A DNA stretch of 41,394 bases, taken from NCBI GenBank assembly GCA_020027535.1, contig JAHRAK010000067.1, forward strand, positions 1 to 41,394, in the 5' to 3' direction. How positions within the stretch are numbered: position 1 is the first letter of the stretch; each line of letters opens with the position of its first letter. Shown piece by piece: positions 1-41,394 of the stretch. This stretch comes from Nitrospirales bacterium (GTDB lineage Bacteria > Nitrospirota > Nitrospiria > Nitrospirales > UBA8639). Both the position numbers and the translations under genes were made by a program. The notes beneath the pieces were generated by a model. It ran no database searches, was not told the DNA's origin, and saw nothing but the letters and a program-made list of their open reading frames with translations.

Positions 1-323
1 GCCCCGAAAACCTCACAAGTCTTACGGAATCAACACAATTTGCTCACAACGCCTCTGCTAACATCGGAGATTCAAATTTCAGGGAGGTCTCCAGTTCACT
101 CGACAAGAGGACCGGCATGGAGCAGCGAAAGAAACCCTTTGGCCGAATCGTCGAACCCCCATGGCAGACGGATCAGGATGACAGCCTTGGTGGGGGAAGC
201 GGCCCACCGAGAGGAGGCGTGCCGAGCTCGAACTGCCGAGTGCGGATGCAAACGATCCGGCGCAGGGTTACATGGACGGCCCGTCAAGTTAAATGGATAC
301 ATCCCCTTTTATAGTGACTTGTG
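1..323. other. no convincing gene
   Basis: Short overlapping open frames occur on both strands, but none has a ribosome binding site, a recognisable domain or a clear advantage over the opposite frame. No repeat, tRNA or terminator was recognised. It may hold the degraded end of a neighbouring gene. Confidence 0.4.
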
Positions 324-524
324 ATGCGCTGTGTTCTTGGCCATGAGCATCCTCCTGACCCGGTGACAAACTGCACCAGTGAACGCCGGGGCCTCACGTT
401 TCATTGTCCCACGTTTCCGTGTAAAAGCGACAGGAACCGGCCTCACGTGCTGTGGGTCACCACCACGGAGGAGGAGGCCAGGAAGAATTATTTTCGACCC
501 TGTGTGAAGTGTTTTGGGCTGTAG
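324..524 (+). CDS. small Ada-like zinc-binding protein
   Basis: A 66-residue protein with ATG at 324 (a GTG lies directly before it). Its second half resembles the N-terminal metal-binding domain of the Ada methyl-phosphotriester repair protein: C28, C33, C60 and C63 are spaced C-x4-C-x26-C-x2-C, against C-x3-C-x26-C-x2-C in Ada. The TTTEEEARKNYFRPCVKC stretch matches the Ada EEA..GYRPC..C signature. It lacks the AraC-like helix-turn-helix and the methyltransferase domain of full Ada. There is no obvious Shine-Dalgarno sequence. Family resemblance is from motif and spacing only. It could be a genuine stand-alone zinc domain or a remnant of a longer Ada-type gene. Confidence 0.45.
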   Translation: MRCVLGHEHPPDPVTNCTSERRGLTFHCPTFPCKSDRNRPHVLWVTTTEEEARKNYFRPCVKCFGL

Positions 525-961
525 GTGGCAGTGAGCGAGATGTGGATTTGATACCTCTGCATCAAACGTAATGCGGGTGCTAATTTTTCCTCGTCTGGTT
601 CCAATTTTTCCCTCCTGTTCGTGGCATCGAAGCTTGATAAGTCCCGGACAATAACGCGGTCGCCCCACCGCTCACGCTGACCTCGCTATCGACGAATGAC
701 CATGGAAAACAGGTCTTGTGCTTTAAAACGAGATGCCCAAATTGAGAAAGCCCACGTATTCGGTGTCGGACGACCCTATCTCCTGCCGCGCCGACACCTC
801 CCGATTTTAAGTATGAGGGGTAGGCGAAACCCCACCCCTTGGAAGGCCTGACTTATTCAAACCGCTCCGTGGCCCCGTAAAAGGCCCTGGTTAAGATTGC
901 ACGGGTTCCTCCGGCTGTCTCAAGGAAACCCGTATTCGTGACCGCCTCGTCCCGGCTTCCT
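525..961. other. intergenic, nothing recognised
   Basis: No frame with protein-like composition or a ribosome binding site was seen on either strand. A long minus-strand frame across 309-668 is the antisense of the Ada-like gene. No repeat family found elsewhere in the window was recognised here. Confidence 0.4.
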
Positions 962-1624
962 TTACTGCCGACTCGCCCCAAACGCCCCGATGAGGTTGTT
1001 GCGCTCGAAGATCCCCGCCCACCTCTTCGTGCCCAGGGCCGTAAAACGCCCCATTCTGTACAGGAATGTTGTTCCAGGTGATGTCGGCATAGGCTTCGTT
1101 GTTGTCCGAGCGGATCCCCGTGAAGGCCACGTCGATGTCATTCCGGGCAAAGTCAAAGGTGAGACGCGAATCTCCGAGAACGAGAGAGCCTGGTTTTTCA
1201 ACCTCAACAGGGTCGCTCAACCGACCGATCATGGCCCCGGTCCAAATCGCCGAGCCGGAGACGGGATTCGAGCCAGATTCGACGCCTACCGACGCCCCAT
1301 TCCAGAGTTGTCAGCCTGTTCCGTCAAGTTCCCACAGATTGACCATAAAGAAATTGTAGTCCATCCAGCCGCCGAGCGTCCGGTAATCGACGGAGGCGGG
1401 CCGTTGAAGGCCCCCAAATTCCAGCACGGCATTCGAGGTTCCGGAATATTCCACTAACGGGACGCCTTGCCGGCTGCCGCGGCTCCGTATCGCTGCATCA
1501 CGCGGGATCGCACCGAGGTTCTCCGGGGTAAAGATGAGGCAAATTCATCGGTCGCTGGCGTACACTTGGCGGCTTGGAAGCAATCCACACTGAGCGCGAT
1601 CATGCCATAGAGTAAATTCCGCAT
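962..1624 (-). pseudogene. broken TbpB-like (transferrin-binding-protein-like) lipoprotein gene
   Basis: The remnant starts with ATG at 1624 behind an AGAGG ribosome binding site and opens with a hydrophobic, signal-like segment (MRNLLYGMIALSV). That frame stops at 1454. A second frame then carries YRTLGGWMDYNFFMVNLW, an in-frame TGA at 1311-1313, and the barrel-like segment FDFARNDIDVAFTGI..FYGPGHEEVGG. A one-base slip in the run of four C (plus strand 1013-1016) moves the end, IFERNNLIGAFGASR, into a third frame, stopping at 962. The GPxHEEVGGIFERNNLxGAFGA ending is typical of the C-terminal barrel of TbpB-like surface lipoproteins. At least two frameshifts and one nonsense codon argue for decay, though the poly-C slip alone could be a sequencing error. 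The N-terminal half is also far too short for the family. Confidence 0.65.
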
Positions 1625-2345
1625 AGTGCACCTCTTATGGAATGTGAAAGATGGGAAAAGCCACCCGACCACAAATAGTCGGCCCTCCCGTCTCCAAAAC
1701 TGACCTGACGACGGGTTGCCTGTGGAGATGGAAGAGAAATCCTCGCGGAGGGCGAGGGCCAAATCTATCCCCTGAGACGGAGCGCTTGTTCCAAGAAGAC
1801 GAAGGTGATGAACCGATTTCAAATTAGGACACTACCCAGTCGATATACCCCGTTGAACCCGAACAGCAGGCTGTTGTCCGTCCCCCTCACTTCATAAATC
1901 AGACAACAACACGTGCAACAGTAGGTAGCGGGCTCTCAGAAGACAAACGGAAAGTTCTTGGGATCAGCTAAAATTTAGTGGCATGGGAGACATCGGCGCG
2001 GTCGGCGATGGCGCCCGCCCACGCCCGTCCCACGGCACACAGGGACAAATGCATGAGGCCTGTGAACAAATATTTTTAGCTTGAATGACGGGCGTCAGGC
2101 TGGCTATTCTTTCGAGGAGATTGTGTGCGTGACGGCTCGCGGAGGACTTCGACCGAAGCGTTCCCATGCGTGGATTGGCAGCCGGGCTCCAAGGGCCCTC
2201 AGGCCTTCTCGCGGCCGTCATCTGCCCCTACCCCCCAGCGGGGTGAAGGCGGTCTGTCTCTCAACCCCCGCCCCCACCCCATTCTGTAAACCAGGATGGT
2301 GGGCTGGGGGACCACAGGTCACATTTTTGATCGGCTATACAGTGT
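1625..2345. other. intergenic region upstream of the LysR remnant
   Basis: No supported gene. Frames on both strands are low in protein-like character. A weak plus-strand sigma-70-like promoter can be drawn (TTGAAT at 2081, 18-base spacer, TATTCT at 2105), about 235 bases before the LysR start. No known repeat family was recognised. Confidence 0.3.
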
Positions 2346-3244
2346 ATGCGGTCGCTTCCCCCCCTTGACTGTCTTCGCTTCTTTGAGGCGGCCGCCCGCC
2401 ACGAAAGTTTCACCAAGGCTGCCGAGGAACTTTGCTACACGCAGTCTGCCGTGGCTTATCGCGTGAAGATGCTGGAAGCCTATCTCGGCTATCCGTTGTT
2501 TACGCGCCAATCGCGCGGCGTACGCCTCACCTCGGACGGGCGCGCGTACCTGACGCATATCCAGCGCATCTTCGCCGATATCTACCATGTCACCCAACAC
2601 GACCGGAGCCGCCACGGGCACACGCTCCTGAAGGTGGTCGCAGTTGAGGTCGTGGCGGAGCAATGGCTCATGCCGCGGCTCGCGCATTTCAATACAGGCC
2701 ACTCCGAGATCGCCATCGAATTGGAAACCGATCATCGCAAGGTTGACCCCCACCGACGGGACTTCGACGTTTGGATCGCGTTCACCGAGACGGTCGCGGA
2801 CGGCTTGGACGCTGAGACGCTGTTCGCCGAGACGCTGTTGCCCGTTTGCAGTCCCGCCCTCCGGGCGGCGCGGGACGGCTGACCAAACCGGGCAACCTGC
2901 GCCGTTGGCCGCTGCTCTACGACCTCGAATGGAGCGCCTACTGGGGCCACTGGTTCGCCAGTCACGGCGAGCCGCCACCGGATCTGTCGACAGCGTCGGG
3001 CTTCCGGCTTTACAGCATGATGATTCAAGCCGCCATCAATGGCATGGGCGTGGCCCTGGGACATGCAGCGATGATCGCGCGCGAACTCGAACGGGGACAA
3101 CTGGTGGCCCTGTCCCAGACGTCTATCGCCGCGCCCGCCCGGTATTTCCTGGTGACGGCGCCGGGCGCCCGGAGTCGGCCTGAGGTGCAGGTTTTCCGGA
3201 ACTGGATCATGGATCAGGTCGCCCAACAACGGTCACTGGCGTAA
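2346..3244 (+). pseudogene. LysR-family (GcvA-like) transcriptional regulator, frameshifted
   Basis: The first frame (2346-2882) encodes a LysR helix-turn-helix: LDCLRFFEAAARHESFTKAAEEL, then TQSAVAYRVKMLEAYLGYPLFTR, followed by the start of the effector domain, ending CSPALRAARDG and a stop. The second frame, open from about 2846 to 3244, continues with GRLTKPGNLRRWPLLYDLEWSAYWGHWF and the rest of the effector domain (GFRLYSMMIQAAINGMGVALGH, QVFRNWIMD). Joined, the product is about 300 residues, the normal size for LysR/GcvA regulators, so a one-base loss (or two-base gain) near 2856-2872 in GC-rich sequence splits an otherwise intact gene. The C-terminal part keeps the conserved PLLYDLxW and GxGVALG motifs, which suggests recent loss or a sequencing error. 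No target gene is evident beside it. Confidence 0.75.
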
Positions 3245-3316
3245 CGCCGCCGGGCGGGCCGTTGCGGACCTGGGTGGGTGGGTGGACAAAAGGTAATTAG
3301 GAGGTTTTATCTTTTC

Positions 3317-3652
3317 ATGAACACCTTGACCGAGAGAATTCGTGCTGCCCGGGAAGAGGCGGGCTTCTCTCAACCGGACGTCGCCAGGGCGCTCCGCATC
3401 TCGGCTTCTGCTGTCAATCAGTGGGAACACGGCTTCAGCAAAAACATTAAATTGCCGACTTTCTTCGCCCTCTCCCGTGTGCGAGGGACCGCGGCGATGC
3501 CGCCGGCCCCCGACTTTCCCGCCCCCACCGGCGAGGAACGAGCGCTGCTGCACGATGTTCGCCAACTGCCCACCACCCTACGAAGAGTGTTGCTGCAGTT
3601 CGTGCGCGGGCTGTGCGATGTCTATGTTTCGTTTGATAAAGACGGCCGATGA
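3317..3652 (+). CDS. XRE-family helix-turn-helix regulator
   Basis: ATG at 3317 is chosen because AGGAGG lies at 3299-3304 and the helix-turn-helix starts right after it. The 111-residue product opens with ERIRAAREEAGFSQPDVARALRISASAVNQWEHG, a Cro/C1-type helix-turn-helix (residues ~6-40), followed by NIKLPTFFALSRV, normal for this fold. After residue 55 the sequence becomes proline-rich and less typical (RGTAAMPPAPDFPAPTGEE), then ends in a helical segment with LRRVLLQFVRGL. It is probably a cytoplasmic DNA-binding protein. Its target cannot be told. It stands alone, behind the LysR remnant and before a repeat-rich gap. The odd middle part could reflect divergence or a compensated frameshift. 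Confidence 0.7.
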   Translation: MNTLTERIRAAREEAGFSQPDVARALRISASAVNQWEHGFSKNIKLPTFFALSRVRGTAAMPPAPDFPAPTGEERALLHDVRQLPTTLRRVLLQFVRGLCDVYVSFDKDGR

Positions 3653-3757
3653 GGGTGGTTCGTGCTTGGGGTTGGTCCGCGTCCGGGCCGGCCGGTTGAT
3701 TTGGGGGGTGGTGCGTGCCTGTTGCCTGTTCTTGGTGCGCGCCTGAGCCGGTCGGTT

Positions 3758-3790
3758 GGTTAGGGTGAGGGGAGCCCTCTCACCCTAACC
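3758..3790. repeat. 12-bp perfect inverted repeat
   Basis: GGTTAGGGTGAG at 3758-3769 pairs perfectly with CTCACCCTAACC at 3779-3790. No T-run follows, so it is not a classical terminator. It adjoins the CCCTCACCC-type repeat that follows. Confidence 0.75.
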
Positions 3791-3852
3791 CCCGGATCAA
3801 GTCCGGGGCATGCCTCATGCCCCCTCGCCCTTCCCTCTCCCTGAGGGAGAGG
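3777..3852. repeat. intergenic repeat family C (CCCTCACCCC...CTCTCCC/GGGAGAGGG)
   Basis: Contains CTCACCCTAACC, the palindrome CCCCCGGATCAAGTCCGGGG and CCTTCCCTCTCCCTGAGGGAGAGGG. Related copies lie at 5719-5756, 11289-11321, 21167-21199, 26540-26600 and 30433-30467. Confidence 0.75.
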
Positions 3853-3876
3853 GAAAAAACAGCAAAAGACAAAGAT

Positions 3877-3937
3877 GCTGGATCCCTTCCTTGACTGGAT
3901 CCCCGATTAAGAACGTCAGGGACAAGCGTCGGGGATT
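3877..3937. repeat. intergenic repeat family A (CTGGATCCCC...TCGGGGAT), degenerate copy
   Basis: Holds CTGGATCCC, then CTGGATCCCCGATTAAGAA and later CGTCGGGGAT. Family A copies occur at 4398, 8221, 10535, 16305, 17448, 26650 and 33759. Confidence 0.7.
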
Positions 3938-4041
3938 GTAAAGGTTCAGTCATTCGTTGCCCATTTCCCCTCACCCCTCCTTACGAAAGAGGGACATCAG
4001 ACGGGAGTCACGGCTTATGGCATTTGCCTTGTTCAAAACCT

Positions 4042-4092
4042 GACAAAATTGTCGGCTTCGGACAAAGATGTCGTGACTCCGACAAAGATGCG
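4042..4092 (+). promoter_or_regulatory. three tandem GACAAA-type operator/enhancer sites
   Basis: GACAAAATTGTC (4042-4053), GACAAAGATGTC (4061-4072) and the half-matching GACAAAGATGCG (4081-4092) recur every 19-20 bases, about two helical turns. The first two have GACA..TGTC dyad symmetry. They lie about 60-110 bases upstream of the sigma-54 promoter, a usual distance for an enhancer-binding activator. The activator is inferred, not identified; NtrC-type proteins are candidates. Confidence 0.55.
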
Positions 4093-4149
4093 CGGTGTTC
4101 ATTTCGTTAAACTTCAACGATATTCAATAGTTGATTATCTAACAGAAGG

Positions 4150-4165
4150 TGGCATCGTTTTTGCT
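4150..4165 (+). promoter_or_regulatory. sigma-54 (-24/-12) promoter of the cyanate/nitrate transport-cynS operon
   Basis: TGGCATCGTTTTTGCT matches the RpoN consensus TGGCACN5TTGCW with one change (C to T after TGGCA), and the GG (4151) and GC (4163) doublets have the required 12-base spacing. The expected transcription start is near 4177, leaving a leader of about 190 bases before the first gene. Confidence 0.75.
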
Positions 4166-4218
4166 TATCTTTTTTATTTTTATAGAGACGGTAGGGTACG
4201 GTTAGAAGTCCCGTAGCA

Positions 4219-4256
4219 TGACATAGACGTCAGAATAGTTCTGGCAATGACGCCAG
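4219..4256 (+). promoter_or_regulatory. ANTAR-type two-hairpin antiterminator in the operon leader
   Basis: Hairpin P1 is TGAC-ATAGAC-GTCA (4219-4232). An 8-base linker follows, then hairpin P2, CTGGC-AATGAC-GCCAG (4241-4256). Both terminal loops are hexanucleotides with A at position 1 and G at position 4, the published hallmark of ANTAR-protein RNA targets, such as NasR in nitrate assimilation leaders. The 3' arm of P2 (4252-4256) lies within the 5' arm of the terminator (4251-4259), so P2 and the terminator are mutually exclusive. The binding protein is not encoded in this window. Confidence 0.7.
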
Positions 4257-4298
4257 GCCTGAGAGTTTTGCAGAACTCTTGGCCTGGCGTTTTTTTTT
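4251..4298 (+). terminator. intrinsic terminator inside the operon leader (attenuator)
   Basis: CGCCAGGCC (4251-4259) pairs perfectly with GGCCTGGCG (4281-4289), an inner AGAGTT/AACTCT stem extends the hairpin, and nine T residues follow. It sits between the sigma-54 promoter and the first gene, so it must be read through for expression. Confidence 0.88.
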
Positions 4299-4364
4299 GC
4301 GTTTTCGTGGTCAGGGGAAAAACACAGTCAACACATTCACATTTTTGCACTCTCAGGAGGAGCC

Positions 4365-5711
4365 ATGGCACACACCATTCATCATACTGAAAACTTTGGA
4401 TCCCCGATTAAAAATGTCGGGGATGACAGCAATCGAGAGGAAACCCTGACTTCTGAGGAGTACCTCTCCAAGACACTCGAAGTCGCCGTGACGAAGGCCG
4501 TGCTGCAGGCAAGCGGTCCGAATCGACGACAACTGCTTGCCGGTGTCGGCAGCGCGGCGTTAATCGGCCTGATCAGCGAGTTTCTTCCTCTTTCCCAATT
4601 GCAGGCATTGGCCGCGGATCCCGTAGGCAAACCGGAAAAAACGGATCTCGGGATCGGGTTTATTCCCATTACCTGTGCCACGCCGATTATCATGGCCGAG
4701 CCCATGGGGTTCTACAGCAAGCATGGCTTGAACGCCAAAGTCAAACGGGCGGCGGGGTGGGCCATGGTCCGGGATTGGGCGATCAACAAGGACGTGGACG
4801 CCGCGCATATGCTCTCGCCTATGCCCTTGGCCATCACCCTGGGCGCGGGATCGCCGCAGGTCCCGTTCTATATGCCCGCCGTGGAAAATATCAATGGGCA
4901 AGCCATTACCCTGCACAACAAACATCAAGGCGTGAAAACGGCCGCGGATATGAAGGGGTTTCGCTTTTGCGTGCCCTTTGATTATTCCATGCACAATTAC
5001 CTGTTGCGCTACTTCCTGGCCGACGGCGGCGTGCATCCTGACAAGGACGTCCAGATCCGCGTGGTGCCGCCCCCGGAAATGGTCGCCAACCTCAAGGCCG
5101 GAAACGTCGACGGTTATCTGGCCCCTGATCCCTTTAATCAACGCGCGGTGTATGAGAACGTCGGTTTTATCTACAAACTCTCGAAGGACATTTGGGACAA
5201 ACATCCGTGCTGCGCGTTTGCGATCTCACAGGAATTCGCGACGACGCATCCGAATACGTTCCTCGCGTTGTTCAAGGCGATTGTCGATGCCACCCATTAC
5301 GCATCGAACCCGGCCAACCGGAAGGAAATCGCCAAGGCCATCGCCCCGGCGAATTACCTGAACCAGCCGAGAATCGTCCTGGAACAGGTGCTGACCGGAA
5401 CGTTCGCCGATGGGTTGGGCGGGATTCAGAAGGTGCCGAGTCGCATCGATTTCGATCCGTATCCCTGGCATTCCATGGCCGTCTGGATCCTGACGCAAAT
5501 GCGGCGCTGGGGCCATTTGAAAGAGGACGTGAATTATCAAAAGGTCGCGGAACAGGTCTATCTCGCGGCGGAGTGCGACAAGGTGGCCAAGAGCCTGGGC
5601 TATCCCACGCATGCCAAGACCATGACGCCGCACGTCATTATGGGCAAGACGTTCGATCCCATGAAGCCGGAAGCCTATGTGAAGAGTTTTCCCATTCACA
5701 GCATGGCGTAG
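4365..5711 (+). CDS. NrtA/CynA-family ABC transporter substrate-binding protein (Tat-exported)
   Basis: A 448-residue periplasmic binding protein of the nitrate/cyanate (NMT1-like) family that captures the substrate for the permease and ATPase behind it. ATG follows AGGAGGAGCC. A twin-arginine signal is seen (NRRQLLAGVGSAALIGLI, residues ~53-70), so export folded by Tat is likely. The mature part has the family pattern ITCATPIIMAEPMGFYSKHGL, FRFCVPFDYSMHNYLLRY and NVDGYLAPDPFNQRAV. The pre-signal extension of about 50 residues is unusually long, and residues ~12-22 (GSPIKNVGDDS) are encoded by an in-frame copy of intergenic repeat family A. Context with cynS suggests cyanate as substrate, but nitrate or nitrite cannot be excluded from sequence. 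Expression is probably controlled by sigma-54 and leader antitermination. Confidence 0.88.
   Translation: MAHTIHHTENFGSPIKNVGDDSNREETLTSEEYLSKTLEVAVTKAVLQASGPNRRQLLAGVGSAALIGLISEFLPLSQLQALAADPVGKPEKTDLGIGFIPITCATPIIMAEPMGFYSKHGLNAKVKRAAGWAMVRDWAINKDVDAAHMLSPMPLAITLGAGSPQVPFYMPAVENINGQAITLHNKHQGVKTAADMKGFRFCVPFDYSMHNYLLRYFLADGGVHPDKDVQIRVVPPPEMVANLKAGNVDGYLAPDPFNQRAVYENVGFIYKLSKDIWDKHPCCAFAISQEFATTHPNTFLALFKAIVDATHYASNPANRKEIAKAIAPANYLNQPRIVLEQVLTGTFADGLGGIQKVPSRIDFDPYPWHSMAVWILTQMRRWGHLKEDVNYQKVAEQVYLAAECDKVAKSLGYPTHAKTMTPHVIMGKTFDPMKPEAYVKSFPIHSMA
4398..4429. repeat. family A repeat inside the substrate-binding protein gene
   Basis: GGATCCCCGATTAAA...TCGGGGATGACAG is the same palindrome found between genes elsewhere (for example 17526-17556 and 33831-33861). 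Here it is in frame and encodes GSPIKNVGDDS ahead of the Tat signal. Confidence 0.85.
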
Positions 5712-5718
5712 CCGGAAG

Positions 5719-5756
5719 CCCCCTCACCCCAGCCCTCTCCGTCCCGGGGGAGAGGG
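5719..5756. repeat. family C repeat within the operon
   Basis: CCCCCTCACCCCAGCCCTCT followed by CCGTCCCGGGGGAGAGGG sits between the binding-protein and permease genes. Its hairpin could stabilise the upstream mRNA and set binding-protein excess; this is inference. Confidence 0.75.
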
Positions 5757-5789
5757 TGTTGGGCTCAATGAACACAGATTGGAATAACA

Positions 5790-6677
5790 ATGGGCATCAA
5801 GTCTACACAGCATCCGTTTTTCATCTCCATTTTTTTCCTCGGGATTTTTCTGTTCGCGTGGCACGTCGCCACGATCAGTCCCCCGTTCGATCCCACGGGC
5901 AAGACGGACGAGGAATTGCTGGTCATGGAGTTCAACGGCGATATCATGCAAACCGACGACGGCCAATACGTCTGGAATCCGGAAAAGGAAAAAGTCAAAG
6001 GTGTGCCGGGTCCCATGACGGTGATGGAGAAAGCCTGGGTCGAATTGAACGAGGCCTTTGTGATTAAAGGGACCAATGATCACGGGATCGCGTTTTTGGT
6101 GGGCTATACGGTTTCGCGATTTTCCGTGGGGTTCCTGACCGCCTCCGTGGTGGCGATTCTGGTGGGGATTATTTTGGGATTGAACCAGATGTTGTTTCGC
6201 GCGCTGAACCCGTTCATTCAAATCCTGAAGCCCATCTCGCCTCTAGCCTGGATGCCCTTGCTCCTGTACACGGTCAAGGATCCGAAATGGACGGCGATCC
6301 TGGTGGTGTTCATGGCCGCGGTCTGGCCGACCCTGGCCACCACCGCCTTCGGCGTGAACTCCCTTCGGAAGGAATATTTGCAGGTGGCCGACATTCTTCA
6401 GTTGTCGTGGTTCAAGCGGCTTTACAAGGTGATTCTTCCCGGAGCCGCGCCGACCATCGTGAACGGCCTCCGCATTTCGTTCGGGAGTGCGCTGGTCGCC
6501 GTGGTGCCGGCGGAGATGTTGCTCGGGGAACTGGGCGTGGGCTACCTGAGTTGGATTGAATGGAACAACCTGGATATTGCCGGCGTCATCTTCGCCATCC
6601 TGGTGGTGGGGACCGTCGGTGTGGTCTTGGATTCGGGATTTAATAAATTGGCCGGTTTGGTCACCTATCGGGAGTAA
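5790..6677 (+). CDS. NrtB/CynB-family ABC transporter permease
   Basis: A 295-residue inner-membrane permease of the nitrate/sulfonate/taurine (BPD_transp_1) type. One membrane segment lies near residues 6-25. An unusual hydrophilic loop of about 65 residues (FDPTGKTDEELLVMEF..) then precedes the conserved core of five or more segments. The EAA loop that contacts the ATPase is visible as LQLSWFKRLYKVILPGAAPTIVNG. The ribosome binding site is weak (GGAATAACA before ATG). It is the second gene of the operon, separated from the first by a 78-base gap holding a family C repeat, and followed after 4 bases by the ATPase gene. The substrate is inferred to be cyanate or nitrate. Confidence 0.88.
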   Translation: MGIKSTQHPFFISIFFLGIFLFAWHVATISPPFDPTGKTDEELLVMEFNGDIMQTDDGQYVWNPEKEKVKGVPGPMTVMEKAWVELNEAFVIKGTNDHGIAFLVGYTVSRFSVGFLTASVVAILVGIILGLNQMLFRALNPFIQILKPISPLAWMPLLLYTVKDPKWTAILVVFMAAVWPTLATTAFGVNSLRKEYLQVADILQLSWFKRLYKVILPGAAPTIVNGLRISFGSALVAVVPAEMLLGELGVGYLSWIEWNNLDIAGVIFAILVVGTVGVVLDSGFNKLAGLVTYRE

Positions 6678-6681
6678 CCTT

Positions 6682-7566
6682 ATGTCTTTTCTCTCTATCG
6701 ATCATATGAGCAAGTATTTCCCGAGTCATTCCGGGGATGGCGACGTCTGCATCTTCGAAGACGTCACGGTCAAAGTGCACAAAGGTGAATTCGTCACCGT
6801 GATCGGGCATTCCGGGTGCGGAAAGAGTACGCTACTCAATATCATCGCCGGGTTGGAAACGCCAACCGAAGGCGGAGCCATTCTGAACGGACAGGAAGTC
6901 ACGGGTCCGGGATTGGATCGGATGGTGGTGTTTCAAAATTTCGCGTTGATGCCATGGATGACGGTCTATCAGAACATCGCCCTCGCCGTCCGTTCGGCCT
7001 ATCCCACCTGGAGTTCGCAAGAGATCAAAGCGCACGTCCAGAAATACATCACGTTGGTCGGCCTGCAAGGGGCCGAAACCAAAAAGCCCACGGCCTTGTC
7101 CGGAGGAATGAAACAACGGGTCGGGCTGGCTCGCGCGTTTTCCATTGAACCGAAGGTCCTCTTGCTGGACGAACCGTTTGCGCAAATCGACGCGTTGACC
7201 AGGGGCGTGATTCAAGAGGAACTGGTGCAGATGTGGAATGCCACCCGCAACACGGTCTTCATGGTGACGCATGACGTGGATGAGGCCATCCTGCTCTCCG
7301 ATCGCATCATGCTTATGACCAACGGCCCCTCGGCACGGATTGCGGAAATCGTGGACGTGACCATCCCCCGGCCGCGGTCACGGGAAACGATTATCGAAGA
7401 CGAACATTATTACAAGATCAGAAACCACATCATTCATTTTCTCGTCCGCCACGCCTCGCACGGCCAAGAGGGTGAGAGCGGGGATGCAGCGGAACGGTCC
7501 GGCCCCGTCGAGATTAATTTCCGTGATCAGGCGACAAAAGAGTATGAAACCACAGCATCACACTAG
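6682..7566 (+). CDS. NrtD/CynD-family ABC transporter ATPase
   Basis: A 294-residue ATPase that powers the preceding permease. ATG at 6682 is preferred: the protein starts MSFLSIDHMSKYF, with GGAG upstream inside the permease stop region, while the longer open frame overlaps the permease in another frame. Visible motifs are Walker A GHSGCGKST, Q-loop FQNFALMPW, signature LSGGMKQRV, Walker B VLLLDEPFAQID and H-loop VTHD. The Walker core is typical of NrtD. The C-terminal tail (residues ~230-294) is a long charged extension without a recognised domain. It is third in the operon, 15 bases before cynS, and co-transcription is likely. Confidence 0.9.
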   Translation: MSFLSIDHMSKYFPSHSGDGDVCIFEDVTVKVHKGEFVTVIGHSGCGKSTLLNIIAGLETPTEGGAILNGQEVTGPGLDRMVVFQNFALMPWMTVYQNIALAVRSAYPTWSSQEIKAHVQKYITLVGLQGAETKKPTALSGGMKQRVGLARAFSIEPKVLLLDEPFAQIDALTRGVIQEELVQMWNATRNTVFMVTHDVDEAILLSDRIMLMTNGPSARIAEIVDVTIPRPRSRETIIEDEHYYKIRNHIIHFLVRHASHGQEGESGDAAERSGPVEINFRDQATKEYETTASH

Positions 7567-7581
7567 AAAGGAGCGATCATC

Positions 7582-8016
7582 ATGGACGATGCGAAAGCTG
7601 CCATAAAGGCCAAACGTCTGAAGAAAAACATTAAGATTGCCGACGTCGCGAAAGCGGTAAAAAAGAGTCCGACCTTCGTGGCCGCCGCCTTAACCGGCAA
7701 TCATCGGTTGACGCCGAAGGAAGCGGCGACCGTCGGAAAACTGTTGGGCCTGGATCAGGAATCCACCGCCAGCTTGAGCCGGTTTCCGGTGCGGGATGAT
7801 TTTCCCAACATGAGTGATCCGTTCAAATATCGACTGCTCGAGGTCATCGGCGTCTATGGCGATGCCTTGCGGGATATGGCCAATGAGATGTTCGGAGACG
7901 GCATCATGAGCGCCATTGATTTCTCACTCGATATGGAAAAGGTCAAGGGAAGTCAGGGAGAAGATCGTTGCAAGATTACCCTCAACGGCAAGTGGCTCGA
8001 GTATAAAACCTTCTAG
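7582..8016 (+). CDS. cynS: cyanase (cyanate hydratase/lyase)
   Basis: Cytoplasmic enzyme, 144 residues, that converts cyanate and bicarbonate to ammonium/carbamate and CO2. The catalytic residues of the family are all present: R84, E87 and S110 correspond to E. coli R96, E99 and S122, with a constant offset of 12 (YRLLEVIGVYG and FGDGIMSAIDF). The N-terminal half is the usual helical, helix-turn-helix-like domain (KIADVAKAVKKSPTFVAAALTG). AAAGGAG precedes the ATG. It is the last gene of the transporter operon, so imported cyanate can feed ammonium supply; nitrite oxidisers are known to use cyanase this way. No separate beta-carbonic anhydrase (cynT) is beside it. Identity is firm. Confidence 0.96.
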   Translation: MDDAKAAIKAKRLKKNIKIADVAKAVKKSPTFVAAALTGNHRLTPKEAATVGKLLGLDQESTASLSRFPVRDDFPNMSDPFKYRLLEVIGVYGDALRDMANEMFGDGIMSAIDFSLDMEKVKGSQGEDRCKITLNGKWLEYKTF

Positions 8017-8170
8017 TATGATGCCACCTGCCCGGCAGGCGCCCTCTTTCATTCCTCCTCCTTGTTAAGGGGGCGCGCCTGCTTCCCTTCTTGTCTTTAC
8101 AGCCGCGCGATCTCCGCTATAGGTCGGGGACATGCCCTCCCCCTGTCATCCTTGCATGTGTTCACTCATT

Positions 8171-8196
8171 CCCTTCGACTGCGCTCAGGACAGGCG
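8171..8196. repeat. family B repeat (CCCTTCGACT..GCTCAGGACAGGCG)
   Basis: CCCTTCGACTGCGCTCAGGA then CAGGCG. Other copies: 11731-11773, 17388-17413, 18806-18831 and 26491-26514. Confidence 0.85.
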
Positions 8197-8220
8197 TTGA
8201 GACTTTTCACCGTCTCCTTT

Positions 8221-8290
8221 CTGTCATCCTCGACACTTGTCCCCGACATCCTTAATCGGGGATCCAGTTCTTTTTTATCGGGAATGACAG
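8221..8290. repeat. family A repeat pair
   Basis: CTGTCATCCTCGACACTTGT...AATCGGGGATCCAG followed by ATCGGGAATGACAG: two facing half-copies of family A. Confidence 0.8.
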
Positions 8291-8361
8291 AAGAGAGTTG
8301 TTTTTTCTTTGTCGTACGGAGCATGATGAGGTCTCCAGTCACTTTCAAAGGAGTTGTACCC

Positions 8362-8925
8362 ATGACCCAGCGTGTGAGACCGACCGCCTTCCTGCCTCTC
8401 GCCACCCTCAGCCTGGTGAGCCTGCTGGCTTTGGCTACCTCACTTCAGGCCGCCCCGCTTCAGGGCGTCGGGACGTTGCAATTCGGCATGACCCCCGCCG
8501 AAGTCGGGGCCTTGGCGGATTGCTCGAGTCAGACCGAATGCCTGTATGACCTCTTGGGAAAAAATCGCTACTTCACCTTAGGCTATGGGCCCGTCCGGAA
8601 TGGCCAGGACGCGCCCGCCGGGGCCCCGCCGGCCACCCTGAGTCACATCGATATTGAAATGGGCACCTATACGCAGGAATGGTTCCTGGAATTATTTGAG
8701 GTATTGGCCTCGCAATACCCCATTCAGCACGACCCCACCAACCAGGAACAGGCGGACTTTCAAGAGGGGCACGCCCAAGAGTTGGTGATTGGGTTTGCGG
8801 AGGGCTTTGTGCTGTTGAAGGTCGTGCGGCGCCCGTTCGGCAATATCATCATTCGCGTGGTGTACCAGGATGCCGCCCACGCTCAAGCCCAGCGAGACAA
8901 CTGGAACGCTACCGCCGCCCCTTAG
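8362..8925 (+). CDS. secreted protein of unknown function
   Basis: Not recognised beyond export. ATG at 8362 is chosen because AAAGGAG lies at 8347-8353 and the product begins with a classical signal peptide (MTQRVRPTAFLPLATLSLVS..LQAA, cleavage near residue 31). Mature part: about 156 residues, starting LQGVGTLQFGMTPAEVGALA, which resembles the short start motif of SmpA/OmlA-like envelope proteins. Two cysteines (DCSSQTECLYDLL) could form a disulfide. A likely periplasmic, mixed alpha/beta protein. It lies 15 bases before the SDR gene and may be co-transcribed with it. Confidence 0.75.
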   Translation: MTQRVRPTAFLPLATLSLVSLLALATSLQAAPLQGVGTLQFGMTPAEVGALADCSSQTECLYDLLGKNRYFTLGYGPVRNGQDAPAGAPPATLSHIDIEMGTYTQEWFLELFEVLASQYPIQHDPTNQEQADFQEGHAQELVIGFAEGFVLLKVVRRPFGNIIIRVVYQDAAHAQAQRDNWNATAAP

Positions 8926-8940
8926 CCGGACAGAAGAACC

Positions 8941-9777
8941 ATGACGAACCCTGACCACGGGTCTCCCGTCATCGAACGAACACACGTCAATCCTTTTGCC
9001 GTTCTGACCGGAGCCTCACGAGGGATCGGGGCTGAATATGCCCGCCTCCTCGCAAACCGGGGCTATGACCTGTTGCTGGTCTCCCGTGACGAAACGCGGC
9101 TCACACACCTTTCCCGTGAACTCGAGACGAACCACCGCATTCAAGCCCACGTGTTCATCGCCGATCTGGCCCAACCCGATGCCGCGCATCAATTATTCGT
9201 GGAAAGCCGGCAATACCGGCAGACCCCGGATATGCTGATCAATAACGCCGGCTTCGGATTGTACGGGGAATTCGTCTCTCACTCACTGCCGCGCATCCGG
9301 GAGATGCTTCATTTGCACGTTCAAACCGTGGTGGAAAGTATCCGGTTGTTTCTGCCGGGGATGATCGAGCGCGGCTCCGGGACCATTATCAACGTGGCCT
9401 CCATCGTCGGGCTGCTCCCCATTCCGTATTTCGCGGAATATGCCGCCACCAAGGCGTTTTTGGTGTCGTTTTCGGAAGCGTTGGCCGAGGAAGTGCGCGA
9501 GACCGGCGTGCTTATCCAAGCCTGTTGCCCCGGACAAACGGAGACCGATTTTCATGAATCTTCCGGCTTTCGTCCCCCTGGCCGTCTTCCCATGCAAACG
9601 GCTGACCAGGTTGCGCACGTGTCCCTGGCCGCGTTACGGAACAAGCATCCCGTGGTCACCATCGGCTGGCAAGGCCGGCTGACGGCGTTGGTGATAAAAT
9701 GGTTGCCACGGCGTTTCCTCATCAGAACTGCAGGGCGATTTATCCGGACGGCAGCGCGGTCAAGTCCCACTTCTTGA
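8941..9777 (+). CDS. short-chain dehydrogenase/reductase (SDR)
   Basis: A 278-residue cytoplasmic NAD(P)-dependent oxidoreductase of the classical SDR family. Seen: cofactor motif TGASRGIG (residues 23-30), LINNAGFG, catalytic serine in NVASIVG, and YxxxK as Y167/K171 (AEYAATKAF), then CCPGQTETDF. The arginine just after the glycine motif favours NADPH. The basic C-terminal tail (TALVIKWLPRRFLIRTAGRF) may associate with membrane. The substrate is unknown; members of this DltE/YqjQ-like group are often annotated only as SDR. The gene ends 18 bases inside the convergent SRAP gene. Confidence 0.9.
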   Translation: MTNPDHGSPVIERTHVNPFAVLTGASRGIGAEYARLLANRGYDLLLVSRDETRLTHLSRELETNHRIQAHVFIADLAQPDAAHQLFVESRQYRQTPDMLINNAGFGLYGEFVSHSLPRIREMLHLHVQTVVESIRLFLPGMIERGSGTIINVASIVGLLPIPYFAEYAATKAFLVSFSEALAEEVRETGVLIQACCPGQTETDFHESSGFRPPGRLPMQTADQVAHVSLAALRNKHPVVTIGWQGRLTALVIKWLPRRFLIRTAGRFIRTAARSSPTS

Positions 9778-10452
9778 CGGTTCGTCCAGAGCTTCGAGGC
9801 ACCGCGCGTCATCCACTCGTGGATCATTGACCCGCCTGCCGACCGGAACCGCGATCATGGCGTCTGCGGGGTAAGGCGTCAGGAACGGGACAAGACGAGT
9901 CGTATCCTGCAACCCGGAATCGAGCCACGGCTCATACACCCCGGGATGGACAATGACCGGCATCCGGTCATGAATCGAGGCCAGACGTTCGTTGGGCGTG
10001 GTGGTGAGGATCGCGCACGATTCTATGGTCTTCCCATCTTCACCATTCCACCGACTCCACAGCCCGGCAAACGCAAACGGGCGCCCATTTTTCAACCGAA
10101 TATAGTAGGGCTGCTTTCTTGCGCCTTCCCGTTTCCATTCATAGTAGCCGTCCGCCGGCACCAGACAGCGACGTTCTCGAAACGACTTTTGAAACGATGG
10201 CTTTTCCGCTACGGTTTCCGCCCTGGCATTGATGAGCTTCATCCCCATGGCGGGATCCCTGGCCCACGAGGGGATTAAGCCCCACCGCAGCATGATCGCT
10301 TCGCGTTGCCGTTCCCGGAACCCCGCTCTCACGCAGGCGACCCATTGGGAGGGCGCCACGTTATAGCGAGGCTCGAAGTCCGGGATTTCTTCGAGCCGAA
10401 ACTCCTCGACGACGACGTCCGGCCTGCACGTTAAGGTATACCGTCCGCACAT
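9760..10452 (-). CDS. SRAP/HMCES-family abasic-site processing protein (YedK-like)
   Basis: A 230-residue protein of the SOS-response-associated peptidase family. Members cross-link to abasic sites in single-stranded DNA through Cys2 and shield them. Key features are visible: MCGRYTL (Cys2 becomes N-terminal after Met removal), PRYNVAPSQ, RWGLIPSWA, INARAET, RCLVPADGYYEW (active-site Glu) and SIHDRMPVI (active-site His). Length is usual for the bacterial family. Its 3' end overlaps the convergent SDR gene by 18 bases, so the two transcripts are complementary there. No LexA-like operator was recognised upstream, where a family A repeat pair lies. Confidence 0.93.
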   Translation of the reverse strand: MCGRYTLTCRPDVVVEEFRLEEIPDFEPRYNVAPSQWVACVRAGFRERQREAIMLRWGLIPSWARDPAMGMKLINARAETVAEKPSFQKSFRERRCLVPADGYYEWKREGARKQPYYIRLKNGRPFAFAGLWSRWNGEDGKTIESCAILTTTPNERLASIHDRMPVIVHPGVYEPWLDSGLQDTTRLVPFLTPYPADAMIAVPVGRRVNDPRVDDARCLEALDEPSRSGT

Positions 10453-10534
10453 CCTGCTTGCACTCCGTGTGCATGGAAAAAAAGATCTCTCTCATATCGC
10501 GGGAGATTTGTCACGGCATGGAAATAACCCGAAT

Positions 10535-10666
10535 CTGTCATTCCCGACGTTAGTAATCGGGAATCCAGTGTCTTTTGTCTTTACGAACGAAGAAAAAAGA
10601 AAAGCCCTGGATCCTCTACTTGACTGGATCCCCGATCAAGTCGGGGACGAGCGTCGAGGATGACAG
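10535..10666. repeat. family A repeat pair, inverted
   Basis: CTGTCATTCCCGACG..TAATCGGGAATCCAG (10535-10568) faces CTGGATC...CTGGATCCCCGATCAAG..GAGGATGACAG (to 10666), separated by an A-rich spacer. Confidence 0.85.
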
Positions 10667-10679
10667 TTTGGATAGAGGG

Positions 10680-11150
10680 CTACTTCTCTTGCGTTCTGAA
10701 GTGCAGTCTGACCGTCAATTCTCCATCAATGGGATCGTCCCCGTTCATTTGGGGATCGAACGTCCATTGTTTGAGCGCTTGTACTCCGGCCAGATTGATT
10801 CGGCGATTTTTCGCGGGCACCAAAACCACGAGCGTGGTTTCCGCCGTTTTGCTGACGAGAATGCGGGCTTTCATCCAGTCATCGACAGCCTCTCCTTGTA
10901 ACTCCGGCGGCATGGTGGGCCACGGGGTGTACTTGGGAACCGGACCGAGCTGTTGATCTTTGTTCAGCCTGAGTCCATGCACGTGCACGGTTTCCAGGAC
11001 CTCCACCTGTTCGTCCTCCAAATGATCCAACTTATGGGTGGGATCGTCGACATGGCCATGGGTGGAATCACCGACTTGGCTCCATACAAACGGGGGGCTC
11101 ATGACCAACAAGGCACCGGCCATCACGAGAACCATCCGGACGTGCTTCAT
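10680..11150 (-). CDS. secreted protein with TonB-C-like domain
   Basis: A 156-residue product. The ATG at 11150 is chosen because AAGGAGG lies 8 bases upstream; a GTG at 11168 would place that site inside the gene. It begins with a cleavable signal peptide (MKHVRMVLVMAGALLVM..VWSQ). A His/Asp-rich stretch follows (STHGHVDDPTHKLDHLEDEQ), possibly metal-binding. The C-terminal part (KARILVSKTAET..INLAGVQALKQWTFDPQMNG..ELTVRLHF) resembles the TonB C-terminal domain, with the AxxALKQWTFxP motif. Unlike TonB it seems to lack a retained membrane anchor and a proline-rich spacer, so energy transduction is doubtful. It lies downstream of the LytS/LytTR pair in the same orientation, with a 186-base repeat-containing gap. 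Confidence 0.75.
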   Translation of the reverse strand: MKHVRMVLVMAGALLVMSPPFVWSQVGDSTHGHVDDPTHKLDHLEDEQVEVLETVHVHGLRLNKDQQLGPVPKYTPWPTMPPELQGEAVDDWMKARILVSKTAETTLVVLVPAKNRRINLAGVQALKQWTFDPQMNGDDPIDGELTVRLHFRTQEK

Positions 11151-11236
11151 CTTGCAAACCTCCTTCACCCTTCTCCATTCACGCGGAAACGGGAATCCAG
11201 TAATTTATGATCCTGTATCATTTCTCCCGGCTCTAC

Positions 11237-11321
11237 CTCCCCTTGCCCCTCCTTACAAAGGAGGGGAACTTAACGGCAGGCTCTACTTCCCCCTCACCCC
11301 AGCTCTCTCTCGGGGAGAGGG
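11237..11321. repeat. short palindromic repeats (CCCCTCC..GGAGGGG and family C)
   Basis: CCCCTCCTTACAAAGGAGGGG forms a hairpin at about 11246-11266, followed by a family C copy (CCCCCTCACCCCAGCTCTCT..GGGGAGAGGG, 11289-11321). A related TTACAAAGGGGAG piece lies near 18765. Confidence 0.75.
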
Positions 11322-11335
11322 AGGAAGAACACGCA

Positions 11336-12166
11336 TTACACGCGCAGAAGATGGCCGCGGAGTGCTCGAGACTGACTGCGGCTTACTCGTATTTGTTGCG
11401 TATTCGTCAAGGTCACAACATAGGATCCTCCCGGCATGGGAGTGATCTTCCTGATGGCCTCGACGTTGACCAAGGCTCCGCGACCGACTCGAAGAAACCG
11501 CTTGGGGTCCAGCTTGGCTTCCAATGTTTTCAAGCGATAGTTCATCGTATAGCGTTCCTTGCCAAGCGTGGTCACGTGCATCAACTCCCCTTCCGAGACC
11601 ACCGAGGCAATATGGTGAACGGGTAACAGATAAATATCGTCCTGTTTTCGAATGGGAAACCGGTCGATATACTGCCCCGCAAGCGCCGGCATTGGACGAT
11701 CCGCCGGTCCGGGCTGCTTGTCACGCCTGCCCTGCCTGTCCTGAGCGAAGTCGAAGGAAGCAGAGTCGAAGGGTTCCTGCTCTGCCAAGGCATCCCGTTC
11801 GAGTCGTTCATGGGCACGATCGATCGTTTTGCGGAGGCGGTCTCGATCAACGGGTTTGAGAAGGTAATCCAACGCTTCAATTTCAAAGGCACTTACGGCG
11901 TACTCATCAAACGCCGTGACAAAGGCCACCAGCGGGATTCGCCCGTGGCGCAAGGATCGGACGATGGACAGCCCATCCATCTCCGGCATTTGCAAATCGA
12001 GTAAGGCCAGATCGGGTTGCGTGTGTTCAATCAATCGAATGGCCTCTGTGCCGGTTTGGGCTTCCCCCACAATATCGACATCGTCAAATGATCGCAGCAT
12101 GGTCACAAGAAATTGCCTCGCCGGACGTTCATCATCAGCCACGATCACACGTAACGTCATGCTCAT
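11336..12166 (-). CDS. LytTR-family response regulator
   Basis: A 276-residue cytoplasmic transcription factor. Receiver domain residues 5-125: acidic pocket ADDE, phospho-acceptor D57 (LALLDLQMPEMDG) and K104 (LLKPVD). LytTR DNA-binding domain, residues ~170-276: IYLLPVHHIASVVSEGELMHV, KTLEAKLDPKRFLRVGRGALVNVEAI. The ATG overlaps the stop of the kinase gene (ATGA), so translation is coupled to its partner. The linker (residues ~133-150, FDSASFDFAQDRQGRRDK) is encoded by an in-frame family B repeat on the antisense strand, an insertion other LytTR regulators lack. The regulon is unknown; the nearest candidate is the TonB-C-like gene behind it. Confidence 0.93.
   Translation of the reverse strand: MSMTLRVIVADDERPARQFLVTMLRSFDDVDIVGEAQTGTEAIRLIEHTQPDLALLDLQMPEMDGLSIVRSLRHGRIPLVAFVTAFDEYAVSAFEIEALDYLLKPVDRDRLRKTIDRAHERLERDALAEQEPFDSASFDFAQDRQGRRDKQPGPADRPMPALAGQYIDRFPIRKQDDIYLLPVHHIASVVSEGELMHVTTLGKERYTMNYRLKTLEAKLDPKRFLRVGRGALVNVEAIRKITPMPGGSYVVTLTNTQQIRVSRSQSRALRGHLLRV
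11731..11773. repeat. family B repeat inside the response regulator gene
   Basis: CCTGTCCTGAGCGAAGTCGA at 11735 and a second partial GAGTCGAAGGG at 11764-11773 match the intergenic family B element. In the minus-strand gene it is read in frame as SFDFAQDRQG. Confidence 0.85.
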
Positions 12167-14178
12167 GCCAGTCGCTCTCCATGTCCCTGGTGAAGCGATG
12201 AGGCGCGCGTCGCCTCATGACCGTCAAGTGGAAGCAGGAGGTTCACGACCGTTCCATGCTCCGGGCTACTGTTGATGTCTACCGTTGCGCGTTCGTCATA
12301 GTGCAGCGACAACCGTTGTTTGATATTGGACAGCCCCAGCCCGGTTCCCCGGTCATTCCCATTGCGGACTGGCCCCGCTCCGCCCCCCGTATCCCATACC
12401 TGAAGGTGCAGCAGCGGGGAGGGACGCCGTTCCCGGCCATCGCCCGCTTCCTCAATCCAGGCCGTAATCCGGACCTGTCCCCCGCCGGCCGAGGGCTGAA
12501 CGCCGTGCTTGACGGCGTTCTCGACCAAGGGTTGTACGATCAACACGGGGATCGGCACTTCACGTACCGACTCCGGAATCTCGATATGGACCGTCAACCG
12601 ATCTTCGAAACGCATCTGCTCAATATCCAAATAGGCCTGTATTAAATCCATTTCGTGCCCTACGGTCGTAAATTCTTTGTCCAACCGCATTAACACGCTT
12701 CGCAAGAGGTCGGTCAATCGCATGAGCGTGTCAACGGCCTTTGCCGGAGACGTCTCTATCAAATAGCCGATCGTGGTGAGGGCATTGAAGAGGAAATGGG
12801 GATGCAATTGCGCGCGCAAAGCCCGCAATTCCGATTCGGTCGCCAACTTCTGTACTTCCTGTTCCCTAAAGGCTTGCGCACAGCGTTCATGTGTGACCCT
12901 CACCGTCGTAATACGTCGGGAAAGCAGATTCGCCAGTAATTCCAGGTGATACAAGTCATCCGATAAGAGCCTCCGCCCATGCAGGAGCGGCCCGATCCTG
13001 ATGAAATATTGGGGAGGATCGACTGTCGGGATATCCACGATGACGTCGGAGGCTTCACGTGTCGCGATCGGCTCTCTCGACGAGACCAGGGAACGATACG
13101 GTGGCCCTTCGCGCTTCCATTCCTGCGGCCCCACGGAAGACCATTCGATCTCCTCCGTGAAAAGCACATGTTTCAGCATCGCACAACATCGCTCCAGAAT
13201 GGCTTCCGGCGTGTCTCTTCGCATAATTTCCTGCGCCACGTCTTGTCGGAATTTTTCGTAATCCGGTCGTCGTAAGACCACCGTATCGACGACCCATGAC
13301 ACCCCTCGAGATAAATAGGGATAGAGCAACGCCGTCCCGATCCACAACCCGATCAGGGTTCCGTCCATGAACGGGCTCGGCTGCTCCGAACGAGACGCGA
13401 AGTACCCTCCCCCCAGCCCCACGTAAAGCCCCGTCGCCATGCCGACCAAGCCAATGAGCGAGAGCGCGCGCTTCAAAAAGATGTCTCCGAAGGCAAAACG
13501 GAAGTCCTGATACAAAATGGCTAAGGCCAAAGGCAATGAAGCGTGGTGCCCGATCAACTCCACCCACCACACATATTCGCCGGATTGATGGTGGCTGAAC
13601 GGTATCGCAGCCGCGGCAATCGCGGCCAGCGTCACAACCCCGGCGTGGTGATCCCACCCTTGCCGCCGGACGGTATCGGCCAGCACGACCACAAGCAGCA
13701 GGACAAAGCCCATGGCCAACAGAATCACCGCCTCGACCGCAACGACGGTTGTCCCCGGTATGACGGCCAGAGCATTGAACACTCCTGCTCCGGCGCTTAA
13801 CGCATACGCCCCCGCGAGCAGGATGTGCCGGTTCCACCTGCCGCCTTGACGCATGCCGGATTGCAGAAAGGAATGCACCACCACGGCCGGGAGAAACCCC
13901 AGGGCGGACAGCGCCGTCACTTGCAGAACGTGTTTCAGCCAATCGGGCGCCACGGCCGGAAGAAGAAACGAAGCCAGCCCGCCCACGTTCCATAGCAACC
14001 CCAATATGGCGGTCCACAGCGACAAGCGCCTTAACGGCGTCACCCGCCCCCCTTCCACGTTTCGCGAGACGGATGTCCGGGGCGTCTGCAACACCAGGAC
14101 CAGAATCATGGCGTAGAGAATCGCGCCCGTGATAAAACCTATGGGGTGCGCAATCAGGCTTACGGCAGTGTCCGTCAT
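12163..14178 (-). CDS. LytS-type membrane sensor histidine kinase
   Basis: A 671-residue kinase, partner of the LytTR regulator that it overlaps by 4 bases. The N-terminal ~300 residues hold eight or more hydrophobic segments (for example FITGAILYAMILVLVL and VVAVEAVILLAMGFVLLLVVV), likely an integral-membrane sensor of unknown ligand. A cytoplasmic stretch follows (DYEKFRQDVAQEIMRRDTPEAIL, GAF-like in position). The His_kinase domain has LRAQLHPHFLFNALTTIGYL with the phosphorylated His near residue 457. The ATPase N-box is QPLVENAVKHG near 548, and the G-box GTGLGLSNIKQRL near 620. Length is above the ~560 typical of LytS because of the long membrane part. Autokinase function is secure; the signal is not. 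Confidence 0.92.
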   Translation of the reverse strand: MTDTAVSLIAHPIGFITGAILYAMILVLVLQTPRTSVSRNVEGGRVTPLRRLSLWTAILGLLWNVGGLASFLLPAVAPDWLKHVLQVTALSALGFLPAVVVHSFLQSGMRQGGRWNRHILLAGAYALSAGAGVFNALAVIPGTTVVAVEAVILLAMGFVLLLVVVLADTVRRQGWDHHAGVVTLAAIAAAAIPFSHHQSGEYVWWVELIGHHASLPLALAILYQDFRFAFGDIFLKRALSLIGLVGMATGLYVGLGGGYFASRSEQPSPFMDGTLIGLWIGTALLYPYLSRGVSWVVDTVVLRRPDYEKFRQDVAQEIMRRDTPEAILERCCAMLKHVLFTEEIEWSSVGPQEWKREGPPYRSLVSSREPIATREASDVIVDIPTVDPPQYFIRIGPLLHGRRLLSDDLYHLELLANLLSRRITTVRVTHERCAQAFREQEVQKLATESELRALRAQLHPHFLFNALTTIGYLIETSPAKAVDTLMRLTDLLRSVLMRLDKEFTTVGHEMDLIQAYLDIEQMRFEDRLTVHIEIPESVREVPIPVLIVQPLVENAVKHGVQPSAGGGQVRITAWIEEAGDGRERRPSPLLHLQVWDTGGGAGPVRNGNDRGTGLGLSNIKQRLSLHYDERATVDINSSPEHGTVVNLLLPLDGHEATRASSLHQGHGERLA

Positions 14179-14386
14179 GTTCTTCGGCTTCCAAACACAA
14201 GGTTTGGGCCAGTATAGGGGACGTGCGAATTCACGGCAACGGATTCCACATGAACGGGGTTTTTATTCAGATAAGCGGTCGGTTCGTGCGCATCAAGAGT
14301 CACACGACTCCTCCGGCACGCAACACAATACGCAATCGGAGAAGTGGAAAGGCTCCCGCGCCTAGAGCGGATTCGTCATAACGCGT

Positions 14387-14794
14387 TCAGGGTTCCAGGC
14401 AGGCGGCGATCTTCGCGGCCAGCGTAGCGCCTTCGTCGAGAGACTTGACGTTCCACCCTATGCCCAAGCCTGATCCATCATCTTCTTTCGGGATGATGTG
14501 GAAGTGCACGTGCCCCACTGCCTGGTGAGCCGGGGCGCCATTATTTTGCAGGACGTTAAAATGCCTGGTCCCCGTGGCCTTCCGCACCGCACGGCACAGC
14601 CGCGGCAACACTCGACCGACGGCGGCGGCGGATTCATCCGACAGTTGATCCAACGTTTCAGCCGGCTCTTTCGGGATGACCAGGGTATGGCCGTAAGATA
14701 AGGGATAGATATCCAGGAAGGCCAGCACGTGCTCGTCTTCGTAGACTTTATGACACGGTATCTCGCCGTTCAGTATTTTTTGAAAGATCGTCAT
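14387..14794 (-). CDS. HIT-family hydrolase
   Basis: A 135-residue cytoplasmic nucleotide-binding protein of the HIT (histidine triad) family. The triad HVHFHII contains H95, H97 and H99, and FxKIxxGEIPxxKVYEDE and GHTLVIPKEP match the bacterial Hint/HinT group, which hydrolyses adenosine 5'-phosphoramidates and related adenylates. Length is usual. It is divergent from the YkgJ-type gene, with a 102-base shared promoter region. Between it and the kinase gene (14179-14386) nothing was recognised. Confidence 0.93.
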   Translation of the reverse strand: MTIFQKILNGEIPCHKVYEDEHVLAFLDIYPLSYGHTLVIPKEPAETLDQLSDESAAAVGRVLPRLCRAVRKATGTRHFNVLQNNGAPAHQAVGHVHFHIIPKEDDGSGLGIGWNVKSLDEGATLAAKIAACLEP

Positions 14795-14837
14795 CGCGCG
14801 CAGAATAAGCCAAACCCCTGAACCGAGGCAAGAGTCC

Positions 14838-14867
14838 TTGTGCCCTGCCGGAACATCGCGCTATAGT
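14838..14867 (+). promoter_or_regulatory. possible sigma-70 promoter for the YkgJ-type gene
   Basis: TTGTGC (14838-14843), 18-base spacer, TATAGT (14862-14867), 30 bases before the ATG. The -35 element is imperfect. Confidence 0.35.
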
Positions 14868-14896
14868 GAAAAACTGACTATCCGTGGTGCCATCCC

Positions 14897-15685
14897 ATGC
14901 CGAAGCAACAGAGTTCGTCAAAAACTCTTGATACCTTTCGTCTTTCTCTCCCCACCCCTGCCGGCGACCTCCAAGCCGAGATTTCCGTGCCGACAAGTTT
15001 CATTCCGGTGTCGGATATTGTTCCCTTGATGCGTTCCTTGGGAGAACAAGCCCTCAAACTCGAAGAAGAGAACCGCCAACGGGCAGGGCAAACGGTTTCC
15101 TGTAAAAAAGGGTGTGGCGCTTGTTGCCGCGTGCTGGTCCCGGTTTCTCCCCCGGAAGCCTTTACTCTCAAGAAACGGGTCGAGCAATTGCCCGCACCCC
15201 AACGAGACCGCTATCTTCATCGTCTTTCCAAGGTTAAGGACACTTTAGACGAGGCAGGCCTCCTTGGCCGGCTCGTGCAATTATCCGAAACCCGCACACA
15301 GTTGTCCGACGAGGATATGGAGCCCGTCAACCAAGCCTATTACGCCCAACGCCTGCCATGTGTCTTTCTCGAAGATGAATCGTGCAGCATTTACGAGTTT
15401 CGGCCCGCAGCATGCCGGGAATACCTTGTGACGTCCCCGGCTGAGTTCTGCCAGGACATGACGCAACCTGCCGTCAAACCTGTCTCCGTGCCGTTTCGCA
15501 TCGCCACGGTCTTAAGTCTGATGTGGGCGAAGCTTACCGGAGGCCCGGCACGATTGATTCCCCTCCCTGTTGCCCTGGATTGGGCGGACCGGCATGCCGA
15601 AGAAAACAAGTCGTATGAAACCGGGGGAACCTTGCTTGAAATGGGGCTGGAAAAAATTTTGGGATTTCTGCGTCAACGTTCCTAA
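14897..15685 (+). CDS. YkgJ/CxxCC-family metal- or Fe-S-cluster-binding protein
   Basis: A 262-residue cytoplasmic protein. Metal ligands: SCKKGCGACC (C69, C73, C76, C77) and a second group LPCVFLEDESCSIYEFRPAACREY near residues 155-178, the signature of the YkgJ family, whose biochemical role is not settled (zinc or iron-sulfur binding). The N-terminal 60 residues (LSLPTPAGDLQAEISVPT..) and the C-terminal tail exceed the minimal ~120-residue domain, as in the longer YkgJ-like proteins. It stands alone; a possible promoter lies just upstream. No function beyond metal binding can be assigned. Confidence 0.85.
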   Translation: MPKQQSSSKTLDTFRLSLPTPAGDLQAEISVPTSFIPVSDIVPLMRSLGEQALKLEEENRQRAGQTVSCKKGCGACCRVLVPVSPPEAFTLKKRVEQLPAPQRDRYLHRLSKVKDTLDEAGLLGRLVQLSETRTQLSDEDMEPVNQAYYAQRLPCVFLEDESCSIYEFRPAACREYLVTSPAEFCQDMTQPAVKPVSVPFRIATVLSLMWAKLTGGPARLIPLPVALDWADRHAEENKSYETGGTLLEMGLEKILGFLRQRS

Positions 15686-15708
15686 CCCGCCTTCCATCCT
15701 GATCCATC

Positions 15709-15736
15709 TTGACAAGCAAACGCGCGCTTATGATAG
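15709..15736 (+). promoter_or_regulatory. possible sigma-70 promoter for the gamma-glutamylcyclotransferase-like gene
   Basis: Perfect TTGACA (15709-15714) followed after 16 bases by TGATAG (15731-15736), about 48 bases before the ATG. Confidence 0.45.
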
Positions 15737-15783
15737 AAAGATATGTTTATCCACACACTTGACCGATACGAGGCTGATCACGC

Positions 15784-16230
15784 ATGCGACTCTTTATTTA
15801 CGCCGAGAACCTTCATCCGACCCAGTTGAAAAGACGAGCCCCGGAACACAAGTTTTTATTCAAGGCTTATCTTCCGGACCATACCATTCACTTCCCGCGC
15901 TTTTCCTCACAATGGCGATGCGGCTTGGCCAGCATCACCCCGTCACCGGGAGAACGCGTGTGGGGGGCGGTCTTTGAACTCACCGACGAAGATTTGAAGA
16001 TCGTGGATGCCTTTGACGGGGAAGTCCCGGAAGGGGCGTTCCGGCACCTGGAAGCGACGGTGATGACGGAAGACGATCAGAAAGAATTGGTGACCACCCA
16101 TGCGGCCAATCCTATCGGCAAATTCCGCGTCAAGGATGACTACCTGGATTTCGTCAGGAAAGGAGTCACGCACTGGGGCTTGCCGGAAGAATGTCTCGAC
16201 CTGTGGGAACTGTTTCGACCCCGGAAATAG
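15784..16230 (+). CDS. gamma-glutamylcyclotransferase-like (AIG2/GGCT fold) protein
   Basis: A 148-residue cytoplasmic protein. The start MRLFIYAENLHPTQLKRR fits the family's YxxNLxxxxL substrate-loop pattern. RFSSQWRCGLASITPSPGERVWGAVFELTDEDLKIVDAFDGE matches the GGCT core (..a.i.p..g..VwGvvyel...dl..LD..EG). The catalytic Glu equivalent lies in this last segment (FDGEVPEG). Possible reaction: release of 5-oxoproline from gamma-glutamyl peptides; substrates of bacterial members are often unknown. It is monocistronic in appearance, behind a strong TTGACA box. Confidence 0.8.
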   Translation: MRLFIYAENLHPTQLKRRAPEHKFLFKAYLPDHTIHFPRFSSQWRCGLASITPSPGERVWGAVFELTDEDLKIVDAFDGEVPEGAFRHLEATVMTEDDQKELVTTHAANPIGKFRVKDDYLDFVRKGVTHWGLPEECLDLWELFRPRK

Positions 16231-16304
16231 CCCCTCGTACCATCAATGACCTCACTCACGCTGTTCAGTTCGTCATATAAAGAGGAACAAGGAAGAGAAA
16301 GACA

Positions 16305-16338
16305 CTGGATTCCCGATTACTACTGTCGGGAATGACAG
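16305..16338. repeat. family A repeat, single copy
   Basis: CTGGATTCCCGATTAC..TGTCGGGAATGACAG; arms ATTCCCGA/TCGGGAAT pair. Confidence 0.85.
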
Positions 16339-16379
16339 AAGGAGGTTATTTTCGTATCACTCTATCGAAAGGAGTCGTC

Positions 16380-16706
16380 ATGCCCAAACCGAAATATCAT
16401 ATTGTCGTGTGCACCAACACCAGGCCGCCGGGTCACCCGAAACCTTCGTGTGGCGCGGCAGGCTCTCAAAATATCCTGATGAATCTCAACATGGGTCTGA
16501 TGGAACGGGGATTTCAACCGGGGGAAGTGCTCGTGACCGGAAGTACCTGCCTCGGTCCCTGTGAGCAAGGCCCCACCGTGGTCGTGTACCCGGACGGCGT
16601 CTGGTACTCCCAGGTCAAAGAAGAACACGTGCCCTTGATCCTCGATGAACACATCAAAAAAGGAACACCCGTGGCTCAATGCAATCCCGATTCCATTTGG
16701 ACCTAG
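16380..16706 (+). CDS. thioredoxin-like [2Fe-2S] ferredoxin
   Basis: A 108-residue ferredoxin of the Shethna/Aquifex Fd1 type. Cluster ligands C11, C24, C57 and C61 have the same spacing (13, 33, 4) as the known thioredoxin-fold ferredoxins, in CTNTRPPGHPKPSCG and GSTCLGPCEQGP. ATG at 16380 follows GAAAGGAG; a longer frame from 16332 runs through the family A repeat and is rejected. Redox partner in the cytoplasm; in some bacteria linked to nitrogen fixation or molybdenum enzymes. The moaB gene follows 49 bases downstream, which loosely supports a molybdenum connection. A small stem (CCTAGCC/GGCTAGG, 16702-16729) spans the stop codon. Confidence 0.92.
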   Translation: MPKPKYHIVVCTNTRPPGHPKPSCGAAGSQNILMNLNMGLMERGFQPGEVLVTGSTCLGPCEQGPTVVVYPDGVWYSQVKEEHVPLILDEHIKKGTPVAQCNPDSIWT

Positions 16707-16755
16707 CCCGGATTTCTCACCAGGCTAGGGTTGCGTCAACCCTGCTCTACCCATC

Positions 16756-17304
16756 ATGTCTGCCCATCACCGCCCTCACGTGCACGAACCCGGACAGCAG
16801 CCTCCCCCTGACGAACACAAGGCCCGAGGGCCCGTTTCCATTGAGTGCGGCATCATTACGTGCAGCGATACCCGGACACCGGAAACCGATAAAAGCGGGC
16901 AGCTCATTCAAGAATTGCTCACGCAAGAAGGGCATCGCATCGGCGCCTATCACGTGGTGAAAGATGAGCCGGTCGAAGTCCGGGAACTGGTCCGGCAATT
17001 GGGAGAGCAGCCGGGACTCGAAGCCCTGATCATCAATGGCGGCACCGGCATTTCCCGGCGCGACTCCACGTTTGAAGCCGTGGACAGCCTCCTGGACAAG
17101 CGATTGCCGGGGTTCGGCGAACTCTTTCGTTACCTGTCCTACAAAGACATCAGCTCGTCCGCAATGCTGAGCCGTGCCACGGCCGGGCTGTATCAGGGGA
17201 AAGTACTTTTCTCGATTCCCGGTTCGAGCGGAGCGGTGCGTTTGGCCATGGAGGCCCTGATCCTTCCCGAACTCCCGCACATTGTCGGGGAAATGCGGAA
17301 GTAA
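16756..17304 (+). CDS. moaB: MoaB/MogA-family molybdenum cofactor biosynthesis protein
   Basis: A 182-residue cytoplasmic protein that adenylylates or handles molybdopterin during molybdenum-cofactor synthesis. Motifs: IITCSDTRTPETDKSGQLI, INGGTGISRRDSTFEAV (the substrate-binding GGTG) and SIPGSSGAVRLAMEALILPE. The first ~25 residues (MSAHHRPHVHEPGQQPPPDEHK) are an extra, His/Pro-rich tail before the usual start of the domain, so a start further downstream is possible. It follows the ferredoxin gene. The molybdenum cofactor is required for nitrite oxidoreductase and nitrate reductases, which fits the presumed lifestyle. Confidence 0.92.
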   Translation: MSAHHRPHVHEPGQQPPPDEHKARGPVSIECGIITCSDTRTPETDKSGQLIQELLTQEGHRIGAYHVVKDEPVEVRELVRQLGEQPGLEALIINGGTGISRRDSTFEAVDSLLDKRLPGFGELFRYLSYKDISSSAMLSRATAGLYQGKVLFSIPGSSGAVRLAMEALILPELPHIVGEMRK

Positions 17305-17387
17305 CGTAGACTTCGTAGGTCAGGTTAGCGAAGCGTAACCTGACAGCCTCCCGGTGCGACGAGGCCAGCCCGAGTCGGATTACGCTC

Positions 17388-17413
17388 CGCCTGTCCTGAG
17401 CGTAGTCGAAGGG
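17388..17413. repeat. family B repeat
   Basis: CGCCTGTCCTGAGCGTAGTC then GAAGGG, flanked by GGATTACGC and CTAATCC arms that extend the dyad. Confidence 0.85.
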
Positions 17414-17447
17414 CTAATCCAACCTACTCACTCTGTCTTTCCTCTTG

Positions 17448-17556
17448 CTGTCATCCTCGACATTCTTAATCGAGGATCCAGTGTCTTTGCCTTTCCTTCC
17501 ATTCTTCCGTTGCGAAGAGAACGACGCTGGATCCCCGATCGAGTCGGGGATGACAG
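17448..17556. repeat. family A repeat pair, inverted
   Basis: CTGTCATCCTCGACATTCTT..CGAGGATCCAG faces GCTGGATCCCCGATCGAGTC..GGGGATGACAG across a ~40-base spacer; the whole unit is a large composite dyad. Confidence 0.88.
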
Positions 17557-17705
17557 ACAAAGGCAAAAAGCAGATTCCTCGCTACCCTCGGAATGACCAT
17601 GATGGTGCGGTCAGCCCCTCATTCCGTCAACGAAAGACTGAACACATACAGGGATGACAGAAAGGAATGGTCAAGACGATAGCTTGCGTGGCAGCGTTCG
17701 CTGGC

Positions 17706-18737
17706 TTAGGGCACGAGGATGATTTTTCCGAACATCTTGCGGACGAGCATCCGTTCCTGAGCCTGGCGGGCTTCGGACAACGGGAAGACCGAATCCACGA
17801 CCGGCCTGACGTCCCCTGCCTCGATGAAACGGCCGGCTTCCAGGAGTTCGGCTCGAGTGCCCATGTAGGATCCCCTGATCGTCAATTGCCGGGAATAGAC
17901 GTATCGCGCATCCAGGAGATTCTCCGGTCCGGACGTCGCTCCGCAGGTGACCAACCGGCCTCCACGCGCCAACGATCGCAGGCACTGGTCCCATACTGCC
18001 TGACCGATATGCTCGATGACCACGTCCACGCCGCGACCGCCGGTGAACGCGTGGACGCGTTGGGTCACGTCCTCTTTGGCATGATTGATTACCAGTTCCG
18101 CCCCGATCGCTTGGGCTTTTTCGATTTTGTCGTCCGTTCCGACCGTGCTGATCACCCGTGCTTCAAGCAGGCGGGCGAGTTGGATTGCCATGCTGCCGAC
18201 GCCACTCCCGGCTCCCATCACCAGCACGGTTTCCCCGGGTTGAACGTCGGCCAGGGTTTTCACCATGTGCCAAGCCGTCACCGACACCAGTGGGTAAGCT
18301 GCGGCTTGTTCAAAGGTCAACCCGGGCGGCATCGGCAGGAGGTTTCTCGCGGGGACCTTGACGTATTCCGCATAGCCACCGTGAACCCCGGCGCCCAGGA
18401 GATGGTACGTCGGGCAAAAATTATCCTTTCCGGCCAGGCAAGACTTGCACTGCCAACAACTGATGCCCGGGGAAACGACAACGGGTTGTCCGATCGGATG
18501 TGACTCATCCGTGCCCTCCCCGATCCGTTCCACCACGCCACTCACGTCGCACCCGGAAATATGCGGAAGCGGGATCGTGTAACCGGGGATCCCCTGACGG
18601 ACCCAAATATCCAGATGATTGAGCGCGCAGGCTTTGACCCGAACCAGGACTTCCTCGGCCTCCAGAACCGGGGGTGAAACGTCTTCGAGAGTGAGTTTTT
18701 CCGGGCCGCCGTGCTGATGGAAGGTGACTGCTTTCAT
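17706..18737 (-). CDS. zinc-containing alcohol dehydrogenase/quinone oxidoreductase-like protein (MDR family)
   Basis: A 343-residue cytoplasmic NAD(P)-dependent oxidoreductase. ATG at 18737 is used; a longer frame to 18785 is made of repeat sequence. N-terminal GroES-like catalytic domain: MKAVTFHQHGGPEKL, GIPGYTIPLPHISGCDVSGVV. The structural-zinc cysteines are present (GISCWQCKSCLAGKDNFC), but the usual catalytic-zinc GHE is GCD. The Rossmann domain has VLVMGAGSGVGSMAIQLARL, then DVVIEHIG and GGRLVTCG. Lys/Asn context around GTDDKIEKA is compatible with either cofactor. Substrate unknown. It is probably upstream-independent of phzF, which ends 118 bases before it in the same direction. Confidence 0.9.
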   Translation of the reverse strand: MKAVTFHQHGGPEKLTLEDVSPPVLEAEEVLVRVKACALNHLDIWVRQGIPGYTIPLPHISGCDVSGVVERIGEGTDESHPIGQPVVVSPGISCWQCKSCLAGKDNFCPTYHLLGAGVHGGYAEYVKVPARNLLPMPPGLTFEQAAAYPLVSVTAWHMVKTLADVQPGETVLVMGAGSGVGSMAIQLARLLEARVISTVGTDDKIEKAQAIGAELVINHAKEDVTQRVHAFTGGRGVDVVIEHIGQAVWDQCLRSLARGGRLVTCGATSGPENLLDARYVYSRQLTIRGSYMGTRAELLEAGRFIEAGDVRPVVDSVFPLSEARQAQERMLVRKMFGKIILVP

Positions 18738-18795
18738 GGTCTTCTCTACCCCACCTGACCTCCCCTTACAAAGGGGAGAAAACAACAGCGAGCAG

Positions 18796-18843
18796 GTCGG
18801 ATTAGCCCTTCGACTTCGCTCAGGACAGGCGTAGCGTAATCCG
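18796..18843. repeat. family B repeat with flanking dyad
   Basis: GTCGGATTAG at 18796 and TAATCCGAC at about 18837 form the outer arms around CCCTTCGACTTCGCTCAGGA (18806-18825). A family-C-like TTACAAAGGGGAG piece lies just before, at about 18765-18777. Confidence 0.8.
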
Positions 18844-18854
18844 ACAATTTCTGC

Positions 18855-19787
18855 CTAGAACAGGAGCTTTCCTTCCGCTACCATGACGGCTTGCCCCCCT
18901 ACCTTGATCTCTTGAATGGCGTCGTCATCGGAAAACACCTGGACCGTAATCCGTGAGGGCCGATCGATTTCATACCCTTGTTCCATGAAGACCTCAGTGG
19001 TCGGGCCGACGTCCACGACTCCGTTTTTGACGAGATAGGCGCCAAGTGCTCCGCTGGCGCTTCCCGTGGCCGGGTCCTCCCATATCCCGATGGGTGCCGC
19101 GAACATGCGCGTATGCACGTGCGCCCATTCTTCAACGGTCACCGTCGTAAACACCATGATGCCGCTGGCGCCGAGTTTCTCGCAGACTTCCTTGATACCC
19201 GTCGGGTCGGGTCCAATCGATTTCACGGCGGTCAGGGTCCGGACCGGGACAATGGCGACCGGCAAGCCGGTCGAGACCACTTCGATGGGCAGATGGGTTT
19301 CCGCAATGGCGGTCTTGTTCAGCCCCAAGGCCCGGCTGACTTCGTAGAGGTCCTGCATGCCGTCGACCGTTCCTAAAAATTGCGGCTTCGGCTGGGACAT
19401 CACGACACTATCCACCTGCCCGTCCACCACGTACACTTCGACGGGAAAGAGGCCGATGTTGCATTCGAAGAGGTACCGCGTCACCGGTTGCGGCAAGGGA
19501 ACTTTTTGTAACGAACTGAGCACGAAAAAGGTGCCGATCACCGGATGGCCGGCGAAAGGTATTTCCTGGATGGGGGTAAAGATGCGGAGTTTGGCGATTG
19601 CCGCCGGGTCCGTCGGCGGCACCACAAAGACGGTCTCCGAGAGATTCATCTCACGGGCAATCTGCTGAAATTCGTGCTCGGTTAAGTCCGTCGCATCGGG
19701 AATCACGGCGACGGGATTGCCGCCGAACGGCTGTTCCGCAAAGACGTCCGCCTTGTAGAATTGGAGAGATCGAGTGGGAGTCGTCAT
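18855..19787 (-). CDS. PhzF-family isomerase/epimerase-like protein
   Basis: A 310-residue cytoplasmic protein with the diaminopimelate-epimerase-like fold. Seen: FYKADVFAEQPFGGNPVAVI, the general acid-base Glu as E51 (REMNLSETVFVV), IPFAGHPVIGTFFVL and EDPATGSASGALGAYLV, the conserved second half-site. Length matches PhzF and YHI9 relatives (~280-300). Whether it isomerises a phenazine-type precursor or something else is unknown; no other phenazine genes are nearby, so phenazine production is not implied. Confidence 0.92.
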   Translation of the reverse strand: MTTPTRSLQFYKADVFAEQPFGGNPVAVIPDATDLTEHEFQQIAREMNLSETVFVVPPTDPAAIAKLRIFTPIQEIPFAGHPVIGTFFVLSSLQKVPLPQPVTRYLFECNIGLFPVEVYVVDGQVDSVVMSQPKPQFLGTVDGMQDLYEVSRALGLNKTAIAETHLPIEVVSTGLPVAIVPVRTLTAVKSIGPDPTGIKEVCEKLGASGIMVFTTVTVEEWAHVHTRMFAAPIGIWEDPATGSASGALGAYLVKNGVVDVGPTTEVFMEQGYEIDRPSRITVQVFSDDDAIQEIKVGGQAVMVAEGKLLF

Positions 19788-19856
19788 ACGGAGGGAACCG
19801 GAAGCGACGTCCCTTGCCGAACGATGGAATCCGAAACCACGAGGGTCGTCACCACG

Positions 19857-21095
19857 TTACGCGCTGCACGGTAAGGCTTCATACTCAGCAGCCCAGGGAT
19901 TCCGAACGTAATCTTCCACAAAATTTTGCAGGGTCCCGTTTCGGTATAATCGTGAATTGGCGAATTTGGTATCGATTTTATGGAGGATCTTGACCTTCAC
20001 CCCGGTTTTTTTCGTAAATTCGGCCAAGGTCACCCCCTTGATATCCATGTTCGTCCCCCGTCCCGATTCCATGATGCATTTGGGGACGTGCAATCGTTTC
20101 TGATCGGTCAGCCGTTCGCGAATGTCGTCAAACGTCAGCAGCACGGTACAATCGGAATCTCCGCCGAGCGTCGCATTCGGCACAAACAGGAAGCGGGCAC
20201 GGTTCTTTCGATACATGTTCAGAATCTTATGGACGCTCCCGGCCATCACGACCGTATCTTTCTTCTCCAGTTCCAAGGCATCGAACGCACTCACGATTCG
20301 CTTTCGATTGAGAAACGCCGTCACGTAGGCTTCGGTGTGAATCGTGGTCAGATTCGGCAACCCGGCGTCATAAATCCGTTCGGCTTCAATGCCCAGTGCT
20401 TTCCGCCCCTGCCGCATGAGATTGGCCGTCTCTTCTTTGAGGCCGCCCACGGGCGTGAGACAGCCCATCCACAACACGCATTTTTGATTGATTTTCGAAA
20501 TCTCCTTCGCGTCCTTGGACATGGTATGTTCGTCGAACGCGTAAAAATTGGCCGACGACACCGAAGGGCCGTCCAGCACTTTCATCAGGTGCCGCACGGA
20601 CGGGGCATGCGGCATCATCTGTTGCCGGTATTGGCTCAGGGTAATGACCGACAATTCGAAATTGATCCGCCCGGGATATTGTGCCGCCAACTGATGAATC
20701 TTCGGCACGTGGACAAACCCCACCGTGAAAAATTGAATGTTCTTGTCGGTGTACTTCAGAAAATCTTCAACCCATTCCATGGCCTTGGGGTGGAGGAACA
20801 GATCGGTCCATTCCATGTATTCATTCCCCCCCAAACACCAATATTGCATGGGGTCCGTGGGCTTGGCATTGATGTAATTGAGGATGAACTCCCAATCATC
20901 CTGCGTGGTTTTCGGCGGGTCCTGGGTTTCGCGGTAGGAATGGTCGAGTTCGTAGCAAAAAGAGCATTCGACCGGGCACTTCTTCCCCAGGCTCAGGGGG
21001 ATTTTTCCCGCGTCCATTTCGCGGATCAACACTTCCCGATACCCCTTGCCTTCCAGCACCAGCGTCGGCTCCAATACCGGCAGTTCCCGTCCCAT
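19857..21095 (-). CDS. radical SAM protein with DUF512-like C-terminal region
   Basis: A 412-residue enzyme. The [4Fe-4S] ligands C40, C44 and C47 (KKCPVECSFCYE) form the canonical CX3CX2C motif, and CLGGNEYMEW resembles the GGE SAM-binding motif. The C-terminal part (FLFVPNATLGGDSDCTVLLTFDDIRERL, VPKCIMESGRGTNMDIKGVTLAEF) resembles the DUF512 domain of PDZ/DUF512 radical SAM proteins: N..G...tV.LLt..Di followed by P..m......D..tl.e. No PDZ domain was recognised. A further pair of cysteines (KCVLWMGCL) lies mid-protein. Function unknown. It is in the same orientation as the two B12-type radical SAM genes upstream, with the J-domain-like gene on the opposite strand between them. Confidence 0.85.
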   Translation of the reverse strand: MGRELPVLEPTLVLEGKGYREVLIREMDAGKIPLSLGKKCPVECSFCYELDHSYRETQDPPKTTQDDWEFILNYINAKPTDPMQYWCLGGNEYMEWTDLFLHPKAMEWVEDFLKYTDKNIQFFTVGFVHVPKIHQLAAQYPGRINFELSVITLSQYRQQMMPHAPSVRHLMKVLDGPSVSSANFYAFDEHTMSKDAKEISKINQKCVLWMGCLTPVGGLKEETANLMRQGRKALGIEAERIYDAGLPNLTTIHTEAYVTAFLNRKRIVSAFDALELEKKDTVVMAGSVHKILNMYRKNRARFLFVPNATLGGDSDCTVLLTFDDIRERLTDQKRLHVPKCIMESGRGTNMDIKGVTLAEFTKKTGVKVKILHKIDTKFANSRLYRNGTLQNFVEDYVRNPWAAEYEALPCSA

Positions 21096-21166
21096 TGCTA
21101 GCCCCGTCCTCCTTGTCCGCGTTCACTCATTGCTTGACCATTCCCCCTCACCCCATGCCTTCAGCA

Positions 21167-21199
21167 CCCTCACCCCAACCCTCTCCCAGAGGGAGAGGG
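21167..21199. repeat. family C repeat
   Basis: CCCTCACCCCAACCCTCTCC then CAGAGGGAGAGGG; arms CCCTCTCCC/GGGAGAGGG pair. Confidence 0.8.
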
Positions 21200-21288
21200 A
21201 GTCAAAGGGGAGGGATTAACTTTATTGACACCGCCACGGCACGTTTGCCACACTTCGATGCACTTGAGCCCCGTTCACGAAATCCTTT

Positions 21289-21576
21289 ATGCCTTCACCA
21301 CCTGCACACCAAGACCTTGCATCTGAGGAACCTGTGACCAAGGCTCTCGAACTCTTCAACCTCACCCTGCCGCTGAACCCTACGACCCTCCACGAACGGT
21401 ATCAGGAACTCCTGGTCACCTGGCATCCTCACCGATACGCCAACCTGACCAACAATCCCACCAAGTATATGCAAATGTACAAGAAAGCAGAGGCGATGAC
21501 CAAGGAAGTGCAGGCCGCGTACAAACTGCTGAAGGAGTATATGGAAGACCACGGTCACGCGCCTTCTTCGGTTTGA
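21289..21576 (+). CDS. small J-domain-like protein with HPH instead of HPD
   Basis: A 95-residue protein. ALELFNLTLPLNPTTLHERYQELLVTWHPHRYANLTN followed by KAEAMTKEVQAAYKLLKEY has the layout of DnaJ helices I-IV: helix II, the HPx loop, then the EINxAYxxL-like helix III. The invariant Asp of HPD is His, so stimulation of DnaK ATPase would not be expected. ATG at 21289 has no clear ribosome binding site; a GTG at 21334 after GAGGAACCT is an alternative and would still keep the domain. It sits alone on the plus strand between two minus-strand radical SAM genes and is tail-to-tail with the large one. Confidence 0.7.
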   Translation: MPSPPAHQDLASEEPVTKALELFNLTLPLNPTTLHERYQELLVTWHPHRYANLTNNPTKYMQMYKKAEAMTKEVQAAYKLLKEYMEDHGHAPSSV

Positions 21577-21605
21577 CGGCCGTCCACGGGCCAAGTGGCC
21601 ATGCG

Positions 21606-23573
21606 CTACGTCGTCGAGTGGCTGACAACTCGCGTCATCCCCGGTTCCCCGTCTCTGCCTCCTTCGGGGTCCACTTTGGCCACCGGCCACGTAATCAATC
21701 CGGCCACGGTATCGGGCGCGGCTTCGGCGGGACTGTGCCGGGTGGCATAAATTTGCGGCAACCGGTTCGTGCCGAACCGTGAAATGTAGAGGAAGATCTG
21801 CTCGCGGGCGTTGATCCGCACGGCCCAGGGCTCGAAATCGTTCTGATAAAACTCCTCGCACAACTGCATGGCATCCAGACAACTCAGGCTCCCCGGGTCA
21901 TTCAGCGTGTAATAATAATCCAGGGGCATATCGTATTCGTCCTGCTTCTGAATCGTGATGCCGAATTTTTCGGGATTTCTGACCATCGGCGTATGGCGAT
22001 AGGCCACGAAGTAAAACAGCTCGACGGAATGGATCTCGGCGTTGTTGTCCAGCAGGAACTGCCGCGTCTCTTCGGCTTCTTCCCTGGTTTCGCCCGGGAA
22101 TCCGTAAAACGCCATGACGTGGTTCCAAATCCCTACCTTCGCGGCTTCCCGCAAATTATTTTCAATCACGCTCTTCCGTGCGTGCTTATCCATGAGTTCC
22201 AACACGCGTTCATTAGCCGACTCCATCCCGTAGTACAGAGTCTTACAGCCGGACTGCGCGGCGAGTTTCCAGACTTCAGGGTCCTGGAGCGTCTCCTCAA
22301 AGCGAATCAACGTCGTCCACTTGATGTCCACCTGTTCTTCTATCAGAAGCTGCGACACTTTTTTGAAGAGCGCGGGCGGATACGATTCGTCGGCAAAGAG
22401 AAAATGATCGGCCTGATACGTCTCCTTGAGGGCTTTGACTTCCCGGACCACGTCCTGCGCCGGCTTGCCGCGATACTGGTCAAAATACCCTTGCCCGTGA
22501 TCACAGAACGTACACTTCCCCCAGTAACAGCCCCGGGTCGCCAGGTAGGGAAGGATGCGGGTGGGCACGAAATAGGAGTCCAGGGGCAACCCGTTGAAAT
22601 CGGGTAACGGGAGCGCCGTGGTCTTTTCCGTATAAATTTCCGCATTGATCCGAACGTGTCCGTCTTCCCGATACATCAGGTTCGGAACCGATTGCCACGC
22701 TCGATCACCCACCAGGGCTTCCAACAACCACAGCAGGGCGTGTTCGCCTTCATACATAATGGCTGAATCAAACACGGAAGAGAAAAACGGCTCCTGTTTC
22801 GCCAAATCTTCCTGAAGCCGCGTGATCACGTTCCCCCCGACCGTGACGTGAATATCCGGGAACGCCTCCTTGATCATTTTGCAGAAGGTGAATCCCGCGA
22901 TCAGTTGCATTTTCGTCCCGATGGAGACCCCGACCACGTCGGGGCGTTCTTTGCTGATCACCGACAACACCAATTGCCGGCACACGTCCCGATACACGTT
23001 CACCTGCTCATCGTCCAAGCACGCCAGGACTTCACTCGATACGCCGGGCCGGTAGCCCAAATTGCTCTCCATGGGGTAATACACGAGCGAAGCGGGAAAA
23101 TACGCCGCGGAGATGTATCGCATGACGTCACGAAACACGTTCAACGCCCATTCGAGTTTATCGGCTTCGTAAAAATCGTCACTGCGGTTGATGCGTTTCG
23201 CTTCCTCGGCGTTCGCGGCCAATTCCATCACGTCAAGCGCCAAGGCTTCCTGCAAACAGGCTTTCTGGTCAATCTCCTTTTCGCTCAACCCTTCTCGCGG
23301 TTCCTTGGCTTCGAGTGCCCGGAGCTGTTGGACCATGCGCGCATTGACCCAGATCAGGAACATGTCGCTGAAGAACAACTCGTACATTTCGATGTTCACG
23401 TCCTGTTGCACGACTTCATGGCCGTTCTCTCGAAGGACGGCCGTGAGACTCGGCAACGCCAGATACGGAGCCGTGGGAACCCACTCCGGCGGGAAGAGGA
23501 GCATGGTCTTCAACTTCCGGCCGCTCTTTGCCTGCGGCGCCGCGTTATCGATATGGATGAGGGAAGAAGCCAT
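21606..23573 (-). CDS. B12-binding-type radical SAM protein (downstream paralogue)
   Basis: A 655-residue enzyme. N-terminal ~300 residues: Rossmann-like cobalamin-binding-type region (KTMLLFPPEWVPTAPYLALPSLTAVLRENGHEVVQQDVN), with a long helical insert, then RPDVVGVSIGTKMQ and IHVTVGGN. The cobalt-ligand motif DxHxxG is not seen, so base-off B12 binding as in MetH is unlikely. Radical SAM core from ~residue 340 with RGCYWGKCTFCDHGQGYF, a C-x4-C-x2-C spacing rather than CX3CX2C; ESANERVLELMDKHA is typical. ATG overlaps the upstream stop by one base (TGATG), so it is translationally coupled to its paralogue. The last ~25 residues are Gly/Asp-rich and unlike the paralogue. Substrate unknown. 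Confidence 0.88.
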   Translation of the reverse strand: MASSLIHIDNAAPQAKSGRKLKTMLLFPPEWVPTAPYLALPSLTAVLRENGHEVVQQDVNIEMYELFFSDMFLIWVNARMVQQLRALEAKEPREGLSEKEIDQKACLQEALALDVMELAANAEEAKRINRSDDFYEADKLEWALNVFRDVMRYISAAYFPASLVYYPMESNLGYRPGVSSEVLACLDDEQVNVYRDVCRQLVLSVISKERPDVVGVSIGTKMQLIAGFTFCKMIKEAFPDIHVTVGGNVITRLQEDLAKQEPFFSSVFDSAIMYEGEHALLWLLEALVGDRAWQSVPNLMYREDGHVRINAEIYTEKTTALPLPDFNGLPLDSYFVPTRILPYLATRGCYWGKCTFCDHGQGYFDQYRGKPAQDVVREVKALKETYQADHFLFADESYPPALFKKVSQLLIEEQVDIKWTTLIRFEETLQDPEVWKLAAQSGCKTLYYGMESANERVLELMDKHARKSVIENNLREAAKVGIWNHVMAFYGFPGETREEAEETRQFLLDNNAEIHSVELFYFVAYRHTPMVRNPEKFGITIQKQDEYDMPLDYYYTLNDPGSLSCLDAMQLCEEFYQNDFEPWAVRINAREQIFLYISRFGTNRLPQIYATRHSPAEAAPDTVAGLITWPVAKVDPEGGRDGEPGMTRVVSHSTT

Positions 23574-25477
23574 CAGACGTTTGCCAATTCCTCGGCACTT
23601 TCTTCGGGAGCGATGCGGAATTGCAGGGCCGGGAGTTTATTGGTGCCGAAATGGGCCACGTAGAGAAAGACGTATTCACGGATGTAGATCTTCAAATCCC
23701 AGCCGGCGTAATGATTCTGCTCGAACTCTTCAAACACCCGTTCGGCGTCCTCCACGCCCAGCCCCTCTTTCACGGTGAAGTAATAATCCAGGGCCAAGTC
23801 CCATTCGGGATTCTTGTAGTACGTGATGCCCCACCGCTCGGGGTCCTTGGCCACCGGGGTATGCTTGCTGAGGTCGAAGGTGCCGAAGCCGATGGAATGC
23901 ACGTGCGTTCTGTTGTCTTCCAGGAATTGCATGGAAAACTTCGCGTCCTCATACCGTTCACCCGGAAACCCGAAAAATCCCATGACGTGGTTCCACACCC
24001 CGTGTTTCGAGGACAGTTCCAGGCTCCGTTGAATCACCTCGGTAGTCGTGGCCTTATCCATGAGTTGCAGGACCCGCTCGCTGCCGGATTCATAGCCCAT
24101 GTGCAGGAACTTGCACCCTGAATCCTGGGCATCCTGCCACACCTCGTCATCCAATAGACTTTTCTCGAAGCGGATGTGCGTGGTCCATGCAATGCCCAAC
24201 TGGTGTTCCTTGAGTTGCCGCGTCAGTTTTCGGAAGAGGGCCGGCGGATAGGATTCATCGGTAAAGTGAAAATGCCGCGTGTGATATTTATCGCGGAGGA
24301 ATCGAACTTCCTCGATGATCTCCTGGATCTTCTTGGTCCGATAGCCGGCCGTATACCCTTCGCCATGATCGCAAAACTCACACCGCCCCCAATAACAACC
24401 CCGCGTCGCGAGATAGGGAAGCACGGGTTCCGGCACGAAGTATCGATCCAACGGGAGCCCGTCGAAATCCGGGGGCGGCAGGTCCGCCATGTTCTCGGAG
24501 GAGGTGACCGGTGACGTATGAATGCCCGAATCATCCCGCCACAGGAGGTTCGGAATTTCGTTGAAATCCCTATCGGTGCCGATCGCGTCCACCAATTGAA
24601 GGAACGCCGTTTCTCCTTCGTACACCACCGCACTGTCGAACAGCGCAAACAGTTTGGGGGTCCCAGGCAGCACGTCGCGCAACCGGGTCACGGTATTGCC
24701 GCCGATGGTCACGTGAATATCGGGGAAAGACTCCTTGATCATGGCGCAGAAGGTCATGGTGGAAAACAGTTGCTGGCGTAACACGATGGAGATGCCGATG
24801 ACATCCGGTTGTTCTGCAATAATGGCCGGCTTGACGATGTGGTCGAATACGTCGCGATAGACGTTGACTTGCGTATCTTCGACCGCGGCCAGGACCTCCG
24901 AGGACATGAAGAGTTTATACGACAGGTCCGTTTCCATCGGGGGCATACAAATGCGCGCGGGAGCGTAGACCAGCGAAATGGTCGACGTCACGTCCCGAAA
25001 GACGTTCATGGCCCATTCGAGTTTCGCCGCGTCGTAGAAATCCGGGGAACGGACGATCGCTTTGGCGCGCTCCGCCTGATCGATCAAATCAGCCATTCGA
25101 GACCGGGTACATTCGCACAAGGCCATCTGCAACTCGGTTTCTTCATCCGAAAGCCCACGATCCCTGGCCAGTCTTTTCAAACGATCCAGTTGCTGGGGGA
25201 CTCGTTTCAACGCGCGCTTGAGAAAATCCGCGCTGAAATACCAATCGTACATCTCGAGGTTGACGTCCTTCTGCACCACGTCATGCCCGGCACGGCGCAG
25301 GAACGCCGTCAACGTCGGGAGACTCAGGTAGGGTTCGGAGGGATACCAATCCGGAGGGAAGAGCAGCATGACCTTCTTCTTAGGCCCGCCGTCAGCCTGA
25401 GATTCCGTGCGACGCCGCTTCAGGAGTTCCGGGCTAATCAGCCCGCCTTTATCATAGTCAATTCTCATGCTCGTCAA
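23573..25477 (-). CDS. B12-binding-type radical SAM protein (upstream paralogue)
   Basis: A 634-residue paralogue of the next gene, sharing layout throughout: KKVMLLFPPDWYPSEPYLSLPTLTAFLRRAGHDVVQKDVN; AEQPDVIGISIVLRQQL; DIHVTIGGNTVTRLRDVL; RGCYWGRCEFCDHGEGYT with C-x4-C-x2-C ligands near residue 359; YESGSERVLQLMDKATT. Again no DxHxxG motif. The two probably arose by tandem duplication and may act as a pair (heterodimer or successive steps); this is inference. The promoter should lie in the 221-base gap before the divergent DUF3047 gene. Family members are often methyltransferases or ring-forming enzymes of lipid or natural-product pathways, but nothing nearby fixes the substrate. Confidence 0.88.
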   Translation of the reverse strand: MTSMRIDYDKGGLISPELLKRRRTESQADGGPKKKVMLLFPPDWYPSEPYLSLPTLTAFLRRAGHDVVQKDVNLEMYDWYFSADFLKRALKRVPQQLDRLKRLARDRGLSDEETELQMALCECTRSRMADLIDQAERAKAIVRSPDFYDAAKLEWAMNVFRDVTSTISLVYAPARICMPPMETDLSYKLFMSSEVLAAVEDTQVNVYRDVFDHIVKPAIIAEQPDVIGISIVLRQQLFSTMTFCAMIKESFPDIHVTIGGNTVTRLRDVLPGTPKLFALFDSAVVYEGETAFLQLVDAIGTDRDFNEIPNLLWRDDSGIHTSPVTSSENMADLPPPDFDGLPLDRYFVPEPVLPYLATRGCYWGRCEFCDHGEGYTAGYRTKKIQEIIEEVRFLRDKYHTRHFHFTDESYPPALFRKLTRQLKEHQLGIAWTTHIRFEKSLLDDEVWQDAQDSGCKFLHMGYESGSERVLQLMDKATTTEVIQRSLELSSKHGVWNHVMGFFGFPGERYEDAKFSMQFLEDNRTHVHSIGFGTFDLSKHTPVAKDPERWGITYYKNPEWDLALDYYFTVKEGLGVEDAERVFEEFEQNHYAGWDLKIYIREYVFLYVAHFGTNKLPALQFRIAPEESAEELANV

Positions 25478-25698
25478 GCTTCAAGGCCGAATCCGGACAG
25501 AAGAAAAGCTTGCCCCGGACAAGGACCTCCTTAATGACGGCTATTCTATGCTTTGGGAAAATAGCGGTCAAGGACAACGGCAGAGAGCAGGACGACAATT
25601 GCCAGAATGTTTACTGCCTGCTGTAATGTATATATATATGGTCGAACGGCGGAGGCTGATTCGAGGAAGCACGTGCAGCATCAAGGAAGGAGTCGATC

Positions 25699-26469
25699 TT
25701 GAAACTCATGAGAAGCGGGTGGAACGCGTTTGTCGGGTGTATCGGGATAGGGTTGTGTCTTGTCTTGCTTGCCGGAACCTTTCAGGCGGAATTGCCGGCT
25801 GCCATTCACGTGGGGACCTTTTCCCGCGCACAGGCCGGGGGACCTTATCCTGATTCCTGGAAGCCCCTCACGTTCCATAAGATCGACGAGTATACCGAGT
25901 ACTCGTTGGTGGAAGACGACGGGACCGTGGTTATCAAAGCCGTGAGCCGCGGCTCTTCCTCGGGGTTGACCCGAGAGGTGACCATCGACCCCAAGCTCTA
26001 CCCCATTGTCGAATGGCGCTGGAAAATCGAGAACGTGTTGCAAAAGGGCGACGTCACCACCAAGCAGGGCGACGACTACCCTGCCCGGTTGTATATCACC
26101 TTCGCCTATGACGAGAGCAAAATCGACTTATTGGACCAAGCCCAATATGAATTGGCCAAGCTTCTCCACGGGAAGTACCCTCCGACCGGAGCCATCACTT
26201 ACATCTGGGAGAGTCGAAGCCCGGTCGGGACCATGGTCCCCAATCCGTACACGGATCGCGCGAAAATGATCGTCATTGAAAGCGGAGCGGACAAAGTCGG
26301 GCAGTGGGTGGCCGAGTCGCGGAACCTGTACAAGGATTATCAGAAAGCGTTCGGGGACGATCCACCCCCGGTCTCCGGGGTGGCCGTGATGACGGATACC
26401 GACAACACGCCGGAATCCGCCGTGGCCTATTACGGGGACATCGTGTTTAGGAAAGCGGCGGGTGACTAG
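25699..26469 (+). CDS. DUF3047-family secreted protein
   Basis: A 256-residue exported protein. The TTG at 25699 is chosen because AAGGAAGGAG ends 6 bases before it; an in-frame ATG lies at 25708. An N-terminal hydrophobic segment (NAFVGCIGIGLCLVLLAGTF) acts as a signal peptide or anchor. The rest matches the DUF3047 pattern: PDSWKPLTFHKIDEYTEYSLVEDDG, YPIVEWRWKIENVL, KQGDDYPARLYITF, AITYIWESRSPVGTMVPNPYTDRAKMIVIESG and GVAVMTDTDNTPESAVAYYGDI. The C-terminal Asp/Asn-rich segment suggests a carbohydrate- or calcium-binding surface, but no function is established for the family. It is divergent from the radical SAM pair. Confidence 0.88.
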   Translation: MKLMRSGWNAFVGCIGIGLCLVLLAGTFQAELPAAIHVGTFSRAQAGGPYPDSWKPLTFHKIDEYTEYSLVEDDGTVVIKAVSRGSSSGLTREVTIDPKLYPIVEWRWKIENVLQKGDVTTKQGDDYPARLYITFAYDESKIDLLDQAQYELAKLLHGKYPPTGAITYIWESRSPVGTMVPNPYTDRAKMIVIESGADKVGQWVAESRNLYKDYQKAFGDDPPPVSGVAVMTDTDNTPESAVAYYGDIVFRKAAGD

Positions 26470-26490
26470 CGGGGCTGTCGGGTTACGTTG

Positions 26491-26514
26491 CGCCTGTCCT
26501 GAGCGTAGTCGAAG
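26491..26514. repeat. family B repeat
   Basis: CGCCTGTCCTGAGCGTAGTC then GAAG, with GGTTACG/AGCTAACCC arms around it. Confidence 0.85.
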
Positions 26515-26555
26515 AGCTAACCCGACCTACGGGATGGATTTCCCCCTCACCTCGG

Positions 26556-26600
26556 CCCTCTCCCCTATTTCCCGCTTAATGCGGGAAATAGGGGAGAGGG
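26556..26600. repeat. 20-bp perfect inverted repeat
   Basis: CCCTCTCCCCTATTTCCCGC (26556-26575), loop TTAAT, then its exact complement to 26600. No T-run follows. It lies between the convergent DUF3047 and metH genes, so it may end or protect both transcripts. Confidence 0.9.
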
Positions 26601-26649
26601 AGTGAACAGCAGGCGCGATGAGATCGCGCCGCTACGAAGGCCAAAGACC

Positions 26650-26679
26650 CTGGATTCCCGATCAGGTCGGGAATGACAG
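26650..26679. repeat. family A repeat, single copy
   Basis: CTGGATTCCCGATCAGGTCG then GGAATGACAG, 30 bases before the metH stop. Confidence 0.85.
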
Positions 26680-26709
26680 AAAGAAGAGCACAGGAGGGGA
26701 ATAGGTCTC

Positions 26710-30384
<3,675 letters not shown>

Positions 30385-30432
30385 TACGCGATTCCCATTC
30401 TCAGGCTATTGTCGGGTTACTACGGCTACGCT

Positions 30433-30467
30433 CCCTCACCCCAACCCTCTCCCAGCGGGAAAAGGAG
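30433..30467. repeat. family C repeat
   Basis: CCCTCACCCCAACCCTCTCC then CAGCGGGAAAAGGAG; a degenerate right arm. Confidence 0.7.
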
Positions 30468-30563
30468 AACAGCGACGCTACGGATGAAAAGGAGTGACTA
30501 TACTGATCCCGTCTCTCCCGGTCAAAATCTGCAAGGGCCTATGAGGTGGCCCCTACAAATAAT

Positions 30564-30630
30564 CCCCCCACCGGCTCGCCGGCGGGCTGCGCCCTTGGCT
30601 CTCCGACTCCCCCTCAAGGGGGGAGTGATT
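30564..30630. repeat. family D repeat (CCCCCCACCGG..CTCAAGGGGGGAGTGAT)
   Basis: Starts CCCCCCACCGGCTCGCCGGC, continues GGGCTGCGCCCTTGGCTCTC and ends CCCCCTCAAGGGGGGAGTGA. It contains the hairpins GCCGGCGGGC-type and CCCCCTCAAGGGGGG. Near-identical copies at 34269-34335 and 37215-37286 always precede or touch a gene end. Confidence 0.88.
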
Positions 30631-30677
30631 GGGGTGCGCCCGCCACTTCCTTGACTCAATTTCAGCCCAGGGTTAGG

Positions 30678-31496
30678 ATGAAAATTATCGAGTCTGATCG
30701 AAATCGATTCATGCAAAATCTTTGTTTCCAGCGATTCCTCTTGGTTTTTGTTTTAACCGTCGGCCTGATGGTTGTTCTTCCGATGGCCTCCCTGCACGCC
30801 AAACCCTTTTTCGAGGACGGGTTTCTCGGTCTCACGCAACAGGAAGTCCATGAGAAACTTGGCATTCCCCACGCCATCCGTTCGAGAAAATCCGCCCTTC
30901 GCGTGTTCAGCTATTATTCGCCCAAGGACTGGAAAAAATATTTCAGCAAGCTCGTGTCTCCACAAAACGGCGAAGACGTGTACACCTACTCGCGTGACGG
31001 TGTTCAAGTCCGCTATTCGTTCGTCTATAAGCCGGATTTCCGCGAGGCCCAGGATTTTCCCACGTTGCACGTCAAACGGGTTGAAGTCGAATTCACGCCC
31101 AGTATCCCCTTGAAGGCCGTTCCTTCGTTAGTCAACGAATTCAGCCCTTCGGTCAGGCCGAAGAACCCGGCGTTTCGGTCGAATCTGTGGGTCCTGTTGT
31201 TCAAAGGCCCTCCGTCGAAGGAGGCGGAACTCGTGGTAGAGCAATGGGATAAGGAGGACGGGGATTGGTCGCTGGCGTATCAATTATTTTCCCTTAACGG
31301 TCTTCCGGACTATTTGACCGTCGACTCCTCCATCGACCGGTTGGAATTTGCCGTTCAAAGCCTGTCGCGGATTCATCAAATCGGCCGGCATACCCATGAA
31401 CCCATCCTGAATCCCTACTCCCCGGAATTTGCCCAACGGCCCCCTGCACCGCCCAAACCCCAAAAAACCATTCCGGTTCCAGTCTACGCCGAATAG
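30678..31496 (+). CDS. exported SmpA/OmlA-like protein of unknown function
   Basis: A 272-residue product from ATG at 30678 (AGGGTTAGG directly before it); an ATG at 30711 gives a cleaner signal peptide, MQNLCFQRFLLVFVLTVGLM..SLHAK. A longer frame starting in the family D repeat is rejected. The mature N-terminus GFLGLTQQEVHEKLGIPHAIRS has the short GLTxxEVxxxLGxP motif of SmpA/OmlA (BamE-like) envelope proteins. The rest is mixed alpha/beta with a proline-rich tail (QRPPAPPKPQKTIPVP). Probably periplasmic. The neighbouring gene at 31926 has the same motif, hinting at a local group of envelope proteins. No function is assigned. Confidence 0.75.
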   Translation: MKIIESDRNRFMQNLCFQRFLLVFVLTVGLMVVLPMASLHAKPFFEDGFLGLTQQEVHEKLGIPHAIRSRKSALRVFSYYSPKDWKKYFSKLVSPQNGEDVYTYSRDGVQVRYSFVYKPDFREAQDFPTLHVKRVEVEFTPSIPLKAVPSLVNEFSPSVRPKNPAFRSNLWVLLFKGPPSKEAELVVEQWDKEDGDWSLAYQLFSLNGLPDYLTVDSSIDRLEFAVQSLSRIHQIGRHTHEPILNPYSPEFAQRPPAPPKPQKTIPVPVYAE

Positions 31497-31513
31497 CCGT
31501 TTCCTCGTCTCCC

Positions 31514-31876
31514 TCAGTCTCCTTCTTCCAACCGAAGATCGTGCGCGTCCGTTAACAGCATGTAGGCTTCACCCCACTGGTTGGGACTGTCCAGGCTCCA
31601 GGCCTCGTGGACTCCCTCTTTTTTCAGGCGTACCCCCCACGTTCCTCCGAACACCACGTACGCCGCTCCGCGTCCGGATTCCTCAACAGGTTGCGCCAGT
31701 GCCGGGCATTCCGGACGGTCTTCATGATCGGTCCACCCCACGACGTCACACCATTCACCCCGCGAAGAACGTTCGTAACTCTTGACTTGTCGAAGACGCT
31801 GCGCGGGGCCCAATTCCTTAAACCGGAGAAAGACGGAGGTCTCACAGTTGGGGTTCTCTTCCACCTCGATAAACAT
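31514..31876 (-). CDS. conserved-looking protein of unknown function
   Basis: A 120-residue, acidic, soluble protein without signal peptide or membrane segment. It starts MFIEVEENPNCETSVFLRFKELGPAQRL and has several Trp residues and alternating strands (GRGAAYVVFGGTWGVRLKKEG, SPNQWGEAYMLLTDAHDL), suggesting a compact beta-rich fold. No family was recognised. It is convergent with the preceding gene (17-base gap) and divergent from the next (49-base gap), so a shared promoter region lies at 31877-31925. The opposite-strand frame is poorer in protein-like features. Confidence 0.6.
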   Translation of the reverse strand: MFIEVEENPNCETSVFLRFKELGPAQRLRQVKSYERSSRGEWCDVVGWTDHEDRPECPALAQPVEESGRGAAYVVFGGTWGVRLKKEGVHEAWSLDSPNQWGEAYMLLTDAHDLRLEEGD

Positions 31877-31925
31877 CGTCGCCCTTATATTGACGGTTTT
31901 CTCCGACGGTTGCTAGACTGGACTC

Positions 31926-32327
31926 ATGCAACCTCAAGAATCGCTTCCCACTTCAGTCGTCCCGGATGCTCCTCATGAGGACGGCTCACACGGCCAATCG
32001 CTTCCCTTCCCGTGCCGGCGTCCCGTCCGGATGACCCTCTCTATCTTACTGGGCGTCTTTGCCGTCTCCATGCTTGCATGGGGATTTCTGCCCGGACTCC
32101 TGGATCCGACTTTTGAACGCCACATCCAGGACAAGGACGTCATCGTGGGCATGACGCGGGAGCAAGCCATGCAAGCCTGGGGCTCACCATACCAAATGAA
32201 CATCACCTATACCGACCGTGGAGTTCGCCGGGAAGAATGGGTCTATGAAGACTGGATTGACGCGGGATCCGTCAAACACCGCTATCTGTATTTTGAAGAA
32301 GGCGTCCTGGTGGGGGGGTGGAAATAA
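31926..32327 (+). CDS. single-pass membrane protein with SmpA/OmlA-like motif
   Basis: A 133-residue protein. A cytoplasmic, proline- and His-containing N-terminus of ~35 residues precedes one membrane segment (MTLSILLGVFAVSMLAWGFL, residues ~36-55). The outer part carries IVGMTREQAMQAWGSPYQMNITYT, the GMTxxQVxxxWGxP motif seen in SmpA/OmlA-like lipoproteins, and REEWVYEDW..RYLYFEEGVLVGGWK, typical of that fold's C-terminal strands. There is no lipobox. Likely anchored in the inner membrane and facing the periplasm. It ends 37 bases before the MITE-like element. Confidence 0.75.
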   Translation: MQPQESLPTSVVPDAPHEDGSHGQSLPFPCRRPVRMTLSILLGVFAVSMLAWGFLPGLLDPTFERHIQDKDVIVGMTREQAMQAWGSPYQMNITYTDRGVRREEWVYEDWIDAGSVKHRYLYFEEGVLVGGWK

Positions 32328-32364
32328 CTCTCCGTTGCCCTTTTGGCCTGCCTCGCTTCTCCCC

Positions 32365-32514
32365 AGGGAACCTCTGATTTATGGTGATAGCGGGATGCAG
32401 GGCAAGGCGTCCCGCAGCGAAACCCGAGGCTTATCAAACTAGATAGGCGAGGGTTGAGCGAGGACACAACGCCGCCATGCGCCCGATAGTGCCATAATAA
32501 ATCAGAGGTTCCCT
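32365..32514. mobile_element. 150-bp MITE-like element with 18-bp perfect terminal inverted repeats
   Basis: AGGGAACCTCTGATTTAT (32365-32382) is exactly inverted as ATAAATCAGAGGTTCCCT (32497-32514). The ~114-base centre has no transposase frame. The termini resemble those of IS5-group elements, so it is probably mobilised in trans. No clear target-site duplication is visible. Its right end forms the stop of the adjacent minus-strand gene. Confidence 0.8.
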
Positions 32515-32803
32515 AAGGGGTTTCCGTAATCTGAACCCTTCGCTCCCGTTCACCCCCTCCACTGACCACGAGTACCCGCTTCCACTCACGAATTTGATAC
32601 ACAGCCCAGGCATTCGGCTGTCCTTGGAAAAACGCTTGCGAATCCTCTCCCTTGGCATTCAGATAGGTCGGCTCCGTAAATCCTTCATCCAAGACGTAAT
32701 CCATCAGGCTTTCGGTTGTCATCCCTTTTCCACGTAAGGCCACGTGCGATAAAAAGGTCAGGATTTCGTCCGGATCCGCTAGCGAGACTGGATCAAAAGC
32801 CAT
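32513..32803 (-). CDS. small protein of unknown function, 3' end at a MITE
   Basis: A 96-residue soluble protein: MAFDPVSLADPDEILTFLSHVALRGKGM, ESLMDYVLDEGFTEPTYLNAKGED, NAWAVYQIREWKRVLVVSGGGERERRVQITETP. It looks like a genuine alpha/beta protein but no family was recognised. Its stop codon (32513-32515) overlaps the terminal inverted repeat of the 150-bp element, so the insertion probably changed or shortened its C-terminus. ATG at 32803; upstream (32804-32982) a short gap precedes the divergent PqqC-like gene. Confidence 0.6.
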   Translation of the reverse strand: MAFDPVSLADPDEILTFLSHVALRGKGMTTESLMDYVLDEGFTEPTYLNAKGEDSQAFFQGQPNAWAVYQIREWKRVLVVSGGGERERRVQITETP

Positions 32804-32982
32804 GTTGTTTTTCCCTCAGTTATGGTATGCTGTTGAAAACGGCATTGTAGGGTGACAAAAATGAGAAACGCAAATAAGGACGCCGCACGCCTCGTCACTC
32901 GTGTTCCGATAATGTTCAAAGACCTCCTAGCCCATAACCTGCGTTCCATCATCGATCAATCCTTTCCCCCCTATCCCGCTCC

Positions 32983-33732
32983 ATGATGTGGAAGCTTTCG
33001 GCTGAACAATTCCGCGACCGAATTTTCGACGTTCTTGACCGCAAGCAGCATTGGTCGACAGCCCACTTCAACGGAAGCACCGTCACCAAGGCGCAACTCA
33101 ACGTTCACTTCCGTCAGGAATATGTGGTGTATCTGCGAGATTTTGCCGTCCTGCTTGCGAGGGTCGTCGGGAAAAATCCCCCGTGGCAAGTACGTCGTCA
33201 CTTGGCGACGACGATTTATGAAGAAGAAACCGGGGGGCTTTCGATTGGCAAATCACACCAGGAACTCTTCCTGCAAATAATGATGGGCCTGGGGTACAAG
33301 CGGGCTGAATTTCGCGACGTCGAGTTGTTATCAAGAAGTTATGCCTATCGGGAATGGCTTGATGAAATCTGCGATCGGGAAGACTGGATCGTAGGCGCGG
33401 CGGTCCTCACCATTTTCGTACAAGGTTCGGCCAACGACCGGGAAGAGGTCATGGCGCAGAAAGAACCAAAGTCCCAAGCGGACGTTGAAGATATCGTGAA
33501 AAAACATCCCCTCGCGGTCTATCACGGGCTCCCTCCGGAACATCTCGACCTCGTTCGCGCGCGCGAGATGATCGAACCCTGTAACCGATCCATTGTCTAT
33601 GACCTTATCGCCAAAGAAGCCGTAGAGTCCGGCACCAAAGCCTTAATCCTGGAAAAATTGGAAACGGGATTGAACGTGTGGCTCCAATACCGTGACGGAA
33701 TTGCCCGGGCCTGCGGACTCAGGCAGCCGTAA
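32983..33732 (+). CDS. PqqC/TenA/CADD-like (haem-oxygenase-fold) protein
   Basis: A 249-residue cytoplasmic helical protein. ARVVGKNPPWQVRRHLATTIYEEETGGLSIGKSHQELFLQIMMGLGY matches the PqqC/CADD pattern (..R..l..n..eEe.g....H.eL...f...lG). In this superfamily E and H residues here help bind a metal pair. The C-terminal metal-binding helix, normally FF..H...D..H, reads LVRAREMIEPCNRSIVYDLIA, where the His/Asp ligands appear replaced by R, E and N; the alignment is mine and approximate. CADD homologues in chlamydiae and nitrifiers make p-aminobenzoate; PqqC closes PQQ. No pqq genes are nearby. Start codons ATG ATG at 32983 and 32986 are equally possible. Confidence 0.7.
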   Translation: MMWKLSAEQFRDRIFDVLDRKQHWSTAHFNGSTVTKAQLNVHFRQEYVVYLRDFAVLLARVVGKNPPWQVRRHLATTIYEEETGGLSIGKSHQELFLQIMMGLGYKRAEFRDVELLSRSYAYREWLDEICDREDWIVGAAVLTIFVQGSANDREEVMAQKEPKSQADVEDIVKKHPLAVYHGLPPEHLDLVRAREMIEPCNRSIVYDLIAKEAVESGTKALILEKLETGLNVWLQYRDGIARACGLRQP

Positions 33733-33758
33733 CGTCTTGATACAAAAATGGACCGAAT

Positions 33759-33862
33759 CTGTCATTCCTGCGGTAGGGGACGGCCTGCGTGCCGTCCCAT
33801 GTTTTTACGACCGAAAGAGAAAGCAAAGACACTGGATCCCCGATCAAGTCGGGGATGACAGG
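33759..33862. repeat. family A repeat pair
   Basis: CTGTCATTCCTGCGGTAGGG with a GGACGGC/GCCGTCC dyad, then CTGGATCCCCGATCAAGTCG..GGATGACAGG. It fills the space between convergent genes. Confidence 0.85.
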
Positions 33863-33872
33863 AGGGCGCGCT

Positions 33873-34232
33873 TCACCGCACGAGAAGATAATGCAAAGCG
33901 GTATCTCCAAGAATCGCCGCCCACGCCGCGACGTTCAAGGCAACCAGAGAACGCTGTTGCTTCCCCCAACCTCGCGCGATCGCCCACACGATCAGGACTT
34001 GCGTCAGGATCGAAAAAGGCCGATGCACGTGAGACGAGATTCCACCACCTTCACTTGCAATCGCCGTGACGGCCGCCAAGCCATAACACGTGAGGGCTCC
34101 GGCTTGAATCCGGATGGTGGTCCGATCCATTTTCCGACGAACGACCACCACCAAGGCCGCGGTTAAACACACCACCACCACTAACAAGAGCAAGGGGAAC
34201 AGGGGCCATAGCGTTTTTGCACTCAGTTCCAC
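33873..34232 (-). CDS. small integral membrane protein of unknown function
   Basis: A 119-residue protein with about four hydrophobic segments: LFPLLLLVVVVCLTAALVVVV, ALTCYGLAAVTAIAS, FSILTQVLIVWAIARG and LVALNVAAWAAILGDTALHYL. A basic RRKMDR loop follows the first, giving an N-out or N-in orientation that cannot be fixed. SEGGGISSHVHRP contains two His residues in a short loop. No family was recognised. It is convergent with the PqqC-like gene and preceded by a family D repeat. Confidence 0.65.
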   Translation of the reverse strand: MELSAKTLWPLFPLLLLVVVVCLTAALVVVVRRKMDRTTIRIQAGALTCYGLAAVTAIASEGGGISSHVHRPFSILTQVLIVWAIARGWGKQQRSLVALNVAAWAAILGDTALHYLLVR

Positions 34233-34268
34233 GGTTTCTCCTACGCACGCGAACGTCGGGAAATGCTA

Positions 34269-34335
34269 CCCCCCACAGGTTCGCCGGCGGGCTACGCCCT
34301 TGGCTCCCCGACTCCCCCTCAAGGGGGGAGTGATG
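34269..34335. repeat. family D repeat
   Basis: CCCCCCACAGGTTCGCCGGC, GGGCTACGCCCTTGGCTCCC, CCCCCTCAAGGGGGGAGTGA; second of three copies. Confidence 0.9.
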
Positions 34336-34398
34336 ATGGGGAGCATTTCAACCTTGATGAAATTTTGATATGGTAGCGATCCTGATGGTCATTTTGCC

Positions 34399-35256
34399 AT
34401 GAATACTCGCCCACGCATTTTGCCGATTGCCTTTCTGGGGACGTTGTTCCTCAGCGGATGGTTGGGGGGATGTTTGGGTCCCCCTCGAATCGAGACGTCC
34501 ATTTATGAGGGCCCGAAAGGCTCTGTCGTGCTGAGAACCGTGTCGGAGGCGTCGTACAGCCCTTCCCATCCGGCCGACGTCTCGGTCGAAACCTTTGAAA
34601 GGGTTTTAACCGGCATCCACTATCGACGGTCCCCCGGCAGGTGGCTTCAACGACTCCTGGACAGCGGGGTAAAATCGTCTCCCCTGCTTTCCCCGGATCA
34701 AGTCGCATTTTGGGCCCCTCACTTACGGCGCGCCTTTCTGCAAGTGACGGCTGAAGAACAGGTCTTCATACGCATCCCCTTACAGTCGGCATCGGATTTT
34801 CAAAGCCTGACCGGCATTCTGTCCTTCCAGCATAACGACCTGCATATGGCCCTTACTGTACCGAATTTATCGGGCCTGGGCCCTCGATCCAAAACCAAAC
34901 CCAGGACTCCCGATGCCCTGGGAGTCACTAAGCCCACTGTGACGTTTGTGCCCAAGAACGCCGTCAAAAAATCCTGGGATCAGGGAACAGGCTCAAAGAC
35001 TCTCACCATTGATACGGCATTGCTCACCACGCTTGAGGCACCGGGTTCAAAGGTCGGCCCCAAAACACCCTCGACTCCCGACACCACCCCACGCCACGTT
35101 GCACCGCTCGTCATTCCTCCGGATCGCCCCATTATCCGGTTGGAATCCCCTCCGTCCGACGTTCTCCTGGAAGAAATTCGATCCTTGCGGCGCGAATTGT
35201 CCAGGCAGAAACAAGAAATAGAACGCTTGAAGAAGCGAAAATCGAACGCTCCTTAA
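34399..35256 (+). CDS. lipoprotein of unknown function with C-terminal coiled coil
   Basis: A 285-residue envelope lipoprotein. The signal peptide MNTRPRILPIAFLGTLFLSGW ends in the lipobox LGGC (C25). The mature part has a ~150-residue folded region (IYEGPKGSVVLRTVSE, LLSPDQVAFWAPHLRRAFLQVTAEEQVFIRIPL, ILSFQHNDLHMALTVPNL). A long Pro/Thr/Lys-rich linker (~residues 165-250) follows, then a short coiled coil (EEIRSLRRELSRQKQEIERLKKRK). The linker and coil suggest it spans to peptidoglycan or oligomerises. No family was recognised. Its 3' end is 6 bases from the convergent exonuclease gene. Confidence 0.78.
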   Translation: MNTRPRILPIAFLGTLFLSGWLGGCLGPPRIETSIYEGPKGSVVLRTVSEASYSPSHPADVSVETFERVLTGIHYRRSPGRWLQRLLDSGVKSSPLLSPDQVAFWAPHLRRAFLQVTAEEQVFIRIPLQSASDFQSLTGILSFQHNDLHMALTVPNLSGLGPRSKTKPRTPDALGVTKPTVTFVPKNAVKKSWDQGTGSKTLTIDTALLTTLEAPGSKVGPKTPSTPDTTPRHVAPLVIPPDRPIIRLESPPSDVLLEEIRSLRRELSRQKQEIERLKKRKSNAP

Positions 35257-35262
35257 CCCGGG

Positions 35263-35979
35263 TTAACTCACCTCGATCAGTTCAGGATTCTTGAGGATCA
35301 CGTCACTGCCCAGCGGGGCCCGAAACGTCATGCGCTGGTAACAGGCATAGGTGACGTACGTGTCGCGCAGGCAATATTCGGCTATCTCCCGTCTGCGTCC
35401 TTGGGCCCACATTTCAGCCACTTGCTTGCCGCTCCCGGATTTGGTTTCGACTTGTAACGCACGGGCCAACACGTCCAATTTGACCCATCCCCGCATGTCC
35501 CAGTTGCTCCAGATCGCCATCGTATCGTAGACGGGCTCCGTGCGGAACCTGGCCAAACTGATCTCCATCGACGGTTTGACGTGGTGAATGATCGAACGCT
35601 TTTTCAGAAAAGGGAGATCAAAGCCCAATCCATTATGGGTAATGAAAAGAGAGGGCCGGAGTCCACCAAGACGAGCCCAGAACCGGCGAAGGAGTTCCTG
35701 CTCATGCGTGCCATACCAACTCACCGCACCGTGGTATTCCATGGCGTCGGAGAACACCAGGAGCCCAATGCACACGATCCGGCTGAAGGTTCCGTCAAAC
35801 GCCGACTGCTCATACTTTTCATCTTCTTTCTTCCTTTGCTCACGAGCCTCGGCATGAGCAAATAAATCATCCGCGTCACCTCCTTCGCAGGATTCAAGGG
35901 CAACCGAATCGATCCCAACCAAACGCGCCCATTCTTCCCGCGGCGCTTGAATGGTTTCAATGTCCAACACGACCTTCAT
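35263..35979 (-). CDS. predicted 3'-5' exonuclease (DEDD/RNase H-like)
   Basis: A 238-residue cytoplasmic protein of the predicted 3'-5' exonuclease group related to the PolB proofreading domain. Acidic motifs are in order: VLDIETI (D5, E7), THNGLGFDLPFLKKRS (D in GFDLP), and the last motif in AEYCLRDTYVTYACY. Between motifs I and II, CIGLLVFSD is typical. The ligands fit a two-metal nuclease. The FAHAEAREQRKKEDEKYEQS insert is highly charged. Its role (DNA repair or RNA turnover) is not settled for this family. It heads a possible minus-strand repair cluster with the MutT and MutY genes upstream. Confidence 0.85.
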   Translation of the reverse strand: MKVVLDIETIQAPREEWARLVGIDSVALESCEGGDADDLFAHAEAREQRKKEDEKYEQSAFDGTFSRIVCIGLLVFSDAMEYHGAVSWYGTHEQELLRRFWARLGGLRPSLFITHNGLGFDLPFLKKRSIIHHVKPSMEISLARFRTEPVYDTMAIWSNWDMRGWVKLDVLARALQVETKSGSGKQVAEMWAQGRRREIAEYCLRDTYVTYACYQRMTFRAPLGSDVILKNPELIEVS

Positions 35980-36007
35980 GGGCTGTAAACCAAACGCTGC
36001 GCCTCCC

Positions 36008-36397
36008 TCACGCGCCCCGGCTCCCGGCCAGTTTCATCAGGTGAGCCACGACCGGGCCATCGGCAGGAGGAAATAAATACTCGGCCAACTCCTCGGGCTT
36101 CACCCATCGGAAATCCACACAACCCAGTGGTCGCGGGTCACCCTGGGACAGGGAACACGCGAAAAAATGCAATTCCACGCTCTTGTCGGGATAGTCATAG
36201 TGCGTAATCGTCAAGGGTCTCGGTGCCGTTATTTCAATCCCCACTTCTTCGAACACCTCACGGCGGGCACAGGCTTCGAACGTTTCATCCGCTTCGCGCT
36301 TACCACCGGGAAACTCCCAATAGCCCGCCAAATGAACGCCAGCTTCCCGGCACGTGATCAAATACCGTCCCCGGTGTTCAATCACGGCAGCAGCCAC
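36008..36397 (-). CDS. MutT-like Nudix hydrolase
   Basis: A 129-residue cytoplasmic pyrophosphohydrolase with a complete Nudix box, GKREADETFEACARREVFEEVGI (GX5EX7REVXEEXGI). It is similar to 8-oxo-dGTP-cleaving MutT: YWEFPGGK, VELHFFACSL, GCVDFRWVKPEEL. GTG at 36397 is chosen because AAGGAGG lies 8 bases upstream and the product then starts VAAAVIEHRGRYLIT like MutT; an ATG at 36421 would place this site inside the gene. It lies 35 bases after the mutY stop, so the two form an oxidative-damage (GO system) pair in one transcript. Confidence 0.88.
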   Translation of the reverse strand: MAAAVIEHRGRYLITCREAGVHLAGYWEFPGGKREADETFEACARREVFEEVGIEITAPRPLTITHYDYPDKSVELHFFACSLSQGDPRPLGCVDFRWVKPEELAEYLFPPADGPVVAHLMKLAGSRGA

Positions 36398-36432
36398 TTG
36401 GAGAACCTCCTTCTCAGCCATACCCGACAAAC

Positions 36433-37143
36433 CTATTTCGTCTCCACGGGGTACGCCTTGCAAAATTCCCGCATCGGGCAATACAGGCAGTAAGGATTTC
36501 GCGCGGTACACACCACCGCGCCGAAATCCATGAGGGCCTGGTTAAAGTCATAGCCCTTGCCTTTGGGGATCAGGGCTTCCGACAGGGCCCAGAGTTTTGA
36601 TTTTTGCGTTTTGGGATCGCCCCTTCCCATAAAGACTCGATGCAGCACCCGCATCACGTTCGTATCGAGAATCGGCGCATCTTCATGAAAGGCAAAGGCC
36701 CGAACCGCTCCGGCGGTATACCGGCCGATCCCTTTCATCGACTGCAGTTGTTCGGCTTCTCGCGGTATCTTCCCGCCGTAGTGGGCCACGGCCTCACACG
36801 CAATGCTATGGAGGCGGTAGGGACGAACGTTATACCCGAGTGGGTACCATGTCTCACGGACGTCGTCCGGCTCGGCTTCGGCCAAATCCTTGAGCGTCGG
36901 ATACTTTTCCAGGAACTCGTGGTATTTGGGAATGACCCGATCGACCTGTGTTTGCTGAAGCATCACTTCCGAGACAAGAATTCTGTACGGGTCCACGGTC
37001 CGCCGCCAAGGCAGATCGCGTCCACATTCGTCATACCATTTGAGCAAACGAATTTGAAAACGGCGTTTGATGCCCCGGTCGAGTTTGACTTGGGAAGACG
37101 AAACCGATTTGGACTTTTTAGAAGTTTTAGCTGGACGCGTCAT
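36433..37143 (-). CDS. mutY: A/G-specific adenine glycosylase, short form without C-terminal domain
   Basis: A 236-residue base-excision glycosylase. ATG at 37143 is used; the longer frame upstream reads through a family D repeat. Helix-hairpin-helix core: DLPWRRTVDPYRILVSEVMLQQTQV with catalytic Glu in SEVMLQQT, MKGIGRYTAGAVRAFAF, and the catalytic Asp in ILDTNVMRVL. The [4Fe-4S] cluster is intact (CTARNPYCLYCPMREFC, C-x6-C-x2-C-x5-C). It ends directly after the cluster, so the MutT-like C-terminal domain (about 110 residues in normal MutY) that reads 8-oxoguanine is missing. The Tyr in GRYTAG is found in some MutY and in archaeal mismatch glycosylases (MIG), so T/G specificity is an alternative. 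Confidence 0.88.
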   Translation of the reverse strand: MTRPAKTSKKSKSVSSSQVKLDRGIKRRFQIRLLKWYDECGRDLPWRRTVDPYRILVSEVMLQQTQVDRVIPKYHEFLEKYPTLKDLAEAEPDDVRETWYPLGYNVRPYRLHSIACEAVAHYGGKIPREAEQLQSMKGIGRYTAGAVRAFAFHEDAPILDTNVMRVLHRVFMGRGDPKTQKSKLWALSEALIPKGKGYDFNQALMDFGAVVCTARNPYCLYCPMREFCKAYPVETK

Positions 37144-37214
37144 GGGCCGTGCCCGGATTGTAGGGAGGGAGGCAGGCCCAATGCAAGCGGGAATGTCGGG
37201 TTGCGCTATGCTCA

Positions 37215-37286
37215 CCCCCCCCCCACCGGTTCGCCGGCGGGCTACGCCCTTGGCTCTCCGACTCCCCCTCAAGGGGGGAGTGATGA
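37215..37286. repeat. family D repeat overlapping a gene end
   Basis: CCCCCCCCCACCGGTTCGCC, GGGCTACGCCCTTGGCTCTC, CCCCCTCAAGGGGGGAGTGA; third copy. Bases 37269-37286 are the last five codons and stop of the dimethylargininase-like gene. Confidence 0.9.
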
Positions 37287-38045
37287 GGAAGGAACGAGCA
37301 GGCTCAAACACGTGGGGCCCGCGTCGGCTTTGGCAAACTCGCCCAGTTCAACGCCCGTGGCGGCATACCCCCGCGCCTCGATCAAGTCGCGCGTCAATGG
37401 GGAGGATGCCTGAACCAGTACCCTTCCGGGCAAGCGTAAGACGTTCGCTCCAAACGGCTCTTCCGGCGGAACGTGTAACAACCGGAACGTCTCCAGAGCA
37501 TCCGAATCAAGCCAGGCCGGGTTCACCAACAACGTCTCATCGTCGAGGGACGTGCAAGCCGTCTTCAGATGGAGGCATGCCTGTATTCCGATGGACGTGA
37601 CTCCGTATCCCAAGGGTTCCGCAATCGCCCGGAGGGCTTCCACGCCCGCTCGATTCGTTCGTGTCGATACTCCGACGTACAACCTGTTCCCCATGCGCAA
37701 CACGTCACCGCCTTCAATCGTTGCAGGCGGCGATATCGTCACGAGGCGACGGTGACGGGCAAGAACGTCAAGCAGCAACGCGGATTCGCCCTGCCGGGAC
37801 GGCGCCCCCATCGAAGTCACCACCGCCAGTTCATCCAGGATGATGGCGTTGTCCTCGATAAAGACGCTATCGGGAAACGCTTCTTCAGGTGGAAGGACTT
37901 CAACTTCCACACCCATTTGCCCCAGGGCTTGGCAATATGCGGCATGTTGTTGCAACGCGAGGGGCAGGTCTATCCCTTCGCGGGGAACATACTCGACTTC
38001 ACAATTCACGAGCGAACACGCAGGCCGGCGTGTGAGCGCAATCAT
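37269..38045 (-). CDS. dimethylargininase-like amidinohydrolase (DDAH family)
   Basis: A 258-residue cytoplasmic enzyme of the guanidino-modifying superfamily, which hydrolyses N-omega-methylarginine or arginine-like substrates to citrulline-type products. Active-site pattern: SVFIEDNAIIL (E64, D65), ATIEGGDVLRMG, LHLKTACTSL (H159) and the nucleophile C246 in DAGPTCLSLL. Length and motif order fit DDAH rather than arginine deiminase (~400). The last five residues and stop (SSLPP) come from a family D repeat, so the original C-terminus was probably replaced. Physiological substrate unknown. Confidence 0.9.
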   Translation of the reverse strand: MIALTRRPACSLVNCEVEYVPREGIDLPLALQQHAAYCQALGQMGVEVEVLPPEEAFPDSVFIEDNAIILDELAVVTSMGAPSRQGESALLLDVLARHRRLVTISPPATIEGGDVLRMGNRLYVGVSTRTNRAGVEALRAIAEPLGYGVTSIGIQACLHLKTACTSLDDETLLVNPAWLDSDALETFRLLHVPPEEPFGANVLRLPGRVLVQASSPLTRDLIEARGYAATGVELGEFAKADAGPTCLSLLVPSSSLPP

Positions 38046-38123
38046 CGCGCCGGCTTCTCCCAGTCGTCATCTCGTGGTTCGTGGTGGCCGGCCTGCATCT
38101 TTACACCGTATTAATACTCATAG

Positions 38124-38318
38124 CGAAAAGGCCATCGCATATTCGGATACATCGATAACGAGCCGGAAAATCTTCTGGCCGTCTCGGAACAGGATCGCCG
38201 GCAAGAGATTTTTCTGCTCCATGCCAATACCATTTTTGAATCCAAGCGTAAACAATTACCCTCCCATTCGGTGAGAGGCAATAAATATGATATCACGGAG
38301 TTGATACCAGCCTGTTGA
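38124..38318 (+). pseudogene. remnant of a HAD-like or related protein gene
   Basis: An open stretch between a stop (38121) and TGA (38316) with no start codon encodes a strongly protein-like segment, FGYIDNEPENLLAVSEQD..EIFLLHANTIFESKRKQLP..GNKYDITELIP. FGYIDNEPENL resembles the late motif of HAD-type phosphatases (VGDNE/IDNEP..N). The 5' part of the gene is missing, so this is a fragment. The next frame (38315-38503) may be its continuation after a frameshift. Confidence 0.5.
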
Positions 38319-38503
38319 ATCAGCTCGATGAATGGAATTTCGACGAGAATATTTACAACGTGCCTGACCTGGAATCATTCTTAAAAGCCGTGCTTCTTCA
38401 GCCCAAATCCATCACGTCCGACTTCAATTTTCCAAAATGGCACTATTTCGGCCGGGGATCGGGAGAGAACCGGAAGCATTATGAGTACTTGATGCGTTCC
38501 TGA
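38315..38503 (+). CDS. short open frame, possible continuation of the remnant
   Basis: 62 codons starting at TTG, without a ribosome binding site: WNFDENIYNVPDLESFLKAVLLQPKSITSDFNFPKWHYFGRG..RKHYEYLMRS. The composition is protein-like, but no family was recognised. The frame overlaps the end of the upstream fragment by four bases, so the two may be parts of one decayed gene rather than a separate gene. Confidence 0.35.
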   Translation: MNQLDEWNFDENIYNVPDLESFLKAVLLQPKSITSDFNFPKWHYFGRGSGENRKHYEYLMRS

Positions 38504-38530
38504 TTCGTTCGCGGCCACGTCACCCGAAGA

Positions 38531-39307
38531 TCAGTCCCCTCTGTCCAGCACCAACAACGTATTTTCATCAACCCATTCAACGGTCTCGCGGAATTCACGT
38601 TTGAGACTCGCTTGAAAGATTTCCAGGGCGTCCTTCAGTTCTTCGTCGGAATAGAGAGAAAAGGTGGAGTAATGCCTCGCCTGAACCCGTTCCGCCAATT
38701 GTGCCACGGTCGCCTTTCGTTGATAGTGAAACGGTTCGACCCGTTCCAGCCGTACACCCTTGACGGCCCGTATGGCTGTTTCAAGCTCATTCACTTCGTA
38801 GAGCCGGGTTTCCTTTTTTGTGAATGACGGAAAATTTCGCCCCCAGACGTTTCTCTCGTTTTGGCTTCTCAACCGGGTGTAAATAAAAATTTTCCCGCCG
38901 GGTTTACTCACCCTGACGGCATTTTCCAAAAAACGGACCAAATCAAAATGATGAACGGCATTAAAGGTCAGCACGCAATCCATCGATTGGTCGTCGAGTG
39001 GGATCTCATTGCCGTTCGCCCGAAGGGTTTCGAATTGTGAAACGTGATGGTGCGTGAGGTATTCGGAGACTTGTTGCAACATCGACTCATTCAGGTCGAT
39101 ACACGTCAAATGCAGGTTCTTGACGTGTTGGAAGAGCAACAAGTCATAGCGTCCGGCACCGCATCCAACGTCCGCGGCCTGGACGTGAGAGAGCCCTTTC
39201 AAGCCTTCACTGATGAAAAGGATGGGCTCCGGATCGGTCTGTCGAATGTGTCTGTACGACGACGCGACGTGCGAAAAATGGTCGTACATCGTAGGATCGC
39301 CGTCCAT
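38531..39307 (-). CDS. class I SAM-dependent methyltransferase
   Basis: A 258-residue cytoplasmic methyltransferase. SAM-binding motif I is QAADVGCGAGRYDLLL (residues ~43-58), the acidic end of strand 2 is LHLTCIDLNESML, and motif IV region is SMDCVLTFNAVHHFDLVRFL with KPGGKIFIYTRLRS after it, the Methyltransf_11/25 pattern. The start MDGDPTMYDHFSHVASSYRHIRQTD resembles UbiE-like enzymes (..FD..A..Y). The C-terminal 90 residues (KATVAQLAERVQARHYSTFSLYS) look like a substrate domain. Small-molecule substrate unknown. It lies 87 bases downstream of ino1 in the same direction. Confidence 0.9.
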   Translation of the reverse strand: MDGDPTMYDHFSHVASSYRHIRQTDPEPILFISEGLKGLSHVQAADVGCGAGRYDLLLFQHVKNLHLTCIDLNESMLQQVSEYLTHHHVSQFETLRANGNEIPLDDQSMDCVLTFNAVHHFDLVRFLENAVRVSKPGGKIFIYTRLRSQNERNVWGRNFPSFTKKETRLYEVNELETAIRAVKGVRLERVEPFHYQRKATVAQLAERVQARHYSTFSLYSDEELKDALEIFQASLKREFRETVEWVDENTLLVLDRGD

Positions 39308-39394
39308 GATTGACCTCTTAGGTTTGCCTTCCCGCGCATGAACGGAATCCGTTTATGACCATTCACGAAGTGGGCAATCAGTTCGTCAAACCAT

Positions 39395-40498
39395 TCAGCA
39401 CGCCCGCCCGCCGTCAATAAATTCCTGGGTCATGTGATAGGCGTCACTATCGTTGAACTGCTCAGGCGGGTGTTTGCAAAAATAGGCGGAAGGCGCGGTC
39501 AACACGCCACTCTGCCCGCGTTCGAGGGCAAGCTTGACGCACCGGATGGAATCAATGGCCACGCCCGCGGAATTCGGGGAATCCTCCACGGACAGCCGCA
39601 ACTCGAGGTTCATCGGGACGTCGCCGAACAGTTTTCCTTCCATGCGGAGGAAACAGACCTTGTTGTCCTTTTGCCACGCGACGTAATCACTCGGGCCGAT
39701 ATGGATATTTTCATGGTCTATCCGCTTGGCTGCAACGGATTGCACGGCTTCTGTTTTGGATTCTTTTTTCGAGGCCAACCGGCTGTGATTGAGCATGTTC
39801 AGGAAATCCGTGTTGCCGCCCGTATTCAACTGATAGGTTCTTTCCAGTTTGACGCCTCGTTTATTGAACAGGTCCGTCAGCATACGGTGGGTAATGGTGG
39901 CCCCCAACTGCGCCTTGATGTCGTCGCCGATGAGGGGAAGATTTTTCTCCTCAAACCGCTTCGCCCACAGCGTATCGCTGGCAATGAACACCGGGATATT
40001 GTTGATAAAGGCCGCGCCGGACTCCAAGGCGCATTCGGCATAAAACCGCGTGGCCTTCTCCGAGCCGACCGGCAGATAGTTGAGGAGCACCTCGGCGCCG
40101 GACTCTTTTAAGATCTTGACGACGTCGTCCTTCGCCGGTTCGGGTTCCTTCCCGACGACAAAGGTGTACTGATCGGGGTACTCCCTCATATGGTCGGAAA
40201 CCCCATCCAGGATTTTTCCCATTCTGACCCGTACGGCCATTTCCGGCACATCGGCATGAAAGACCGTCGTGCAATTGGGTTCGGCAAAAATGGCTTTGTT
40301 CACATCCGTCCCGACTTTGCGTTTGTCGATATCATAGGCAGCCACGACCTCGATGTCTGACGGTCGATACCCGCCTATCTCCCAATGCATCAACCCGATG
40401 GCCTCATCGGGCTTTTTATCACCGTAGTAGTAAATCCCCTGAATGAGGGAACTTGCACAATTGCCTACACCGACAATGGCAACTTTGATTGTGCTCAT
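39395..40498 (-). CDS. ino1: myo-inositol-1-phosphate synthase
   Basis: A 367-residue cytoplasmic NAD-dependent enzyme converting glucose 6-phosphate to 1L-myo-inositol 1-phosphate. Motifs: IKVAIVGVGNCASSLIQGIYYY (Rossmann loop), NYLPVGSEKATRFYAECALESGAAFINNIPVFIAS, LPLIGDDIKAQLGATITHRML, LERTYQLNTGGNTDFLNML with the catalytic Lys region, and KIDHENI-like AAKRIDHENIHIGPSDYVAWQKD. The length and GIYYYG start match the bacterial/actinobacterial-type enzyme. Products could feed phosphatidylinositol or compatible-solute synthesis. ATG at 40498. Confidence 0.95.
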   Translation of the reverse strand: MSTIKVAIVGVGNCASSLIQGIYYYGDKKPDEAIGLMHWEIGGYRPSDIEVVAAYDIDKRKVGTDVNKAIFAEPNCTTVFHADVPEMAVRVRMGKILDGVSDHMREYPDQYTFVVGKEPEPAKDDVVKILKESGAEVLLNYLPVGSEKATRFYAECALESGAAFINNIPVFIASDTLWAKRFEEKNLPLIGDDIKAQLGATITHRMLTDLFNKRGVKLERTYQLNTGGNTDFLNMLNHSRLASKKESKTEAVQSVAAKRIDHENIHIGPSDYVAWQKDNKVCFLRMEGKLFGDVPMNLELRLSVEDSPNSAGVAIDSIRCVKLALERGQSGVLTAPSAYFCKHPPEQFNDSDAYHMTQEFIDGGRAC

Positions 40499-40942
40499 GG
40501 AAAACTTTTGACTCCTTCAGAACTTGCGCGATGACGGTTCATGCGTCCCTTTCGCAGTCCAACCGTTGAACTTCACGGCGCTGAGAGAAGCTGGCAATTC
40601 TGGTGGTATCGGGACTTACACCCAGCTTGCCAGAATCATTCTTGCAGGGCCAGGCGAATTGGCGGTCAATGCAGGGGAGTGAAACGTATTTAGCGCTTTT
40701 CGGGAATAGGTGTCAATACTTTCATGGTGGCGGACGGCATCGACGTGGCCGAGGTCTGCCGGGATTCGGCTTTCCCTATTTCCAGCCCGGTTCATTCGGG
40801 AATCTTGTGCTCTTTTTCTGATCTAATGTGTTCCCGCAAAACCTGCCACTCATTTGAGACCCTAACCAGACGGTTGGAATCCTCAAATAGGATGTAATAT
40901 TTCAAGACGTTCCAAAGGTCAGAGTCAACATGTAAAACTTTA
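40499..40942. other. intergenic region, no supported gene
   Basis: Between the divergent ino1 and vapB-type genes. Contains imperfect dyads around AAGCTGGCA (near 40590) and CCAGCTTGCCAGAAT (near 40622), possibly a transcript-end or regulatory hairpin. A minus-strand frame (from ~40980 to 40792) has some protein-like stretches but no ribosome binding site. Confidence 0.45.
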
Positions 40943-40971
40943 TTGACAGATTTCTGCTTCAGCGGTATGCT
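40943..40971 (+). promoter_or_regulatory. sigma-70 promoter of the vapB-type gene, predicting a leaderless mRNA
   Basis: Perfect TTGACA (40943-40948), 17-base spacer, TATGCT (40966-40971). The expected transcription start falls at about 40978-40979, the A of the ATG. No Shine-Dalgarno sequence lies between. Confidence 0.65.
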
Positions 40972-40978
40972 TCTCTGC

Positions 40979-41218
40979 ATGCGTACGACTCTCAACCTCG
41001 ATGATCGCCTGTACCAGGCTGCAAAAATCAGGGCCGCGTCGGAAGGAACGACCGTCACGCAAGCCATCCAGGATGCCTTGAAGGAATTCCTTCATCGACC
41101 GAATCAGACACGCTCCAAGTACAAACTTCGCTGGCCCACCCAAAAGGGACGACTCCTCCCGGGGGTGAACCCCGACGATCGCACTTCCCTCTATGACGCC
41201 ATGGACGGCAAGGAATGA
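40979..41218 (+). CDS. VapB-type ribbon-helix-helix antitoxin (orphan)
   Basis: A 79-residue protein. MRTTLNLDDRLYQAAKIRAASEGTTVTQAIQDALKEFL is the ribbon-helix-helix N-terminus of VapB/CopG-type antitoxins. The C-terminal segment (KYKLRWPTQKGRLLPGVNPDDRTSLYDAMDGKE) is the usual toxin-binding tail. A VapC toxin normally follows with an ATGA overlap. Here an ATG does overlap the stop, but the frame ends after seven codons (MSRIYKV), and the next gene is not PIN-like. The toxin therefore appears lost. ATG at 40979; upstream starts would run through the promoter. Confidence 0.85.
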   Translation: MRTTLNLDDRLYQAAKIRAASEGTTVTQAIQDALKEFLHRPNQTRSKYKLRWPTQKGRLLPGVNPDDRTSLYDAMDGKE

Positions 41219-41246
41219 GCCGGATTTATAAAGTTTAGTCAGCAGG

Positions 41247-41394
41247 GTGAATAGTGCAGAAACTACCAAGATTAAGCCGGGTGACGGGGCGACCTTCCGT
41301 ATCGTCGAAGAAGACGGCAAGCGGCTGGTCAAGCAGTTCCGGATTCGGGCGAAAGATCCGAACGTCGTCAAAGTCGACGCCGCGTTGCTGGATT
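41247..41394 (+). CDS. start of an unidentified gene, cut by the window end
   Basis: GTG at 41247, open to the end (49 codons): NSAETTKIKPGDGATFRIVEEDGKRLVKQFRIRAKDPNVV. Charged, strand-rich and protein-like. AGCAGG lies only a few bases before the GTG, so the start is tentative. No family was recognised, and it does not resemble a PIN-domain VapC toxin. Confidence 0.5.
   Translation, partial: MNSAETTKIKPGDGATFRIVEEDGKRLVKQFRIRAKDPNVVKVDAALLD

Follow-up and report, generated by a model that had tools for sequence, protein, structure and literature searches.

A predicted ANTAR-type antitermination leader very probably controls a cyanate-uptake and cyanase operon in Nitrospirales

Main finding

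Positions 4219-4298 of a 41,394-nt stretch of Nitrospirales DNA (the window), which precede an operon for an ABC transporter and cyanase, are best explained in full as a protein-dependent transcription-antitermination leader of the ANTAR type, a reading that we hold to be highly likely. A single nitrogen-linked ANTAR protein very probably must flip this leader switch before the cyanate-uptake genes are read. The mechanism is of the already known nas/eut/ami type, and the parts predicted to be new are an order-wide regulon, a cyanase target, a GAF-GAF sensor and a genus-specific sigma54 layer. Nitrification depends centrally on Nitrospira-type nitrite oxidisers, and in the literature searched no regulator of cyanate or nitrogen uptake in these organisms was found; searches pairing ANTAR with Nitrospira, ANTAR with cyanate, and antitermination with cyanase returned nothing relevant. 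The present analysis supplies a concrete candidate regulator, namely one ANTAR protein together with its RNA code and the genes it would target, and for a GAF-type ANTAR protein it defines a target regulon, albeit a predicted one.

Leader hairpins and the terminator are mutually exclusive

A first-pass annotation of the window had claimed two hairpins whose six-base loops carry A at position one and G at position four (A1/G4), the second of them overlapping the 5' arm of a strong terminator before the first gene, and sequence and folding agree with both claims exactly. The P1 hairpin, TGAC-ATAGAC-GTCA (4219-4232, plus strand), has A1 at 4223 and G4 at 4226, and the P2 hairpin, TCTGGC-AATGAC-GCCAGG (4240-4257, plus strand), has A1 at 4246 and G4 at 4249. 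The 7-8 nt linker between them falls within known ANTAR-RNA ranges, which are 5-12 nt for Enterococcus faecalis eut (PMC3369931) and 2-25 nt for actinobacteria (PMC8164766). The intrinsic terminator (4249-4298, plus strand) comprises a stem at 4249-4291 and a T tract at 4290-4298, with the arms GACGCCAGGCC and GGCCTGGCGTT plus an inner stem, and has a folding energy of -30.8 kcal/mol. Since its 5' arm starts at G4 of the P2 loop and takes in the last three loop bases together with the entire P2 3' arm, the P2 and terminator folds exclude one another.

P2 has a folding energy of -8.5 kcal/mol, and P1, with only 4 bp, is weak by itself at -2.3 kcal/mol. A leader transcript reaching 4262, just before the terminator 3' arm, folds into P1 and P2 (-13.3 kcal/mol), and the complete leader transcript folds into the terminator, so read-through would require P2 to be held, the same requirement as in nas, eut and ami. 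The minimum-energy fold of the window's leader contains another hairpin, between the P1 3' arm and the P2 5' arm, which was rejected because the genus sequences, read by eye, do not keep it.

The 121-nt leader folds 5 standard deviations better than shuffled sequences, mostly because of the terminator. This dominance would suit a plain attenuator, or a short RNA that stops at the terminator, with the hexaloops there by coincidence and no protein involved, as would the frequency of such loops by chance. When 41 kb were scanned on both strands for two A1/G4 hairpins of at least 4 bp each and no more than 30 nt apart, P1/P2 was the single hit; shuffled windows held about 2.3 such pairs each, and dual hexaloops alone are therefore not significant and were rejected as a signal in their own right. 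Once an overlapping terminator (9 pairs or more) was also required, the combination appeared in 0 of 60 window shuffles, and in 3 of 3000 when only the 600 nt ahead of the gene were shuffled. What argues against the attenuator is that the stems change across genera around a constant G4 and a mostly constant A1, that leaders follow the presence and absence of an ANTAR protein, and that most leaders in the clusters examined stand ahead of nitrogen genes. We consider this alternative improbable, though the best of those weighed.

Loops are retained while stems are rewritten

The window belongs to a 2.23 Mb genome in 140 contigs whose closest GTDB relatives are Nitrospirales MAGs. Relatives were gathered by homology of the operon's first gene and not by the leader motif; the genomes compared are related, often incomplete and not independent samples. 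All 11 operon-bearing genus members in the alignment, the window's genome among them, carry the leader, and P1, P2, terminator and T tract align by column. Pairing is preserved in 98% of the P1 and terminator cells of this alignment, and 2 double changes occur; the share is 97% in shuffles and 26-50% with slid partners. Fixed A1/G4 loops on covarying stems had been expected in relatives. The hexaloops are indeed conserved, with G4 invariant in both loops across the 11 genus members, but A1 is not absolute: loop 1 begins with G instead in G048 (L007) and in G025 (L012), and so does loop 2 of G025. The ANTAR domain of G025, the member with this change in both loops, is nearly unchanged.

Across the order the stems are wholly different, and the loops, the closing pair and the terminator overlap are retained; one rewritten example pairs GTCGAGGC-AACGGC-GCCTCGGT with ACGGAC-AACGGC-GTCCGT. 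A leader lies no more than 1.5 kb upstream of the first gene at 44 of 60 Nitrospirales loci (duplicate genomes included) as compared to 1 of 49 others, and at none of these loci was a leader found on the opposite strand or inside the gene. In a set of 41 leaders pairing holds in 96.6% of cells, and 91 double-change cells were counted against 33 in shuffles, a figure inflated by the rows having been picked by motif. The closing pair is C-G in 40 of 41 leaders for P1 and in all 41 for P2.

Linkers between P1 and P2 in family f3 (for example L020, L054 and L147) are either short (about 1-8 nt) or long (about 14-30 nt). The long ones exceed what EutV tolerated, in that stretching the linker of a EutV leader to 14 nt impaired induction (PMC3369931). 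More than one tandem hexaloop-terminator unit lies ahead of the same operon in L051 (Nitrospira moscoviensis), L024 and L047.

An Rfam search of the leader, the covariance check that the first-pass annotation had proposed, gave no support, with no family at gathering score and chance-level matches below it; Rfam may hold no ANTAR-target family. A family covariance model misses some real leaders, failing to recover the window's own and scoring the nadE leader at 16.6 bits, and was discarded as proof within the own genome. Exact patterns were therefore used there, and each returned one match, with none for the reversed-pattern control.

Leaders co-occur with a GAF-GAF-ANTAR protein

The genome's sole ANTAR protein has 422 aa and the architecture GAF-GAF-ANTAR, and is encoded on contig C52 in the order aroB-ANTAR-nadE-glnD. 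Its ANTAR domain aligns gap-free to those of Rv1626, EutV and NasR. A NasR/NasT-type protein had been anticipated; an ANTAR protein was found, but Pfam detected no NIT domain in it, setting it apart from NIT-type NasR. Throughout the order an ANTAR protein was found in 139 of 197 genomes, nearly always exactly one per genome, and in 47 of the 48 genomes that carry the operon's first gene. Family f3, the best sampled, has covariance-model leader matches in 26/26 ANTAR-positive and 0/11 ANTAR-negative genomes (p ~1e-9, a value that ignores phylogeny and shared ancestry), and within genus g12 leaders are present in 4/4 ANTAR-positive versus 0/11 ANTAR-negative genomes.

The window's leader combines the features of an ANTAR-target RNA, namely two A1/G4 hexaloop hairpins, the C-G closing pair and the P2/terminator overlap, in a genome encoding an ANTAR protein. 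That this protein must act for the operon to be read is what we infer from these sequences. The leader might instead be read by another RNA-binding protein, by ribosome or leader-peptide attenuation, or by a small molecule, given that ANTAR binding is deduced here from sequence and that GAF-ANTAR antiterminators were still uncharacterised at the time of a 2012 study (PMC3369931). The A1/G4 dual hexaloop with its C-G closing pair is, however, the very target defined for NasR by SELEX (PMC7496416), the P2 closing pair is C-G without exception in the leaders compared, no Rfam family matched, and nearly every genome offers a single ANTAR candidate. Another recogniser is thus very unlikely.

The predicted regulon covers nitrogen acquisition

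The operon, all on the plus strand, begins 66 nt after the terminator with a substrate-binding protein (NMT1_2/NrtA-like; 4365..5711), followed by an ABC permease (NtrB-like, below the NCBIfam cut-off; 5790..6677), an ABC ATPase (ntrCD subfamily, above cut-off; 6682..7566, with the start placed at the methionine of MSFLSIDH...) and the cyanase CynS (TIGR00673, above cut-off; 7582..8016). Because cynS lies in the operon, the transported ion is most likely cyanate. REP-like palindromes (GGATCCCCGAT...ATCGGGGAT) occur at 3897-3936, 4398-4424, 17529 and 33834 of the window, one of them in the part of the binding-protein gene that codes for the N terminus, where it adds the peptide around SPIKNVGDDS. 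A LysR-type regulator at 2346-3244 (plus strand) is frameshifted into overlapping ORFs (2346-2882 and 2846-3244) and is either a pseudogene or an assembly error.

Gene order in family f3 is typically aroB-ANTAR-nadE-amt-glnB-glnD-glnA-[leader]-(sigma54 activator)-binding protein-permease-ATPase-cynS-amt or nitrite transporter. In such clusters leaders also precede nadE, amt, formate/nitrite transporter, porin-like genes, the sigma54 activator, or cynS directly. Judged by these positions, the predicted regulon is one of nitrogen acquisition, comprising the cyanate transporter and cyanase, ammonium and nitrite transporters, nadE and a sigma54 activator. The suggestion that a cynS operon would extend ANTAR control holds for the cyanase target and the regulon, but not for transporter targets as such, which had already been predicted in other bacteria (PMC3369931).

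Two further leaders were found in the window's own genome. The second (C52:15984-16028), between the ANTAR gene and nadE, has a canonical P2 and terminator and a poor P1. The third (C15:38615-38672), before the sigma54 activator gene, has a canonical P1 of 7 bp, a 7-nt P2 loop (AATGAAC) and a terminator. This loop, in the activator's leader at L191 4603-4705 (contig C15), is an unusual hexaloop variant that is also present in the genus-mate G003 (L190). The activator lacks a receiver domain and has no recognised sensory domain, and its gene is followed on C15 by two formate/nitrite transporter genes, between which a remnant of the C-terminal part of the activator gene is found (L191 7520-7770).

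A sigma54-type promoter precedes the leader in one genus

A sigma54-type promoter, TGGCATCGTTTTTGCT (GG-N10-GC), was recognised at 4150..4165 on the plus strand by sequence pattern and genus conservation. Its TGGCAT and TTGC elements are invariant in 11 of 11 genus members in the alignment, and TGGCAT-N5-TTGC stands 64-69 nt before P1 in 9/9 genus leaders tested as compared to 0/76 other leaders; the exact sigma54 pattern has 5 matches in the 2.23 Mb genome. The genome also encodes rpoN and an AAA+ activator, completing by sequence the set expected of a sigma54-dependent promoter. A start downstream of the terminator is not supported, as no sigma70-like promoter was seen on the plus strand between the terminator and the first gene. 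That the terminator closes an upstream transcript and the operon's promoter lies in the 66 nt before the start codon is accordingly hard to credit, the nearest upstream plus-strand gene ending at 3652 with the conserved sigma54 promoter in between.

Upstream of this promoter lie the plus-strand dyads GACAAAATTGTC (4042-4053) and GACAAAGATGTC (4061-4072) and a third copy, GACAAAGATG (4081-4090), which are conserved in most genus members and absent in L011. GACA-N4-TGTC has only two sites in the window, about 90-110 bp upstream of the promoter. Two or more arise in 15 of 100 shuffles, so the count alone is not significant and the dyads are retained only as candidate enhancer sites for the sigma54 activator. 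On C15 the second nitrite transporter has a sigma54-like site, with one GACATTTTTGTC ~117 bp upstream of it.

Discussion

The conserved leader and its co-occurrence with an ANTAR protein support the ANTAR-type antitermination reading first proposed for this region, and the findings named in advance as able to overturn it in silico (hexaloops lost in relatives, no ANTAR protein, a start downstream of the terminator) did not emerge. In the proposed mechanism, RNA polymerase would start at the sigma54 promoter and transcribe P1 and P2. If no ANTAR protein is active, the downstream 3' arm would displace P2, and the terminator would form and stop transcription before the binding protein-permease-ATPase-cynS genes. 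Active GAF-GAF-ANTAR protein would bind both hexaloops and hold P2, allowing polymerase to read through. As the signal, the GAF domains probably sense either nitrogen status or some nitrogen compound. Counted against the ANTAR reading are the A1 to G changes, the poor P1 of the nadE leader, the 7-nt P2 loop of the activator leader, the 4-bp P1 of the window and the long linkers.

The same ANTAR protein probably opens the leaders before nadE and before the C15 activator. Provided that the C15 activator acts on the cyn promoter, expression of the operon would need both proteins, forming a coherent feed-forward loop: the ANTAR protein would open the leader of the activator, the activator would fire the cyn sigma54 promoter, and the cyn transcript would need the ANTAR protein again. 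The presence of the sigma54 promoter ahead of the operon only in the window's genus suggests such a feed-forward AND gate. We give an even chance to the wider proposal that this gate joins initiation and elongation in the control of cyanate use, with the ANTAR protein as the regulon's single nitrogen-status input across the order.

The ANTAR mechanism was defined by Ramesh et al. 2012, who also predicted such leaders upstream of ammonium, nitrate/nitrite and other nitrogen genes; the main text of that paper mentions neither Nitrospira nor cyanate (PMC3369931). About 400 ANTAR RNAs are known in firmicutes and proteobacteria (Mehta and Ramesh 2021, PMC8164766). The predicted regulon resembles in layout those of Desulfotomaculum acetoxidans and Pelobacter carbinolicus, where several leaders per genome precede the same kinds of nitrogen genes, although those organisms belong to other phyla and the available text describes no cyanate gene and no sigma54 layer for them (PMC3369931). 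The Enterococcus eut leaders read by EutV share the P1-linker-P2-terminator design and a multi-leader regulon, whereas EutV is a phosphorylated response regulator acting on ethanolamine genes through linkers of 5-12 nt (PMC3369931).

The Klebsiella nasF leader and NasR share with the present system the two A1/G4 hexaloop hairpins, the C-G closing pair, the overlap of P2 with the terminator and a nitrogen assimilation operon as target. NasR senses nitrate/nitrite through a NIT domain, whereas the protein described here has two GAF domains and its predicted targets are a cyanase operon and a scattered regulon. The Klebsiella nasF operon also combines Ntr/sigma54 control with NasR antitermination. 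In the Geobacter nitrogen-fixation cascade, Ueki and Lovley (2010) reportedly described an ANTAR regulator together with a sigma54 activator, with two-component inputs, and the joining of sigma54 activator and antiterminator in nitrogen control would be common to the two systems. Unlike that cascade as reported, the system proposed here would rely on a one-component GAF-GAF protein, and its receiver-less activator itself lies behind a predicted ANTAR leader.
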